A stretch of 64,000 nucleotides of DNA from Actinomyces glycerinitolerans (GTDB taxonomy: Bacteria > Actinomycetota > Actinomycetes > Actinomycetales > Actinomycetaceae): assembly GCF_900098745.1 (NCBI RefSeq), contig NZ_FQTT01000011.1, forward strand, positions 1 through 64,000. Direction: 5' to 3'. The position numbers and the translations under genes are program-made. Under the pieces are notes generated by a model. It ran no database searches. It worked only from the letters and a program-made list of their open reading frames with translations, and was not told where the DNA came from. Shown here in pieces: positions 1 through 64,000 of the stretch; position 1 is the first letter of the stretch, and each line of letters begins with the position of its first letter.

Positions 1-201
1 GGTGTCAGGCCGGCCAGGTCCAGCACCCCCCTGGCCTCCCCGGATCTTCTCCCGCCCAGCCTGAATCAGGGCCGCCAGCTCCGCCTCATCGTGCGCCGAG
101 CCCAGGTGCTCCACAACCCGGCGCACCCCGTGCTCCTTAGCCACGATCTGCACCGCCGTAGCACCAGAAGCGGTACGCACCTTACGAACATACGGGCTCA
201 C
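1..201 (-). pseudogene. IS1634-like transposase, N-terminal fragment, frameshifted and cut by the window edge
   Basis: Reading leftwards from a GTG at 199-201, about 58 codons match my recollection of the N-terminus of IS1634-type (IS4 superfamily) transposases: VRKVRTASGATAVQIV near the start, then EHLGSAHDEAEL and a helix ending in REKIR. After that the frame is lost in a run of six C (26-31). Removing one base gives a G-V-L-D-L-A-G-L continuation, which is what the family would show. The remainder lies outside the window, so I cannot tell whether the copy is otherwise whole. I saw no clear terminal inverted repeat in the 100 bases to the right of the start. The shift could be real decay or a homopolymer sequencing error. 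Confidence 0.6.
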
Positions 202-380
202 ACACCATCACTCTACCGCCCACCGGATTAGTGCCCCACAACCACCAACCCAACCGCACCACACCAACGAAAAACCCCGATCACCCCAGCGACCTGTCAG
301 GAGTCAGGTCTGATCGTCGACACCACGCCCACGCCCAGAGCTCGTGCTTTGGACCGGCGGCCCGCGGGGGCGGTGTCTTT

Positions 381-489
381 GCACGACCCTGGGCGACACT
401 GCACGACCCTGGTGCACATTCCACGACCCCGGGGTGGTCGTGCAACACACACCAAGGTCGTGGAACGCGGCCCCGGGTCGTGCAACACA
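381..489. repeat. Multi-unit inverted repeat built on TGCACGACC
   Basis: Three copies of a (T)GCACGACC or CCACGACC word (381, 400, 421) are followed by three inverted copies, GGTCGTGCAACAC (437-449), GGTCGTGGAA (456-465) and GGGTCGTGCAACAC (476-489). The arms can pair in several registers to make a long branched hairpin centred near 430. It lies outside any gene, 3' of the minus-strand chorismate mutase. The same design with other core words recurs elsewhere in the window. Possible roles are a terminator, a REP-like element or a protein-binding site; the sequence does not decide. Confidence 0.75.
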
Positions 490-601
490 TACATAGGGGC
501 GGGGTGAGCATCACCACCACCGGGCACATAACGGGTCATCGACGCGAACGTAGTGCTTCAGCCCGGCGCGTCCCGGTCTTCTAGCTGGTTCGGGCATCTA
601 C

Positions 602-679
602 CCCACGAACCGTCGCAGGAACTGCCGAATCGCCGACCGCAACACGCGAACCGTCGGGCGAGGGCGCGAACCGTCGGGC
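602..679. repeat. Short tandem repeat, core CGCGAACCGTCGGGC
   Basis: The 15-base word CGCGAACCGTCGGGC occurs at 645-659 and again at 665-679, a period of 20 bases, with a degenerate third copy (CCACGAACCGTCGCA) at 602-616. It is intergenic and has no evident coding role. Confidence 0.55.
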
Positions 680-868
680 ATGATCCACCGCGCGCTCTCC
701 CAGCCAACGCGCACTCCCACCAATCGCGCCACGTGCCGCGCTACCGGGACACGCGCGCCAACCACCACCGACAGCCCAGGGTACCCTCAAGCACGAAGAA
801 CTCGGAAAGCCGCCGTCAGTCCTATCGGTTCTGCGCCCCACGAAGGACGCATGGGAGCCGGGAAAGGC

Positions 869-1225
869 TCACTCGTCTCCTTCTTTGCCGTCCCGGATGG
901 CCTCGTGGTGGCGGATCACCTCGGCGACGATGAAGGCGAAGAACTTCTCGGCGAACACCGGGTCCAGGCCCGCCTCCTCCGCGAGCGCCCGCAGCCGGGC
1001 CACCTGCTGCTCTTCACGAGCCGGATCCGAGGGTGGCAGGTGTAGTTCCGCCTTGAGCCGGCCCACCTGCCGGGTGCAGCGGAAGCGCTCCGCCAACAGG
1101 TGGATGAGGGCGGCGTCGAGGTTGTCAATGGTGGCCCGGTAGGCCGCCAGCTGCGGCGGCACCGGGGCGGGCGCGCCCGACGGCGCCCCCGGTCCTGCCT
1201 GCGGCTGCGGCGGCTGGCTGCTCAT
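869..1225 (-). CDS. Chorismate mutase, AroQ type
   Basis: This 118-residue protein has an N-terminal Pro/Ala-rich tail of about 25 residues followed by the all-helical AroQ fold: a first long helix with [19 protein letters not shown], then a conserved stretch [21 protein letters not shown] and a closing helix with [18 protein letters not shown]. The enzyme class converts chorismate to prephenate, the entry to phenylalanine and tyrosine synthesis, in the cytoplasm. The R..N/D..L...L..R pattern of helix 1 and the K in VGRLK are the expected substrate contacts of the family. The start overlaps the clpX stop as ATGA (1222-1225), so translation is probably coupled to clpX. No regulatory ACT domain is present. 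Confidence 0.85.
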
Positions 1226-2514
1226 GCGGTGCGGGTCCTGCCCTTGGAGGTGGCCGACAGTGTGCCGCTGCCGTGCTCGTAACGGGGGCTGCCGATGCCA
1301 CGCACGGCGTCGGCGTCGACGACGACGCGGCCGACCTCCGGCATGGAGGGCACCTCGAACATGGCCTGCCCGAGCACCTCCTCCACGATACTGGTCAGCC
1401 CGCGAGCACCGGTCTTGCGCTCCAGTGCGAGGGTGGCAATGGCCCGGATGGCCTCGTCCGTCAACTCCAGTTCCACACCGTCGAGGCTGAACAGGTACTT
1501 GTACTGGGTCAGTAGGGCGTTCTTCGGTTCGGTCAGCACCCGCACCAACTCGTCCACGCCCAGGTCGTGCACGGTGGCGATCACCGGCAGCCGACCGATG
1601 AACTCGGGGATGAGCCCGAACTTGTGCAGGTCCTCGGGACGCACCGGCGTGGCGAACACGTCCTCACCCTGCTCCTTGGCAAGAGTGGCACCGAAGCCCA
1701 CGTTCTGGGCGCCGGCCTCGCGGCGACGGCGTTGGCGGACGATCTCCTCGATGCCGGAGAAGGCGCCGGCGGCGATAAACAGGATGTTCGTGGTGTCGAT
1801 CTCCAGGAACTCCTGGTGGGGGTGCTTGCGTCCGCCGCCCGGCGGCACCGACGCGGTGGTGCCCTCGATGATCTTCAGCAGGGCCTGCTGCACGCCCTCC
1901 CCGGACACGTCGCGGGTGATGGAGGGATTCTCCGCCTTGCGGCCGATCTTGTCGATCTCGTCGATGTAGATGATGCCCTTCTCGGCGCGCTTGACGTCGC
2001 CGTCTGCGGCCTGGATGAGCTTGAGGAGGATGTTCTCCACGTCCTCGCCCACGTAGCCGGCCTCGGTCAGGGCGGTGGCGTCGACAATCGCGAAGGGCAC
2101 GTCCAGCAGGCGGGCCAGGGTACGGGCCAGGTGTGTCTTGCCGGTGCCGGTGGGCCCCAGCAGCAGGATGTTGGACTTGCCCAGCTCCAGCCCGTCCCCC
2201 TCGGCGACAGCACGCTCACGCATCTGGACGCGCTTGTAGTGGTTGTATACGGCCACGCTCATGGCGCGCTTGGCGTCTTCCTGGCCGATGACGTACTGGT
2301 TCAGGAAGTCGAAGATCTCCTGCGGCTTGGGCAGTTCGAGCGGGACACCGGAGCTGGACGCGCCCAGTTCCTCATCAATGATCTCGTTGCACAGTTCGAT
2401 GCACTCGTCGCAGATGTAGACGCCTGGTCCCGCGATGAGCTTCTTGACCTGCTTCTGACTCTTGCCACAGAAGGAGCACTTGAGAAGGTCGACGCTCTCA
2501 GCGCTGCGTGCCAC
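1222..2514 (-). CDS. clpX: ATP-dependent Clp protease ATP-binding subunit ClpX
   Basis: ClpX is the hexameric AAA+ unfoldase that feeds substrates to ClpP. The 430-residue protein has the N-terminal zinc-binding domain (CSFC near residue 13 and CDEC near residue 36), a Walker A motif GPTGTGKT near residue 120, the pore loop GYVGEDVEN, Walker B YIDEIDKI near residue 183, and a C-terminal lid. The GFGA motif in the region of the ClpP-binding IGF loop is present. I chose the GTG at 2512-2514 because GGGAGG lies just upstream and the protein then begins [15 protein letters not shown], as in other actinobacterial ClpX; a longer open frame to 2559 exists but adds an Arg/Gly-rich tail. The stop overlaps the chorismate mutase start. 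Confidence 0.95.
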
Positions 2515-2676
2515 CTGGATTCCCTCCCGTTTTCGGGTGCGCCCGCCACGCGCGGACACCGCCCCAGCCTACGGGGAGTAGGCCGCCACGGCTATAGTCA
2601 AACGGCCGGTGTGTTGACACCAATCCCTGGGCGAACTCCCGCAGGTGCCCGTATCCCCTGGGCAGGCGGTGCTCCA

Positions 2677-4083
2677 TCAGTGCCCGGAGGCGGTGCGACC
2701 CCAGCGCCCGGAGCGCAGGTCCGCAGCAATCCCCAGGGCGCCGGCCACGAGCGTAGGCAGGATCCAACCGGTGGTGTCATTCCAGTGGCCGGTGGCCGCC
2801 AGCAGCTGTGCGGGAGCATCCACCCCGAAGCCGGCCAGGGCCGCAACCAGCCCCAGCAGCCCGGCCACGCCCACTGGCACCCGGTAGGCGGCCCGGAGGT
2901 GTCCGGGGGCGACGGCGTCGATGAGCGCGACCAGCACCAGCGTGATCGCCACGGGATACAGCAGCAGCGTCACCGGCGTGATGACCGCGATCATGGCGCG
3001 CAGGCCCAGGTTGGCCAGGCCGAAGGAGATGACCGCGCCGGCCAGCAGTTGCGCATGCGGGCGCAGCCGCGCCGGGACCGGCAGGGCGGGCGGCGCCGCC
3101 GTGGCGTAACCGGCCCAGGCGGACAGCAGCCCCACGCTGGTGGTCAGGCAGGCCAGCAACACGATGGCCGCGAAGATCACTACCCCCCAGTCGCCCAGTG
3201 CCCGGGCCGCGGCCGCACGCAGCAGGGCGGTGCCGTCGTCGGCGGCGCCCGGGGTGCGCTCACCGATCAGGGCCAGCCCCACATACACCGCTGCCAGCAG
3301 GCCCGCGGCCAGGGCCCCGGAGGCGGCGGTGGCCCGCACCACCGCGCGCGGGGTGCGCAGGCCCCGGCCGTGCAGCGTGGTGATGACCACGATGCCGAAG
3401 ACGGTTGCCGCCAGCACGTCCATGGTCAAGTAGCCGCGGGTGAGCCCGGTGGCGACGGGAGCGGCGGCGTAGTCCGGCGCGGCTGAACGCGTCACCACCG
3501 GCTGGGAGGCGACCACCACCGTGCACAGCACGGCGATCAGCGCCAGCAGCGCGGGGGTGAGCCAGCGGCCGATCGTGTCGGCCAGGTGGCTGGGCCGGGC
3601 CGCCACCGCCACAGACGCAGTGAAGAAGACTGCCGCATGGGCCGGCAGCGCCCAGTGGCCCGCGTCGACCCCTGCCAGGCCCAGCAGCGGGCGAATGGCC
3701 AGCTCATAGGAGACGGTGGCCACCCGCGGCACCGCGTACAGCGGACCGATGGACAGGTAGACCGCCAGCGGCATCAGCGCACCGAAGCGCGGCCCCACGC
3801 GCCGGGCCAGGCCCACGATCCCCTCTCCGGAGGTGGACACGGCAACCACGGCCGCCAGCGGCGCCACCACCCCGGTGGCCAGGAACCCGACCAACACGGC
3901 GGGCAGGTGTGCGCCGGCCGACGCGCCCAGGACCGGTGGAAAAACCAGGTTGCCGGCGCCGAAGAACAGGGCGAACAGCATCAGTCCGGTGGTGGCGATG
4001 GTCGCCGGGCCGGCTCCTCCGCCGGGCGTGGGGCGGGCGGTGTTCACGGTGGCCGGGGCGGGGGCCGCCGTGCGCTCAAGCAA
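2677..4083 (-). CDS. brnQ: Branched-chain amino acid carrier, LIVCS/BrnQ family
   Basis: This 468-residue membrane protein carries the family hallmark FALFFGAGNLVFPP in its first membrane helix and about twelve hydrophobic segments in all, as expected for cation-coupled uptake of leucine, isoleucine and valine through the cytoplasmic membrane. The first 30 residues are an Ala/Pro/Thr-rich cytoplasmic tail. Its start codon overlaps the end of the dapF-like gene by eight bases (4076-4083), so it is the last gene of the YbjN-YbjN-miaA-dapF-like run. Substrate is inferred from family only. An alternative start a few residues downstream cannot be excluded. Confidence 0.85.
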   Translation of the reverse strand: MLERTAAPAPATVNTARPTPGGGAGPATIATTGLMLFALFFGAGNLVFPPVLGASAGAHLPAVLVGFLATGVVAPLAAVVAVSTSGEGIVGLARRVGPRFGALMPLAVYLSIGPLYAVPRVATVSYELAIRPLLGLAGVDAGHWALPAHAAVFFTASVAVAARPSHLADTIGRWLTPALLALIAVLCTVVVASQPVVTRSAAPDYAAAPVATGLTRGYLTMDVLAATVFGIVVITTLHGRGLRTPRAVVRATAASGALAAGLLAAVYVGLALIGERTPGAADDGTALLRAAAARALGDWGVVIFAAIVLLACLTTSVGLLSAWAGYATAAPPALPVPARLRPHAQLLAGAVISFGLANLGLRAMIAVITPVTLLLYPVAITLVLVALIDAVAPGHLRAAYRVPVGVAGLLGLVAALAGFGVDAPAQLLAATGHWNDTTGWILPTLVAGALGIAADLRSGRWGRTASGH

Positions 4084-5047
4084 GGGTGATCCGCCCGACC
4101 AGGTTCACCGGTCCGGTGAGTACCGGGGAGGCGCCGTCGGTGAGCGGGGCGGCGCCAACGTGCACGCCGACCTCGCCGCCGGGCAGGCGCAGCAGATAGT
4201 CCGCGGGCGCACCGTTACCGGTCCATTCATGCAGGGCCAGCGCCGCCGCGCAGCTGGCCTCGGCGCTGGCGCGCACCTCCCCAACGCCCGGCGTCAACAC
4301 GCGCACGCGGGCACGACCGACGGTGGTGCCGGTCTCCGGGTCGGCGTGTTCGCCAAGCGGCACCAACAGTTCCAGGGTCGGAGGCGTTAGCGGCGCCGGA
4401 GTGTAGGCGATCGACTCGCTCGCGGCGGGATCGCCAAGCTCGGCGGCATCCAACTCGGCCTCCTGCTCGACGGCGACGACGGCGTGCCGGCCCGACAGGT
4501 TCAGGCTGAGGGCGGCCCGTTCCCCGGCCAGGCCCGGGATCGACACGGCGGTGTCCCAGCCCTCCGCGGCGGCGTCCGCGGCCGGATCGGTCACCTCCGC
4601 CAGGTGAGCGGGGCCGACGTCGACGGCCCACAACTCGCCCAGGCGGGTGACGGTGCGGGCACCGCCGCGGGTGCCGATGGTGATGGCAGCGCCGTCGGCG
4701 AGGGACACCAGGCCCTCGGCGTCCAGTACGGCGGCCAGCAGGCGGCAGGCGTCGCCGTAGGTGGGTGCGGCGCCGGCCGTGGGGGCGCCGTCGGGGCGGT
4801 AGTAGTCCAGGAACCATTCGGCCTCGGGGACGGCGGCGCGGAACGCCCCGGTTCCGGGCAGGGCGGCGGTGCGCACTACCCGTACCAGGCCGTCGGCGCC
4901 CAGGCCCGTGTGCGGGTCGCAGACTGCGGCGACGTCGGCGGCGGTGAAGGCGGCCTCCCGCTCGGGGTCGACGAGCAGCAGGAGGTCGGAGCCGGCGGCG
5001 TGGCCCTTGATGAGGGTGCGGCCGGCCAGGCCGGGGGCAATGGTCAT
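4076..5047 (-). CDS. Diaminopimelate epimerase homologue lacking catalytic residues
   Basis: The 323-residue protein aligns by eye with actinobacterial DapF over its whole length: LIKGHAAGSDLLLL for FAKGHGTxNDFVLL, TGLGADGLVRV for GLGADGVLRV, WFLDYYRPDG for WYMDYRNADG, and LPGGEVGVHV near the end. Real DapF racemises L,L- to meso-diaminopimelate with two cysteines. Here the first (MCGNGVR) is replaced in TYGDACR (Tyr97), the second (ERGVGETRSCGTG) in TPGVGEVRASAEA (Ser261), and the Glu-Arg pair has become Thr-Pro. The conserved asparagines are gone too. It sits between miaA (29 bases upstream) and brnQ, the usual dapF position. The fold is therefore kept but ordinary epimerase activity is unlikely. 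The frame is clean and uses the same codons as its neighbours, so it is probably expressed. Confidence 0.8.
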   Translation of the reverse strand: MTIAPGLAGRTLIKGHAAGSDLLLLVDPEREAAFTAADVAAVCDPHTGLGADGLVRVVRTAALPGTGAFRAAVPEAEWFLDYYRPDGAPTAGAAPTYGDACRLLAAVLDAEGLVSLADGAAITIGTRGGARTVTRLGELWAVDVGPAHLAEVTDPAADAAAEGWDTAVSIPGLAGERAALSLNLSGRHAVVAVEQEAELDAAELGDPAASESIAYTPAPLTPPTLELLVPLGEHADPETGTTVGRARVRVLTPGVGEVRASAEASCAAALALHEWTGNGAPADYLLRLPGGEVGVHVGAAPLTDGASPVLTGPVNLVGRITLA

Positions 5048-5076
5048 GGGGTCACCCTATTGCCTAACCGGAGCTG

Positions 5077-6054
5077 TCACTGTCCGGCCCGGGCGTGGGT
5101 CTCCGCCGCCTGCACGAGGCGGGCGGCTTCGGCGACGATGCGCGCACGCTCCCCACTCGCCCAGGTGACCCCGTTGGCGGCGACGTCGAGCCAGTGCACG
5201 CGCGGGTCGCGGCGGAACCACTTCAGCTGCCGGGAGGCGAGTTTGCGGGTGGCGGCGGCAGTGGCGGCGACCGCCTCCGATCGTGACATGCGGCCGTCGA
5301 GTACGGCGATGGCCTGGGCGTAGCCGATGGCGCGCGGCGCGGTCGGGCCCTCCCGCAGGCCGTCCTCGAGCAGGCCGGCAGTCTCCTCCAGCAGGCCGGA
5401 GGCGAACATGGTCTCGGCGCGCACGTCGATGCGCCGGTTCAGGACGTCGCGGTCCCAGCGCAGCGCCAGGTGCACGGTGGGGACGAGGTCGGCGTAGCGG
5501 GGCAGCGAGGCGGAGAAGGGACGGCCGGTGAGCCGCACCACCTCCAGGGCGCGCACAATGCGCCGCGTGTTGCCCGGCTCAATGCGCGCGGCGGCTTCCG
5601 GGTCCACCCGTTGCAGCTCCTGCCGCAGAGCGGCGGTGCCCTCGACTCGGGCGCGTTCCTCCAGCGCGGCACGCAGCCGGGGGTCGGTGCCGGGAAAGTC
5701 CAGGGCGTCGGTGACGGCGCGCACGTACAGCCCGGAGCCGCCCACGATGACGGCCCGGTTGCCGCGCTCGGTGATGCCCTTTAGGTCGGCGCGGGCATGG
5801 AACTGGTAGCCGGCGACGCTGGCCTCCTGGCGCACGTCCAGCACGTCGAGTTGGTGGTGGGGGTAGCCGCGGCGCTCGGCGAAGGGGAGCTTGGCGGTGC
5901 CGATGTCCATGCCGCGGTAGAGCTGGAAGGCATCGGCGTTGACCATCTCGGCCGCCCCGCCCAGGGCATCGGCCAGGTCCAGGGCGAGCTCGGATTTACC
6001 GGTGGCGGTGGGACCGACCACCGCCACCTGCACCGGCGGGATCTGGGCGCTCAC
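5077..6054 (-). CDS. miaA: tRNA dimethylallyltransferase MiaA
   Basis: MiaA transfers the dimethylallyl group to N6 of adenosine 37 in tRNAs reading UNN codons, the step before MiaB. The 325-residue sequence begins with the P-loop VVGPTATGKSELA, followed by the DAFQLYRGMDIGTAKLP and HHQLDVLDVRQEASVAGYQ segments typical of the family, and the central IVGGSGLYVRAV motif. Length is normal. Its start overlaps the stop of the upstream YbjN gene as ATGA (6051-6054). miaB lies 11 kb away at 17.3 kb, on the other side of the iron-uptake island. Confidence 0.93.
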   Translation of the reverse strand: MSAQIPPVQVAVVGPTATGKSELALDLADALGGAAEMVNADAFQLYRGMDIGTAKLPFAERRGYPHHQLDVLDVRQEASVAGYQFHARADLKGITERGNRAVIVGGSGLYVRAVTDALDFPGTDPRLRAALEERARVEGTAALRQELQRVDPEAAARIEPGNTRRIVRALEVVRLTGRPFSASLPRYADLVPTVHLALRWDRDVLNRRIDVRAETMFASGLLEETAGLLEDGLREGPTAPRAIGYAQAIAVLDGRMSRSEAVAATAAATRKLASRQLKWFRRDPRVHWLDVAANGVTWASGERARIVAEAARLVQAAETHARAGQ

Positions 6055-6740
6055 AGCTCGGGCAGCAGGGGTTGGACCCGGCTGAGGGCCTGGGTGCAGG
6101 AGGACAGGGCGGTGTCCAGATGCAGGCGCAGCTGAGCGTCGGTGACGCCCGGCTCCATCCCCACCAGGTAGGTGGCACGCACCAGCGGGCCGGCCGGAGT
6201 GTCCACGAGGGCGACGGTCGGGAAGTACTTGTCGCGGTTCCAGTCGTTGACGGAGGCCGCCAGCTCGTCGCGTTCGCTCCCACCGGCCGGCTTCTCCCAG
6301 TCGCCGGACACCAGCAGCCAGTCGTCGTGGCCCTCGGGAATCTCAATGACGAAGGGGAAGCCGTCCCAAGTGCCCAGCAGGCATACGTGGCCATCCTCGC
6401 GGTGCCGGCGCACCCCGTAGCCCATCGGACCGGTGAGCATGGCCTCGATGCGATCCAGGGTCAGTGGGGTGGGCAATTCGCCGTTGTCGAGCCCGCGGCC
6501 GCGGGCGACCTGCGCCGAGCCGGACTGCGAGTCGGCTCGGGTGTCGACGCGCTCGGGGTAGTCGATGTCGAAGTCGGACAGGTCCACCGGCCCGGGGTGG
6601 CGCAGCCGACGCCCGCCCTCGCGGTGGATTTGCCGCACGTCGGGCGGGTTGTCCTGGTCGCCGGGAACGCGCTCATCCCAGGACTTGCCGAACAGGCGGG
6701 CGATAAAACCGGTCCAACGCCGGCCGGGCCGACGGCTCAT
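6051..6740 (-). CDS. YbjN domain-containing protein (second of two)
   Basis: A 229-residue protein with a charged N-terminal third (about 75 residues, Asp/Arg-rich, probably disordered) and a C-terminal YbjN-like domain, recognisable from the segment PFVIEIPEGHDDWLLVSGDW and the later VNDWNRDKYFPTVAL, which is the usual pattern of this chaperone-like fold. The role of such proteins in actinobacteria is not established. It overlaps the paralogue upstream (6737-6740) and miaA downstream by four bases each, so all three should be made from one message. Confidence 0.75.
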   Translation of the reverse strand: MSRRPGRRWTGFIARLFGKSWDERVPGDQDNPPDVRQIHREGGRRLRHPGPVDLSDFDIDYPERVDTRADSQSGSAQVARGRGLDNGELPTPLTLDRIEAMLTGPMGYGVRRHREDGHVCLLGTWDGFPFVIEIPEGHDDWLLVSGDWEKPAGGSERDELAASVNDWNRDKYFPTVALVDTPAGPLVRATYLVGMEPGVTDAQLRLHLDTALSSCTQALSRVQPLLPEL

Positions 6741-7210
6741 GGCTCCAGCCTTCCGCGGATGGGGTCCGGGAAGACATCCTCCGCCTCCCGCATGAGGGCG
6801 ACGATGAGCCGGCAGCCGGTGAAGATGAAGTCCTCGAGCTGCGCGTCGGTCATGCCGGCGCCCAGCGGATAGGTGACCTCCCCGTGCAGCCGCACCACGC
6901 CGCCGTCGGCAATCGTCAGGTAGGCCTTGGGACCGATGCGGGTGGCGTTCCAGTCCTCCACCAGGCGGCGCAGTTCAGCCAGGTGCTCGGTGTCGGCGAT
7001 GCGGTGCCACACGCCGCGCAGCTGCAGGGCGCGGTCGCCCTGGAAGATGGCGTGGACGGTGACGTAGCGCCAGGGGATACCGACGTCGCCCTCATCGTCG
7101 AGGAAGAAGCGCAGGCCCAGGCGACGCACGCAGTCCATGACGCGGTCGACGTCCACCGGAGCCGGGGCTGCGGGGGCGTCGGCGGCGCTGGCGGGTTCGA
7201 ACTGCGGCAT
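6737..7210 (-). CDS. YbjN domain-containing protein (first of two)
   Basis: This 157-residue protein contains the YbjN signature in order: LRFFLDDEGDVGIPW, FQGDRALQLRGVWHR, LVEDWNATRIGPKAYL and VVRLHGEVTYPLGAG. An open frame extends to 7996 but its first 260 codons are Arg-rich shadow of the FMN-binding and ATPase genes; the ATG at 7208-7210 gives the family-like start MPQFEPASAAD. The neighbouring gene encodes a second, divergent YbjN protein; such pairs suggest a hetero-complex, which is inference. Function unknown. Confidence 0.75.
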   Translation of the reverse strand: MPQFEPASAADAPAAPAPVDVDRVMDCVRRLGLRFFLDDEGDVGIPWRYVTVHAIFQGDRALQLRGVWHRIADTEHLAELRRLVEDWNATRIGPKAYLTIADGGVVRLHGEVTYPLGAGMTDAQLEDFIFTGCRLIVALMREAEDVFPDPIRGRLEP

Positions 7211-7278
7211 GACACCAGCGTAACGGGCAGCCCGAGTGTTTCCCATGTGGCTTCGCGGACGGCTGCGCGGCACGCAAC

Positions 7279-7375
7279 CGGCGGGAGAGGTTGGGGCGAA
7301 GGCGTGGCGGGGCTGGCGGGAGCGGCCCGAGGCACGAGGGCCGCGGATGGTAGCCGAGCCCCAACCTCTCCCGCC
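7279..7375. terminator. Branched hairpin with 17-bp perfect outer stem
   Basis: GGCGGGAGAGGTTGGGG (7279-7295) is repeated exactly inverted at 7359-7375, and the 63 bases between hold a second stem, GCGGCCC with GGGCCGC. The structure lies immediately 3' of the FMN-binding lipoprotein stop (7390, minus strand) and before the YbjN operon, so it may end the iron operon transcript. No T-run follows on either strand, so factor-independent termination is not assured. Confidence 0.5.
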
Positions 7376-7389
7376 GCCCGCGCGTTTCG

Positions 7390-7896
7390 TTATCGGGAGG
7401 CCTCGGCGGCCTGGGCGGCGATGGCGTCGACGGCGTCGTTGAAGGCCGCGGAGGTCTTGGACGCCCCGGCCAGGGCGGTCACGTGCGCGTCCTCGATGCT
7501 GCGGCCGACCACCGCGTCGTCGATCTCCTCCACGAAGTCCGCCATGTAGTTCTTGGACGTGCCGGTCAGGGCGTGCCCGGTGACGGACACGTCGGTGATG
7601 TAGCCGCCCTGCAGGCTGAGGGTGACGTCGATGGAGTCCTCCTCCACCACGTCGTCCACCACCCCGTAGGCCTCGCTGACGGTGTACTCGCCGTCGGCGT
7701 AGGGGCCCCCGGTGGGGGTGGCGGAGGCGGTGGGCGCCTCCGCTCCGGCGGTGGTGGCGGGCTGCGCCGTCGGGTTCTCGGTCTGGGCGCGGCCGGCGTA
7801 CTCGTCCTGCGCGGGAGTGACCTCCCCGCCACCGCAGCCGGTCAGGCCGGCGGTGGCAAGAACGGCGCCGACGGCGGCCAGCGCGCGCCGCCTCAT
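7390..7896 (-). CDS. FMN-binding domain lipoprotein
   Basis: The 168-residue product starts with a lipoprotein signal (MRRRALAAVG... with LTGC, lipidated Cys21), a Thr/Ala/Pro-rich linker of about 50 residues, and one FMN_bind domain from about residue 65, beginning DGEYTVSEAYGVVDDVV and ending in GASKTSAAFNDAVDAI (residues 144 onward). In this family a threonine or serine in an SGAT-like motif receives FMN covalently from ApbE; here GASKTS stands in that place. It should carry electrons outside the cytoplasmic membrane. Start overlaps the ATPase stop (7893-7896). In the comparable Campylobacter p19 cluster this last position is held by thioredoxin-like proteins, so this protein may be the reducing partner for iron uptake. 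Confidence 0.82.
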   Translation of the reverse strand: MRRRALAAVGAVLATAGLTGCGGGEVTPAQDEYAGRAQTENPTAQPATTAGAEAPTASATPTGGPYADGEYTVSEAYGVVDDVVEEDSIDVTLSLQGGYITDVSVTGHALTGTSKNYMADFVEEIDDAVVGRSIEDAHVTALAGASKTSAAFNDAVDAIAAQAAEASR

Positions 7897-8711
7897 GACT
7901 GCGCCTCCTCGCCGCGGAGCGCGGAGGCGTCGCCCGCCCGGGTGTCCGGCTCGCCCTGTCCGAAGTCGAGCATGTCGCTCTCGCGGCGCCCGGCACCGCC
8001 GACGTTGTGCTTCTCCCCCACCAGGCGCCCGTGGTTGAGCAGGATCTGGCGCTGTCCGCAGGAGGCGACGTGGGCGTCGTGGGTGACCACGATCAGGGTG
8101 GTGCCGGCGGCGTGCAGGCGGGCGAAGATGTCCAGGACCAGCTGCTCGTTGGCCTCGTCGAGGTTGCCGGTGGGCTCGTCGGCGAGTACGAGCTGCGGAT
8201 GGTTGATCAGTGCGCGGGCGATGCACACGCGCTGCTGCTCGCCGCCGGACAGCTGGGAGGGCAGGTGGTGGGCGCGCTCCCCCAGGCCCACGTTCTCCAG
8301 GGCCGCCAGCGCCTCCTTCTCATCGGTCATGGAGTGGTAGTACTGCGCGACCATGACGTTCTCAATGGCGGTCAGGTGTGGGATCAGATGAAACTGTTGG
8401 AAGACCAGGCCGATGACGTGCTTACGGATGTCGGTCAGCTGGGAGGCGTTGAGCCGCCCGAGTTCGCGCCCGTCCAGGAGCACGGAGCCGCGGGTGGGCG
8501 TGTCCATGCAGCCGATGATGTTCATCAGGGTGGTCTTGCCGGAGCCGGAGGAGCCGACGACGGACAGCCACTGCCCGCGCGGCACCTGCAGGCTGAGGTC
8601 GTCGACGGCGTGCAGGTCGCCGTAGATCTTGGACACGTGCTGCAGTTCGAGCAGCACATCGGCGCCCTGGTCCGGCGAGCCGGTCCGCGGCGCGGTGAGC
8701 GTGTCGGTCAT
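7893..8711 (-). CDS. ABC transporter ATPase, MacB/LolD type, of the iron-uptake island
   Basis: A 272-residue ATPase with Walker A GSSGSGKT (residues 53-60), Q-loop FQQFHL, signature LSGGEQQR (about 153) and Walker B LVLADEPTGNLD. The closest class is the ATPase that serves FtsX-type permeases (MacB, LolD), and the two genes upstream encode exactly such permeases. I took the ATG at 8709-8711 (MTDTLTAPRT) because the frame before it overlaps the permease end and is Arg/Ser-rich. The C-terminal 45 residues after the H-loop (VVTHDAH) are an extra polar tail. In the Campylobacter p19 locus an ATPase of this kind (Cj1663) accompanies two permeases; whether it pumps or acts mechanically is unknown. 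Confidence 0.88.
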   Translation of the reverse strand: MTDTLTAPRTGSPDQGADVLLELQHVSKIYGDLHAVDDLSLQVPRGQWLSVVGSSGSGKTTLMNIIGCMDTPTRGSVLLDGRELGRLNASQLTDIRKHVIGLVFQQFHLIPHLTAIENVMVAQYYHSMTDEKEALAALENVGLGERAHHLPSQLSGGEQQRVCIARALINHPQLVLADEPTGNLDEANEQLVLDIFARLHAAGTTLIVVTHDAHVASCGQRQILLNHGRLVGEKHNVGGAGRRESDMLDFGQGEPDTRAGDASALRGEEAQS

Positions 8712-8712
8712 G

Positions 8713-10095
8713 TCATTCCTCTCTGAGGACGAGCGCGGGGTCGATGCGCGAGGCGCGGCGCACCGGAGAGTATGAGGCAACGACGGCGACCAGCGTAGTC
8801 AATGCGACGGAGGCGGCCGCCAGCCACCAACTGAAGCCGATGGGGCGGTCGAACACACCCAGGCCGACGGCGACGGCCAGCCCATAACCGATGGCGGTGC
8901 CGACCAGCCCGCCGATCAGTCCCAGCAGGGCCGCCTCGGCGAAGAACTCGGTGGCGATGGACCCCCCGGAGGCGCCCAGCGCCTTGCGCAGGCCGATCTC
9001 GTTGCGGCGTTCGGCCACGACGACGGTCATGGTGGTGGACACCCCCACCAGCGTCAGGCCCAGCACCACCACGGCCACCACCCAGAACAGGGTGTTGAGC
9101 ATGGTGATGATGCGGGTGTCCCCGCTGGAGATCTTGGAGACCGGCTGGGCGGCCACGCGTCCGGCGGCGTCGGAATCGGTCACCGCGGCGGCGGCCTCAT
9201 CCACGCCGGCGGCGGAGGTGTCGACGGAGAACTCCACCACGTCGTAGCCGGCGTCGACGGTGCCGGTGAGCGACTCGAGCGCGGCGGTGGGGACGTAGAC
9301 GATGTCGTCCTCCTCCCCGCCGGTGTCGACGATGCCGGACACCCGCCACTGGGCCTGGCCCGCGGCGGTCTCATCGGACTTGGCCGGGTCGCCGGTGGCG
9401 GCGGTCGCCGAGCTGGAGGCCGAGGCCCCGGCATCGCCGTCGCCCTCCCCGACGGAGGCGAGGTTGTCGCTGGACAGGTACTCGGCGTTGACGGTGGAGC
9501 CGATCTTCAACCCGGCGTTCTCGGCCACATTGAGCCCGATCAGCACCTGCCCGGCCTGCGGCCAGTCGCCGTCGATCTCCCAGTGGCCGTTGAGCGCGCG
9601 CACGGCGTCGACGTCGATGCCGGCCAGCAGGTAGGGGGAACGGTTGATGCGGATGGTCTCGTAGCGGTAGGCGGCGGTGGCCAGCTGCTCGGTGGTGGTG
9701 TCGGTGGCCGCGGCGACGGCGGCGTCCACCAGCGCCAAGTCGGCGGCGCTGATGCGTGCGGTCGAGGTCGGGCTCTCCCCCGCCCCGTCGGCGTTCGCCG
9801 TCGCGGCGGCCGCGTCCGTGGCGGCTGTCGTGGCGGAGTCATTCGTGGTTGAAGCCGCCTCGGCGTCAATGGGGGTGACGATCAGGTTGGCGCCGTACTG
9901 GCGCATCTCGGCACTCATCTGGGCGGGTACGGCCAGGCAGATGGAGGCCAGGCAGAACAGGGTGGCGGCGCCCACCACGGATGAGCCGATCGCGGACAGG
10001 GCGCGGGAGCGGCGCCGCAGCATGGCGCCGATGAGCATGGTGGCGAACATGCGTCGATTGGTCATGGGCCGGCCGATGCCGGAGCGAGTACTCAT
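8713..10095 (-). CDS. FtsX/MacB-type ABC permease (second)
   Basis: A 460-residue permease: one membrane segment near residue 40 (ALSAIGSSVVGAATLFCLA), a large extracytoplasmic domain rich in Ala/Thr/Asp, and three membrane segments in the C-terminal 130 residues (LFWVVAVVVLGLTLVGVST, ALLGLIGGLVGTAIGYGLA, ALTTLVAVVASYSPVR) with the family sequence ERRNEIGLRKALGASGGSI. The ATG at 10093-10095 is preceded by a strong GAGGAGG and lies eight bases after the other permease gene; the longer open frame is shadow. The outer domain contains a low-complexity Ala/Thr stretch around residues 85-110. Confidence 0.87.
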   Translation of the reverse strand: MSTRSGIGRPMTNRRMFATMLIGAMLRRRSRALSAIGSSVVGAATLFCLASICLAVPAQMSAEMRQYGANLIVTPIDAEAASTTNDSATTAATDAAAATANADGAGESPTSTARISAADLALVDAAVAAATDTTTEQLATAAYRYETIRINRSPYLLAGIDVDAVRALNGHWEIDGDWPQAGQVLIGLNVAENAGLKIGSTVNAEYLSSDNLASVGEGDGDAGASASSSATAATGDPAKSDETAAGQAQWRVSGIVDTGGEEDDIVYVPTAALESLTGTVDAGYDVVEFSVDTSAAGVDEAAAAVTDSDAAGRVAAQPVSKISSGDTRIITMLNTLFWVVAVVVLGLTLVGVSTTMTVVVAERRNEIGLRKALGASGGSIATEFFAEAALLGLIGGLVGTAIGYGLAVAVGLGVFDRPIGFSWWLAAASVALTTLVAVVASYSPVRRASRIDPALVLREE

Positions 10096-10103
10096 GTTCC
10101 TCC

Positions 10104-11393
10104 TCACCGCTTGTGCAGGGCGGTTGCCGGCTGAATCCGCAGGATGGTCCGCAATGAGGAGGCGGTGGCGATCACCAGCACCAGCGCCACCAGCACCGAC
10201 ACCAGCACGTACACCATGGGCCGCATGGTGATGGAGGAGCCGAAGACCACCCGCCCGATCAGTTGGGCGATCCCGGATCCGGCCGCCGCGCCGACGGCCG
10301 TGCCGATAACCCCGATGACGGCGGTCTCGGCCAGGATCAGCCGGTTGATGGAGGCGGAGGAGGCGCCCACCGCCTTGAGCAGGGCGAACTCGCTGGTGCG
10401 CTCCACCAGGGAGGCGTTGGTCAGGGAGGCGACGGCCAGCACCGCGGCGACCAGGCTGAGAGCGGTCATGAGGATCATCAGCGCCTGAGTCTTCTCCAGC
10501 ACCTTGCCCTCGACGGCCGCCACCTGGCGCACCTGCTTGGCGACGGCGCCGGGCATGACCTCCTCGATCTGGTAGGTGATGGAGGAAGCGTAGGCCGTGC
10601 AGTACCAGGTCTCCCACTCGGAGGCGGACAGCACATTGGGGTTGCGGGCCGCCTTGCGCGACAGGTCGTTCTCCGGGGTGGTCAGCGCCTTGACCTCCAC
10701 CTCGTCGACCTGACCGACGTGCCCGGTGAGTTCCTGAACCACTGCCAGCGGGGCGTACAGGGAGTCGTCGTCATCGTCGCCGGAGGTGTACACGCCGGTG
10801 ACGGTCAGGGCCCGCTCGCCGCTCGCGGTGGACAGGGTGAGGGTGTCGCCGGTGGTGACGCCCAGACGCTGGGCGAGGGTGGAGCCGACGACCGCCTCGT
10901 CGGCGTCGTCGGCGGGCCAGGCGCCCTCCAGGGTCCACCAGGAGCGCAGGGTGGTGACTCCAGCGGTGGTGGTCTGCCCGGTGGACAGATTCAGCTCCTT
11001 GTCGAACCAGGTGCCGGTGATGGCCAGATCCTGCGCCTGGGCGGAGGCGGAGGCCACGTCGACGCGGCCGGTGAGCTCGGCGGCGAAGTCGACGATGTTG
11101 TAGGCCCAGAAGATCGTCTTGATGTTCGGCACCTCGGCCTCGTCGATGAAGGCGGTGGCCTCGGTGGTCTCCTCGGTCTCGTACAGGCTGGAGACGACGG
11201 CGTCGGCCTTGGGCTGGACCACGATGTTGGAGCCGTAGGCGGTCAGCTCGGCGTTCAGCTTGTCGCCGACGTCGAGCACGACGCCGAGCATGGCCACGGA
11301 GATGGAGGCGCAAAGCGCCACGGTCAGACCGACCAGGGAGCGGCGCCACAGTTGGCGGGTGAAGGAGCGGTGCAGTAGGCGGGCGAAGAACAC
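10104..11393 (-). CDS. FtsX/MacB-type ABC permease (first)
   Basis: A 429-residue permease with the same layout as its neighbour: an N-terminal membrane segment (SLVGLTVALCASISVAMLG), an outer domain of about 240 residues, and three C-terminal membrane helices with the motif ERTSEFALLKAVGASSASI. The GTG at 11391-11393 follows the DUF2318 stop by one base, with GGAGG twelve bases upstream; the longer frame to 11612 overlaps that gene and is not coding. The outer domain carries an acidic DDDDD loop. The two permeases are clearly paralogous and probably form a heterodimer with the ATPase. Confidence 0.87.
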   Translation of the reverse strand: MFFARLLHRSFTRQLWRRSLVGLTVALCASISVAMLGVVLDVGDKLNAELTAYGSNIVVQPKADAVVSSLYETEETTEATAFIDEAEVPNIKTIFWAYNIVDFAAELTGRVDVASASAQAQDLAITGTWFDKELNLSTGQTTTAGVTTLRSWWTLEGAWPADDADEAVVGSTLAQRLGVTTGDTLTLSTASGERALTVTGVYTSGDDDDDSLYAPLAVVQELTGHVGQVDEVEVKALTTPENDLSRKAARNPNVLSASEWETWYCTAYASSITYQIEEVMPGAVAKQVRQVAAVEGKVLEKTQALMILMTALSLVAAVLAVASLTNASLVERTSEFALLKAVGASSASINRLILAETAVIGVIGTAVGAAAGSGIAQLIGRVVFGSSITMRPMVYVLVSVLVALVLVIATASSLRTILRIQPATALHKR

Positions 11394-11394
11394 G

Positions 11395-12666
11395 TCAGGC
11401 GAACACCTCCGCGCTGTCCTCCAGGGCGGAAAGGGGCACGGATACGGCGCCGTCGGCGACGGTGAAGTCGATGGGGATGGGGTTGCAGCCGCCCTTGAAG
11501 CCGATGGTGGCGGGGTTGATGGCCACGTCGCAGCGCTTGCAGATGATCTTGCCGTCGCGCTCGTAGTAGCCGGCCGGCCCGCAGGACTCGCAGGCGTCCA
11601 GTCCCACCCCATAGGCGCCGCCGTTCTTCAGAATCATGATGAAGCGGACCTCGGTGCCGCCGGAGGCCTCGTAGGCGAAGCGGTGCAGGTGGCCGTCGGC
11701 CAGGAGGGTGGCGGACACGACGGCGGCATCTTGGGAGCGCTCGTAGGGTTCGGGATCGGACAGGGTGGGAACCTCGTTGACCTTGGCGACGGCGACGGTC
11801 CGGGTGGCCACCAGTGCGGCGAAGCCGAGCCCCGAGGCGAGCACCCAACGGCGCGAGCGGCGCCGCTCGGCGCGCAGGGCGCGGGTGCGGGCCGGATTGG
11901 ACTGCGCCGGGGTGCGCCCGACCGCTCGGACCAGGGCGAACCCCATGGGCACGAGCCACACGGCGGCCGCCGCGAGCAGGATGATCCCGCCCGCATTGTT
12001 GGTGGCCCAGGTCATGGCGCGAAAGGCGGATCCGCTCAGGCGGATCAGGTGGGTGGACTGCAGTACCCGCGCCAGCTCCGCCAGGTGCATCGCCCCGAAC
12101 ACGAACGCGAAGACCAGTAGGGTCACGCGGGTGGGACGCACCGGGGCGCGGCGGGCCGTGCGGTAGTAGATGAAGGCGAGTAGGGCCACGGCCACCCAGC
12201 CGCCGATGAATCCGAGGACGCGCAGCAGCATTTCGGAGGACAGGACCTCCTCGCCCGGCTCGATGAAGGCGGTCAGCCCCAGCACCACGTTCGGGACGGC
12301 GCGGAAGAACGCCAGGCCGACCGCCAGGCAGGCGACCGGATGGGCGACCGCACCCAGCCGACCGTCCGCGCCCCAGGTGGGGCGGCGCACCAGCAGCGCG
12401 AGTACGACGATCAGGGCCGCGTCGATCGCCACACAGGCGACGAGGGTGGGGATGTTGACGACCGTGCGCCGGTCGATGACGGCGGTGGCCCGCAGGACGG
12501 CGAAGACGAGTCCGGCAGCAGTACCGGTCAGGGCGGAGGCCAGGCGCCAGCGGCCCGAGCGCGTCCAGCCCTCAACGACGGCGGGCGTCAGCAGGGCGGC
12601 CAGAGCGGCGTACAGCAGGAAGGGCAGGGTGGCCCCTCCGACTACGGAAACAAAGCGCTCCAACAC
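11395..12666 (-). CDS. DUF2318 Fe-S-containing membrane protein
   Basis: The 423-residue protein has about eight hydrophobic segments in its first 290 residues and a C-terminal outer domain with CESCG (about 357), CKRC (about 374) and GGC, the cysteine pattern of DUF2318, a putative Fe-S or metal-binding domain. The family accompanies FTR1/P19 iron uptake (Campylobacter Cj1660). The start is a GTG (12664-12666) with AGGAG upstream. I infer a redox role in passing electrons or iron across the membrane; direct evidence is not in the sequence. Confidence 0.83.
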   Translation of the reverse strand: MLERFVSVVGGATLPFLLYAALAALLTPAVVEGWTRSGRWRLASALTGTAAGLVFAVLRATAVIDRRTVVNIPTLVACVAIDAALIVVLALLVRRPTWGADGRLGAVAHPVACLAVGLAFFRAVPNVVLGLTAFIEPGEEVLSSEMLLRVLGFIGGWVAVALLAFIYYRTARRAPVRPTRVTLLVFAFVFGAMHLAELARVLQSTHLIRLSGSAFRAMTWATNNAGGIILLAAAAVWLVPMGFALVRAVGRTPAQSNPARTRALRAERRRSRRWVLASGLGFAALVATRTVAVAKVNEVPTLSDPEPYERSQDAAVVSATLLADGHLHRFAYEASGGTEVRFIMILKNGGAYGVGLDACESCGPAGYYERDGKIICKRCDVAINPATIGFKGGCNPIPIDFTVADGAVSVPLSALEDSAEVFA

Positions 12667-12753
12667 TCCGCGTACTCTCCTCTCGATACCGGTCAGCTGT
12701 GCATGTACGCCCGTGCCTGCGGGCCACGTGACGGCGGCGCCGTCACCGCGGGG

Positions 12754-13386
12754 TCACCACTCCATGGGGGTGTAGTCCCAGTCCCAGGTGAGCTCGATGG
12801 GCTCGTTCCAGAAGCGGCCCTCGACACCGGTCTCGGGGTCGGTGTGCAGCACCCAGCCGTTCTCCTCCGGGCTGTGGATGGTGATGGTGACCGTGTACTG
12901 GCCGGCCTCCTCCAGGGCGATGTTGGCGCCGTAGTGGGGGCCGTCGGAGGCGTTCATCTGCATGAAGGTGCCCTCCACGGCCTCGCCGGAGCCGTCGGCC
13001 GGGGCGATGGAGTAGTCCACGGTCAGGCCGGGCACGAAGTCACCGGCACCGTAACCGAGGGTGTTGTCGGCCAGGGCACTGACGTCGGCCTCCATGTGGA
13101 AGCTGGCGTCGGAGGCGGCCAGGCCGGCGGCGCCGGCGGGCTCCATATCGACCGGCTGGAAGTAGACCAGGTTGACGCTGATCTGGTCCTCGGCCTCCTG
13201 GTCCACTTGGGAGTCGTTGACGTTGAACTCCTCGAATCCGGCGTCGTTGCCGGCGTCCGCGGCCGCCTCGGTGGCAGCGTCGGTAGAGGTGTCGGCGGCG
13301 TCGTCGGAGGAGGAGCAGGCGGCCAGGCCGAGGGTCCCGGCGAGGACGAGCGCGCCCGCCGCACTGACGAGTTTGAGGGATCGCAT
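12754..13386 (-). CDS. P19/Tpd-type iron-binding lipoprotein
   Basis: A 210-residue lipoprotein (signal with LAAC, Cys24), an acidic Ala/Asp linker, and an immunoglobulin-like P19 domain. Family metal ligands can be seen: a Met/His pair in SFHMEADVS, then MQMNASDGPHYGANI with a second histidine, and the C-terminal WDWDYTPMEW. P19 proteins bind iron and copper outside the cytoplasmic membrane and hand iron to the FTR1-type permease, encoded 31 bases upstream. In a Gram-positive envelope it is tethered by lipid, not free in a periplasm. Confidence 0.85.
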   Translation of the reverse strand: MRSLKLVSAAGALVLAGTLGLAACSSSDDAADTSTDAATEAAADAGNDAGFEEFNVNDSQVDQEAEDQISVNLVYFQPVDMEPAGAAGLAASDASFHMEADVSALADNTLGYGAGDFVPGLTVDYSIAPADGSGEAVEGTFMQMNASDGPHYGANIALEEAGQYTVTITIHSPEENGWVLHTDPETGVEGRFWNEPIELTWDWDYTPMEW

Positions 13387-13417
13387 GGGGTGTCTTCCTT
13401 TGCGGTTGGTGGGTTTC

Positions 13418-15175
13418 TTATTCGGTTGCCCCGGCCGTCTCGGCCGCGGCGTCGGTGTCCGCGTCCGCGGCGGCCCGGGCGGCGTCGACCCGGCGGTGAC
13501 GCAGCACGGACACGGCGGACAGGACGATGACGAGCGCGGCCATGAAGGCCTGGAACAGGAGGGTCTCCCGGTAGGGGTACAGGCCCAGGTAGTCGTACGT
13601 GGGCCACCCCGGTAGGTAGGTTGCCGGGATGATGTCGCCCTCGATGAGGGCGTGGGCGCCGCCGCCGGCGAAGATCACGACGAGGACGGCCATGAGGAAA
13701 CTCGTGATGGCGAAGAAGGGCCGCAGCGGAATCCTCACGCTGGTGAAGCGGATGAGTAGGAAGATGACCACGAGCACCGCCGCTCCGGCGGCGAAGCCCT
13801 GCCAGATACTGGCCGAGCCGGAGGGGTCCATGGTGAACAACGCCTCGTAGAACATGACCGTCTCCGCGCCCTCGCGGAAGACCGCGAGGAATGACAGGGA
13901 CGCCAGCGCCCAGAAGCCGCCGTCGGAGATGGAGGCCTCGGTCTTGTCCTTGATGTAGCGGTTCCAGGAGGCCACCGATGACTTGGACAGCATCCAGTTG
14001 GAGGTGAACAGCAGCATGACCATGGCGATCAGCGCCACCACGCCCTCGAGGATCTCCTGGTGGGCGGAGGCGGAGTCGTACAGCCAGGCGAACAGCAGCG
14101 CCACCACGCCGGAGCCCGCCAGCCCCAGTATCAGGCCGGCGTAGATGTACTTGACCCGGTCCCGCATGCCGGCCTTGAGCAGGTAGGCGATGACGGCGGC
14201 GACCACCAGGATGGCCTCCAGGCCCTCGCGCAGCAGAATCAGGAAGGCCTGCCCGAAGGAGCCGGTGAGGAAGGCCTTGACGGGGCTGATGTTCTCGGCG
14301 GCCCCGCCGTCCAGGGTGGCGGCGTCCTCGGTCAGGTAGCCCTTGAGGGTCTCGGCGTCGGCGGTGATCGTCTCGATGTCGCCGCCACCCACCATGGCCT
14401 TGCGCACGACCTTGAACTGGTTCTCCACCTCGGAGACGCGGTCGCCGGAGATGGCGGACATGACGGTCTTCTCGAAGCCGAGCTTCTCGTAGTAGCCGTA
14501 GTAGGCGTTGTTGACGTCGGCGGCCCCGCCCTCGCGGTCGCCGGCGGCGGCCTTGTCCACGCCGGCGTCGATGAGTTCGTTCATCTCGGCGGCGACCTCG
14601 GCCCAGCTGCGCTCGCCACGCCCCTCGTTGACGCGGGTCTTGTTGGCCTGGAGCTCGGCCCGCTGAGTGGCGATGGTGGCGGCCTGATCGGCGGCGTAGG
14701 TGCGCGGGTCGGCCAGGTCGGCCAGCTCGTCGAGCTGAGCGGTGGTGCCCGTCAGGGAGTCGGACAGGTCGGTGACGCCGGAGTCTATGGTCTCCTGGTT
14801 GCCGGTGGCGTAGGCCGCCTGTCGCAGGTCGGTGAAGGCCTGCTGCTGCTCGGACACGACGTCGGCGCCGAGGTTGTCGGTGGTGACGACCTGCAGGTTG
14901 GAGGCGACGTAGCCGGAGTTGTAGGCGCGCTGGAAGGCGGCGGCGGCCCCGGAGGTGTCGCCCGAGGCGTAGGAGTCGGCGGCGACGTCGAGCTCGGTGG
15001 AAATGGCCTGTGCCACCGCCGACCAGGAGTCGTAGTCCGTATCGGACTCGGCCGCGTGCGCCGTCGGCCACAGCCCGGATACCAGCCCGGTCAGCAGCAG
15101 CAGTAGCGCACCGAGCGCAACGGCGCCGCGGACCGGCGGGGGCGCGGGGCGGTCCTGAAACGGGGCATGGGCCAT
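13418..15175 (-). CDS. FTR1-family iron permease with extended N-terminal domain
   Basis: The 585-residue protein has a signal-like segment at residues 17-42, an outer helical region of about 260 residues, and a C-terminal half with seven membrane helices that contains the two iron-binding motifs REGLE (about 315) and REGAE (about 433). These REXXE motifs define the FTR1/EfeU permeases for ferric iron. I prefer the ATG at 15173-15175, eight bases after AAGGAA, over the GTG at 15193. It is the first gene of the island, followed by P19, DUF2318, two permeases, ATPase and the FMN-binding lipoprotein. Two DtxR-like boxes lie upstream. Confidence 0.9.
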   Translation of the reverse strand: MAHAPFQDRPAPPPVRGAVALGALLLLLTGLVSGLWPTAHAAESDTDYDSWSAVAQAISTELDVAADSYASGDTSGAAAAFQRAYNSGYVASNLQVVTTDNLGADVVSEQQQAFTDLRQAAYATGNQETIDSGVTDLSDSLTGTTAQLDELADLADPRTYAADQAATIATQRAELQANKTRVNEGRGERSWAEVAAEMNELIDAGVDKAAAGDREGGAADVNNAYYGYYEKLGFEKTVMSAISGDRVSEVENQFKVVRKAMVGGGDIETITADAETLKGYLTEDAATLDGGAAENISPVKAFLTGSFGQAFLILLREGLEAILVVAAVIAYLLKAGMRDRVKYIYAGLILGLAGSGVVALLFAWLYDSASAHQEILEGVVALIAMVMLLFTSNWMLSKSSVASWNRYIKDKTEASISDGGFWALASLSFLAVFREGAETVMFYEALFTMDPSGSASIWQGFAAGAAVLVVIFLLIRFTSVRIPLRPFFAITSFLMAVLVVIFAGGGAHALIEGDIIPATYLPGWPTYDYLGLYPYRETLLFQAFMAALVIVLSAVSVLRHRRVDAARAAADADTDAAAETAGATE

Positions 15176-15225
15176 GCTGGCGGCTTCCTTCACATACTGG
15201 ATACGTTAGTCAAGCCTTCTACATA

Positions 15226-15268
15226 GTAGATGAGCCTGACCTGCAAACGAAAGACTAGGCTTACATAA
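15226..15268. promoter_or_regulatory. Two DtxR/IdeR-like iron boxes between the FTR1 operon and apbE
   Basis: Compared with the 19-base DtxR consensus TTAGGTTAGGCTAACCTAA, the segment 15250-15268 (AAAGACTAGGCTTACATAA) matches at 13 positions and 15226-15244 (GTAGATGAGCCTGACCTGC) at 12. They start 24 bases apart in an AT-rich 170-base gap between two divergent genes, the natural place for an iron-responsive repressor acting on both. Counting was by eye. Confidence 0.5.
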
Positions 15269-15347
15269 ATAGATTCGTCAAAAGCTGTTGTATTAAGACC
15301 TGGCAGGCCGTCATGATCCACCAGTCGCATCGATCCGGGGAGACGCA

Positions 15348-16334
15348 ATGAGTGCTTTGTACGCTCCGGGCGGGCTCGCACACGCCTGGCGGTTCGAGGC
15401 CACCGGCTGCCGGTGGACCGTCCACACCCGTTCCCCCCTGCCCGCCGCGCTGCGTCGACAGATCACGGCACGCATCGACGCCTTCGAGAACATCTGGTCC
15501 CGCTTTCGCCCAGGGTCGCTGGTGCGTCGGGCCGCCGCCGGGCGGCTCGCGCCAGAGCCCGACGGCACGGTCGCGCTCGCACTGCCGACCGGCTCGACTC
15601 CCCTGCTGGACCTGTACGACCGGCTGCATGCGGCCACCGGCGGGCGCATCGACCCGTTGGCCGGCGCGGACCTGGTGGAGCTCGGTTACGACGCCGACTA
15701 CAGCTTCGTGGTGCGCGACGGCGCCGCCCACCGACTCGGTGCCATCCATGGGCGTCCGACCTGGGCGGCCTGGGCTCGCCACGACGGCGATCGACTGCTG
15801 CTGCGCCGGCCGACCCTGGTCGACGTCGGTGCCGCCGGCAAGGGTTTCCTGGCCGACCTTCTGGCCGCCTGGCTGCGCGCGGCCGACCATGAGGAGTATG
15901 TGATCGACGCCAGCGGCGACCTGTTGGTGCGCTGCCAGCAGCCGGTGCGCGTCGGCCTGGAGCGGCCCGCAAGCGCGGGCGACGACCCGGACGGCACGGT
16001 GGTCGGCGTCGTGGAGTTGACCGCCGGGGCGGTATGCGCCTCGGGCGTATCCCGCCGCACCTGGGGGCCGGGACTGCACCACATCCTGGATGCGCGCACG
16101 GGCCTGCCCGTGACGGGGGCGAGCGCCGTCGTCGCCGCCTGGGCGGTGGCGGACCACTGTGCCGTCGCCGACGGGCTGGCCACGGCGCTGTTCGTGGCCG
16201 ACCCGGCCCGGCTGGCCGCCGCGGGGTTCGACTACGACTTCGCCCTGCTGCGTGCGGACGGCTCGGCAGCCACCTCACGCACCTGGCGCGACCTGCCCGC
16301 CGAACTCTTCACCGCCCCTCGCCGAGGTCGGTAG
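15348..16334 (+). CDS. apbE: FAD:protein FMN transferase ApbE
   Basis: ApbE attaches FMN through a phosphoester to a serine or threonine of extracytoplasmic flavoproteins, using FAD. The 328-residue sequence shows the family order: FENIWSRFRPGS near the N-terminus, VDVGAAGKGFLAD for the usual DLGGIAKGYAVD, DASGDL for the usual NxGGD, LHHILDARTG for HIIDPRTG, and a C-terminal DGLATALFV with the Mg-binding position. No signal peptide or lipobox is evident, which is unusual for an enzyme that must act outside the membrane. It is divergent from the operon that encodes its obvious substrate, the FMN-binding lipoprotein. ATG at 15348 follows GGGGAGACGC. Confidence 0.88.
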   Translation: MSALYAPGGLAHAWRFEATGCRWTVHTRSPLPAALRRQITARIDAFENIWSRFRPGSLVRRAAAGRLAPEPDGTVALALPTGSTPLLDLYDRLHAATGGRIDPLAGADLVELGYDADYSFVVRDGAAHRLGAIHGRPTWAAWARHDGDRLLLRRPTLVDVGAAGKGFLADLLAAWLRAADHEEYVIDASGDLLVRCQQPVRVGLERPASAGDDPDGTVVGVVELTAGAVCASGVSRRTWGPGLHHILDARTGLPVTGASAVVAAWAVADHCAVADGLATALFVADPARLAAAGFDYDFALLRADGSAATSRTWRDLPAELFTAPRRGR

Positions 16335-16544
16335 ATCTTACGTGCCGAGGTCGGTCGATATGGCGGAGCCGGACCCGCCGACGTCTGGCGTCTGTCCATA
16401 CAAGACACCCTGACCCATCACGTCCACGCCGCCATCGGGGCAGCTGCCCACTCACACCTTGAACTCGAACCACTTCTTCCGGCGCGGAAACGTGGCGCGG
16501 GGCGACTAGCGTGCCGGTGTCGGAGTCGGTCGTCGGCATGGCCG

Positions 16545-16664
16545 ACGTACGATCTGCCGTCTCGCGTACGATTCCTGCTCTCACGCACGCGTTTTGGAGT
16601 ACCCCGACTCCCAGGCGCGAGGAAACCTCCAAAACGCGTACGCGAGACGGACACGCGTACGTCA
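16545..16664. repeat. Multi-unit inverted repeat built on CGTACG and CGCGTTTTGGAG
   Basis: The inner stem pairs ACGCGTTTTGGAG (16587-16599) with its exact inverse at 16627-16639. Outside it, ACGTACG-N5-CCGTCTCGCGTACG on the left is mirrored on the right through 16664, so each arm contains two or three related words. CGTACG occurs about five times. Same design as the repeats at 0.4, 25.9, 36.5 and 37.8 kb, different sequence. Confidence 0.75.
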
Positions 16665-16880
16665 GAGGCGGGACAGTCCTGGCGAACGAGATCAGCGGCA
16701 CCAGGAATCCTCGCCACGGCCGGAAGAATGATAGTGCGCCCACTCGGCGGCCGGGGCGGCGGCTGGCCCAGTGGTGTTGTTCGAGTCCCTGTGGTGAGTC
16801 TGCACACTCCAGAAGTGAGCGCCGCGACAGAATCCGCGGAATTGTGCGGATTTGACCTGCGGCCCGGGTGTCATGACAGT

Positions 16881-16919
16881 GCTCCAGTGTGCAACGAGGG
16901 CCTCGTTGCACACTGGAGC
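16881..16919. repeat. Near-perfect palindrome, 19-bp arms, one-base centre
   Basis: GCTCCAGTGTGCAACGAGG (16881-16899) and its exact inverse (16901-16919) flank a single G. Imperfect symmetry (GCGGCCCG, GTGACA-like words) extends some 20 bases further on both sides. As RNA it would fold into one very stable hairpin. It lies at the convergent apbE/miaB junction, which suits a two-way terminator, though no T-run follows. Confidence 0.75.
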
Positions 16920-17343
16920 GATGTCACCGGATTCGGGCCGCGAAACCACTTCCGCGTATTTCCAGGGGAAAACGGCGGTCAGCCGAGTCTGCTCGGATCA
17001 CCCTTGCGTGCAGACCGGCGCTAGTGCGCAGACACGCACCGCCACCAACCTCGCCGCCGACGTGCCGCGCCCAACCACATGGAGTGCTACCCACCTCAGC
17101 ACGCAACTACTACCGACCTGGCCGGGCCACCCACGGACGCTCCCGCACCACGCAGCCCAACCCCCTACGGCGTGGCCGACCACATCCCCTGGACTCACCC
17201 GTCTAGGGCGGTCCAAGTAGAGCTTCGCGGTCCAACGCGCCAACCGCTGACCCGAGCACACCAGCCGCCACCCGCCAGCCCACCACACCCCCAAACACGA
17301 AGGGCCACTTCGTGCCGAGGTCCTTCTACGGCCCAGCCGGCAG

Positions 17344-18993
17344 TCAGGCGCCGACGCGGATGGTGGGCATGCCGATGGCCACGGGCGCAGCATCCGGATC
17401 GGGCGCAGTGTGCGCCTCGCGGCGGCGCCGCTCCCAGGCGTCCCCTGCGCGGGTACGCCGCACCTCGAACAGGGCGGGGCCGCCGTCCAGCCAGATGCGG
17501 TCCCCGGCGCCTCGGCCCGCACCATCCACGGCCGCCCCGTCGGGCACGGTGCCGCAGCGGGCGGAGTCGGCAATCAGGTTGTGGGGGGCGCCGTGGGTGA
17601 CGCGGACGGTGAGCATGTCGCCGGGCCGCGGGGCGCCGCCGGCGTAGTCGTCCGCAGCCAGTCCGGCCGGCAGGGCGGCGTGCACCAGGCGGTTGTCGTC
17701 GGCGCGTCCGGAGACGCGCGCCGTGGCCTGGTCGCGGCGCCCCTCCCCCTCGGCCACGAGGATCTCGACGACGCGGCCCTCCTGACGCTCGTTCTCCTCC
17801 TGGGTGATGCGGCGCACCAGTTCGTCCAGTCGGGCGTAGCGCTCCTTGACCACCTCGATCGGCACCTGGTCGGGCATGCCTGCGGCCGGGGTGCCCGGGC
17901 GCGGAGAGAACTCGAAGGTGAAGGCGGAGGCGAAGCGGGCCTGTTCGACGACGTCGAGGGTGGCCTGAAAATCCGCCTCGGTCTCGCCGGGGAAGCCGAC
18001 GATCAGGTCGGTGGTGATGGCCGCCTCGGGCATCCGCTCGCGCACGCGCTCGAGAATGTTCAAGAACCGCTTGGTGCGGTAGGAGCGGCGCATGGCCCGC
18101 AGGATCCGGTCCGACCCGGACTGCAACGGCATGTGCAGGCTGGGCATGACCGTCGGCGTGTCGGCCATGGCGTCGATGACGTCATCGGTGAAGGCGGCGG
18201 GGTGGGGACTGGTGAAACGCACCCGCTCAATGCCCTCCACGGCGCCGGCAGCGCGCAACAGGCCGGCGAAGGCGCCGCGTTCACCGAAGCCGACACCGTA
18301 GGAGTTGACGTTCTGCCCCAGCAGGGTGACCTCGATGGCCCCCTGGGCGGCCACGGCCTCCACCTCCGCCAGCACGTCCCCGGGGCGCCGGTCGCGCTGC
18401 TTGCCGCGCAGGGAGGGCACGATGCAGAAGGTGCAGGTGTTGTTGCAGCCCACCGCGATGGACACCCAGGCGGCGTAGGCGGACTCGCGCCGGGTGGGCA
18501 GGGTGGACGGGAAGACCTTCAGGGACTCCTCGATCTCCACGGCCGCCTCGCGGTTGTGGCGGGCGCGCTCCAGCAGGGCGGGCAGTACATCGATGTTGTG
18601 GGTGCCGAAGACGACGTCGACCCACGGCGCCCGCTCCACGATCCCCTCCCCCATTTGCTGGGCCAGGCAGCCGGCGACGGCGATCTGCATACCGGGGCGC
18701 TCCCGCTTGACGGCGGCGAGCTGCCCGAGGTTGCCGAACAGGCGGGTGGCGGCGTTCTCCCGCACCGAGCAGGTGTTGATGATCACCACGTCGGCGCCGC
18801 CGTCGCCGGCGGCGGTGGCGCGAGCGGCCGCCTCGGGCACGTCCTCGGCACGGCGATATCCGGCCTGTTCCAGCAGGCCGGCCATGTGCTCGGAGTCGTG
18901 GACGTTCATCTGGCAGCCGAGCGTGCGCACGTGGTAAGTGCGCAGGTCGTCGCCGGCGCGGGCGGCGGTGGCGGGAACATCAAGCATGGTCAT
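17344..18993 (-). CDS. miaB: tRNA-2-methylthio-N6-dimethylallyladenosine synthase MiaB
   Basis: MiaB is the radical-SAM methylthiotransferase that acts after MiaA on A37. The roughly 549-residue protein has the N-terminal UPF0004 domain with its three cluster cysteines (LGCQMN, NTCSVRE, AGCLAQ), the radical-SAM motif CNNTCTFC at about 188, SLRGKQRDR and GQNVNSYG, and a C-terminal TRAM domain ending near [19 protein letters not shown]. About 60 further Gly/Ala/Asp-rich residues follow the TRAM domain, an extension over the usual length. The start is uncertain: ATG at 18993 or 18987, no good ribosome site is visible. Confidence 0.93.
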
Positions 18994-19074
18994 CGTGTGC
19001 AGTCTAGAAGCCGCGGCGCCCACCGCAGAACCAGGCCGCCCCGGGCCTGCGCCTCGGGCCCCAGCCGTGAGATT

Positions 19075-19103
19075 TGTAACACCAGCGCACAGCGCCTGTT
19101 ACA
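19075..19103. promoter_or_regulatory. Operator-like dyad upstream of gluA
   Basis: TGTAACA (19075-19081) and TGTTACA (19097-19103) form inverted half-sites separated by 15 bases that include GCGC on both sides of the centre. It lies 47 bases before the gluA start, where a repressor or activator site would be expected. The spacing and half-site resemble GntR/TetR-type operators; I cannot assign a regulator. Confidence 0.4.
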
Positions 19104-19149
19104 GGTTGGAAACATGGTCGGACTATTCCCGACACGGTCGCGGTATGTC

Positions 19150-19992
19150 ATGAGCCGCATGAGCACCTCCCCGTCGCCCGCGCCCAACCGCCCCGCCGAC
19201 GCCGGCCCCGCCGACGCACTCATCACGGATGCCGCGCCGGCCGCCGCGGGCGGGAACGACGTGCTCGTGGAACTCGTCGGCGTCAACAAGCACTTCGGCG
19301 ACCTGCACGTGCTCAAGGACATCAACCTGTCGGTCACCCGGCAGGAGGTCGTGGTGGTGCTCGGCCCCTCCGGCTCCGGCAAGTCGACCCTGTGCCGCAC
19401 CATCAACCGGCTGGAGTCGATCGACTCCGGCACCATCCGCATCGACGGCCAGGAACTGCCGCAGGAGGGCAGGGAGCTCGCCCGGCTGCGCGCCGAGGTC
19501 GGCATGGTGTTCCAGTCCTTCAACCTGTTCGCCAACAAGACGATCCTGGACAACGTCACGCTGGGCCCCATCAAGGTGCGGGGCGTCTCCAAGCCGGAGG
19601 CCGAGGCGGAGGCACACCGACTGCTGCAGCGCGTGGGGGTGGACTCCCAGGCGAACAAGTTCCCGGCGCAGCTCTCCGGCGGGCAGCAGCAGCGCGTCGC
19701 CATCGCGCGCGCCCTGGCGATGCGTCCCAAGGTGATGCTCTTCGATGAGCCCACCTCCGCCCTGGACCCGGAGATGGTCAAGGAGGTCCTCGACGTCATG
19801 GCGGAGCTGGCCGCGGAGGGCATGACCATGATCATCGTCACCCACGAGATGGGTTTCGCCCGCCAGGCCGCCGACCGAGTGGTCTTCATGGCCGACGGCG
19901 CCATCGTTGAGGAGGCCGCCCCCGACGAGTTCTTCACCAGCCCGCGCACCGAGCGCGCCCAGGACTTCCTGTCCAAACTGATCACCCACTGA
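19150..19992 (+). CDS. gluA: Glutamate-type polar amino acid ABC transporter, ATPase
   Basis: A 280-residue ATPase of the polar amino acid uptake family: Walker A GPSGSGKS (about 72), Q-loop FQSFNLF, signature LSGGQQQR (about 175), Walker B VMLFDEPTSALDPEM and the H-loop VTHEMGFA. The first 35 residues are an Ala/Pro-rich tail. ATG 19150 and ATG 19159 are equally possible starts; neither has a strong ribosome site. It opens the gluABCD operon, whose order (ATPase, binding protein, two permeases) matches the Corynebacterium glutamate system; neighbouring miaB and recA/recX are part of the same conserved order. Confidence 0.9.
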   Translation: MSRMSTSPSPAPNRPADAGPADALITDAAPAAAGGNDVLVELVGVNKHFGDLHVLKDINLSVTRQEVVVVLGPSGSGKSTLCRTINRLESIDSGTIRIDGQELPQEGRELARLRAEVGMVFQSFNLFANKTILDNVTLGPIKVRGVSKPEAEAEAHRLLQRVGVDSQANKFPAQLSGGQQQRVAIARALAMRPKVMLFDEPTSALDPEMVKEVLDVMAELAAEGMTMIIVTHEMGFARQAADRVVFMADGAIVEEAAPDEFFTSPRTERAQDFLSKLITH

Positions 19993-20041
19993 AGTCCCGC
20001 ATCCGCTCACCACTAGCACCGCCCACCGATAGGAGGTCGGC

Positions 20042-20947
20042 ATGCATCCCCTCAACCACTCACGCCGCCGCAGCCCGCGCGATGTGCCCGCACGGCGGCG
20101 CCCCCGCTCCCGGCCGGCGCGCCGCGCCCGGGCCGTGCTCGCCGTCCTCCTGGGACTGACCCTGGGCGTCACGGGACTGGCCGCCTGCTCCGGCGGCGAC
20201 ACCTCCGCGCACTCCATCCGCATCGGCATCAAGTTCGACCAGCCCGGCATGGGCCTCAAGGACGGCTCGGAGTACACCGGCTTCGACGTCGACATGGGCC
20301 GTGCCATCGCCGCCAAACTGGGCTATCAGGAGGACGAGATCGTGTGGGTGGAGGCCGTCTCCGCCCAGCGAGAGACCATGCTGCGCAACGGGCAGGTGGA
20401 CATGGTCATCGGCACCTACTCGATCACGGACGCGCGCCGGGAGAAGATCACCTTCGCCGGCCCCTACTTCATCGCCGGGCAGGACCTGCTGGTGCGCTCC
20501 GACTCGGACATCTCCGGTCCCGATGACATGGATGGCCACATCCTGTGCTCGGTGGAGGGCTCCACCTCCGCCCAGACGATCCGCGACAACTACTCCACGG
20601 GCACCCTCCAGCTGTTCCCCGTACGCTCCTACTCCCAGTGCGTGGAGTTCCTGGCCGCCGGCACCGTCGACGCCGTGACCACCGACAACATCATCCTGGC
20701 CGGATTCGCCGCCCAAGACAATTACACGGGCAAGGTGCAGGTGGTCGGCAACGCCTTCTCCGAGGAGCACTACGGCGTCGGTCTGCCCCAGGGGAACCCC
20801 GACCGCTGCCTGGCCGTCAACCAGGCGATCACCGACATCATCGCCGAGGGCACCTGGAGCCGGCTGCTTCAGGACAACGTCGGCACCGCCTTCGACCCCG
20901 ATGCGACCCTCAACCCGCCGACGGTCGACGACTCGCTGTGCGAGTAG
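20042..20947 (+). CDS. gluB: Glutamate-type ABC transporter, substrate-binding lipoprotein
   Basis: The 301-residue precursor has an unusually long Arg-rich n-region (about 30 residues), a hydrophobic core and the lipobox GLAAC (Cys49). The mature part is a family-3 solute-binding protein: IRIGIKFDQPGMG, GFDVDMGRAIA, NGQVDMVIGTYSITDARR and the YSTGTLQLFPV to AVTTDN second lobe. It should catch glutamate, possibly also aspartate or glutamine, at the outer face. AGGAGG lies six bases upstream of the ATG. The final VDDSLCE carries a C-terminal cysteine. Confidence 0.9.
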   Translation: MHPLNHSRRRSPRDVPARRRPRSRPARRARAVLAVLLGLTLGVTGLAACSGGDTSAHSIRIGIKFDQPGMGLKDGSEYTGFDVDMGRAIAAKLGYQEDEIVWVEAVSAQRETMLRNGQVDMVIGTYSITDARREKITFAGPYFIAGQDLLVRSDSDISGPDDMDGHILCSVEGSTSAQTIRDNYSTGTLQLFPVRSYSQCVEFLAAGTVDAVTTDNIILAGFAAQDNYTGKVQVVGNAFSEEHYGVGLPQGNPDRCLAVNQAITDIIAEGTWSRLLQDNVGTAFDPDATLNPPTVDDSLCE

Positions 20948-20983
20948 GCGGCCCGGAATCGGCAGGAAGGAAAGGAAGAGCCA

Positions 20984-21664
20984 TTGGGTGAGCTGCTATC
21001 CCAGTACGACGTCCTCGGCGCGTTCCTCGTCAACATTGAACTGACACTCTTCTCCGCGATCGGCGCCGCCCTGCTCGGCACCATCCTGATGATCATGCGG
21101 GTTTGTCCGATGGGCTCGCTGCGTGGCTTCGCCGCGGCCTTCACCAACATCGTCATGAACATCCCGCTGACCCTGATCATCCTGGCCTGCTCGCTGGGGG
21201 TGTACGGACAGCTCGGCATCGTCGTCTCGGGCCGTTGGGGCGACCAGTGGCTGGCACGCAACTCCTTCTGGCTGACGGTCATCGGCCTGAGCGTGTACAC
21301 CGCCACCTTCGTGTGCGAGGCGCTGCGCTCGGGGCTGAACACCGTTCCGCCCGGGCAGGCGGAGGCCGCCCGTGCGATCGGTCTGGGCTTCGGGCAGACC
21401 ATGGGGTCGATCATCCTGCCGCAGACCCTGCGCGGGGCGGTGGCCCCGCTGGGCAACACCCTGATCGCGTTGGCCAAGAACACCACGGTCGCCTCGGCCG
21501 CGGGCGTGTCCCAGGCGGCCTCGGTGATGTCGGACATGTTCGAGTTCTCCCCGCAGCACCTGCTCGCGATCTTCGCCGTCTTCGCGATCGGCTGGACCAT
21601 CATCGTCCTGCCGATCGGACTGCTCACAACCTCTCTGTCCCGGAAGCTGGCGGTGGCCCGATGA
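20984..21664 (+). CDS. gluC: Glutamate-type ABC transporter, permease 1
   Basis: A 226-residue membrane protein with five hydrophobic segments and the inner-membrane signature of the family, EAARAIGLGFGQTMGSIILPQ, which contacts the ATPase. The start is a TTG (20984-20986) preceded by a purine run AGGAAGGAAAGGAAGAG; no in-frame ATG or GTG lies close by. Its stop overlaps the next start as ATGA (21661-21664). Family and context (binding protein upstream, sister permease downstream) fix the role. Confidence 0.9.
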   Translation: MGELLSQYDVLGAFLVNIELTLFSAIGAALLGTILMIMRVCPMGSLRGFAAAFTNIVMNIPLTLIILACSLGVYGQLGIVVSGRWGDQWLARNSFWLTVIGLSVYTATFVCEALRSGLNTVPPGQAEAARAIGLGFGQTMGSIILPQTLRGAVAPLGNTLIALAKNTTVASAAGVSQAASVMSDMFEFSPQHLLAIFAVFAIGWTIIVLPIGLLTTSLSRKLAVAR

Positions 21665-22590
21665 ACGACCAGTCCCTCCTGTTCGACCTGCCCGGCCCCC
21701 GGGCCCGGCGCCGCGAGCGCATCGGCAACGCGATCGGCATCGTGGTGCTGGTGGCGCTTGGGGCGTGGGTGATCGTCGCCCTGGCCGCCAAGGACCAGTT
21801 CACCGCCGCCCGCTGGGCGCCCTTCCTGACCGTCTCCGCCTGGACCGACTACCTGCTGCCGGGCCTGTGGGCGACGCTGCGGGCCGCCGCCGTGGCGCTG
21901 GTGGCCGCCTTCGTCTTCGGGGTGGTCTTCGGGCTGGGTCGGCTGGCCGACGCCCGCCCGGTGCGCTGGATCAGCACCGTGGTGGTGGAGTTCTTCCGGG
22001 CGGTTCCCGTCCTGGTGCTCATGCTGTTCTTCTACTTCATGTTCTCCCAGGCGTCCTTCGTGCCGGCCACCTCGGCCGCGTTCTGGGGCGTGGTCACGGC
22101 CCTGACCCTGTACAACGGGTCGGTGGTGGCCGAGCTGGTTCGCTCCGGCATTCACTCCCTGCCCTCCGGGCAACGTGAGGCGGCCCTGGCGATTGGGCTC
22201 ACGCCGGCCCGCTCGCGCCGGCTCATCGAGCTGCCGCAGGCACTGGTGGCGATGATGCCGGCCATGATCAGTCAGCTGATCGTGGCCCTGAAGGACACGG
22301 CCCTGGGATACATCATCACCTACTCCGAGCTGCTGGCCGCAGGCAGCCTGTTGGGCAGCGCCAAGGCGAACCTGATCCCGTCGCTGATCGTCACGGCCGT
22401 CATCTTCGTGGCGCTCAACTTCGGCATGTCCTGGGCGGCGCAACGCCTGGCCGACCGGCTCTCCCGCCGCACCAGCGAGCAGATGAGCACGGTCACCGGT
22501 ATTGCCACCGCCGCGGACGTGGCCGACGTCCCGACCCCAGCGCTGCCGGTCCCGCCGCGTCCGGAACGCTCGGGACGACGGCCCCGGTAA
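21661..22590 (+). CDS. gluD: Glutamate-type ABC transporter, permease 2
   Basis: A 309-residue permease, longer than GluC because of a 35-residue charged N-terminus and a 50-residue C-terminal tail rich in Pro and Ala. The core has five membrane helices, VEFFRAVPVLVLML, and the EAA motif EAALAIGLTPARSRRLIELPQ. The stop comes seven bases before the end of the convergent ndh gene. Confidence 0.9.
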   Translation: MNDQSLLFDLPGPRARRRERIGNAIGIVVLVALGAWVIVALAAKDQFTAARWAPFLTVSAWTDYLLPGLWATLRAAAVALVAAFVFGVVFGLGRLADARPVRWISTVVVEFFRAVPVLVLMLFFYFMFSQASFVPATSAAFWGVVTALTLYNGSVVAELVRSGIHSLPSGQREAALAIGLTPARSRRLIELPQALVAMMPAMISQLIVALKDTALGYIITYSELLAAGSLLGSAKANLIPSLIVTAVIFVALNFGMSWAAQRLADRLSRRTSEQMSTVTGIATAADVADVPTPALPVPPRPERSGRRPR

Positions 22591-22597
22591 GGCCTGC

Positions 22598-24136
22598 CTA
22601 CTCCGCTGTTTCCTTGGTCGCGTCCGTCTGGGCCCGCGCACGCTGCTGGGCCAGCCGGGCGTCGTGCTCCGCGGCGGCGGCGAAGGCGGCGCCCGGTGCG
22701 GCCACCGAACCGAAGCTGGCCAGGTCGCGGCGAAATACGGCGGCGGCGAACCAGTCCATCATGATGCGCACCTTCCGGTTCAGGGTGGGCATGGCGTACA
22801 CGTGGTAGCCGCGGTGCGCGGTCCAGGCCGGCAGACCGCGCAGGTTATGGCCCAGGATGCGAGCCACCCCCTTGCCGATGCCGAGGGAGGCGACGGTGCC
22901 GAGGTTCTCGTGGCGGTAACCGGCCAGCTCCACCGACGCATCGGGGTCGGCCGCGAGCGTGGCGGCCAGATTGTCGGCCAGTACCTTCGCCTGGCGGACG
23001 GCGTGCTGGGCGGTGGGGGCACAGGTGGCGGCCGGGTCCTGGCTGGTCAGGTCGGGCACGGCCGCGCAGTCCCCGGCGGCCCAGGCGCCGTCTACGACGA
23101 CGCCGTCGCGGGCCACCTGCAGGGTGGGCAGGGTGGTGACGCGCCCGCGCCCCTCGATGGGCAGGTCGGAGTCGGCCAGCACCGGGGCGGCCTTGACGCC
23201 GGCGGTCCATACGATGGTGTCGGCGTCGAACTCGGTGCCGTCGGACAGGACCACGTGCCCGTCCACGCAGGAGTTGAGGAAGGTGGACAGGCGCACGTCG
23301 ATGTCGCGCTCGCGCAGCTGCTGCAGGCCGTAGCCGGACAGCTCCTCGGTCAGTTCCGGCAGGATGCGGCGAGTGCCCTCCACCAGCACGAAGTGCACAT
23401 CGCTCTGCTCGACGCTGGGGATCTTGGCGACGGCGGCCCGGGCCATGTCCTCGAGTTCGGCGATCGCCTCCACGCCGGCGAAGCCGCCGCCCACGAACAC
23501 GAAGGTCAGTAACCGCCGGCGGCGGTCGTGGTCCCACGTGGAGGCGGCCTCCTCGATATTGGACAGGACGCGATTGCGCAGGGCCAGGGCCTCCTCCACC
23601 TGCTTGAAGCCGAGGGCCTGCTCGGCCAGGCCGGGAATCGGCAGGGTGCGGGCCTCGGCGCCCAGGGCCAGCACCAGGTGGTCGTAGGCGAGCTGGTAGG
23701 GCTCGGGGACCACGCGCGTGGATTCGGGGGTCGGGGGCGTGATGGTGATGTTGCGGTGGGCGTGGTCGATGCCGGTGACGGAGCCGGTCAGGATCGTGAT
23801 GCCGTCCAGGCCGCGGCGGTGGGAGGCGACGACGTGGCGCGGCTGGATGGAGCCGGCCGCGACCTCCGGCAGGAAGGGCTGGTAGGTCATGTATGGGCGC
23901 GGGTCGACGACGGCGATCTCGACCTCGTCGGTGTTCAGCCGCCGGCGCAGCGCCCGGGCGGTGGTGAAGCCGACGTATCCGCCGCCCGCGATGACCACGC
24001 GGGGCGGGCGGTGGCGGCCCTGGTCGACGGCGACGGCGGGCACGTGCGGACGCGGCGAGCGGATGGTGACGGCGAGGGCGGCGCCTGCGGCCGCCAGGCC
24101 GGCGGCGCCGAGGGTGATGGCGACGGGACGTCTCAT
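22598..24136 (-). CDS. ndh: Type II NADH dehydrogenase (NDH-2) with N-terminal membrane anchor
   Basis: NDH-2 passes electrons from NADH to menaquinone without pumping. The 512-residue protein has two nucleotide-binding motifs, VVIAGGGYVGFTTA (about 48, FAD) and FVFVGGGFAGVEA (about 213, NADH), the linker YDHLVLALGAEART, and the FAD-closing AAGDCAAVPD. Beyond the family core it has an N-terminal segment of about 25 hydrophobic residues that should anchor it, and a C-terminal Ala/Gln-rich helix. A DtxR-like box lies 11 bases upstream of the ATG. A related quinone reductase is possible, but the spacing fits NDH-2. Confidence 0.83.
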   Translation of the reverse strand: MRRPVAITLGAAGLAAAGAALAVTIRSPRPHVPAVAVDQGRHRPPRVVIAGGGYVGFTTARALRRRLNTDEVEIAVVDPRPYMTYQPFLPEVAAGSIQPRHVVASHRRGLDGITILTGSVTGIDHAHRNITITPPTPESTRVVPEPYQLAYDHLVLALGAEARTLPIPGLAEQALGFKQVEEALALRNRVLSNIEEAASTWDHDRRRRLLTFVFVGGGFAGVEAIAELEDMARAAVAKIPSVEQSDVHFVLVEGTRRILPELTEELSGYGLQQLRERDIDVRLSTFLNSCVDGHVVLSDGTEFDADTIVWTAGVKAAPVLADSDLPIEGRGRVTTLPTLQVARDGVVVDGAWAAGDCAAVPDLTSQDPAATCAPTAQHAVRQAKVLADNLAATLAADPDASVELAGYRHENLGTVASLGIGKGVARILGHNLRGLPAWTAHRGYHVYAMPTLNRKVRIMMDWFAAAVFRRDLASFGSVAAPGAAFAAAAEHDARLAQQRARAQTDATKETAE

Positions 24137-24146
24137 AGGGAAAATG

Positions 24147-24165
24147 TAAGGGTTGCCTTACGTAA
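24147..24165. promoter_or_regulatory. DtxR/IdeR-like box upstream of ndh
   Basis: TAAGGGTTGCCTTACGTAA matches the 19-base DtxR consensus at 13 positions, about as well as the boxes of the FTR1/apbE promoter, and contains the palindrome CTTACGTAAG at its right end. It sits directly before the ndh ATG (24136), where binding would block transcription or translation initiation. Assessed by eye. Confidence 0.4.
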
Positions 24166-24358
24166 GGAGAAAGCGGCCTCGGCGCCGCTACCCATGATTC
24201 GCCTCACACCCGCGCCCAAACGCGCCGATACCAGCACTAGTCACGTGCCGCAATGCCTCCCGCACCTCCGCCAATGTCCGAGCAAATAACGCTTGCGAAA
24301 CCGTGACGTGGCTGTTTTACTGCCCATTGTCTCAGCCATTGACCCAGGAACTTGAGTG

Positions 24359-25651
24359 ATGCGACTTCGTAGTCTCTCCCGCCGTACGACCGCACTGGTC
24401 GCCGTCTCCGCCCTGACCGCCGCGGCGGCATGCTCCTCCCCCACAGCGACGGAGGCCGACTCCTCCGCTGCCGCCTCGCCGAGCCGCGCCACCTACGGCA
24501 CGCAGGCCCCTTTGGTGGGTAACGCGAATTTCGAGGCGGTAGGCCTGACCGCGACCACGTTCAGTTTCAAGGCCGAATCGGGCACGGTCCGCGCGGACGA
24601 GCTCGGAATCACCTACATCGACCCTCGCACAGACGATTCCGCGGACCTGACGGTACGTCGCACCCTGTGGGACGGCACCGAGGCCTGGTCCGCAGCCGTG
24701 GCGGTGCCCGACGGCGCCGCCGACATGCAGGCGCGGTTGAGCCTGGACCCGGCAATCGGGGTCGTCTCGGTCTGGTTCTCCGGCCCGGACGCGCCGAGCG
24801 AGGACGGCGCCATCATCCTTAGGAACACCGACGCCATGTCCGGTCAGGTCACCTGGCTGGACGTGGAGACCGGTAGGGCCGTCTCCGAGGATCTGATGGT
24901 CACCGCCTCCGATCTTGCGGGCGTGTCCGTGCGCACGAATGAGGACTTCGTGGGCGCTATCGTCATGGAGGACGACTCGACGACCTCCGGCGTGCTGCAT
25001 GTCGACGCCGACCTCACCTTGGCGGGCTTAGCCTGGGGCGACCTGATCTCGGCTGAGGGCGACTTCCAATTGAGCGGCGTATCCCAGTGGAACAGCGTGC
25101 CTTTGTTCACACTCGTCGACAAGAATGACGGCAGCAACAACATCGTGCAGCTCGGCTCCACCGAGCTGCTGACCGCCGACAGTGACGCCATCCGGTTCAT
25201 CCCCGGCCCCACGCACCTGGGTCTGAAGCACGATGAGGACCTGTGGCTGGTGGATGAGACGGGCGCCGTCGTCGAGGTCGACACCAGCGCCTGCGAGCTG
25301 GGCAACAACCACCAGTACCCGACAATCTCCGACACGGCACTGTATGCCGGCCTCGCTCGCGTCACCCTCGGCGACATGTCCGTGGAGTGCCTGGCAGACA
25401 TCGCCCCCACCCCGGACGCCGAGATCGTCGGGGAGTTCTCCGACGGCAACCTGCTGCTCGCATCAGCCCTGTCCAACGCGCAGGTGCGCGGCACCTGGCT
25501 GGTTCCGGCCGACCGTTCCGAGGCCGTGGAACTGGACAGCCTCGGCCCGGTTGAGGTGCACTCGGACCACGTCGTCAACATCGTGGACGGCTCCGAGAGC
25601 ACGTTCGTGGACGTCTACGACTACCGCGATCTGCTGCCGGCGCAGCAGTGA
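24359..25651 (+). CDS. Large lipoprotein of unknown function, beta-propeller-like
   Basis: A 430-residue exported protein: signal RRTTALVAVSALTAAAAC with Cys25 as lipidated residue, then Ser/Thr/Ala-rich linker and a body with repeated beta-strand blocks ending in W or L followed by acidic turns (WLDVETGRAV, LWLVDETGAVVEVD, WLVPADRSEAVELD). This resembles PQQ-like or WD-type propeller blades, but I recognise no named family. The ATG at 24359 is eight bases after AGGAA; a GTG three bases upstream is possible. It is divergent from ndh and followed by a repeat region. Confidence 0.65.
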   Translation: MRLRSLSRRTTALVAVSALTAAAACSSPTATEADSSAAASPSRATYGTQAPLVGNANFEAVGLTATTFSFKAESGTVRADELGITYIDPRTDDSADLTVRRTLWDGTEAWSAAVAVPDGAADMQARLSLDPAIGVVSVWFSGPDAPSEDGAIILRNTDAMSGQVTWLDVETGRAVSEDLMVTASDLAGVSVRTNEDFVGAIVMEDDSTTSGVLHVDADLTLAGLAWGDLISAEGDFQLSGVSQWNSVPLFTLVDKNDGSNNIVQLGSTELLTADSDAIRFIPGPTHLGLKHDEDLWLVDETGAVVEVDTSACELGNNHQYPTISDTALYAGLARVTLGDMSVECLADIAPTPDAEIVGEFSDGNLLLASALSNAQVRGTWLVPADRSEAVELDSLGPVEVHSDHVVNIVDGSESTFVDVYDYRDLLPAQQ

Positions 25652-25680
25652 CGTCGACCGCAGAGCACGGCCGGGCAGGA

Positions 25681-25805
25681 CTAGGCACCAGGGCTAGGTC
25701 GTGTTGTGTGAGTCGTTTGTGCTGGTGGGGCGGTGCTGGCGATGTGGGTGGTGGTCTGGTAGCGGATGGCGAGTTCGTCGTATCTGGTGGCTACGGGGCC
25801 CCAGT
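25681..25805 (-). pseudogene. Remnant of an IS5-family transposase C-terminus
   Basis: On the minus strand the peptide VATRYDELAIRYQTTTHIAS resembles the closing motif of IS5-type transposases (TRYDKLAVRYxATVHIAAINxWL). Upstream codons bear no further similarity and the normal last residues are replaced by a Pro/Thr-rich run-out. It is therefore a short decayed end. It lies next to the 25.9-kb palindromic repeat in the convergent gap between the lipoprotein gene and recX. Confidence 0.5.
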
Positions 25806-25860
25806 TTGAGTGGGCTGTGTGCGCCCGTCGAAGGGGGCGAGTGGGTCTTGCACCGCCCCG

Positions 25861-25974
25861 GTTGGACCGCCCACGCCCCGTTGGACCGCCCACGCCCCGT
25901 TGGACCGCTGTAACCGGCGGCTACGGCGGTCCAACCGGGGAACAGGGGTCCAACGGGGGAACAGGGGTCCAACT
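25861..25974. repeat. Multi-unit inverted repeat built on GTTGGACCG
   Basis: The 19-base unit GTTGGACCGCCCACGCCCC occurs twice head to tail (25861-25879, 25880-25898), then a third partial copy (25899). After a turn at GCTGTAACCGGCGGCTACGG come three inverted copies, GCGGTCCAACCGGGG (25926-25940) and two GGGGTCCAAC words spaced 18 bases. It fills the convergent junction between the lipoprotein gene and recX. Outside 25681-25974 the gap (25652-26091) shows nothing else. Confidence 0.8.
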
Positions 25975-26091
25975 GACCGGCTCAACAGCCACGCACACCG
26001 CCACCCAAGCACTTACACAACAGGACCTAGACCGCCCCAGTCGGTCCCGGGCAGGGCCTCCGCTTCGGTGCTCGGCGGGGCGACGCCGGAG

Positions 26092-26583
26092 TTACTCCTC
26101 CGCCAGGGCCCGCTCGACCGCGCCCGCGGCCACGGAGGCGGAGTAGCCCTTGCGTCCCAGCGCGGCCAGGGCCCGCCGACGGCGCACGGTCGGCTCCAGG
26201 CCCCGGCTGACCGCCAGCCGTTTGCGCGCCAGCGCCAGGGCGGCAGCGGCCTCGTCCTCGCCGTCGATCTGCTCCAGGGCGGCACGGATGTGCCCCTCCC
26301 CCAGCCCCTTGCGACGCAGCTCCTCCGCGATGGCGCGGCGGGCCGCGCCCTTCTCCGCAAAGCGGGTGCGTGCCAGGCGGGCGGCATAGGCGGCGTCGTC
26401 GATCACGCCGGCGGCCTCCAGGCGATCCAGCACCTCCTGGGCAACGACGGGATCAACCTCCTTGCGCTCCAGCAGCTGGGCCAGGGCGGCGCGTGGGGCG
26501 GCGGAGCGGTCGAGGCGGCGCAGGACGATGTCCCTGGCCGCCTCGACCTGCTCGGTGTGGGCGTCCGGGGTGAGCCAGGGCAT
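26092..26583 (-). CDS. recX: Regulatory protein RecX
   Basis: RecX binds RecA filaments and limits their activity. The 163-residue protein is mainly helical with repeated three-helix units; family segments are AARDIVLRRLDRSAAPRAAL, DDAAYAARLARTRFAEKG, ELRRKGLGEGHIRAAL and the C-terminal RRRALAALGRKGYSASVA. Its ATG shares one base with the recA stop (TGATG at 26583), so it is coupled to recA. Confidence 0.9.
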   Translation of the reverse strand: MPWLTPDAHTEQVEAARDIVLRRLDRSAAPRAALAQLLERKEVDPVVAQEVLDRLEAAGVIDDAAYAARLARTRFAEKGAARRAIAEELRRKGLGEGHIRAALEQIDGEDEAAAALALARKRLAVSRGLEPTVRRRRALAALGRKGYSASVAAGAVERALAEE

Positions 26584-27770
26584 CAGAAGCCGCCGGCGTC
26601 CTCACCGAACATGGCGTCGGCCTCTTCCGCCGCGGCCGCCTTCGACTTGCGCCCGCCGGACTTCGCACCGGCGCCCTTCGCGGCGGTCTTCGCGCCCGCC
26701 GGGGCGGTGGCGGCGGCCTTCTCCGCCTCCTCCTGCGCGGCGGCCTCGCGGGCCTCACGGCCGGGCTCCCCGATGCCGAGGGTGGCCAGGATCTTGTGCT
26801 CGATCTCATCGGCCAACTCGGGGTTGTCCTTCAGGAAGGCACGGGCGTTCTCCTTGCCCTGCCCCAGCTGGTCGGTGCCGTAGGTGAACCAGGCGCCGGA
26901 CTTGCGCACAATGCCGTTCTCCACGCCCAGGTCGATGATGCCGCCCTCGCGGGAGATGCCCTGGCCGTAGAGGATGTCGAACTCGGCCTGCTTGAAGGGC
27001 GGGGCCATCTTGTTCTTGACGACCTTGGCGCGGGTGCGGTTGCCGACCGGCTGGTCGCCGTCCTTGAGGGTCTGGATGCGGCGTACGTCGATGCGCACGG
27101 AGGCGTAGAACTTCAGGGCCTTGCCGCCGGTGGTGGTCTCGGGGTTACCGAAGAAGACGCCGATCTTCTCGCGCAGCTGGTTGATGAAGATGGCGGTGGT
27201 GCCGGTGGAGGACAGGGCGCCGGTGATCTTGCGCAGCGCCTGACTCATCAGCCGCGCCTGCAGACCGACATGGGAGTCACCCATCTCCCCTTCGATCTCC
27301 GCCTTGGGCACGAGGGCGGCGACGGAGTCGATGACGATGATGTCCAGCCCGCCGGAGCGGATCAGCATGTCCGCGATCTCCAGGGCCTGCTCGCCGGTAT
27401 CCGGCTGGGAGACCAGCAGGTTGTCGGTGTCCACGCCCAGGGCCTTGGCGTACACCGGGTCCAGGGCGTGCTCGGCGTCGATGAAGGCGGCGTTGCCGCC
27501 GGCCTTCTGGGCGCTGGCGACGGCGTGCAGCGCCACGGTGGTCTTACCGGAGGATTCGGGACCATAGATCTCCACGATGCGGCCGCGGGGCAGCCCGCCG
27601 ATGCCCAGGGCGACGTCGAGGGCGACGGAGCCGGTGGGGATCACGGAGACGGGCGGGCGGACGTCGTCGCCGAGCCGCATGACCGAGCCCTTGCCGAAGG
27701 ACTTGTCGATCTGGGCCAGGGCTGTGGCCAGAGCCTTGGAGCGGTCCTGTGTCTGAGTTGCGGTGGGCAT
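26583..27770 (-). CDS. recA: Recombinase RecA
   Basis: RecA forms ATP-dependent filaments on single-stranded DNA, drives strand exchange and activates LexA cleavage. The 395-residue sequence has the N-terminal [23 protein letters not shown], Walker A GPESSGKT (about 66-73), the L1/L2 regions and the [11 protein letters not shown] and [10 protein letters not shown] segments, all intact. The C-terminal 55 residues are an Ala/Lys/Glu-rich tail ending in the acidic MFGEDAGGF, longer than in E. coli but usual in actinobacteria. AGAGGAA precedes the ATG. A consensus LexA box lies 180 bases upstream. Confidence 0.97.
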
Positions 27771-27949
27771 TGGTATTCCTCTGTTCTAATGCGGCTCGCC
27801 GCCGCGGCGGATACGGCTGGTCCTGGTTGCGGAAGCCCCTCGCCGGGGCTCGCGAACGACGTTATGCCGGACCACTGACATGAATCAGCACCCCTCCGCG
27901 ACCGCTGTGGCCGCGGGGTGCACGAACGTCGCCTGTGGACCACAGTAGG

Positions 27950-27963
27950 CGAACAGTTGTTCG
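27950..27963. promoter_or_regulatory. LexA (SOS) box upstream of recA
   Basis: CGAACAGTTGTTCG is a perfect copy of the actinobacterial/Bacillus-type SOS palindrome (CGAAC-N4-GTTCG). It lies between the DUF3046 stop (27978) and recA (27770), so recA and recX should be derepressed on DNA damage from a promoter here, independently of DUF3046. Confidence 0.85.
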
Positions 27964-27977
27964 AATGCGAGCGGTGC

Positions 27978-28214
27978 TCACCGCGTGTCGCGGCGGCGCC
28001 GACGCGGGTCGTCGCGGAATACCCAGCGGTCCGCCTCACTGCGGTCGGTGTCATCGCACAGGGCGTGCCAGACATCGCGCGGCGGCACGCCGGCCTCAAG
28101 GGCCTCCACGCTGGTGCGGCCGATACCGGAGAGCACCAGGTCCTGCGCCAGCGAGCGCCCGTAGGCGGAGCCGAACACGGTGTCGACGGCGCGCCAGAAC
28201 TCTGAATGTTTCAT
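27978..28214 (-). CDS. DUF3046 protein
   Basis: A 78-residue acidic protein with the family signature MKHSEFWRAVDTVFGSAYGR at its start, then DLVLSGIGRTSVEALEAGVP and RDVWHALCDD. DUF3046 proteins are found beside recA throughout the actinobacteria; their function is not known. The ATG at 28212-28214 is the right one because the family always begins with this M-x-x-SEFW. The last residues are a run of Arg. Confidence 0.88.
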   Translation of the reverse strand: MKHSEFWRAVDTVFGSAYGRSLAQDLVLSGIGRTSVEALEAGVPPRDVWHALCDDTDRSEADRWVFRDDPRRRRRDTR

Positions 28215-28364
28215 GCGGCTCCTAGAGGTCGAGTGGGCGGCTTCGCACCGCCGGGATGGACATGGGCGGGCGCCGTCGGCGCGGCACCGACAACGCCCCT
28301 GCGGGCGGATCGCGGCGTGGACAGTGCCGTGGGCAGTATGGCGCAGGGCCGGCTCCGGGACGCA

Positions 28365-28411
28365 ATCGTGCCCGGGAGGGGCCGCCGCAGCGGCCCACAA
28401 CCGGGCACGAT
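28365..28411 (-). terminator. Two-stem hairpin 3' of clgR
   Basis: Outer arms ATCGTGCCCGG (28365-28375) and its inverse (28401-28411), inner arms GGGCCGC (28379-28385) and GCGGCCC (28390-28396), loop CGCA. It begins 32 bases after the clgR stop on the minus strand. No T-run follows, as is common for high-GC terminators. Confidence 0.6.
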
Positions 28412-28442
28412 GTGAAGACGTAGGCGTTCCGCCGGAACGGGT

Positions 28443-28865
28443 TCAGCGCAGCGTCAGACCCTGTTGGCGGACCAGCTCGTCGGGGACGGTGTCGGGTACG
28501 ACCACGCCCTCGGCGATGGCGATACGGTCGGAGACCTCACGCAGCACCGCGGACAGCGGGGCGTCGAGGGCCTGGCAGATCGAGGCCAGCAGTTCGGAGG
28601 AGGCTTCCTTCTGACCGCGTTCGACCTCGGAGAGGTAGCCGAGCGAGACACGGGCCTGGCTCGAGACCTCACGCAGGGTACGTCCCTGGTGCTGACGCAC
28701 CGAGCGCAGTACCTCGCCGATCTCGCGGCGCAGAAGGATGTTCTCGTGCTTGTTCGTCGCGTTGTCCACGGCGGTGCCATGCCCCGCCGCGGGTGCTTGC
28801 CGCATCGGTGCGCGGCCCGCCGGGCGTGCGGGACGGGTGGTGCGGGGGTGAGTCACGTTGTTCAT
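28443..28865 (-). CDS. clgR: XRE-family regulator, ClgR-like
   Basis: The core is a helix-turn-helix domain, [20 protein letters not shown] then [20 protein letters not shown] and [20 protein letters not shown], very like actinobacterial ClgR, the activator of clp protease genes, found at this same place between cinA and recA in many relatives. The C-terminal 35 residues ([20 protein letters not shown]) match its degradation-prone tail region in position. Start uncertain: ATG at 28865 gives 140 residues with a Pro/Arg-rich extension; a GTG just before DNATNKHE would give a more usual length. clpX lies in the same window and may be a target, which is inference. Confidence 0.8.
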
Positions 28866-29017
28866 CGTGTGGCACAACCATTCGTGTGGCGGTTTCATTC
28901 CCGCCTCCGGCGGGTCCTCCCCCGGCGGCGTTGAGACGATCCTTCCCGACAAATCTGGAAGAAGCCTGGGGGTTCCGTCGGTAAGACCCAGGTTATCCGG
29001 CCGTCGGTTCGCCCGCG

Positions 29018-29584
29018 CTACTCGACGGCGTCCGCGCCGGGCGGCGGGGCGGCCTCGAGCAGCGCGCCCGCCAGGGCCAGCACCGCGGTGGTGGCGCCGT
29101 CACGCACCGCATCCCGGTCACCGGACAGGTGCAGCTCGCGCGCCAGCGTCCCCCAGGGTGAGGCGACGGCCACATGCACGGTGCCGGCCGGGTGTCCGTC
29201 GGCCGCGCCCGGCCCGGCCACCCCGGTGGTGGCCAGGCCCAGGTCGGTGCCCATGAGCCGGGCCACGCCCGCGGCCATCTGCTTGGCCACCTCGCCGTCG
29301 ACCGGCCCGGTTGCGGCCAGGCGGGCGGCATCCACCCCCAGGACCTGCTCCTTGATGCGGGTGGCGTAGGCGACGACGGCGCCGACGACGACGGCCGAGG
29401 CCCCGGGCACGCTCACCAGCGTGGAGGCGACCTGGCCGCCGGTGAGCGACTCGGCGACCGACAGTGTCAGACCGCGTTCCTCCGCCTTGGCCAGCAGGAA
29501 GCGCGCCGCCTCCACCAGGGTGCTGTGATCGCCGTCGGGAGCGGAGGCCGCGGTGGTGTTCTGGTCGGCGGGGGTGGCGCTCAT
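29018..29584 (-). CDS. cinA: CinA C-terminal family protein (nicotinamide-nucleotide amidase domain)
   Basis: A 188-residue stand-alone PncC/CinA-C domain, which deamidates nicotinamide mononucleotide to nicotinate mononucleotide in NAD recycling. Family motifs: [57 protein letters not shown] and [20 protein letters not shown]. The N-terminal competence-damage domain of full-length CinA is absent, as usual in actinobacteria. Start overlaps the pgsA stop as ATGA (29581-29584). Confidence 0.9.
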
Positions 29585-30198
29585 GCGGGCTCCTCCCCAC
29601 GTGCGATGCGGCGGGCCTGCAGCACGTAATCCACGCCAGTGACCACGGTGACCACCAGGGCGGCACCGATGGCGGCGTAGGCGAGGGCCACCAGCACATT
29701 GGCGAACCCATCCGGCAGGAACATCGTCCAGGGCAGGAGCAGCCCGATGATGCCGGTCATCTGCAGCGTGGTCTTGAGTTTGCCGCCGCGGGAGGCGGCC
29801 ATGACGGCGCGGCGCAGCATCACGAATCGCATGACGGTGATGCCCAACTCGCGCACCACGATGATGATCGTCACCCACCACCACAGGTGCCCGGCCACGG
29901 ACAGCAGGATGAATGCGGACAGGGTCAGCGCCTTGTCGGCGATGGGGTCGGCGATCTTCCCGAAGCTGGTGATCAGGCCCCGGGAGCGGGCCAGCTGACC
30001 GTCCAGCTTGTCCGTTATCGCCGCCACGACGAACACGATCGTGGCCGCCAGCCGCATGCCGTCACCCGGCTGGAGCATCAGCCAGATGAAGACGGGGACC
30101 AGGATCAGCCGCAGCACCGTCAAGACGTTGGCGATGTTCAACAATGGGGGCGCGCTCGCCTGCGGGGCGGTGGCCGGTTCGCCGGGTGTGGTGTTCAT
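29581..30198 (-). CDS. pgsA: CDP-diacylglycerol-glycerol-3-phosphate phosphatidyltransferase
   Basis: A 205-residue membrane enzyme of phosphatidylglycerol synthesis. The catalytic CDP-alcohol transferase motif D-x2-DG-x2-AR-x8-G-x3-D-x3-D is complete in TDKLDGQLARSRGLITSFGK followed by IADPIAD. About five to six membrane helices. I took the ATG at 30196-30198 (MNTTPGEP). 34 bases separate it from the upstream ftsK stop; cinA overlaps its end. Actinobacteria carry several paralogues of this family, so a different phosphatidyl acceptor is possible. Confidence 0.88.
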   Translation of the reverse strand: MNTTPGEPATAPQASAPPLLNIANVLTVLRLILVPVFIWLMLQPGDGMRLAATIVFVVAAITDKLDGQLARSRGLITSFGKIADPIADKALTLSAFILLSVAGHLWWWVTIIIVVRELGITVMRFVMLRRAVMAASRGGKLKTTLQMTGIIGLLLPWTMFLPDGFANVLVALAYAAIGAALVVTVVTGVDYVLQARRIARGEEPA

Positions 30199-30232
30199 CG
30201 CCCTCCAGCCTAGATGATCCCCGCCGCACACC

Positions 30233-32965
<2,733 letters not shown>

Positions 32966-33019
32966 GGTGTCGTTAACGCTACCCGTGCGCTCGGCGGGCG
33001 GCGGGCCTGCCACGCCGGG

Positions 33020-33985
33020 CTAGGCGCGCAGGAACGCGTCTATCTCGTCTCGCCGCGGGGCGCGGGCCGGCCCGACCCGGCTGACGGCCTCAGCGGCGGC
33101 GGCGTTGGCCCGGCGGGCGGCGGCGACGACGTCGAGCCCGTCCATGAGGCCGACCACCAGCACGCCCGTGTGGGTGTCGCCGGCGCCGGTGGTGTCCACC
33201 ACGTCGCGGGCAAACCCGGGCACCTCGATGCGGTCGCCGCCCACGGGCCACATGACGCAGCCGTGCACGCCGGTGCGACGCACCAGCAGGCCGTCGGGGC
33301 AGGCACGGCGCAGCGCCTCGGGGCTGCCCAGGCGGGCGGTCAGCTGGGTGGTTTCGAAGTGATTCCCGGTCAGCAGGGTGGTGCGGCGCAGGACGGGCAA
33401 CAGCACGTGGTCGGGGATCTCCGGCTGCACGGGGCCGAGGTCGACGACCAGCCCGACGTCTTCGGGCAGACTCAGCAGCCAGGAGGTGAGCACGTCCCGG
33501 CTGGAGCGGTGCACCAGGTCGTAGCCGGTGGCGTAAACCCAGTCGCCCTCGCGCAGCTCGATGCGTTGCAGGTCCTCCAGCTGGGGTTCGGCCTCCACCC
33601 CCTCGGTGGTGATGAAGGTGCGCCTCCCGCTGGGCTCGATCAGGGTGGTGCAGGTGCCGATGTCGCCCACCAACTCGTCCACCAGCAGTTCCACGCCGTC
33701 GTGCATCATCGTCTCGCGCACCTGGGCGGAGTTGGGGCCGGTGCCCAGGGTGGCGGCCAGGGCGGCGGGCAGCCCCTGGCGCGCGACGGCGGAGACGACC
33801 GTGTAGCCGCCGCCGACCGTGGGGCCGGACGAGGTGGCGGTGACGGCGCCGCCCGGCGCGGGGACGCGCTCGACGTGCAGCGGCAGGTCGATCAGCACGG
33901 AGCCGGTGGAGATGAAGCAGGCGGGGCGGCGCATGGCCCGCTGACCGTCGCCCTGGTTGATCAGGGTGCTGCGGAGCGCGCTCAT
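33020..33985 (-). CDS. PfkB-family sugar kinase
   Basis: A 321-residue ribokinase-like enzyme. It shows the N-terminal glycine pair region (SSGPTVGGGYTVVSAVARQG), the EPSGRRTFITTEGVE strand and the C-terminal catalytic motif VDTTGAGDTHTGVL with the base Asp. The family phosphorylates sugars or nucleosides; the substrate cannot be read from the sequence. Its start overlaps the rnj stop (33982-33985). An open frame runs to 34396 but is antisense-like and Arg-rich. Confidence 0.85.
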   Translation of the reverse strand: MSALRSTLINQGDGQRAMRRPACFISTGSVLIDLPLHVERVPAPGGAVTATSSGPTVGGGYTVVSAVARQGLPAALAATLGTGPNSAQVRETMMHDGVELLVDELVGDIGTCTTLIEPSGRRTFITTEGVEAEPQLEDLQRIELREGDWVYATGYDLVHRSSRDVLTSWLLSLPEDVGLVVDLGPVQPEIPDHVLLPVLRRTTLLTGNHFETTQLTARLGSPEALRRACPDGLLVRRTGVHGCVMWPVGGDRIEVPGFARDVVDTTGAGDTHTGVLVVGLMDGLDVVAAARRANAAAAEAVSRVGPARAPRRDEIDAFLRA

Positions 33986-35667
33986 GCTTCGATGACCACC
34001 GGGACGATCATGGGCCGGCGCCGCAGCCGGCGGCCGATCCACCGGCCCAGGGTGCGGCGCATGGCCTGTTGGAGGGAGTGGGCGTCGGCGTTGCCCTTGT
34101 CCAGGGCATCGGCGAGCGCGTTGGTGACGTCGGGCAGGACCTCGTCGAACACGGAGTCGTCCTCCGCCACGCCCCGCGCCTGAATGTCCGGGCCGGCCAG
34201 GATCGTGCCGGTGGAGGTCTCGACGACGGCGTAGACGGACACGAAGCCCTCCTCGGCGAGGATGCGCCGGTCCTTGAGCTCGGTCTCGTCGATCTCGCCG
34301 ACCGAGGAGCCGTCCACGTAGACGTAGCCGCAGGGCACGGAGCCGGCGATGCGGGCCTTGCCGTCGACCAGGTCGACCACGACGCCGTCCTCGCACAGCA
34401 TCACCCGCTTGGGGTCGACGCCGGTCTTGACCGCCAGGGCCCCGTTGGCCACCAGGTGGCGGATCTCGCCGTGAATCGGCATGACATTGCGGGGGCCGAC
34501 GATGTTGTACACGTGCAGCAGTTCCTCGGAGGAGGCGTGGCCGGACACGTGCACCTTGGCGTTGCCCTGGTGGACCACGCGGGCCCCCAGGCGCATGAGC
34601 TGATTGATGACCCGATATACGGAGTTCTCGTTGCCGGGAATCAGGGAGGAGGCGAAGATCACCGTGTCTCCGGGCTCCACGGTGACGGAGCGGTGCTCGC
34701 CGTGGGCCATGCGGGACAGGGCGGCCATGGGCTCGCCCTGGGAACCGGTGACCATCAGCACGCGTTCCTCGGGCGGCAGGGAGCTGAGGTCGCGGGCGTT
34801 GACCAGCACCCCCTCGGGTACCTTCAGGTAGCCGCGCTCGGCGGCGATGCCCATGTTGCGCACCATGGAGCGGCCGATGAAGGCGACGCGGCGGCCGTGC
34901 AGGGCGGCGGCGTCGAGCACCTGCTGGACGCGATGCACGTGGCTGGCGAAGGAGGCGACGATGATCTGCTGCTCGGAGTCGGCGAAGACGCCGTCCAGGA
35001 CCGGGCCGATCTGGTTCTCATGGCCGATCATGCCGGGGACCTCGGCGTTGGTGGAATCCACGCAGAACAGGTCCACGCCCTCGTCGCCGAAGCGGGCGAA
35101 GGAGCGCAGGTCGGTGATGCGCCCGTCGATGGGCAGGGAGTCGATCTTGAAGTCTCCGGTAATCAGCACCGAGCCGGCGTCGGTGCGGATCATCGCCGCC
35201 ATGGCGTCCGGAATGGAGTGGTTGACGGCCACGAACTCCAGGTCGAAGGGCCCGTAGGAGACCTCCTCGTGTTCGGAGACCACGCGCAGCACCGGGTGGA
35301 TGCGGTGCTCGGAGAGCTTGGCCGCCACGAAGGCGAGGGTGAGGTCGGAACCGATCAGGGGAATGTCCTCGCGCAGACGCAGCAGGTAGGGCACGCCGCC
35401 GATGTGGTCCTCGTGGCCGTGGGTGAGCACCATGGCGACCACGTCGTCGAGGCGGTCCTCGATGTAGGTGAAGTCGGGCAGGATCAGGTCGACGCCGGGC
35501 TGGTCCTCCTCGGGGAAGAGCACGCCGCAGTCGACGATGAGCAGCTTGCCGTCGACCTCGAAGACGGTCATGTTGCGCCCGACCTCGCCGAGGCCACCCA
35601 GGGGGGTGATGCGCATCGCTCCGTCCTGGAGCGGGCCGGGGGCGCTGAGCTTGGGGAAGTTGGTCAC
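33982..35667 (-). CDS. rnj: Ribonuclease J
   Basis: A 561-residue metallo-beta-lactamase/beta-CASP nuclease of RNA processing and decay. It has the zinc site motif LTHGHEDHIGG (about 82), AVNHSIPDAMA, LITGDFKID, then the beta-CASP segments FASHVHRVQQVLDAAA and TGSQGEPMAALSRMA, and the C-terminal HVSGHASSEELL. The GTG at 35665-35667 gives the family-like start TNFPKLSAPGPL; the frame upstream is not conserved. Confidence 0.93.
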   Translation of the reverse strand: MTNFPKLSAPGPLQDGAMRITPLGGLGEVGRNMTVFEVDGKLLIVDCGVLFPEEDQPGVDLILPDFTYIEDRLDDVVAMVLTHGHEDHIGGVPYLLRLREDIPLIGSDLTLAFVAAKLSEHRIHPVLRVVSEHEEVSYGPFDLEFVAVNHSIPDAMAAMIRTDAGSVLITGDFKIDSLPIDGRITDLRSFARFGDEGVDLFCVDSTNAEVPGMIGHENQIGPVLDGVFADSEQQIIVASFASHVHRVQQVLDAAALHGRRVAFIGRSMVRNMGIAAERGYLKVPEGVLVNARDLSSLPPEERVLMVTGSQGEPMAALSRMAHGEHRSVTVEPGDTVIFASSLIPGNENSVYRVINQLMRLGARVVHQGNAKVHVSGHASSEELLHVYNIVGPRNVMPIHGEIRHLVANGALAVKTGVDPKRVMLCEDGVVVDLVDGKARIAGSVPCGYVYVDGSSVGEIDETELKDRRILAEEGFVSVYAVVETSTGTILAGPDIQARGVAEDDSVFDEVLPDVTNALADALDKGNADAHSLQQAMRRTLGRWIGRRLRRRPMIVPVVIEA

Positions 35668-35820
35668 GGCGGCGAGTGTAGCCACTCGCCCGGCCGGGGT
35701 GAGCCATCGGGGGCCTCCCGCACGGAGTTGTCGGGGTGTCGGTGCCGGATGCGGGGGCGCCCGCCGCGCCAAGGCCCTGCGCCGCAGGGCTTGGTTATCG
35801 CCGGTATTGCGTGGAGGATA

Positions 35821-35846
35821 AACAAAAAACCGGCCACGTGGGCCGG
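35821..35846 (-). terminator. Rho-independent terminator of the tRNA cluster
   Basis: CCGGCC and GGCCGG (35830-35835 and 35841-35846) close a stem around ACGTG; on the minus strand it is followed at once by six T. It lies about 60 bases 3' of tRNA-Glu and should end the tRNA-Gln/Glu/Glu transcript. A second hairpin (GCCCTGC-GCC-GCAGGGC, 35774-35790) lies just beyond. The remaining gap to rnj holds nothing else. Confidence 0.8.
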
Positions 35847-35907
35847 GTCGGGAACGGCACCGACCTCGGGAGCTTGACTTCCGGAGGGGATCCTCGGCGC
35901 TCGGTGG

Positions 35908-35980
35908 TACCCCGTGCCGGATTTGAACCGGCGCTGCCGCCGTGAGAGGGCGGTGTCCTGGGCCGCTAGACGAACGGGGC
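35908..35980 (-). tRNA. tRNA-Glu (CTC), copy with encoded CCA
   Basis: A 73-base cloverleaf: acceptor GCCCCGT/ACGGGGT, anticodon stem CCGCC/GGCGG around loop CTCTCAC (anticodon CTC), T-arm GCCGG-TTCAAAT-CCGGC, discriminator A. The following genomic bases read CCA, so the 3' end is encoded. It is the gene nearest the terminator. Confidence 0.95.
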
Positions 35981-36013
35981 CTGCCAACTGACTCCGCGAG
36001 GAGCCGTGGCTCG

Positions 36014-36086
36014 TACCCCGTGCCGGATTTGAACCGGCGCTGCCGCCGTGAGAGGGCGGTGTCCTGGGCCGCTAGACGAACGGGGC
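36014..36086 (-). tRNA. tRNA-Glu (CTC), copy without encoded CCA
   Basis: Identical over all 73 bases to the copy at 35908-35980. The bases after the discriminator are CGA, so this copy needs CCA addition. The two genes are 33 bases apart. Confidence 0.95.
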
Positions 36087-36168
36087 GTGCGTATTGAATT
36101 GTTCGAGGTACTGAGGCCGTACTCTGCCCATCAATACGATGGGCTGGTTGGCGGCTTTCAGCACTCGG

Positions 36169-36240
36169 CTGGGGTACCAGGACTCGAACCTAGAATGGAT
36201 GAACCAGAATCACCTGTGTTGCCAATTACACCATACCCCA
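36169..36240 (-). tRNA. tRNA-Gln (CTG)
   Basis: A 72-base cloverleaf: acceptor TGGGGTA/TACCCCA, anticodon loop TTCTGGT (anticodon CTG), T-arm CTAGG-TTCGAGT-CCTGG, discriminator G. The bases that follow are CCG, so CCA is not encoded. First gene of the minus-strand Gln-Glu-Glu cluster; gltX is 1.7 kb away. Confidence 0.93.
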
Positions 36241-36420
36241 AGAGATTGGTGCACCCGCGCGGCTTACGCCCGGGCAGCGATCGGTAATCTACACGGCCTC
36301 CCCGCCAACGCCAAGTCAGATCGCCGTGAGTGCAGCCACACCCTGTGCGTGCGCCCCGCCCCGGCCCGGACCTGTTCGCCACCACGGCGGGCAGCCACGC
36401 CCAGCGCGTGCGCCCCGCCC

Positions 36421-36506
36421 CGGGTCACAGCGTCCGGTGCGTAGTCCATGGCGCCACACCGCGCCGGGTCACAGCGTCCGGTACGTAGTCCATGGCGCCA
36501 CACCGC
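36421..36506. repeat. Two direct 42-base repeats, period 44
   Basis: 36421-36462 and 36465-36506 differ by one base; each begins CGGGTCACAGCGTCCGG and ends GGCGCCACACCGC. No gene is evident. The near identity suggests recent slippage duplication. Confidence 0.75.
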
Positions 36507-36528
36507 CCCGGCGCCCGCCCGCACGCAC

Positions 36529-36622
36529 ACGTGTTTGGCTCATGAACACGAGTTTTAGAGGTTTGCAGGCGCTGTACACGTGCAAACCTCTAAAACTCGT
36601 GTCAATGCCGAGAACTCGTGTA
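36529..36622. repeat. Palindromic element, copy 1 (upstream of the AbiEi-like gene)
   Basis: Perfect 22-bp arms (36546-36567 beginning ACACGAGTTTTAG, 36581-36602) enclose the 13-base loop GGCGCTGTACACG. Outside the arms further copies of the outer word occur: CACACGTGTTT on the left and AACTCGTGT on the right after CAATGCCGAG. Copy 2 at 37.8 kb has the same arms, loop and right flank in the same orientation, 1.3 kb away. Confidence 0.85.
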
Positions 36623-36758
36623 TGTCGACTACGGGCCGGAGCATCGGCCGGTCGCCGGTCTCTTCACCGGCGTCCACAGGTGCGGTTCGTGCACCCCTTG
36701 TCCACAGAACTCGCCGCCCCTGGTGGCACTGCGCACACCCCGACCGCAGGATCGGCGC

Positions 36759-37808
36759 ATGGACGCTTATCCGACGCCGCCGTCTCTCCCACCGGTCATC
36801 CTGTCGGCGGTAAGTAACTTGCCACATCTGCCGAGCCGCCCCGGCCTCATGCGCCTCATGCGTGGCGTGTACTTCAGCCCCTCCGAACAGGCCGAGGTGT
36901 GGCGGCAAAAACGCGAGGTCAGCCTGGCGCGTTGTCGGGGCGCATGGGAGACGCGCCGATCCGCCACTGCCCTCACTCACGAGTCCGCCGCGCTGGTACA
37001 CGGTCTGTGGGTGCGCGATGCCGAACCAGATGTTTGGACCGCCGTTCCCAGACGTCCCTCGGCACCTACCATCGTCCTGCCTGCGATGGAATTCCGCCGC
37101 GGAAGAACTCCCCGCCTAGCGCCGAGGGGTGCAGCTGTGCGAGCGGTGCACCTGCGCAGACGCAGACTGCAGATCCCGAGCGAGCAATTGGTCATGATCC
37201 AGGGCATCATGGTGACCGACCTCATGCGCACCGCGGTCGACTGTGCTTTCGATCTGCCGGCGTGCCAATCCATCACCATCGTGGACTCGGCCATGCGCGC
37301 CCTGGTCCGTCCGGATCGTCGCGACCCTGCTGGATCGCAGCATCGCTGGCAGGAGGTTCGCAACAGGTTTCTGCAGGCGGTGGAGGAACAGGCCGGTCGG
37401 AAGGGCGCCGTCCGTGCGCGGGCGGTCGCCCGAATCGCCAGCCCCTTCTCGGAGTCCCCAGGTGAGAGCGTGGTGCGCTGGCAGGTCGAGGCCCTCGGGC
37501 TACCCTCCGCGGCGCTACAGCAGCGGGTCGACATTCCTAGCCAGGGGCGCCACTTCTTCCTCGATCTCGCCTGGCCTGCGCTGCGGATCGCCGCGGAGTA
37601 CGACGGCCGCGAAAAATACACCGTTACGGGGACGACCTGGGATGAAAAGGTCCGCCAGGATCTCATCCAGGAGTCATCCGGTTGGACCTTCAAACGGTTC
37701 ACCGCCGAACACCTGCGCGACGCGGCCCGACTCTGTCAGGACGTCCTGAGCATGTTCCCGCCCGCCGTCGCCGCCAATGCCCGACGACGCCGGGGACTAT
37801 GGGACTGA
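36759..37808 (+). CDS. AbiEi-like N-terminal domain plus DUF559-type endonuclease-fold protein
   Basis: The 349-residue protein (ATG 36759) has an N-terminal region with RPGLMRLMRGVYF and VHGLWVRD, which resembles the winged-helix/antitoxin part of AbiEi-type proteins, a middle strand VTDLMRTAVDCAFDLP, and a C-terminal Vsr/DUF559-like domain: SPGESVVRWQVEALGLPSAA, RHFFLDLAWPALRIAAEYDG, REKY and WTFKRFTAEHL. Glu, Asp and ExD residues sit where PD-(D/E)xK nucleases place them. Such proteins are common in actinobacteria next to mobile or defence loci, but their activity is unknown. A longer frame from 36618 includes part of the flanking palindrome. No partner toxin gene is adjacent; gltX is convergent. 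Confidence 0.7.
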   Translation: MDAYPTPPSLPPVILSAVSNLPHLPSRPGLMRLMRGVYFSPSEQAEVWRQKREVSLARCRGAWETRRSATALTHESAALVHGLWVRDAEPDVWTAVPRRPSAPTIVLPAMEFRRGRTPRLAPRGAAVRAVHLRRRRLQIPSEQLVMIQGIMVTDLMRTAVDCAFDLPACQSITIVDSAMRALVRPDRRDPAGSQHRWQEVRNRFLQAVEEQAGRKGAVRARAVARIASPFSESPGESVVRWQVEALGLPSAALQQRVDIPSQGRHFFLDLAWPALRIAAEYDGREKYTVTGTTWDEKVRQDLIQESSGWTFKRFTAEHLRDAARLCQDVLSMFPPAVAANARRRRGLWD

Positions 37809-37818
37809 AGAGCCTGCA

Positions 37819-37920
37819 AGTACACGCGTTCACGTCGCGTACACGAGTTTTAGAGGTTTGCGGGCGCTGCGCACGTGCAAACCTCTAAAACTCGTGTCAA
37901 CGCCAAGAACTCGTGTACGT
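37819..37920. repeat. Palindromic element, copy 2 (downstream of the AbiEi-like gene)
   Basis: Perfect 21-bp arms (37841-37861, 37877-37897) with the loop GGGCGCTGCGCACGT, flanked on the left by GTACACGCGTT and on the right by CAACGCCAAG then AACTCGTGTAC. Arms are the same as copy 1 apart from one end base. It lies at the convergent junction with gltX, eleven bases after the AbiEi-like stop. Confidence 0.85.
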
Positions 37921-37945
37921 GCGGGCTCCGCGGGTTCCAGCCCAG

Positions 37946-39520
37946 TCAGCCCAGGCGGGCACGCAGGGCGCGCAGGCGCGCCAGGGAGGACTCCGCCCCC
38001 AGGATCTCCATGGACTCAAACAGCGGCGGGGAGACCTGCCGGCCGGTGACGGCCACGCGCAGCGGCCCGAAGGCCAGACGCGGCTTGATCCCCATGCCGT
38101 CAACGATGGCGGCACGCAGGGCCTGCTCCAGCACCTCGGTGCGCCACGGCCCGGGCAGCGTCTCGAGCGTGGCGATGGCGGTGTCCAGCACCTGCGGGGC
38201 CGAGTCCTTCAGCCGGGACACGGCCCGCTCCTCGAGCTCCAGGTCGGCGTCGTCAACCAGCAGGAAGCCGAGCATGTCGCGGGACTCGCGCAGCAGCTGG
38301 ATACGGGTCTGGATCAGTGGGGCCGCCGCGGTGAGGATCTCCTGCTCGCGCTGCGTCAACTCGGCGAAGGAAGTGGCGCTGACCAGGGGACGGGCCGTCC
38401 AGTCGGGATCGGCCGGGTCGGGGTAGACATCCGCCAGGTAGGGCACCAGCCGGTTGCGGAAGTCCTCGCCCTCCAGACGGCGCAGGTGCTCGGCGTTGAT
38501 GGCCTCACACTTCTTCGGATCGAAGCGCGCCGGGTTGGGGTTGACGTCGCGGATGTCGAAGGCCGCCACCAACTGGTCGGGGGTGAACACGTCCTCGTCC
38601 TTTGACAGGGACCAGCCCAGCAGGGCCAGGTAGTTGAGCAGCCCCTCCGGTGCCATGCCGCGGAAGCGGTGAATGAGCAGGTTCGACTCCGGGTCGCGCT
38701 TGGACAGTTTCTTGTTCCCCTCCCCCATCACGTAGGGCAGGTGGGCGAACTCGGGTACCCGCTGCGCGCGCCCGATCGCCATCAGGGCGCGATACAGGAC
38801 CACCTGGCGGGGCGTGGAGGACAGCAGGTCCTCCCCGCGCAGCACGTGGGTGATGCCCATGGCGGCGTCATCAACGGGGTTGACGAGCGTGTACAGCGGG
38901 TCGCCGCCGGCACGCACCACCACGTAGTCGGGCACGGAGCCCGCCTTGAAGGTGACCGGGCCGCGCACCAGGTCGTTGAAGGTGATGTCCTCGTCCGGCA
39001 TCCGCATGCGCAGCACGGGCCGGCGCCCCTCGGCGCGGAAGGCCGCCTTCTGCGCCTCGGTCAGGTCGCGGTCATAGCCGTCGTAGCCGAGCTTGGGGTC
39101 CTCGCCGTTGGCGCGGTGGCGCGCCTCAATCTCGGCGGGTGTGGAGAAGGACTCGTACAGGTAGCCGGCCTGCAGGAGCTCGTCGGCGACCTGCCGGTAC
39201 AGCTCGGTGCGCTGAGACTGGCGGTAGGGGGCGTGCGGGCCACCCTTGGCCACTCCCTCGTCCCAGTCCAGGCCGAGCCAGCGCAGCGAGTCGAGGATCG
39301 CCTCGAAGGACTCCTCGGAGTCGCGGGCGGCGTCGGTGTCCTCGATGCGCAGCACGAAGGTGCCGCCGGTGTGCCGCGCGTACGCCCAGTTGAACAGGCA
39401 GGTGCGCACCATCCCGACGTGGGGCGTGCCCGTGGGCGAGGGGCAGAAGCGGACGCGGATCGGTGAGGATCCGGGGGCGGGCGGGGTGAAGGCGGGGGCC
39501 TTGGCGGTGTCGTCACTCAT
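37946..39520 (-). CDS. gltX: Glutamyl-tRNA synthetase
   Basis: A 524-residue class I synthetase. The HIGH box appears as [16 protein letters not shown] (about 34), the KMSKS loop as [10 protein letters not shown] (about 272), with LRIEDTD and [11 protein letters not shown] between. Length and anticodon-binding C-terminus are normal. It may charge tRNA-Glu and, if the amidotransferase pathway is used, also tRNA-Gln; both tRNA genes lie 1.7 kb away on the same strand. Confidence 0.94.
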
Positions 39521-39686
39521 GATGGGCCAACCCTAGCCGCCCGCGCGCCCGGCTCCCACACGCGGCCGCCTACGGCGCTGCCGGCGATGGTTCACGCCAC
39601 GCCCGGCTCGCACGCGCGCCCGCCGACGCCGCTGCTGCCACTGCCCGTCACACCACCGCAGCGGGCGGTCTTCATAGACTGCCCGC

Positions 39687-40943
39687 ATGAGTACCGCCAG
39701 CCCTGCGCCCGACGCCGTCCCGCCCGTATTCAATGCCGCCGCCACCACGGCCGCCTTCGATGCCCTGACGCCCGAGGTGATGCGGCGGCGCGGCTCACTG
39801 AAGTGGACCATGTACCCCGGTGACGTGATCGGCGCCTGGGTGGCGGAGATGGACCTGGGCACGGCGCCCTCGGTTACCGCCGTCCTCCAGCGCGCGGTGA
39901 CGGACGGCTCCTACGGCTACCTGCCCCCGCAGGTTGCCGAGTCCGTCCGTGAGGAAACAGCCCGCATCCAGGGTGAGGCCTTCGGCTGGCGGGTGGATGC
40001 GCAGGACGTGAGCCTGCTGCCGGACGTGCTGTCCGCCCTGGGCGCGGTGATCGCCCACCACACCCGACCGGGCAGCGCCGTGATCGTGCCGACCCCGGCC
40101 TACATGCCCTTCCTTTCCTACCCTGGCCTGTACGGACGCGAATGCGTGCAGGTGCCGTCCCTGCGCACCGCGGCCGCCGACGCCGCCGCGGGCACGACCT
40201 GGGCGCTGGACCTGGACGGTATCGAGGCGGCGATGGCCGCCGGCGCCGGCCTGCTGGTGCTGTGCAACCCCTGGAACCCGGTGGGGCGGGTGCTGTCGCC
40301 CGCCGAGCTGGACGCCGTCGCCGCGCTGTCCGCCCGCTACCGGGTGCCGGTCTTCGCCGATGAGATCCACAACTCGCTGATCCTGGACCCGCAGGCCGTG
40401 CACGTCCCCTACGCCTCACGCCCGGGCACCGACCCGGACTTGACCTTCACCGCCACCGCCGCCTCCAAGGGCTGGAACACGCCCGGCCTCAAGTGCGCGC
40501 AGCTGATCGCCTCCGCCGGAGCCCGACGGGCCTGGAATGACAGCCCCCTGTCCAAGCACCTGGCCAATGAGGCGTCGCTGCTCGGCGCGCAGGCGACCGT
40601 GGCCGCACTGCGCGACGGGCAGGAGTGGAACGCCTGCGCGCGCGGATACATCCGCGACAATGGGCGGCTGGTGGCCGAGACACTCGCCGAGGTTGACGGC
40701 CTCGAGCTCACGGTCCCGTCCGGCACCTACCTGGCCTGGCTGGACTGCTCCGGCCTGGAGCTGCCCGACGGCGTGACCCCGGCCGACTACTTCCGCCGCG
40801 AGCCGGGGGTCGTCATGAACGACGGGGCCGCCTTCGGGGCCGGCTACGAGTCGTTCTGCCGGCTCAACCTGGCCACCGGGCGCGGAATCATGCGGCAGGC
40901 GCTCCAGCGCCTGGTCGACGCCGTCGCCCGCCTGCGCTCCTGA
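39687..40943 (+). CDS. PLP-dependent C-S lyase / aminotransferase, MalY-PatB family
   Basis: The 418-residue fold-type I PLP enzyme has WVAEMDLGTAPSVTAVLQ near its start, GSYGYLPP, the conserved NPWNPVG, FADEIHNSL and the cofactor lysine in TATAASKGWNTPGLK (Lys261). MalY/PatB enzymes are cystathionine beta-lyases that release homocysteine or H2S. The gene stands alone between gltX and an FAH-family gene. Activity as an aminotransferase is an alternative. Confidence 0.85.
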   Translation: MSTASPAPDAVPPVFNAAATTAAFDALTPEVMRRRGSLKWTMYPGDVIGAWVAEMDLGTAPSVTAVLQRAVTDGSYGYLPPQVAESVREETARIQGEAFGWRVDAQDVSLLPDVLSALGAVIAHHTRPGSAVIVPTPAYMPFLSYPGLYGRECVQVPSLRTAAADAAAGTTWALDLDGIEAAMAAGAGLLVLCNPWNPVGRVLSPAELDAVAALSARYRVPVFADEIHNSLILDPQAVHVPYASRPGTDPDLTFTATAASKGWNTPGLKCAQLIASAGARRAWNDSPLSKHLANEASLLGAQATVAALRDGQEWNACARGYIRDNGRLVAETLAEVDGLELTVPSGTYLAWLDCSGLELPDGVTPADYFRREPGVVMNDGAAFGAGYESFCRLNLATGRGIMRQALQRLVDAVARLRS

Positions 40944-40958
40944 GGCGGGACGCCCGCT

Positions 40959-41786
40959 TCAGCGCCGCACGACCGGGTTGCCGAAGGAGCCGATTCCCTC
41001 GACCTCGACCTCGACCCGCTGGCCGGCGTGGATCTCACCGACGCCGGCGGGCGTGCCCGTGAGTACGACGTCGCCGGGAAGCAGCGTGAAAATGCGCGAG
41101 ACGTAGGCGATCAGTTCGGGAACCGAATGGATCATGTCGGCGGTGTTGCCCTCCTGCACGACCCGCCCATCCACGCGGGCACGCACCACGGCGTCGGCGG
41201 GGTCGAAGGCGGAGCGTTCGCCCGCGGGCTCCGGAATCTCGATCCAGGGCCCGAGCGGGCAGGAGGTGTCGAATGCCTTGGCTCGTGTCCAGGTGCTGTC
41301 CTGGCGCTGGCAGTCGCGGGCGGAGACGTCGTTGGCGACCGTGTAGCCGAGCACCGCGGCGGCGGCATCGCGCGGGGAGGCGTCCTTGACGACCGTCTTG
41401 ATGACCACGGCGAGCTCGGCCTCGTAATGGACCTCGCGCGACCAGTCGGGCAGCACGATGGGCATGTCCGGGCCGATGACGGCCGTGTTGGGCTTGAGAA
41501 AGACGATCGGGTCGGCCGGGGCCTCCCCGCCCATTTCGGCGGCATGGGCCGCGTAGTTCTTGCCTATGCCCACCACCTTGGAGCGTGGGATCACCGGGGA
41601 GACCAGGCGCGCCTCGTTCAGGGGCACCACCTCGCCGGTCGCCTCGGGGACAGTGTACAGCGGGTCGCCCTTGAGCACCAGCAGGCGGCCGGCGGACTCG
41701 CCCGAGGGGGCCGCCTCATCGGTGGGCAGGCCGTCAACAATGCCGTAGCGGAGCTCGTCTCCCGTGGAAAAGCGTGCGATCTTCAT
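40959..41786 (-). CDS. Fumarylacetoacetate hydrolase family protein
   Basis: A 275-residue protein with the FAH fold: GIGKNYAAHAAEMGG, VFLKPNTAVIGPD, VHYEAELAVVI (metal-binding E-x-E), GYTVANDVSARDCQ and GDVVLTGTPAGVGEIHAGQ. Members act on 2-hydroxyhepta-2,4-diene-dioates or as oxaloacetate/acylpyruvate hydrolases; the substrate is not determinable here. It is the first gene after four AGCS symporters on the same strand, separated from them by a tandem repeat. Confidence 0.87.
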   Translation of the reverse strand: MKIARFSTGDELRYGIVDGLPTDEAAPSGESAGRLLVLKGDPLYTVPEATGEVVPLNEARLVSPVIPRSKVVGIGKNYAAHAAEMGGEAPADPIVFLKPNTAVIGPDMPIVLPDWSREVHYEAELAVVIKTVVKDASPRDAAAAVLGYTVANDVSARDCQRQDSTWTRAKAFDTSCPLGPWIEIPEPAGERSAFDPADAVVRARVDGRVVQEGNTADMIHSVPELIAYVSRIFTLLPGDVVLTGTPAGVGEIHAGQRVEVEVEGIGSFGNPVVRR

Positions 41787-41807
41787 GGCATGACCCTAGA
41801 TGATTGA

Positions 41808-41915
41808 CGCCGCGCGGGCGGACGAGCACCGTCGCGCCGCGCGGGCGGACGAGTGCGGCGGTACCGCACGGGCCCGCGAGCACCGTCGCGCCGCGCGGGC
41901 CGGCCGAATCCGCCC
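41808..41915. repeat. Four tandem 27-bp repeats
   Basis: Units begin at 41808, 41835, 41862 and 41889, an exact 27-base period; core CGCCGCGCGGGCGGACGAG, with units 3 and 4 more diverged. The period is a multiple of three and both strands read a nine-residue repeat (for example PRGRTSTVA on the plus strand) without a start or ribosome site. It lies between the AGCS stop (41918) and the FAH start (41786). Confidence 0.75.
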
Positions 41916-41917
41916 GC

Positions 41918-43435
41918 CTATTCGGCAGAGACTTCGACCGCGTCCAGGTCGCGCTGGACCGCGGACTCCTCGGTCCAGATGTCGCCCGGCAGCTCCGCGG
42001 GCAGGAAGGGGTTGTCGGTGGCCACGAAGTAGATCTTGTCCCGCAGCCCGGCCTGCAGCTCCGCCTGCTGCTGCTCCCAGTCGCGCAGCGCCCCGAAGGC
42101 CCACTTGCCCAGGCTGAGGACCGCAATGATGTTGATGATCGCCATCAGTCCCATGACGACGTCGGACAGGTTCCACACGAAGGTCAGCGAGGCGACCGCA
42201 CCCAGTGCAGCGGCGACCACAATCATGGCGCGCACCCCGTAGTGGCGGCGCCCCATGCCACGTAGGAAGTCCATGTTGACCTCCGCGTAGGCGTAGTTGC
42301 CCAGCAGCGAGGAGTAGGCGAAGACGAACACCACCACGGCCATGAGGTACTGGGCCCAGGGGCCGAGCACATTGCTGACGGAGTTGACGGTCAGCGTGCC
42401 GGCGGCGTCAACGTCGGCGGTGGCCGGGTCGTAGACGCCCGACAGCAGGATGATCAGCGCGGTGGCGGTGCAAACCACGATGGTGTCCACGAACACGCCC
42501 ATGGACTGGATGAAGCCCTGCTGCACCGGGTGGTGCACCGTGGCGGTGGCGGCCGCGTTCGGCACAGAGCCCTCACCGGCCTCGTTGGAGAACAGGCCGC
42601 GCTTAATGCCGTTCAGGGCCGCCGCCATGAAGCCGCCGCTGAGCCCCCAGAATGCCTGGTTCGCCCCGAAGGCGCCCTCGAACACGGACAGCAGGGCGCC
42701 CGGAATGGCGCCGGCGTTCAGCACCAGGATCACTACGGCGATGATCACGTAGATCAGAGCCATGAGCGGGGCCAACCACTCGGTGATGGCGGCAACCCGC
42801 TTGATGCCCTTGAAGACGACGGGCGTCGTGATCAGCACCAGCACGATGGCGGTGACCCAGGGCTCGATGTTGAAGGTGCCCTTGAGCACGTTGGAGATCG
42901 CGTTGGCCTGAGTGGCCTCGTAGGCGAAGCCGAACACGAAGGTGATCACCACGGCGAAGATGCTCGCCCAGGTCTTGGAGCCCAGGCCCTTGTGGATGTA
43001 GTAGGCGGGGCCACCGCGGAAGGTGCCATCGGGGTGAGCGACCTTGAACAGCTGGGCGAGGGTGGACTCCACGAATCCGGTCGCCATGCCCACCAGGGCC
43101 ACCAACCACATCCAAAACACGGCGCCCGGCCCGCCCATGGTGATGGCGATGGCCACGCCGACGATGTTGCCGGTGCCCACGCGGGATGCCAGCCCCACGG
43201 TGAAGGCCTGGAAGGAGGACATGCCCTCGCCGACGGCGCCGCGGGAGGAGGTGATGGTTCGCAGCATCTGCCCGAACAGTCGCAGCTGCAGCGCGCGCGT
43301 GCGCCAGGTGAAGTACAGGCCGGCGGCGATCAGCAGCCAGGCCAGCAGGTCGCCGTAGAGATGATCGGAGATGTTCTCCAGTACCTTGGCGGGGCCGTCG
43401 AAGAAGCCGGCGGTCGGCAGAACGGTGGGATTCAT
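41918..43435 (-). CDS. AGCS-family sodium:amino-acid symporter (copy 1)
   Basis: A 505-residue carrier with about eleven membrane helices. Family signature ASRVGTGNIVGVAIAITMGG near residue 100, GGPAYYIHKGLGSKTW and LFSNEAGEGSVPNAAA. AGCS carriers bring in alanine or glycine with sodium. The C-terminal tail has DNPFLPAELPGDIWTEE, a motif shared in different forms by all four copies in this cluster. Compared with the others it is split off by a 138-base gap with a hairpin, so it may have its own promoter. Substrate differences between copies cannot be read from sequence. Confidence 0.9.
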   Translation of the reverse strand: MNPTVLPTAGFFDGPAKVLENISDHLYGDLLAWLLIAAGLYFTWRTRALQLRLFGQMLRTITSSRGAVGEGMSSFQAFTVGLASRVGTGNIVGVAIAITMGGPGAVFWMWLVALVGMATGFVESTLAQLFKVAHPDGTFRGGPAYYIHKGLGSKTWASIFAVVITFVFGFAYEATQANAISNVLKGTFNIEPWVTAIVLVLITTPVVFKGIKRVAAITEWLAPLMALIYVIIAVVILVLNAGAIPGALLSVFEGAFGANQAFWGLSGGFMAAALNGIKRGLFSNEAGEGSVPNAAATATVHHPVQQGFIQSMGVFVDTIVVCTATALIILLSGVYDPATADVDAAGTLTVNSVSNVLGPWAQYLMAVVVFVFAYSSLLGNYAYAEVNMDFLRGMGRRHYGVRAMIVVAAALGAVASLTFVWNLSDVVMGLMAIINIIAVLSLGKWAFGALRDWEQQQAELQAGLRDKIYFVATDNPFLPAELPGDIWTEESAVQRDLDAVEVSAE

Positions 43436-43525
43436 GGGTCTCCGGACGTAGTCGGGATGCGCCGGCGGGAGGGCGCGGGGGCTGGTCGCGCGGACCGCCC
43501 CTTGACGGTTTGAGCCGTCCCGGAA

Positions 43526-43547
43526 CCGCAGGCGCCGAAGCCTGCGG
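43526..43547. terminator. Short hairpin between AGCS copies 2 and 1
   Basis: CCGCAGGC and GCCTGCGG close an eight-base-pair stem around GCCGAA. It lies 27 bases after the copy 2 stop on the minus strand. Without a T-run it could be a weak terminator or part of the copy 1 leader. Confidence 0.4.
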
Positions 43548-43573
43548 ATGAGGCGGAACGGTCCTCACTGTAT

Positions 43574-45085
43574 TTAGTTCACGGCGTCATCCGCCTGTAA
43601 TGTTGGCGATCTCACGGCGTCGTCATCCCATACGTCACCGGGCAGCGGCCTGGGCAGGTAGGGGTTGTCGACGGCGACGAAGCGGACGTCCGCGGCGCTC
43701 TGCACCCCGGCGACGACCCGGGCGCGCTGGTCCTCCCAGTCGCGCAGCACGCCGACCGCCCACGGGGTCAGCGCCACCAGGGCGATCAGGTTCAGGACGG
43801 CGCCGATGCCGAGCAGCACGTCCGCCAGCGTCCACACGGTGGTCAGGGCGATCCCACCGCCGATGAAGGCGCAGGCGACGGCGGCCGCGCGCAGCGCCGT
43901 CGTCACCCAGGGCGTGCGGGTGAGGTAGTCCAGGCACACCTCCGCGTAGGAGAAGGCGCCCAGGATGGTGGAGTAGGCGAGCACGAACACCAGCAGCGTC
44001 ATCGGCCAGCTGGTCCAGTCCCCCAGCGTGGCCCCGATCGCGGTCTGGGTCAGGGTGCCGGAGACGTTTGGATCTTTGAGGCCGGTGACGCCGGGAGTGT
44101 ATACGGCGCCGTCGGAACGGCCCGCGATCAGGATGGCCAGGGCGGTGGCGGTGCACACGAACAGGGTGTCCACCAGCACGCCGAAGACCTGCACGAAGCC
44201 CTGCTGAGCCGGGTGGGCGACCGTCGCCGAGCCGGCGGCGCAGGCCGCCCCGCCCAGGCCGGCCTCGTTGGAGAACAGGCCGCGGCGCACGCCGTTGAGC
44301 AGTGCCGCGGTGATGCCGCCGGCGGTGCCGGCCAGGCCGGCACGCAGGTTGAAGGCGGCGGCGAAGATGTCGCCTATCGCCTCGGCGGCCTGCAGCGGGT
44401 GGGTGACGATGATGACCAGCACCAGCAGCAGGTACAGGGCCGCCATGATCGGGGCCAGCCACTCGGTCACCCGTACCACCGAGCGCAGCCCGCCCAGCAG
44501 CACGGGGGCGACCAGCACGGTGACGATGGCCGCGCCCCACCAGGGGTTGAGGCCGGTGGAGGCGCCCAGCGCCGCGGTCATGGCGTTGGCCTGCACCATG
44601 GGCATGGCCAGGCCGTTGGCCACCATGAAGACGACGGCGAACACGCCGCCGAGCACCGGCAGGCGCATGCCGCGGGCCATGTAGTAGGCGGGGCCGCCCC
44701 GGTAGGTGCCGTCGCCGCGGCGCACCTTGAACAGCTGCCCCAGGGAGGCCTCCACGAAGGCGGTGGCGGTGCCGAGCAGGGCCACCACCCACATCCAGAA
44801 CACGGCCCCGGGACCGCCCAGGACCAGGGCGAGTGCGACGCCGACGATGTTGCCGGTGCCCACGCGGCAGGCGAGCCCCACGGCGAAGGCCTGGAAGGAG
44901 GAGATGCCGCCGCGAGCGCCGGACCGGGAGCCGGCCACCGAGCGCATCATGGAGCCGAGGTGCCGCAGTTGCAGGCCGCGGGTGCGGATGGTGAACCAGG
45001 CGCCCGCGCCCAGCAGCAGCCAGATCAGGATCGTGCCGAACAGCAGATTGGAGGCGCCGGTGAGTAGTTCGTTCAGGGTGTCCAT
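43574..45085 (-). CDS. AGCS-family sodium:amino-acid symporter (copy 2)
   Basis: A 503-residue paralogue, signature ACRVGTGNIVGVALALVLGG, GGPAYYMARGMRLPVLG and LFSNEAGLGGAACAAG, the last carrying cysteines in place of the PNAA of its sisters. Tail DNPYLPRPLPGDVWDDD. Three bases separate its start from the copy 3 stop, so the two are co-transcribed. It is the most divergent of the four around the first half of the transport core. Confidence 0.9.
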   Translation of the reverse strand: MDTLNELLTGASNLLFGTILIWLLLGAGAWFTIRTRGLQLRHLGSMMRSVAGSRSGARGGISSFQAFAVGLACRVGTGNIVGVALALVLGGPGAVFWMWVVALLGTATAFVEASLGQLFKVRRGDGTYRGGPAYYMARGMRLPVLGGVFAVVFMVANGLAMPMVQANAMTAALGASTGLNPWWGAAIVTVLVAPVLLGGLRSVVRVTEWLAPIMAALYLLLVLVIIVTHPLQAAEAIGDIFAAAFNLRAGLAGTAGGITAALLNGVRRGLFSNEAGLGGAACAAGSATVAHPAQQGFVQVFGVLVDTLFVCTATALAILIAGRSDGAVYTPGVTGLKDPNVSGTLTQTAIGATLGDWTSWPMTLLVFVLAYSTILGAFSYAEVCLDYLTRTPWVTTALRAAAVACAFIGGGIALTTVWTLADVLLGIGAVLNLIALVALTPWAVGVLRDWEDQRARVVAGVQSAADVRFVAVDNPYLPRPLPGDVWDDDAVRSPTLQADDAVN

Positions 45086-45088
45086 GGG

Positions 45089-46594
45089 TCAGTTCCCCGT
45101 CAGTCGGGCGTCGTCGACGGCGTCGAGCCGGCCGTCGACGGTGGCGATGGGATCCTCCCACACGCCGGGCAGGGTGTCCCCCGGCATCAGCGGGTTGCCG
45201 TGGCCGACGAACACCGGGATGACGCCGACGGCGCGCTGGGCCTCGTAGTCGCGCAGGGCGCCGCGCACCCACGGGAACAGGCGCACGATCACCACCAGGT
45301 TGATCACGCCCAGCAGGCCCAGGGCGATGTCGGTCAGGGCCCACACGATCGGCAGGGTCAGGACGGTGCCGGCAAAGGCGGCGGCGGTGAGCAGAATGCC
45401 GAAGGCCTGCTCGGCGCGCCGCTCGCCGCCCAGGTAGTTGACGTTGACCTGGGAGTAGGAGTAGCAGCCGAGCACGGTGGAGAAGACCAGCACGAAGATC
45501 AGCACCACGATCGGCCAGGTGGTCCACTGCCCCAGGTGCTCGGCGACGGCCTGCTGGGTGAGGACGGCGCCGACGAGTCCCTCGTTGCCGGGCTGGTAGG
45601 TGTCGGTGGCCAGCAGGATCAGCAGGCCGGTGGCGGTGCACACCAGGCCGGTGTCCACGAACACGCCGAAGGACTGGATCAGGCCCTGGCGGACGGGGTG
45701 GCTGGTGGTGGCGGTGCCGGCGGCGTTGGGGACGGTACCCAGGCCGGCCTCGTTGGAGAACAGGCCGCGGCGCACGCCGTTGAGAACGGCCGCAAGCATG
45801 CCGCCCGCGGTGCCGAACAGGGCCTGGTCCCGGCCGAAGGCGCCGCGGAAGATCTCCCAGAAGACCGTGGGAATCTCACCGAGGTTCATCAGGATCACCA
45901 CGATGGTGACCAGCACGTAGGCCAGGGCCATCAGGGGTGCAACGACCTCGGTAACGCGGGCCACGGACTTCAGCCCGCCGAGCACCACCGGACCGGTCAG
46001 CAGCACCAGGGCCACGCCGACCATCCAGGGCTCAACCGTGGACACGGTGGCGTTGACGACGCCGGCCAGGGAGTTGGTCTGCACCATCACCACCGTGACC
46101 CCGACGCTGACGATGCACATGGCGGCGAAGATGGCGCCCCAGGTCTTGGAGCCGAGTCCGTTCTTGATGTAGTAGGCGGGCCCGCCGCGGAAGGTGAAGT
46201 CGCGGCCGCGCTCCTTGAAGATCTGGGCCAGGGTTGACTCGGTGAAGCTGGTGGCCATGCCGATCAGGGCGACCACCCACATCCAGAACAGGGCGCCGGG
46301 GCCGCCGGCGACGACGGCGAGCGCCACCCCGGCGATGTTGCCGATCCCGACGCGGGCGGCCAGGCCGACGGCGAAGGCCTGGAAGGAGGAGATGCCGCCC
46401 TGGGCGCCGGACCGGGAGGAGGCCACGGCCCGCAGCATGGAGCCGAAATGCCGCAGCTGCACGGCGCGGGTGCGGATGGTGACGTAGATGCCGACGGCGA
46501 TCAGCAGGGCGGCCAGGAAGTAGGTGTAGAAGATGTCGTCTACCTGGTTGAGGGTGTTCTCCAGGTTCGCGAGGCTCATGGCGGGTTGAGACAT
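45089..46594 (-). CDS. AGCS-family sodium:amino-acid symporter (copy 3)
   Basis: A 501-residue paralogue from the ATG at 46592-46594 (MSQPAMSLANLENTLN, with GGAG upstream); the longer frame to 46723 is not conserved. Signature AARVGIGNIAGVALAVVAGG, GGPAYYIKNGLGSKTWG and LFSNEAGLGTVPNAAG; tail GNPLMPGDTLPGVWEDP. Co-transcribed with copy 2 and probably copy 4. Confidence 0.9.
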   Translation of the reverse strand: MSQPAMSLANLENTLNQVDDIFYTYFLAALLIAVGIYVTIRTRAVQLRHFGSMLRAVASSRSGAQGGISSFQAFAVGLAARVGIGNIAGVALAVVAGGPGALFWMWVVALIGMATSFTESTLAQIFKERGRDFTFRGGPAYYIKNGLGSKTWGAIFAAMCIVSVGVTVVMVQTNSLAGVVNATVSTVEPWMVGVALVLLTGPVVLGGLKSVARVTEVVAPLMALAYVLVTIVVILMNLGEIPTVFWEIFRGAFGRDQALFGTAGGMLAAVLNGVRRGLFSNEAGLGTVPNAAGTATTSHPVRQGLIQSFGVFVDTGLVCTATGLLILLATDTYQPGNEGLVGAVLTQQAVAEHLGQWTTWPIVVLIFVLVFSTVLGCYSYSQVNVNYLGGERRAEQAFGILLTAAAFAGTVLTLPIVWALTDIALGLLGVINLVVIVRLFPWVRGALRDYEAQRAVGVIPVFVGHGNPLMPGDTLPGVWEDPIATVDGRLDAVDDARLTGN

Positions 46595-46649
46595 CGGGGC
46601 TCCTTGCGGGTGGGGCTCTAGGGGGCGGTGGCTGGGTGGCGGTAGGCGG

Positions 46650-48110
46650 TCAGTTCCAAACGTCGCCGGGCACGTCGGCCGGCAGGTGGGGGTTGTCGTG
46701 TCCAACGAAGACGGGCTCTTCAACCCCGGCGCGGCGCTGGGCCTCCCAGTCGCGCAGGGCGCCCACCCCCCACTTGGACAGCAGGATCAGGGCGACGAGG
46801 TTGGTCACGGTCATCACGGCCATGGCGATGTCGACGGCGTTCCAGACGACGTCGAGCGACAGCACGGCGCCGGCGGTGGCGGAGACGACTGAGACCACGC
46901 GCACCGTCCAGGTGGCCCAGGTCTTGCCGCCGGTCAGGAAGGACATGTTGGTGTCGGAGTACACGTAGGCGGCGATGATCGACGAGTAGGCGAGTACGAA
47001 GATCAGGACCGCGATGGGCAGGATGGTCCAGCCGCCCAACTCGTGGGAGACGGCCATGATCGTCAGGGTGGAGGGGTTGGCGCCGTTGGCGCCCCAGACC
47101 TCGGGTCCGGCGATGAGGATGACGAAGGCGGTGGCGGTGCACACCACGATCGTGTCGATGAACACGCCCAGGGACTGGATCAGGCCCTGCTGCACCGGGT
47201 GGGCGACGGTGGCGGTGGCGGCCGCGTTCGGGGCGGTGCCCTGGCCGGCCTCGTTGGAGAACAGGCCGCGCTTGGTGCCGTTGACGACGGCGGCGAGGAT
47301 GCCGCCGCCCAGGCCACCGACCAGCGGCTGGGGGGCGAAGGCGGAGGAGATGATCAGGCCGAGCACCTCCACGAAGCGGCCCAGGTGCATCAGGCAGATG
47401 ATGAACACCAGGACGATGTAGATGCCCGCCATGATCGGGGCCATCCACTCGGTCACGCGGGCGACGGTGCGGATGCCGCCGAAGATCACCATGGCGGTGA
47501 ACACGAAGACCAGGGCGGCGATGACCAGCTGGGCGGCGGAGAAGCCGCCGAAGCCCTCGATGGCGGAGCCGTCGTCGCCGATCGCGCCTAGAAGCGTGCC
47601 GGCCACGGCGTTGGACTGCACGGAGGTGATGATGAAGCCGCAGGTGACCAGGGTGATGACGGCGTAGACGCCGGCCAACGCGGGGCTGCCCACGCCGGAT
47701 CGCATGTAGTAGGCGGGACCGCCGCGGAAGGAACCGTCGTCGGCGCGGACCTTGAAGATCTGGGCGAGGGTGGCCTCGAAGAAGGCGGTGGCCATGCCCA
47801 CCAGGGCCACCACCCACATCCAGAACACGGCGCCGGGCCCGCCCATGAGCAGGGCGGCGGCCACGCCGAAGATGTTGCCCACCCCCACGCGCGCGGCCAG
47901 GGAGATGGCGAAGGCCTGGAAGGAGGAGATGCCGCCGTGAGCGCCGGCGCGCGAGGAGCTCACCGCCCGGAACATGTTGGGCAGGTGGCGCACCTGGACG
48001 GCGCGGGTGCGGATCGTCAGGAACAGGCCGGTGCCGACCAGCACCCACATGGTGATGTGGGCGGTGATCCAGTCGGCGATCGAAAGCAGACTGTCGGCGA
48101 GAGCTTCCAT
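46650..48110 (-). CDS. AGCS-family sodium:amino-acid symporter (copy 4, promoter-proximal)
   Basis: A 486-residue paralogue, signature AARVGVGNIFGVAAALLMGG, GGPAYYMRSGVGSPALA and LFSNEAGQGTAPNAAA; tail DNPHLPADVPGDVWN. First of the four in transcription order, 55 bases before copy 3. The 133 bases upstream (48111-48243) should hold the promoter; I see no riboswitch there. Confidence 0.9.
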   Translation of the reverse strand: MEALADSLLSIADWITAHITMWVLVGTGLFLTIRTRAVQVRHLPNMFRAVSSSRAGAHGGISSFQAFAISLAARVGVGNIFGVAAALLMGGPGAVFWMWVVALVGMATAFFEATLAQIFKVRADDGSFRGGPAYYMRSGVGSPALAGVYAVITLVTCGFIITSVQSNAVAGTLLGAIGDDGSAIEGFGGFSAAQLVIAALVFVFTAMVIFGGIRTVARVTEWMAPIMAGIYIVLVFIICLMHLGRFVEVLGLIISSAFAPQPLVGGLGGGILAAVVNGTKRGLFSNEAGQGTAPNAAATATVAHPVQQGLIQSLGVFIDTIVVCTATAFVILIAGPEVWGANGANPSTLTIMAVSHELGGWTILPIAVLIFVLAYSSIIAAYVYSDTNMSFLTGGKTWATWTVRVVSVVSATAGAVLSLDVVWNAVDIAMAVMTVTNLVALILLSKWGVGALRDWEAQRRAGVEEPVFVGHDNPHLPADVPGDVWN

Positions 48111-48243
48111 GGGCTTGCGACCTTCCGCGTGGGGAGACGGGAACGCGCGGCATCATCGCACAAACCCCGCCGCGACCCGACATCCGTCCACATGTTCATA
48201 CGCCGTCGGCATTGCCAGGGTGGTCGAGCCGTCGACTTGGGAC

Positions 48244-49427
48244 TCAGGGCTGCGACTGTGCGAGCGGCGGCGCCACCGCCTCCCGGACGACTCCGTAGTC
48301 GATCATGAGCTGCACCGGACGATCATCGCGGTCGAACCCCAGTAGACGGCGTAGGTGCCGTCCCCCCATCCGGAGCTCGTCATGACCCCGATGGGCCCGG
48401 CGCCATAGTCGAACATCGTCATATCCTCCCAACGGCGCTCCGGGAACGGATTCCAGGCATTCCACCACTGCCGCCGCGTCAGACGTATGTATGCGGCGGC
48501 GTCGACGATCGCGGCGGTGCCCGAGTCCACGCCCACAGCGGTCCCGCACCCTGGGAGGAGCGCGGCCGCACGCCAGTGCACGGCCTCGGCGTCGGCGAGC
48601 AGCACCCGGACGGCGGCGACTCGCTCGTAGGAGCCGGTGTCGGTCTCAATCGTCGCCAGCAGCGCCTGGGCGGTGGCATCCCCCGGCGGCACGCGCAACG
48701 CACACGCGTACATCATGTTCGCGCCCGAGCCGGCGTCGCCCACCGCGAACACGCCCGCGTGCGGAAAGCCCCCGATGGTCTGCACCCTGACCGCCAGTAC
48801 CTGTGCCCGGCGCTGGGCCTCGGCGATCGCCTGCTGCCACAGGGGGCCTTCGATTTCATCCACCTGTTCCGCCAGCTCGAACGTGTCCACGGGCACGCGG
48901 GACCAGCCGTCGTGGAACAGTGCGCCGGGGTTGGGGCCGTCCGCGTCCGGGCTGAGACTAATGTCCTCATAGGGTGCCGTCCCGTCCGGCGCGTGCAGCC
49001 AGCTGTCGCGAAGCTCCTGCGGCACCAGGGGCTGGCCGGGATCCTCGTGGTACTCGTCGATCCTGTCTATCAGCCAGTCCCGCGAGTCGTTGCGCAGGAC
49101 GACTTCAACAATGGGCCAGCCCCGGCCGCCGGTGCGCGCCACCCGCACCCGGGCCCAGTTCCCGTACTCCTCGGCCCGCTCCACCTTGCAGGTCTGTGGA
49201 CTGTAGTCGCTTTCCGAGGAGAAACCGCGCACGCGCTTAACCCAGGACCGCTCGGTCCGGTGGGCCGCTTCGACGGCGTGCAAAGCCTGGCTCCAGGCGT
49301 CAAAGGGATCGGGTTCAGAGCGCTTCTCGCCGCCTTCCCTGCTCCGCTTGCGGGCTCCCCCGGGACCGGCGGAGTGCCGGCCGGCGGTCATCTCCTCGTC
49401 ATCCGGCGGATAGAACAGCGGCTTCAC
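48244..49427 (-). CDS. DUF4241-like protein, frameshifted near the C-terminus
   Basis: The main frame ends at 48303 and reads a DUF4241-like C-terminal domain: VFAVGDAGSGANMMYACALR, GVDSGTAAIVDAAAY and SSGWGDGTYAVYWG. There it breaks: the normal continuation FDRDDRPVQLMIDYGVV is present in the next frame and runs to 48244. One missing C in the run at 48337-48340 would join them. The N-terminal half, before about residue 130, is charged and unassigned. The start is unclear: GTG 49427 and ATG 49391 are candidates and an open frame reaches 49622, overlapping the divergent helicase start. DUF4241 proteins are of unknown function, often near toxin/immunity genes. Confidence 0.6.
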
Positions 49428-49620
49428 CCGCGCGTGGGCGGCGGCATAATCCGCCAGAAATGCTTCTACTCGGCTGCGGGGTCCATATCCGGTCCAATCG
49501 TGTGGGTGATGGTGTCCTGCAAGCCTGCCACATCCGTATCCGTCAGCCGGGAGACCGTCAAGGAGCGTCAACCGGGGCGGCCGTCCCGGAACCGGCGGGG
49601 CACCGTGAGACGATGGCCGC

Positions 49621-52312
49621 ATGCCCGCCTCTACCGCGCCCGCGCTCAACGTCATGCTCGACGCCCTCATCCCCGCCGACGACCCGGAGCGCGTCCCGGA
49701 GCCAGAGGAGGTCTACCTGGCCTTCGCCGAGTGGGCGGAGTCCACCGGGCGGCCGCTGTACCCGCATCAGGATGAGGCCCTGAGCCAGATCCTGTCCGGT
49801 CGGCACGTCATCGCTGCCACCCCCACCGGCTCGGGCAAGTCGATGATCGCCCTGGCCGCGCACACCGCCTCCCTGGCGCGTGGCGGCCGCTCCTACTACA
49901 CGGCCCCGCTAAAGGCGCTGGTCAGTGAGAAGTTCTTCGAGCTGGTGGGCCTGTTCGGGGCGGACAACGTCGGCATGGTCACCGGCGATACCTCAATCAA
50001 TGCGGCCGCTCCCATCATCTGCTGCACGGCGGAGATCCTGGCCAACCAGTCCCTGCGCGAGGGCGAGGCGCTGGACGTGGACACGGTGGTGATGGACGAG
50101 TTCCATTATTACGCCGACCCGCAGCGCGGCTGGGCCTGGCAGGTGCCGCTGCTGGAGCTGCCGCAGGCGCAAATGGTGCTGATGTCGGCCACGCTCGGGG
50201 ACGTGTCCTTCTTCGTACGGGACCTGCGCGAGCGCACGGGCCGGGAGGTCGCCGTCGTCGACGACGCCGTGCGGCCGGTGCCCTTGGAGTGGGAGTATGC
50301 GATTGAGCCGATCGGCGACCTGCTGCAGCGGCTGGTGGGGCAGGACAAGGCGCCCGTGTACTTGGTGCACTTCTCGCAGAAGGAGGCGGTGGAGCGGGCC
50401 TCCGCGCTGCTGAGTGTGGACCTTGGGGTGAAGAAGCGTAAGGAGGAGTTGGCGGCGGCCATCGGCGACTTCCGCTTCGGGCCCGGTTTCGGGCGCACCC
50501 TGTCGCGGCTGCTGCGCTCCGGCATCGGCGTGCACCACGCCGGCATGCTGCCCCGCTACCGGCGGCTGGTGGAGCGCCTGGCCCGTACCGGCCTGTTGTC
50601 GGTGATCTGCGGCACGGACACCCTGGGCGTGGGCATCAACGTGCCCATCCGCTCGGTGGTTTTGACCAGCCTGGTGAAGTTCGACGGCGCCAAGGAGCGG
50701 CACCTGACCGCCCGAGAGTTCCACCAGATCGCCGGGCGGGCCGGGCGCGCCGGCTTCGACACCCACGGGTATGTGATCGTGCAGGCGCCCGAGCACGTGA
50801 TCGAGAACGCCCGCGCCCTGGCCAAGGCCGGCGACGACCCGCGCAAGCGCCGCCGGATCGTGCGCAAGCAGGCGCCCGAGGGTCGGGTCAACTGGACGGA
50901 CAAGACCTTCGAGCGGCTGCGCGACGCCGCCCCGGAGACGCTGACCAGCCAGTTCCAGGTCACCACCACCATGGTGCTGAACCTGATGGAGCGCGACGGC
51001 GATCCGGTGCGGGCCATGGCGCAGCTGCTGGAGCGCGTGCACGAGCCGGAGGCGGCCCGACGCAGGCACGTGCGCCGGGCGATTGAGATCTACCTGTCCC
51101 TGCGCACCGCCGGGGTGCTGGAGCACGTCTCCTCCGCCCAGGCCGCCGCCGACGGCCGCCCCCCGGCTGCGCCTGGCCGTGGACCTGCCCGACGAGTTCG
51201 CCCTGAACCAGCCGCTGGCCCCGTTCGCGCTGGCGGCCATGGATCTGCTGAATCTGGACTCGCCCGAGCACACGCTCGACGTGGTCTCGGTGGTGGAGTC
51301 GACCCTGGACGATCCACGGCCGCTGCTGTACGCCCAGCAGCGGCAGGCCCGCGGCGAGGCGGTGGCCGCCATGAAGGCCGAGGGGATGGACTACGAGGAG
51401 CGCATGGCGGCCCTGGAGGACATCACCTGGCCACAGCCGCTGGCGGACCTGCTGGCTCCGGCGCTGGAGATGTATAAGCAGTCCAACCCGTGGGCGGCCG
51501 AGTACGAGCTGAGCCCGAAGTCGGTGGTGCGGGACATGGTGGAGAGCGCCATGACCTTCTCCGACCTGATCTCCCGCTACGACCTGGGCCGCAGCGAGGG
51601 GGTGGTGCTGCGCTATCTGACCGACGCCTACCGGGCGCTGCGGCAGGTGGTGCCCGAGGAGCACCGCACCGAGGAGGTGGAGCAACTGACCGACTGGCTG
51701 GGCGACCTGGTGCGCGCCGTGGACTCCTCCCTGTTGGACGAATGGGAGGCGCTGGGTGCCGCCCAGGCCGGTCACGCCCAGGAGGGCGCGGCGCTGTTGG
51801 AGCGGGAGGCCGCCGACGGGGCGGCCGGGGCCGAGCGGGCCTTCGGGGCCGACGCCGACGGCAGGCTGCCGTTCACCCGCAACCTGCACGCCTTCCGAGT
51901 GGCGGTGCGCCGGGAGATGTTCCGCCGCGTGGAGCTCATGGCGCGCGACGACGTCGAGGGGCTGGGACGGCTGGATGCCGCCTCCGGCTGGGGCGAGGAC
52001 CGCTGGGATGAGGCGCTGGGCCGCTACTGGGACGAGTACGACTGGATCAGCACGGATACGCCTGCCCGGGCGGTGGCGCTGGCGCCCCTGGATGAGGCAC
52101 CGGATGATGCGGCCCTGGCGGCGGCCGGGGTGTCGGAGCGGCTGCGCGAGGCGCTGGCCGGCTCGGGGCGGCGCGTGTGGTTGGCCACCCAGATCCTGGA
52201 GGACTCGGCGGGCGACCACGACTGGCGGCTGACAGCCCTGGTGGACCTGGCCGAATGCGACCAGGCCGATGCCGCCGTTGTGCACCTGCTGCGTGTCGGC
52301 CCGCAGAGCTGA
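49621..52312 (+). CDS. DEAD/DEAH-box RNA helicase with DUF3516 C-terminus, frameshifted
   Basis: Joined across one shift the product is about 896 residues. Helicase core: PLYPHQDEALSQILSG, Walker A ATPTGSGKS (about 65), box DEFHYY (about 158), MSATLGD, and IAGRAGRAGFDT. The first frame (49621) becomes Pro/Gly/Arg-rich after 51158; the true continuation PRLRLAVDLPDEFALNQPLA is in the next frame and ends at 52312 with the DUF3516 domain. The switch is in six C at 51159-51164; one base fewer restores it. Mtr4/Ski2-like actinobacterial helicases of this class have just this length. Divergent from the DUF4241-like gene. Confidence 0.85.
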
Positions 52313-52343
52313 GCGCCGCCGGCTGCCAGGCGGCACCGGACGC

Positions 52344-52859
52344 TCAGGAGGCCCTCCGCCGGCCGGCTCGGGTGAGCGGCTTGGTGAAGTGGACGAGTTG
52401 GTAGGAACCTGCGGTCGTTCTCCCAGCCTCGCGGTAGCCGAGCCGCTCGTAGAGTCGGATGTTGGCGGCGCTGTGCTCGCCGGTGAACAGCCGTATCTCA
52501 CGCGCATCCGGGAAGACCGCCTCGGCATGGCGCAGCAGGAGGGTGCCCAGGCCCTGTCCCTGGCGGTCGGGAGCGACGATGAGGCGCCCGAGTTCAACCG
52601 CGTCGCCTTTGTGGCGCAGGCGCATGGCCGCGATGAGACGGCCGCGATCTCGGATACCGCGCGCCGTTACGGCGGGGTCGGAGAGCTCCTCCTGCAGCTC
52701 GGCCAGGGTCTGTGTCAGGGGCGGGAGACCGAAGTCGCTGTGTGCTGTGGCCTCGGTGATGTAGGCGGCCCGTTGCAATGTCAGGATTTCGCCCGCGTCC
52801 TGCAAGCCGAGTTCTATGACGGTCGGCGCGAGAAGACAAGGATTCGGCTGTCCGCCCAT
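52344..52859 (-). CDS. GNAT-family N-acetyltransferase
   Basis: A 171-residue acetyltransferase with the acetyl-CoA pyrophosphate loop VAPDRQGQGLGTLLLRHAE, the strand VELGRLIV before it and the closing NIRLYERLGYREAG. The substrate is unknown; the family modifies small molecules, peptides or proteins. The start at 52859 may be a few codons too long, since TVIELGLQDAGEI is the first conserved strand. Convergent with the helicase. Confidence 0.83.
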   Translation of the reverse strand: MGGQPNPCLLAPTVIELGLQDAGEILTLQRAAYITEATAHSDFGLPPLTQTLAELQEELSDPAVTARGIRDRGRLIAAMRLRHKGDAVELGRLIVAPDRQGQGLGTLLLRHAEAVFPDAREIRLFTGEHSAANIRLYERLGYREAGRTTAGSYQLVHFTKPLTRAGRRRAS

Positions 52860-52868
52860 TCCCGCCCA

Positions 52869-53240
52869 TCACGCACTTGCGCCTGCGGCGCCCGTCAGGA
52901 GCTGACCGGCGTCTCCGTCTCCACTCGGGTCTCCGACGGGTACGACGCCCTTTACGGTCTGCCCTTCTTCCTTACAGACTCGTGCGCCGGCCATTCCCTG
53001 TGGGTCGCCAATCGGGCTCATGCCGAGTACCTCATGGACTATCTGGCGGCGGACTTGCGCCGTAAACGTGACACAGACGTGGGCAGGGGCATGGAGCAGC
53101 GGCTCCCGGGGTGGATAGTCAGCCGCAAGCATCGCACAGCCGTGTTGCGCGGATTGCGCAGGCTCCGTGATCGCGCAGAAGCCCTCGAAGAGATCGAAGG
53201 CAGTCCCACCCGGTGCGAACCGCGCCGCCAGCCGGCGTGA
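52869..53240 (+). pseudogene. Orphan coding segment, zinc-ribbon-like protein without a start
   Basis: In one plus-strand frame the peptide looks like real protein: TCACGARQELTGVSVSTRVS, then LYGLPFFLTDSCAGHSLWVA, a helix AHAEYLMDYLAADLR and LPGWIVSRKHRTAVLRGLRR. The C-x-C and later C suggest a metal-binding head, the end a helical hairpin. No ATG, GTG or TTG with a ribosome site lies before the cysteines; the first in-frame ATG is well inside. It begins just ten bases from the divergent GNAT start. Probably a 5'-truncated gene; an unusual start cannot be excluded. I do not recognise a named family. Confidence 0.45.
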
Positions 53241-53360
53241 TCCCCACCTGAGAACTCCGGCCCGAGCGCCGAAGAGTCGGCTACTACTGGGTGTCCTCGG
53301 CGGACAAGGCTGCGGCGGGCAGGATCGCGCACCCGAGGCGACTACAACAGGCGGGGCGGC

Positions 53361-53744
53361 TCAGATGATGCCGCGGCCGGGCACGATCTGCTTGCCGAAG
53401 GGGAAGCAGGTCACCGGGATCATCTTCAGGTTGGCGACGGCCAGCGGGATGCCGACGATGGTGACGGCCTGCGCGGCCGCCGTGGTGATGTGCCCGATGG
53501 CGAGCCAGATCCCGGCGACAAGGAACCAAATGACGTTGGACAACCCGCTCATCACCCCGGCATGCGGCATCTCCACAACCTCCCGGCCGAAGGGCCACAG
53601 GGCGTAAGAGGCGATGCGGAAGGAGGCGATGCCGGCGGGGATCGTCACGATCAACAGGCACGCGATGATGCCGAAGAACATGTACTCCAGCCACAGCCAG
53701 AAACCGCCGAAAACCACCCAGATGATGTTGAGCAGTGTGCGCAT
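53361..53744 (-). CDS. YccF-domain inner membrane protein
   Basis: A 127-residue protein with two YccF repeats: LLNIIWVVFGGFWLWLEYMF with TIPAGIASFRIASYALWPFG, and LSNVIWFLVAGIWLAIGHIT with GIPLAVANLKMIPVTCFPFG. Four membrane segments in all. Function unknown. The ATG at 53742-53744 is the family start. It stands alone; the 120 bases downstream to 53241 hold nothing I can name. Confidence 0.9.
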   Translation of the reverse strand: MRTLLNIIWVVFGGFWLWLEYMFFGIIACLLIVTIPAGIASFRIASYALWPFGREVVEMPHAGVMSGLSNVIWFLVAGIWLAIGHITTAAAQAVTIVGIPLAVANLKMIPVTCFPFGKQIVPGRGII

Positions 53745-53844
53745 GAGCCCATGTCTACCCGACGCAAACCGCCAGCGCCTCATCCTCACGCAGGAGACGA
53801 CCCTGAGTCATCCCTGACCCGTGCCCGCCGGAACCCGTCCGGTG

Positions 53845-54264
53845 CTACCCCAGCAGCGCCGCGCCGATGATCCCGCATATGCCGGCCCATGTCAGGGAGG
53901 CGAGCGTGCCGATGATGAATCGTTCCGTCGACCCGGGGTTGTCCTTCAGATCCGCCCAGCGCCCAAGCCCCTTTACCGCAACGACCACGGCAATCAGCGT
54001 CGCATGCCCGGACAGGAGGGCACCCGTCGTCGCCAGGCGCTCAAGCACTCCGATCCAGGTGCCACCGCGAAGAACCGGGGACTCGGAGTCGTCTCTCGGA
54101 GACAAGACCGGCGCAGTCGAACCTGCGGGCGTAGGTTCCCGTGACGGCGGCAGCTCGGGCACGCGCGCCCAGCGCAAGACCAGTGCGACGATCCCCCAAC
54201 CACCGAAAATGGAGAGAAGAAAACAGGAAAGGACTACAACCACACTCGCCAAGGCCTGAGTCAT
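53845..54264 (-). CDS. Small membrane protein paired with SatD
   Basis: A 139-residue protein with an N-terminal membrane helix (ASVVVVLSCFLLSIFGGWG), a polar Pro/Ser-rich loop and two further hydrophobic segments (LIAVVVAVKGLGRWADL, IIGTLASLTWAGICGIIGAA). Its start overlaps the SatD-like stop as ATGA (54261-54264). I know no name for it, but the end NPGSTERFIIGTLASLTWAG resembles membrane proteins encoded beside SatD-like regulators in other actinobacteria. Confidence 0.7.
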   Translation of the reverse strand: MTQALASVVVVLSCFLLSIFGGWGIVALVLRWARVPELPPSREPTPAGSTAPVLSPRDDSESPVLRGGTWIGVLERLATTGALLSGHATLIAVVVAVKGLGRWADLKDNPGSTERFIIGTLASLTWAGICGIIGAALLG

Positions 54265-54899
54265 ACGTCACCCGCCATATCTGCCGATGTCTCCAGCCCC
54301 ATTGACAGCCGGTGCGCCCGGTCGAGGAGCCGCTCGATGGCCGGCACGGCAGCGACTTCCTCGTCGTAGTGCGATGAGACCCGATGCTTGGAGACGGCCT
54401 GGCCGCTTACCCCCAGCCGCTTCGCCGCGTCCTTGCCGCTGAGCCCGGCGTCAAGAAGGGCCAGGGCCGAGCGCTGAGCCCTGGTGCGGGAACCGATCAG
54501 CACGCCGAGAAGCCGCAGCACCGCCTCGACATCGGCCGTCGCCGTACGTGCCTCCCGATCGGCGGCACCGGTACGGACTGCGAGCGACACACGAGACGAC
54601 TTGGATTCCTCCACGGCTTGCCGTGCGGCGATGAATGCTGCTCCGCCTCCCGAGCGCGACCCGTGCTCACCTAGCGCACCGGTACCGATCCCCAGACCGA
54701 TGTGCCATCCGCCGGCCGCCAGGAGACGACGTGCACATGCAACGGCCGCGGCCGCGTCTTCGAGCACCCCCTGTGCCTCGTCTCCGACTGTCCGCTCGAA
54801 GGGAGCCAGTGCAGGAACGTCAGCGAGCAAGCGGATGAGGTCCGGGATTTCATCCGCGCCCGCTCGGCTCGCAACCTGGTCCACTGTGAGCACGTACAT
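54261..54899 (-). CDS. SatD-like regulator
   Basis: A 212-residue protein. The first 130 residues look like the SatD domain: MYVLTVDQVASRAG, PFERTVGDEAQGVLEDAAAA and GGWHIGLGIGTGALG. The C-terminal part carries a helix-turn-helix, LDAGLSGKDAAKRLGVSGQA followed by VSKHRVSSH. It may control its own operon with the small membrane protein. A cluster of GTTGATT/AATCAAC words upstream (54943-54979) would serve as operator. Confidence 0.7.
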   Translation of the reverse strand: MYVLTVDQVASRAGADEIPDLIRLLADVPALAPFERTVGDEAQGVLEDAAAAVACARRLLAAGGWHIGLGIGTGALGEHGSRSGGGAAFIAARQAVEESKSSRVSLAVRTGAADREARTATADVEAVLRLLGVLIGSRTRAQRSALALLDAGLSGKDAAKRLGVSGQAVSKHRVSSHYDEEVAAVPAIERLLDRAHRLSMGLETSADMAGDV

Positions 54900-54942
54900 G
54901 CCTGCATGCTCCCATCAGCATCCCCAAAACACAACCATTTTC

Positions 54943-54979
54943 GGTTGATTCAACCTCAATCAACCCCACACAGTTGATT
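54943..54979. promoter_or_regulatory. GTTGATT/AATCAAC operator cluster before the SatD-like gene
   Basis: GGTTGATT (54943-54950), CAACC (54951-54955), AATCAACC (54958-54965) and GTTGATT (54973-54979) give overlapping direct and inverted half-sites within 37 bases, in an AT-rich patch 44 to 80 bases upstream of the start. The layout is that of an autoregulated promoter. Confidence 0.55.
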
Positions 54980-55025
54980 GCCGTCGGGCCATGGGCCGTG
55001 AGCCACCTGCGCGGCAGCCCCAGCC

Positions 55026-55946
55026 CTACCAGAAGACGCGCTGGGCGATGGCGTCGGCGAAGTTGTCCAGGGCGGCGGGCGCAGAACCGAGGTAGAGGCC
55101 GGCGTCGATGAGGGAGACCTCCATCAGGTAGAAGCCGCCCTGTCCGTCGCCGACGACGTCGACCCGGTTGAACAGCAGCTGAATGTCCCGACCCGAACGC
55201 TCCTTAATGATCGTGTGGATGGCCTTGCGGACCCGCTCGCCCCACAGCCATTCCTGCTCGCTGGGCTCGCGGGCGGTGACAATCTCCTCGTGCACTTCGT
55301 CCACGGAGCGGAAGGACGGGTGCAGCATGGGCGCCTTCTCCACCGCGTGTGACAGCACGCCGTTGAAGTACACCAGGGACACCTCGCCCTTGCGGTCGAC
55401 CTCCTCCAGGTAGCGCTGCACCATGACGCTGCGGCCGCGACCGAGGTGGTGCATGGTGTCGTTGATGGCGTCGGCGCGGGACTTGGCGTCGGTGGCGGTG
55501 TAGCGGCCGGTGCCGCGACCGCCGGAGGAGATGGCGGGCTTGACCACGAAGTCGCCGTGCGCCGGGAAGCGGGTGTGGACCTGGTGCTTGGAGTAGCCGG
55601 CGTCCGGCTCCAGCCAGGTGGTGGGGATCATGGGGACACCCAGCTCGGCCATGCGCTTGAGGTAGTGCTTGTCCGAGTTCCAGTCGACGACGTCGGCGTG
55701 GTTGATCAGCCGCCTGATTGAGTGGGCCCAGGCGAGGAAGTCCGTGTAGTTGCGGTTCTTGGCGTAGTCACGCACGGAGCGCAGCACCACCACGCCGGCG
55801 TCGGCCCAGTTCACGCCGGGGTCGTTCCACACCGCGATCCGGGGCTCGATGCCGCGCTCGCGCAGCGCGTCGGGCAGCCCGCGGTCGTCTTCATCGAGGT
55901 CCGCGTAGTCGGCTGAGGTCGCAAGAGTCACGATCGGGGCGTTCAC
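55026..55946 (-). CDS. ATP-grasp domain protein
   Basis: A 306-residue ligase-like protein with the ATP-grasp lysine strand HGDFVVKPAISSGGRGTGRY and the metal-binding end GGFYLMEVSLIDAGLYLG. Members join a carboxylate to an amine or thiol via an acylphosphate; the substrate cannot be predicted. The start is the GTG at 55944-55946 (NAPIVTLATSADY); the much longer open frame to 57113 is antisense to the peptidase gene. It is divergent from that gene with 69 bases between the two starts. Confidence 0.82.
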   Translation of the reverse strand: MNAPIVTLATSADYADLDEDDRGLPDALRERGIEPRIAVWNDPGVNWADAGVVVLRSVRDYAKNRNYTDFLAWAHSIRRLINHADVVDWNSDKHYLKRMAELGVPMIPTTWLEPDAGYSKHQVHTRFPAHGDFVVKPAISSGGRGTGRYTATDAKSRADAINDTMHHLGRGRSVMVQRYLEEVDRKGEVSLVYFNGVLSHAVEKAPMLHPSFRSVDEVHEEIVTAREPSEQEWLWGERVRKAIHTIIKERSGRDIQLLFNRVDVVGDGQGGFYLMEVSLIDAGLYLGSAPAALDNFADAIAQRVFW

Positions 55947-56015
55947 GTGTCTACGGTACCGCCCGCCGAGGGTCCGCGTGGAACAGTCACGACGGCGATC
56001 AAGCACAATGAGCCC

Positions 56016-57071
56016 ATGCACGACACCGCCGCACCGGCCCTCTCTACGGCAGACCGGCAACGCACCTTCTATCCGCCCATTGAGCCCTACGACTCGGGTC
56101 TGCTCGACGTCGGCGACGGGCAGCGCATCTACTGGGAGGCCTGCGGCAACCCGGACGGCATTCCCGCGGTATTCGTCCACGGCGGGCCCGGCGGCGGCTG
56201 CTCCCCCGAGCACCGCCGCTGCTTCGACCCCGCGCGCTACCGCATCATCCTGTTCGACCAGCGCGGCTGCGGCCGCTCCCTGCCGCACGCCTGGGAGCCG
56301 AATGCCGACCTGAGCACGAACACCACCTGGCACCTGGTGGCCGACATGGAGCGACTGCGCGAGCACCTGGGCATCGAGTCCTGGCTGGTATTCGGCGGCT
56401 CCTGGGGCTCCACGCTGGCGCTGGCCTACGCCGAACGGCACCCGCGCCACGTACTGGCACTGGTACTGCGCGGCATTTTCACGCTGCGCAAGCGCGAGCT
56501 CGACTGGTTCTACGAGGGCGACGGCGCGGACATGATCTGGCCCGACGAGTGGGAGGCGTATGCGGCCGGAGCCGGCGAGGGCGCCGCCCCGGGCGGTTTC
56601 ATCGACCGCTACCACGAGCTGCTGACCGACCCGGATCCGGCGGTGCACGGCCCCGCCGCCCGCGCCTGGACCACCTGGGAGGCGGCCACCTCCACGCTGC
56701 TGCGCGACCAGGCCTACATCGACGAGGTGCAGGACCCGGCCTTCGCCACCACCTTCGCGCGCATCGAGAACCACTACTTCCACCATGCCGGCTGGATGGA
56801 CGACGGGCAGCTGATCGCCGACGCGCATGTGCTGGCCGAGAACGGCATTCCGGGCGTGATCGTCCAGGGCCGCTACGACGTCGTCTGCCCGATGGGAACC
56901 GCCTGGGCCCTGCACCGGGCGTGGCCACAGGCCGAGCTGCACGTCTCGGCCGCAGCCGGTCACTCCTTCGCCGAACCGGAGACCCTCTCCACACTGATCA
57001 CCGCCACCGATCAGTTCGCGGCCCTGCTCGCCGCTCCGTCCGGGGACGGCGGGGCGCCGAGACGCAGCTGA
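56016..57071 (+). CDS. pip: Prolyl aminopeptidase
   Basis: A 351-residue alpha/beta hydrolase that removes N-terminal proline from peptides. Family motifs: HGGPGGGCSPEHRRCFDP, FDQRGCGRS, the nucleophile elbow GGSWGS (Ser129), GRYDVVCP with the catalytic Asp and AAGHSF with the catalytic His. I took the ATG at 56016; the frame starts at 55947 without support. Cytoplasmic, no signal peptide. Confidence 0.9.
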   Translation: MHDTAAPALSTADRQRTFYPPIEPYDSGLLDVGDGQRIYWEACGNPDGIPAVFVHGGPGGGCSPEHRRCFDPARYRIILFDQRGCGRSLPHAWEPNADLSTNTTWHLVADMERLREHLGIESWLVFGGSWGSTLALAYAERHPRHVLALVLRGIFTLRKRELDWFYEGDGADMIWPDEWEAYAAGAGEGAAPGGFIDRYHELLTDPDPAVHGPAARAWTTWEAATSTLLRDQAYIDEVQDPAFATTFARIENHYFHHAGWMDDGQLIADAHVLAENGIPGVIVQGRYDVVCPMGTAWALHRAWPQAELHVSAAAGHSFAEPETLSTLITATDQFAALLAAPSGDGGAPRRS

Positions 57072-57185
57072 CAGCCCTGAGACTTCACGCACACAACGGC
57101 GTTTTGAGCCCATTTCGGTTGGACTCGGCGGCGCCGGACGCGTAAAGTCTTTCTCGTCGCCAGGCGGAAGCGCCTGACCGGCTAA

Positions 57186-57259
57186 GCCTCCTTAGCTCAG
57201 TTGGTTAGAGCACCTGACTCTTAATCAGGGTGTCCAGGGTTCGAGTCCCTGAGGGGGTA
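57186..57259 (+). tRNA. tRNA-Lys (CTT)
   Basis: A 74-base cloverleaf: acceptor GCCTCCT/AGGGGGT, anticodon stem CCTGA/TCAGG with loop CTCTTAA (anticodon CTT), T-arm CAGGG-TTCGAGT-CCCTG, discriminator A; CCA is encoded (57260-57262). The 345 bases after it, up to the 54-residue gene, hold nothing I can support. Confidence 0.95.
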
Positions 57260-57607
57260 CCACGCAGAGCAGCACATGGCTGCGGCGCTGTACCGGATCC
57301 GGTGAGCATTGTTCCCGCCACCGCGGAGTTCCGTGCGGTTCATGCCCACTCCGTCCCCCGGTCGTGGGAATACCCTTCACCGCCAGCGGTGTTGCTTATG
57401 CGTCGGCCGGTAGGCAAGTCCCTTCGAGCGGTCACGCACCACTTGCGAGGCGAGCAGCCCGCCGACCACGGGCCGAACGGAAGCCGTCGCGCGGACGCGC
57501 AACTTCCCCGGACCGCACAGACCAGATCACAACGCCGGGTCGCAGGAACCACCTGCCATCCGCCCGGCACAGAGGGGCCCGCAGGGGGCCATGAAGGGAA
57601 GGATGAG

Positions 57608-57772
57608 ATGTACCTGATCAACTCCAACAACACCCGCGCCGCGGCCGAGCGCGAGCTCGCCGCTGCCCGCACTGAACTGGCGTCGCTGGACAACACCGCT
57701 TCGCCGTCGCGTCTGGAGCGCGCACTCGAGCGGTTGCAGGCCGCGCAGGACGCTCTGGCGCTCGCCGCCTGA
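57608..57772 (+). CDS. 54-residue helical protein of unknown function
   Basis: MYLINSNNTRAAAERELAAA opens a small protein that is almost wholly helical, with heptad-like Leu/Ala spacing in two stretches (RAAAERELAAARTELASLD and RLERALERLQAAQDALALAA) joined by a short Ser/Pro turn, so it may form a helical hairpin. A strong ribosome site GAAGGGAAGGATGAG precedes the ATG. The codon use matches its neighbours. No family recognised. Confidence 0.65.
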   Translation: MYLINSNNTRAAAERELAAARTELASLDNTASPSRLERALERLQAAQDALALAA

Positions 57773-57936
57773 ACTGTTCTCGCGCTGCCCGTAAGCCGCG
57801 GGCGCCAGTCCCGCGAAACCGGCACTGATCCCGTGCCGAGACCGGCTGTCGTGACACACAGGCCGGTTCAAACAACCGGCGGCGTTCGACTCGGCGCAAG
57901 GCCTCGGACGCCGTCGGATATGCCTTGAACACGCCT

Positions 57937-57968
57937 GGGCCGCCACCGCAACACCGCGGTGGCGGCCC
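57937..57968. terminator. 13-bp GC-rich hairpin
   Basis: GGGCCGCCACCGC (57937-57949) and its exact inverse (57956-57968) enclose AACACC. It lies 165 bases after the 54-residue gene and 77 before the peroxiredoxin start, so it probably ends the former transcript. No T-run follows. Confidence 0.55.
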
Positions 57969-58044
57969 TCGTCGTACCCAACGCATCGGCGACGGGCTAC
58001 ATTTGCGGAGTCAGCACCAGTTCCGCAGGCAACAGGAGGACGCC

Positions 58045-58524
58045 GTGCCTCAGCTATCCGTCGGCGACACCGCCCCCGACTTCACTCTCCCCGACCAGTC
58101 CGGCACCCCGGTTTCCCTGGCCTCCCTGCGAGATGGCGCCGCGCGCGGCGTGGTCGTCTACTTCTACCCGCGGGCCGGCACCGCCGGCTGCACCAAGGAG
58201 GCCTGCGACTTCCGCGACTCGCTGGAGGGATGGCGTCGCGCCGGTTACGCCGTCGTCGGCATCTCCCCCGACCCGCCCGCCGCGCAGGCGCGCTTCGCGG
58301 AGAAGCAGTCCCTGCCCTTCCCGCTCCTGTCCGACCCCGACCACACCGTGATGGAGGCCTGGGGCGCGTGGGGGGAGAAGAAGAACTACGGTCGCACCAC
58401 CACCGGCGTGATCCGCTCCACCGTGGTCGTGGGGGCCGACGGCGACGTCGCCCTGGCCCGCTACAACGTGCGCGCCACCGGCCACGTCGACCGCCTGCGC
58501 CGCGAACTCGGCCTGGACGACTGA
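58045..58524 (+). CDS. bcp: Peroxiredoxin, Bcp/AhpC-TSA family
   Basis: A 159-residue thiol peroxidase: APDFTLPDQSGTPVSL, then VVYFYPRAGTAGCTKEACDF with the peroxidatic Cys49 and a second Cys54 in the Bcp resolving position, and GVIRSTVVVGADG. It reduces hydrogen peroxide and organic hydroperoxides. The GTG start (58045-58047) is nine bases after AGGAGG. Ala-Gly-Thr-Ala stands where most homologues have Ala-Xaa-Thr-Pro, a small deviation next to the active site. Convergent with the oxidoreductase gene. Confidence 0.9.
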   Translation: MPQLSVGDTAPDFTLPDQSGTPVSLASLRDGAARGVVVYFYPRAGTAGCTKEACDFRDSLEGWRRAGYAVVGISPDPPAAQARFAEKQSLPFPLLSDPDHTVMEAWGAWGEKKNYGRTTTGVIRSTVVVGADGDVALARYNVRATGHVDRLRRELGLDD

Positions 58525-58542
58525 ACTCCCGACGACCGGCGG

Positions 58543-59664
58543 CTACTCCCCGGGGTAGGTGACGCCGAGCCGACGGCGCACCTCGTCCATGGTCTCCAGC
58601 ACCGCCAGCGTCTCGCTCCACGGCATGGTCTGCGACTCCGTCCTGCCGGCGGCGATGCAGCGGGCCACCTCGGCGGCCTCGAACTGGAAACCACCGGGCA
58701 CGGTGGCGTCCCACTCGTGACGCTGGGCGTCCGGCCCCTCCCCCAGGACGACCTCCAGCGGCGCGGGCCGGTAGAACTGCGTGGGCAGCACCACCCGGCC
58801 GCGAGTGCCGACCACCTCGCCGGCCGTCTCCGAGGCGGCGGACATGCTCGAGACGGCCACCGCCAGCGCACGCGGGTAGGTCATGGAAACCGACTCGTCC
58901 AAGTCCACGCCCGTCTCCGACAGTCGCCCGACCGCCGTCAGCGCCGTCGGTGCGCCCAGCAGTGAGTGCACGAAGCTGACCGAGTACACGCCCAGGTCGA
59001 GCAGAGCACCGCCGGCCAGTTCGGGCCGGTTCAGGCGTTCAACATGCTCCAGCGACTGGAGGTGCTCGGCGCGCACGTAGCGCAGCTCCCCCAGCGCGCC
59101 ACTGTCGGCCAGTGCCCGCAGCAGCACCTGCCCGGGCAGGAAGCGCGTCCACATGGCCTCCATGGCGAACAGGTTCGCCGCGCGGGCGGCGTCGAAGACC
59201 CGACGCGCCTCGGCGGCGTTGCGGGTGAAGGACTTCTCCACCAGCACCGGCTTGCCCGCCTCCAGCGCCAGCAGCGCCTGCTCACAGTGGAAATTGTGCG
59301 GGGTGGCGATGTAGACGGCGTCCACGTCCGGGTCGCCCACGAGCGCCTCGTAGGAGCCGTGGGCGCGCACCGACTGCCCCTTGCCGGCGTCGGGGTGGGC
59401 GTCGATGAAGGCCTGTGCCCGAGTCCGATCGCGGCTGCCGACGGCGACGATCCGCCCGGAGGAGAAGGCGGGCACGTCGGTGGCGAAGGTGGCGGCGATG
59501 CCGCCCGCGCCGAGAATCCCCCAGCGCAGTGCGGGCGCGTCCTGCGGCTCGGGGACGGCGGCGGCCGGGTTTAAGGGGGCGCCGGCCGCGGCCAGGGCGT
59601 CGAGGATGGGCGTGGGGATGGCGGGTAGTTGATCGGTGGTACGGATGGATTTGTCTTGCGCCAT
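58543..59664 (-). CDS. Gfo/Idh/MocA-family oxidoreductase
   Basis: A 373-residue NAD(P)-dependent dehydrogenase. The Rossmann motif WGILGAGGIAATFATDV begins near residue 47 after an Ala/Pro-rich N-terminus; then VDAVYIATPHNFHCEQALLA and GKPVLVEKSFTRNAAEA with the catalytic Glu-Lys. Sugars, inositols or their derivatives are typical substrates. The recombinase reading frame, in a different phase, overlaps its first 31 codons. Confidence 0.88.
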   Translation of the reverse strand: MAQDKSIRTTDQLPAIPTPILDALAAAGAPLNPAAAVPEPQDAPALRWGILGAGGIAATFATDVPAFSSGRIVAVGSRDRTRAQAFIDAHPDAGKGQSVRAHGSYEALVGDPDVDAVYIATPHNFHCEQALLALEAGKPVLVEKSFTRNAAEARRVFDAARAANLFAMEAMWTRFLPGQVLLRALADSGALGELRYVRAEHLQSLEHVERLNRPELAGGALLDLGVYSVSFVHSLLGAPTALTAVGRLSETGVDLDESVSMTYPRALAVAVSSMSAASETAGEVVGTRGRVVLPTQFYRPAPLEVVLGEGPDAQRHEWDATVPGGFQFEAAEVARCIAAGRTESQTMPWSETLAVLETMDEVRRRLGVTYPGE

Positions 59665-62006
59665 GTCGAAACTCTAGGCCCCGCCGAAACCTCAGCGCCA
59701 TACCTCACACCCGCTGCGGGACCGGCACCGCCGATTGCAGGTGCGTGTGGAGCCCGATGGCGCCGACGGGGCCGACGGCGGGCCCGGCACCGCCGGCGGC
59801 GCCGTGTCTCATCCGGGGCCCGGCCACTGCTAGGCTGTGCGCGGCCGTAGACCGAACGCTCCGACTGCCACCGCACGGTGCCGGGCACGTTCGGCCGGAT
59901 GCGGCTGCGAGCGCGAGTGGCGGAACTGGTAGACGCCCCAGATTTAGGTTCTGGTGCCTTCGGGCGTGAGGGTTCGAGTCCCTTCTCGCGCACCATGACG
60001 ACCTTATACGAACTCGCACGATGCGAAGTCGGTGTAGGGGCTGTCTCATACGACGAAGCGTGCTCACTCTGCGGGGTGGGCGCTTTTCGTTGTGGGAGAG
60101 CTTTGTGTCCAAGGTCATGGTTGTCTGTGTCGTTGCCGTGGTGGCCGCGTCCTGCTGTGTGGTGGATGTCTCTGTGCTGGCTGTGGTGCTCGCCTTCGGG
60201 GTGCGCGTCGCTGTCGTCGGGTTCGTCTTCGCTGTGGTTGTTGGTCTGCGTGTGTTGGTGTTGGTGTTGTTGGGCGGCTCGGCGCAGGTTGAGGCTGGTG
60301 AGTTGGTTGAAGGGAAAGTTGAGGCGTGCGGCGGCGTCGGGTTGGCCGCCTGGTCCGCGAACAAGCAGCGGCAGCGCCGGTGCCTTGTCTTGATTCTCTA
60401 GTCCTTCCTGCTCGCCTGTCGTCCCCGGGGTAGCGCTAGCGTCTGTCGGGTCGTGGTCTGGTTCGGCGGTGGGGTCTGGTGGGGTGATGAGTCTGCCGTC
60501 GGGGTCGGTGTCGGGGTTGATGAGGATGCGGTTGAAGAAGACTTGGTTGAGTTGCTTGCGTAGGTGGGGTGGTGCGGCGGTGTAGAGACGGTGGCAGTCT
60601 TCGAGGAGGTCTAGTGCCTGGGCTAGGTGGTCGCGGATGTCGTTGATGTCTGCTTTGTATCCGGCCAGGGTTCGTTTGATGTCGTTTAGCTCACGTCCCA
60701 GCCGGTCTTGTTCCTCCTTGAGGAGGTCTAGTGGTACGGCGCCGCCCAGGTGGGCGTGGAGTAGCTTGCGGCGTTCGTCTTCGAGGTTGGTGCGGCGGGT
60801 GGTTAGTGAGCGGATGTCGCGGGCGCGGTGGGCGTGGATCTGGTCGAGTTCGGCGTGTAGGTACTGCTCGATGAGCTGGCGATCTTCGGGTTGGAAGTGG
60901 ATGCGGTGGTACAGGTCTGCGACGCGTGTGTCTACTTCTTCGATGAGGACTGCTTTGAAGTTGCAGTCGTGGAGGCGGTGGCGGCGGGCGCAGACGAAGT
61001 ATGGGTAGATGGTGCCGTGGGGGTTCTTGGTGTTCTGGACCAGGAGCCGTGAGCCGCACAGCCCGCATACCACGGTGGTTTTCAGGTGGTGGTTGTGGAT
61101 GCGTTGGCGTTCGCCGTTGCGGTGGCTGTCCAGGATCTGTTGGACCTTCTCCCAGGTCTCGATGTCTGCCAGTGGCTCGTGCTTGCCTGGGTATTGGACT
61201 CCTTGGAAGGTGACTACGCCTTTGTAGTAGGGGTGGCGGAGCAGTGTTTGGAGGTGGCCGGCGGTGATGGCGGTTGCGGGTTTGCGTGGTGTGGCTGGGA
61301 TGGTTAGGCCGAGGGCGGCCAGGTGTGCGGCCAGCTGCCTGATGGTCCAGGTTCCGGTGGCGTACTCGGTGAAGGCTTGGCGCATGAGGGGCGCGCGTTC
61401 GGGGTCTAGCTCGACGGTGCGGATCTCGCGGCCTTGGGCGTCTCGGCCGCGGACGTTGAGGTAGCCCAGTGGGGCCTTGCCGATGGTGCCGCCGTTCCTG
61501 GCTTTCTCGCCCATACCTTTGAGGACTTCGTTGGACAGGTTGCGGCTGTAGAACTCAGCGATGGAGCTCATGATGCCGTGCAGGAGGATGCCACCGGGGG
61601 TCTGGTCGATGTTCTCCGAGGTGGATACCAGGCGCACGCCGGTGTCGTCGAAGACCTTGTTGATCTCGACGTCGTCTGCCCGGTTGCGGGCCAGGCGGTC
61701 CAGCTTGTGGACGATGACATAGTCGATACCGGGGGTTTGGCGCAGGTATGTGAGCATCTTCTGCAGCTCGGGGCGGTTGGCGGAGCGGGCGGACTCGCCG
61801 CGGTCCACGAACTCCTTAACCACCAGCGCGCCCATGGAGGCGGCCTTGCGCTTGTTGGCCTCGCGCTGGGCGGGGATGGAAAAGCCCTCCTCTGTCCCGG
61901 CGCGTTCGGCCTGTTCACGGGTGGAGACGCGGATGTAGGACACGGCCCGCTTCGGGGTGAGAGCCTGGCTCATCGCTACCAGCGGGTCCGGGATGGTCTG
62001 GCTCAT
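59571..62006 (-). CDS. Large serine recombinase whose frame crosses the element border
   Basis: The core (about residues 1-530) is a complete large serine integrase: catalytic domain with SYIRVSTREQ (Ser28), LDRLARN, then the recombinase domain IGKAPLGYLNV, the zinc ribbon CGLCGSRLL to FVCARRHRLHDC, and a coiled coil (LEDERRKLLHAHLGG). It catalyses site-specific integration, and excision with a partner. From about residue 565 a tail with 14 His in some 57 residues follows; residues 670 to 698 are antisense to tRNA-Leu and the last 31 overlap the Gfo/Idh gene. No stop occurs before 59571, so the true C-terminus depends on the junction. Start overlaps the upstream stop (62003-62006). Confidence 0.88.
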   Translation of the reverse strand: MSQTIPDPLVAMSQALTPKRAVSYIRVSTREQAERAGTEEGFSIPAQREANKRKAASMGALVVKEFVDRGESARSANRPELQKMLTYLRQTPGIDYVIVHKLDRLARNRADDVEINKVFDDTGVRLVSTSENIDQTPGGILLHGIMSSIAEFYSRNLSNEVLKGMGEKARNGGTIGKAPLGYLNVRGRDAQGREIRTVELDPERAPLMRQAFTEYATGTWTIRQLAAHLAALGLTIPATPRKPATAITAGHLQTLLRHPYYKGVVTFQGVQYPGKHEPLADIETWEKVQQILDSHRNGERQRIHNHHLKTTVVCGLCGSRLLVQNTKNPHGTIYPYFVCARRHRLHDCNFKAVLIEEVDTRVADLYHRIHFQPEDRQLIEQYLHAELDQIHAHRARDIRSLTTRRTNLEDERRKLLHAHLGGAVPLDLLKEEQDRLGRELNDIKRTLAGYKADINDIRDHLAQALDLLEDCHRLYTAAPPHLRKQLNQVFFNRILINPDTDPDGRLITPPDPTAEPDHDPTDASATPGTTGEQEGLENQDKAPALPLLVRGPGGQPDAAARLNFPFNQLTSLNLRRAAQQHQHQHTQTNNHSEDEPDDSDAHPEGEHHSQHRDIHHTAGRGHHGNDTDNHDLGHKALPQRKAPTPQSEHASSYETAPTPTSHRASSYKVVMVREKGLEPSRPKAPEPKSGASTSSATRARSRIRPNVPGTVRWQSERSVYGRAQPSSGRAPDETRRRRRCRARRRPRRRHRAPHAPAIGGAGPAAGVRYGAEVSAGPRVSTWRKTNPSVPPINYPPSPRPSSTPWPRPAPP
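59911..59992 (+). tRNA. tRNA-Leu (TAG) at the border of the mobile element
   Basis: An 82-base class II tRNA: acceptor GCGCGAG/CTCGCGC, anticodon stem CCAGA/TCTGG with loop TTTAGGT (anticodon TAG), a variable arm GTGCCTTCGGGCGT-like, T-arm GAGGG-TTCGAGT-CCCTT, discriminator A, encoded CCA (59993-59995). The integrated element begins within some tens of bases of its 3' end. Confidence 0.95.
60009..60031. other. Candidate attachment-site dyad
   Basis: CGAACTCGCA (60009-60018) and TGCGAAGTCG (60022-60031) match inverted at 8 of 10 positions around CGA. A partial direct copy of the neighbouring ATACGA word occurs at 60049. Large serine recombinases cut at 2-base cores in dyads of this size; location between the tRNA end and the recombinase is right, but the assignment is weak. 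Confidence 0.25.
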
Positions 62007-62356
62007 GTGTTGCTCCTTACGGTGATCAGGGTGGGCTCGGGCTTGGTGATGATCAGGCCGAGGCCGGTGGCGGCCAGGGCGCCGATCAGACGGTGGTAGC
62101 GCTCTTGGCTGCCTCCAGTCGGATGGTCGATGGTCGGAGTGATCAGGTAGCGGATGTTGTTGGCGGGGCTGGCGGCGACGTGTAGGGCGCGGTCGATGCC
62201 GGCGGTCTCATCCGGTAGGTCGTAATAGAGGCCGATGTTGTTGAGGCTGTACTGCTGACAGCAGCGGCTAATACTGGCGATGCTGTCATCGGGGATGATA
62301 CGGCGGTAGCCGATGGCTCGACTGCCGGGAATTATGATTTCTTCGGGAGTGTGCAT
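62003..62356 (-). CDS. Small resolvase-fold protein lacking the catalytic serine
   Basis: The 117-residue protein can be laid over the catalytic domain of its neighbour: AIGYRRIIPDDS for YIRVSTREQ, IGLYYDLPDETAG for VKEFVDRGESARS, IRYLITPTIDH for IDYVIVHKLDRLARN, and ALAATGLGLIITKPE for FDDTGVRLVSTSEN. Serine is replaced by Ile21 and the LDRLARN arginine is missing, so it cannot cut DNA by the usual route. It overlaps the recombinase start as ATGA. AAAGGAG precedes its own ATG. I infer a dimerisation or directionality partner. Confidence 0.65.
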   Translation of the reverse strand: MHTPEEIIIPGSRAIGYRRIIPDDSIASISRCCQQYSLNNIGLYYDLPDETAGIDRALHVAASPANNIRYLITPTIDHPTGGSQERYHRLIGALAATGLGLIITKPEPTLITVRSNT

Positions 62357-62490
62357 GATGTATTCTCCTTTCGTTTATGTGCTTCGGTGTGGTGGTTGTT
62401 CTCCTTCCATTGACGCTCAGAATGGGCGAAGAGTCAAGCCTGTTTTTCTGGGCGGATCGTTTCGCCTGGGCGTGCTGGTGCTTCAGTGTT

Positions 62491-63315
62491 TTATGGTCCG
62501 TTCTGAATTAGGCGCGTGAGTTCTTCTGGGCTGGCGGTGATCTTGAATAGGCCTGGTGTGAAGGTGGCCTGGTTGGTGATTTGCTGGGTGAGTCTGGTGG
62601 CGCGGTCGGGGTTGTTTAGTAGCCAGACGACTTGCGGGTAGTAGCCGTGGGTGGCTTGTTCGGTGCCGGTGTTGAGGTGGGTTTGGTAGTCGTGGCATTT
62701 GGCCAGTAGGCGTGCGGGGTTCTCGGTGCCGAGGTCGATTTCGAGTAGCCAGTGGTCTTGGTCGCCGTGGGCGGTGGTGGTGATGGCTTCAAGGTCGGGT
62801 TTGAGCCAGCGCTTGGTGCCGGCGGGACCGTGCCAGGTCCGCCAGCATTCGGGTTCGGTGGCCAGTAGCGTGAGTCGGCCGCCGGCGTGGTGGGCGGCTT
62901 GCTCGATGATTAGTCGGGCTTCGGTGATGGCGAGCGTGTGGGCCAGGAAGGCGTAGGAGGGCTCGCTGGTGCGTTTCCTGACGGTGGCATCGGGGCTGGT
63001 GAGGCGGTGTCCGGGCTCGCGTAGGCGCCAGACGTGACTGGTGGATCCGGATTTGGCTCCGCCGATGCGCCGCTCCAGGTGGTCTGTCAGGCCGAGTTGG
63101 CGGTGTCGGCTAAGGCGGCGGCTGGTTTGCCGCAGTGCGGAACGGTCGGAGGCGTAGCGGCCGGTAAGACTGATGATTCGGGCGAGTTGGCGGGTGGTGG
63201 CGTAGCGGTGCGCAACCAGCAGCCCGAGAAGCTGGCGGTCGATGGTGTCAAGCTGGTCGGCGATGGCCTGGAGCTGGCGACGTCCGACACGCGCGCTGGT
63301 GCTTGGGGTGCTCAT
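62491..63315 (-). CDS. Replication-relaxation family protein
   Basis: A 274-residue protein of the family found in actinobacterial and firmicute mobile elements. It begins with a winged-helix part (LDTIDRQLLGLLVAHRYATT then RQLARIISL and RQTSRRLSRHRQLGL), followed by the conserved HTLAITEARLIIEQAA, KPDLEAITT and HWLLEIDLGTENPARLLAKC, which resemble a PD-(D/E)xK-like core. It probably acts at the element's origin. The 134 bases to the next gene (62357-62490) should hold the recombinase promoter; TTGAC and GTCAA words 18 bases apart lie there. Confidence 0.85.
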   Translation of the reverse strand: MSTPSTSARVGRRQLQAIADQLDTIDRQLLGLLVAHRYATTRQLARIISLTGRYASDRSALRQTSRRLSRHRQLGLTDHLERRIGGAKSGSTSHVWRLREPGHRLTSPDATVRKRTSEPSYAFLAHTLAITEARLIIEQAAHHAGGRLTLLATEPECWRTWHGPAGTKRWLKPDLEAITTTAHGDQDHWLLEIDLGTENPARLLAKCHDYQTHLNTGTEQATHGYYPQVVWLLNNPDRATRLTQQITNQATFTPGLFKITASPEELTRLIQNGP

Positions 63316-63529
63316 GGGTGTGGCTCCTTATGGGCGTTGATTGGTGTAAGTGGGCTGTGCGGGCGCCGCGGGGTCGGGCTGGGCGGTCCAAGATGGACCG
63401 ACAGTCGTCTCCCTTGTTCGGCGGTGCTCGGCGTGGCGGGGCGGCAGGAGGCGGGCGGTTGCGGCACCGATTGGTGCGGGGATTGGTCGGCCGATGCGTC
63501 TCGTTCTCCCGGTACGACTTTGAGCTCAT
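63248..63529 (-). CDS. Possible 93-residue basic protein of the element
   Basis: An ATG at 63527-63529 overlaps the stop of the ATPase gene as ATGA and has a perfect GGAGG six bases upstream, so translation could start here (MSSKSYRENETHRPTN). The frame is Arg/Pro-rich and overlaps the next gene by 68 bases, and a second frame (63312-63542) is also open. Composition argues against, start signal argues for; low confidence. Confidence 0.3.
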   Translation of the reverse strand: MSSKSYRENETHRPTNPRTNRCRNRPPPAAPPRRAPPNKGDDCRSILDRPARPRGARTAHLHQSTPIRSHTHEHPKHQRACRTSPAPGHRRPA

Positions 63530-64000
63530 GAGGTGCCTCCATGCCGGGGTCTGCGACCGATGGAGACCCGAGCGGCCTGGCTCTGAGGTGACTGGCCCTG
63601 CGCGGGCTGCGGGCCGGCGGCTTGCGTGAGGCCGAGGCGTTCCAGTAGTTGCTCCTCGACTACGTGGGCGTCTTGCCCGTAGCGGGCGGCGCTGGCAGCT
63701 ACCAGCGTGACCGGGTCGCCGTCTGGTGGTGGTAGCGGCAGCGTGTGGGCCAGGCACCAGGGGTTCGGGTGGCCGTGGTGGATGGCGCGCACGTAGGCAC
63801 CAAAACGCGGCAGTAGCTGAAAGTCGGCGGGTTCAAGCCCGACGGTTTGACGTGCGATCTCGCTGGCGTCGGCGGCGGAAAGACCGAAGATGATCTTGTT
63901 GCGTGCGTTGGTGTCCACGGCGGAGCGCAGGTTCGGCGGGAGCTGAGCGCGGTACTGGTGCGCCAGGTGGAAAGCGACCCCGAGGCTGCGCGCCTGGCTG
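63526..64000 (-). CDS. Conjugation-type ATPase / coupling protein, C-terminal part
   Basis: The visible 158 residues, running off the window, begin SQARSLGVAFHLAHQYRAQL then PPNLRSAVDTNARNKIIFGL and SAADASEIARQTVGLEPADF. This is the end of the motor domain of VirD4/TraG-like ATPases (arginine-finger and helix region) that pair with replication-relaxation proteins in actinobacterial elements. The remainder, including the Walker motifs, is outside. The last 40 residues are Gln/Pro-rich. Confidence 0.75.
   Translation of the reverse strand, partial: SQARSLGVAFHLAHQYRAQLPPNLRSAVDTNARNKIIFGLSAADASEIARQTVGLEPADFQLLPRFGAYVRAIHHGHPNPWCLAHTLPLPPPDGDPVTLVAASAARYGQDAHVVEEQLLERLGLTQAAGPQPAQGQSPQSQAARVSIGRRPRHGGTS

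Follow-up and report, generated by a model that had tools for sequence, protein, structure and literature searches.

We found that a nuclease-fold gene of Actinomyces glycerinitolerans, located in the window analyzed here (the whole stretch of 64,000 nucleotides), lies between two palindrome copies; this palindrome is also dispersed over the genome and is privately paired with its gene. The gene and its brackets are present or absent together among related genomes, occupy another location in one of them and are inverted in another, and a concerted change of the element was observed in one species. We consider it slightly more likely than not that the genome has six or more gene-plus-palindrome systems in parallel, this gene being part of one of them, and that the nuclease family spreads its private palindromes.

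The two bracketing elements, A and B (Table 1), are direct repeats of 96 nt each that lie 1295 nt apart and are 84% identical over 109 nt. The initial annotation had described same-orientation elements with perfect arms of 21-22 bp, a common GGCGCTG loop word, and the outer word AACTCGTGT, all of which were confirmed by coordinates (the outer word lies at 36613-36621 in element A and at 37908-37916 in element B). It had missed a second outer box, ACACGnGTT, at 36527-36535 and 37822-37830, respectively. Four boxes of the ACACGnGTT type are present in rigid spacing, the boxes within each half lying 19 nt apart, and the loops are 13-15 nt long. As single strands, elements A and B have folding energies of -34 and -35.5 kcal/mol (z of -9.3 and -8.7), and none of 200 dinucleotide shuffles folded as well. 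In an Rfam search, tRNAs alone reached the threshold. A gap of 136 nt separates the end of element A from the start codon of the nuclease gene, and element B begins just past the stop codon. The GTG at 36618 was considered as a start and is less likely than the ATG at 36759, because the DAYPTPP start is conserved among the orthologs. Following the label in the initial annotation, we take the ORF at the right edge of the interval to be gltX (glutamyl-tRNA synthetase). Additionally, a 44-nt tandem duplication (36415-36502) lies immediately to the left of element A, and three diverged direct repeats at 44124-47357 (248 nt, 69-74%, about 1.49 kb apart) are probably tandem paralogous genes.

Table 1. 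Features of the window, with positions counted from its first nucleotide.
Feature	Position	Strand	Remarks
Solo, L025-type palindrome	380..486	-	type that brackets paralog C6:69654
Partial solo, L026-type palindrome	606..676	+	type that brackets paralog C7:510242
Degenerate solo copy, window-type element	16558..16662	+	about 35 bits
Solo, L027-type palindrome	25861..25973	+	type that brackets paralog C14:275263
tRNA-Gln (CTG)	36167..36240	-	left edge of the variable interval
Element A	36527..36622	+	22-bp perfect arms 36546-36567 / 36581-36602; loop 36568-36580
Nuclease-fold gene, 349 aa	36759..37808	+	ATG start; sole gene between elements A and B
Element B	37822..37917	+	second copy; 21-bp perfect arms 37841-37861 / 37877-37897
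gltX (presumed), 524-aa ORF	37946..39520	-	right edge of the variable interval

The palindrome occurs at many places besides the nuclease gene. A search with the 21-nt arm, allowing up to three mismatches, gave 14 matches per strand of the 3.7-Mb genome, whereas the reversed pattern gave none. Using a sequence-only model built from 15 copies, which align without gaps, we located the window-type element at no fewer than 23 genome places, including 22 with a best-strand E of 3.3e-8 or lower, among which are both brackets; this number is a lower bound, as 150 of the 1149 first-look candidates were scored. Thirteen of the 20 clear solos were inspected for their context and one was dropped as unclear. 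Relative to the nearest crudely called ORFs, the remaining 12 stood in convergent (5), divergent (4) or tandem (3) settings, indicating no promoter bias. The consensus of the 15 aligned elements contained no GTAG tetranucleotide. Covariation between the arms did not exceed that of shuffles among the window-type copies, and one arm position was unpaired in 8 of the 15. The lack of covariation suggests that paired half-sites in duplex DNA are more likely to be recognized than a strict hairpin.

Seven genes of the nuclease family were identified in the genome of A. glycerinitolerans (eight matches, two of which fall in one gene). Six of them are bracketed by pairs of palindromes in direct repeat, and these six palindromes are mutually unrelated in sequence. 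Genome-wide counts in this genome cover two of the types, the window-type and the L023-type elements, the latter being found at 23 places, two brackets included. For the other four types, solos are present within 324 kb of sequence from the same genome, three of these types being represented inside the window. The seventh paralog, C9:466177, has no bracketing pair, and the same holds for its orthologs in A. succiniciruminis (G066), G064 and A. ruminis (G012), which are 85-99% identical in DNA. Internal stop codons were noted in two of the four copies of this unbracketed group (L022, L133/L157, L110 and L197), one in A. succiniciruminis and two in A. ruminis. Furthermore, same-orientation pairs of L023-type elements surround frames unlike the nuclease at L300 (C14:347186 and 348382) and L301 (C7:390495 and 391480), and these frames are possible cargo.

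The bracketing extends well beyond this genome. We compared the 700 nt before each family gene with the 700 nt after it, using a threshold score of 30. Of the 35 loci in the genus set, 28 reached this score, compared with 45 of 1190 mismatched flank pairs. In the wider set from the genome collection, which overlaps the genus set and comprised 80 loci with five dropped for short flanks, the score was reached by 52 of 75 loci, compared with 76 of 5550 mismatched pairs; the loci are not independent, as several share a species or are closely orthologous. No pair was found at this score for 7 of the 35 and 23 of the 75 loci, respectively. Within the wider set, 42 of 50 Actinomyces loci were paired, as were 10 of the 25 others, including one (L227) that resembles simple sequence. 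Palindromes were detected in 44 of the 52 paired loci and in 4 of 260 control windows. Among random gene-sized windows of A. glycerinitolerans sequence, 10 of 400 scored at least 30, four of which fell on paralog units and one on the tandem repeats of the window. Solos also accompany brackets in more distant genomes, with genome-wide counts of two brackets and five solos in Arthrobacter bambusae and two brackets and seven solos in Enemella evansiae. These results strongly support the view that palindromes go with the gene family, on a far wider scale than the initial annotation had proposed. The initial annotation had also regarded repeats common at unrelated genes as a sign against its proposal. 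Such repeats are literally there, but the scattered copies prove to be part of the pattern.

Relatives of the nuclease (E of 1e-60 or better) were found in 28 of 49 genomes of the genus. Orthologs with at least 75% identity were present in five, namely A. glycerinitolerans itself (G000), A. succiniciruminis (98%), A. ruminis (91%), A. ruminicola (G063, 79%) and G019 (75%). There is one ortholog of the window gene per genome, and in all five it sits between two elements. The element was present in eight of the 49 genomes, comprising these five (44, 51, 65, 40 and 22 match rows in the order given, mostly two rows per place) and three without an ortholog at this level, G029 (16 rows), G064 (6) and G005 (3); the highest row numbers thus belong to the genomes with the ortholog. 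Outside the genus, the window-type element was found in none of 22 genomes, which formed part of a search of 59. Seven of the eight element-bearing genomes belong to a close clade with a gltX stretch 87-100% identical, G019 lying outside it at 78%, and therefore the co-occurrence of gene and element partly reflects shared descent.

The interval between tRNA-Gln and gltX was compared at 30 loci from the 49 genomes, of which four hold the unit, two show no tRNA, and 24 have both ends. These 24 unit-less intervals are 156 to 1278 bp long, and some carry an unrelated gene; all lacked the nuclease gene (best tblastn E of 0.59), and no element was detected in any of them at an E of 0.1. The unit occupies the same place as in the window in A. 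succiniciruminis and A. ruminis, stands inverted in the same interval in A. ruminicola, and lies about 1.04 Mb away from gltX in G019. The site of the unit in G019 measures 1576 bp, compared with 86 bp in G064, and contains an unrelated gene, read as a cation-efflux type, in G029, G005 and A. ruminicola; within the stretch compared, none of seven genomes has an element there. The joint absence from all 24 intervals, together with the move in G019 and the inversion in A. ruminicola, supports the earlier idea that the gene and both elements are gained or lost as one unit. An empty site retaining one element, which the initial annotation had anticipated for a mobile unit, was seen neither at the gltX site nor at the G019 unit site. 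Comparisons of occupied and empty sites revealed neither a target-site duplication nor a clean junction, the empty sites differing by extra flanking bases, and no split host gene is evident around the unit, which stands between tRNA-Gln and gltX. The tRNA-Gln to gltX interval (L237-L263) varies by species, being empty or containing either a secreted-looking gene or the nuclease unit.

Solos also vary in presence. The solo at C7:219589 is missing in A. ruminis, where the distance between the landmarks is 29 bp versus 230 bp. Likewise, an L025-type solo with about 0.3 kb of sequence is present in A. glycerinitolerans (L013, 5200-5760) and missing in A. succiniciruminis (L143), between copies of the short repeat TTCGCGCCGATAA.

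Each form of the palindrome follows its own form of the nuclease. Among 50 palindromic units, the element was shared in all 35 pairs with a protein identity of at least 75% and in none of the 1190 pairs below that value. This pairing alone is no proof of function, because the brackets are linked to the gene they enclose. The scattered copies in G019 also track the form of the local gene, as all seven elements examined there (two brackets and five of nine solos) carry the form GCATG[AT]G[TC]TC[CT]GGCG, which occurs in none of 22 copies in A. glycerinitolerans. Additionally, the loops of some elements are inverted between species. Between orthologous sites of A. glycerinitolerans and A. succiniciruminis, the loop was inverted at 3 of 14 sites (both bracketing copies included, with no mismatch) and not at the other 11, after L013/L136 had been dropped as non-orthologous and one pair for unequal loop length. 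One of six counted pairs was inverted in A. ruminis (three more were dropped for loop length) and neither of two in G029, while A. ruminicola and G019 are too diverged for judging. These inversions are compatible with extrusion or strand switching at the palindrome and are not proof of protein action. Small inversions at hairpins may also originate by template switching. Loop inversion was set aside as proof of hairpin cutting, since template switching could also give rise to it.

The nuclease protein consists of a Vsr/EDxHD-like nuclease domain (residues of about 231-337) preceded by an AbiEi/MenT-like part (residues of about 18-230). An AlphaFold2 model built from 22 family sequences had a mean pLDDT of 90.3. 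A Foldseek search of this model against the PDB gave nothing at an E of 0.001 or lower, and the structural reading comes from VIA-align, a re-examination of Foldseek's own match list. By this method, residues 232-337 resemble the homing endonuclease I-Bth0305I (3r3p; Z of 11.9, with 96 of its 97 residues aligned at an rmsd of 2.5) and Vsr (Z of 9.7). Residues 52-230 resemble MenT1 (Z of 8.8; 7-9 for the MenT/TglT toxins overall), and the N-terminal part more weakly resembles the AbiEi-like Rv2827c (1zel, Z of 5.4). Eight residues, E235, D268, E279, D281, G282, K285, E295 and R298 (numbered without the start Met), are invariant in all 22 members. Position 285 is usually His in DUF559/Vsr relatives, where the nuclease described here has Lys. 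An invariant His or Tyr, which an HUH motif or a catalytic tyrosine would require, was absent from the 27 invariant columns of the 22 members.

Pfam profiles support the window protein weakly. PF18741 (MTES_1575) matched 19 of the 22 members and PF04480 (DUF559) matched 10 at an E of 0.1 or lower, the best E for PF18741 being 3.6e-6; the window protein itself scored 13.8 bits against PF18741 (13.5 with the longer start), below the gathering cut-off of 38.2. Weak matches were also obtained for Pfam AbiEi_1 and for NCBIfam DUF559 (three of 22 members each) and for the PADLOC AbiEi profile with the window protein (best E of 0.0018). In viral contigs, 51 pattern matches included no relative of the family, and plasmids gave neither a protein match nor a DNA match.

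Bacteria commonly carry scattered palindromes, and those studied best rely on HUH transposases. The closest known analogue in layout is the REPtron, in which a transposase gene specific to a repeat has copies of that repeat on both sides (PMC3733652); CGTC repeats are reported there as lacking a dedicated transposase. As in the system described here, REPtrons and TIRtrons combine a gene flanked by palindromes with further palindromes scattered between genes, may include several gene-specific repeat families per genome, and are suspected of non-autonomous spread (PMC3733652 and PMC8266576). Unlike REPtrons (REP with RAYT/TnpA-REP), however, the system here has no GTAG in the window-type consensus and no HUH/tyrosine enzyme. 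Its brackets are direct repeats of at least 55 aligned nt, often with iterated boxes, compared with REPs of 20-40 bp, and its enzyme joins a Vsr/EDxHD fold to an AbiEi-like part.

The catalytic-domain fold is common to this nuclease, the EDxHD homing endonuclease I-Bth0305I and Vsr, and the long target of I-Bth0305I, with contacts over nearly 60 bp (PMC3943268), is a likeness to the long palindrome. In contrast to EDxHD homing endonucleases, the gene here appears to be intergenic rather than in an intron or intein, is bracketed by palindromes, and encodes an AbiEi/MenT-like N-terminal part. AbiEi antitoxins of type IV AbiE systems share a weak sequence match and a fold resemblance with that part, and AbiEi binds inverted repeats (PMC3985639). 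Unlike AbiE systems, the locus has no adjoining AbiEii gene (a single gene stands between tRNA-Gln and gltX), has an extra nuclease domain, and has palindromes both flanking and scattered. DUF559/MTES_1575 proteins (PF04480 and PF18741) are related through the family matches given above, the window protein lying below the PF18741 cut-off, and no association of them with palindromes appeared among the matches listed in titles and abstract beginnings of the open-licence literature. Within that same scope, which does not prove absence from print, no description of the nuclease-palindrome association was found. Because the GTAG and HUH/tyrosine marks are absent and no description appeared among the literature matches listed, we regard the system as new as a whole, with a known analogue in its layout.

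Judging from the domains and the architecture, the N-terminal AbiEi-like part would bind the half-sites that recur in its own palindrome. The nuclease domain may then nick or cut at the palindrome, probably when it is extruded or single-stranded during replication; such an action of the nuclease on palindromes is what we infer. Repair or recombination would copy the palindrome alone, as a passenger, to new intergenic places, as the scatter and the presence/absence patterns suggest, and more rarely the whole palindrome-gene-palindrome unit may be copied to a new intergenic place.

The same palindromes might instead form an autoregulatory operator, bound by the AbiEi-like part to control its own gene, with the scattered copies as a regulon or inert sites and the nuclease acting elsewhere. 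AbiEi represses its own promoter via inverted repeats (PMC3985639). Bracketed units have an upstream copy, as does the window gene with element A 136 nt before its start codon, and the rigid half-site spacing without covariation suits dimeric binding to double-stranded DNA. We nevertheless consider an operator unlikely, as it leaves unexplained the second copy just past the stop codon, the scatter of whole 96-nt elements with solos that show no promoter bias, and the units at different places. Solos could also be scars like solo LTRs, if the unit is mobile as a whole and its direct-repeat palindromes recombine with each other, deleting the gene and leaving a single palindrome, so that each solo marks a lost unit. 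The direct orientation of the two copies agrees with this possibility, as do the genome-wide counts, in which each of the two types covered has one unit and about 20 solos. Against it, orthologous solo sites showed a solo or no element (as at C7:219589 in A. ruminis) and never a full unit, which is a partial test because most sites were chosen for holding an element; moreover, no relative retains a single element at the two unit sites examined, and the window-gene orthologs number one per genome. Scars are thus, in our view, quite unlikely.

The least probable of these alternatives, and a very unlikely one, is a defence or addiction module whose nuclease spares its own palindromes or is titrated by them, the solos being self-markers and their dispersal a by-product. 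The combination of AbiEi-like and restriction-type domains (the weak PADLOC AbiEi match at an E of 0.0018 and MTES_1575 in 19 of 22 members at an E of 0.1 or lower) would fit such a module, but there is no second gene, and hence no AbiEii partner, between elements A and B, and the family was not found in viral contigs and had no protein match in plasmids.

Returning to a nuclease that spreads its palindrome, we see about an even chance that these units constitute a new actinobacterial class of self-spreading DNA, in which a Vsr/EDxHD nuclease with an AbiEi-like reader mobilizes its own long palindrome, the palindrome is switched below about 75% protein identity, and dozens of pairs exist per genus and six or more per chromosome. 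A whole gene family from an enzyme class other than the HUH transposases is linked here to private palindromes, and the palindrome changes abruptly once protein identity drops below about 75%. Should the nuclease indeed spread the palindrome, the family would solve the problem that HUH transposases also solve, and independently of them. It would then also offer a natural collection of protein-DNA pairs from which the rules of site choice could be learned.
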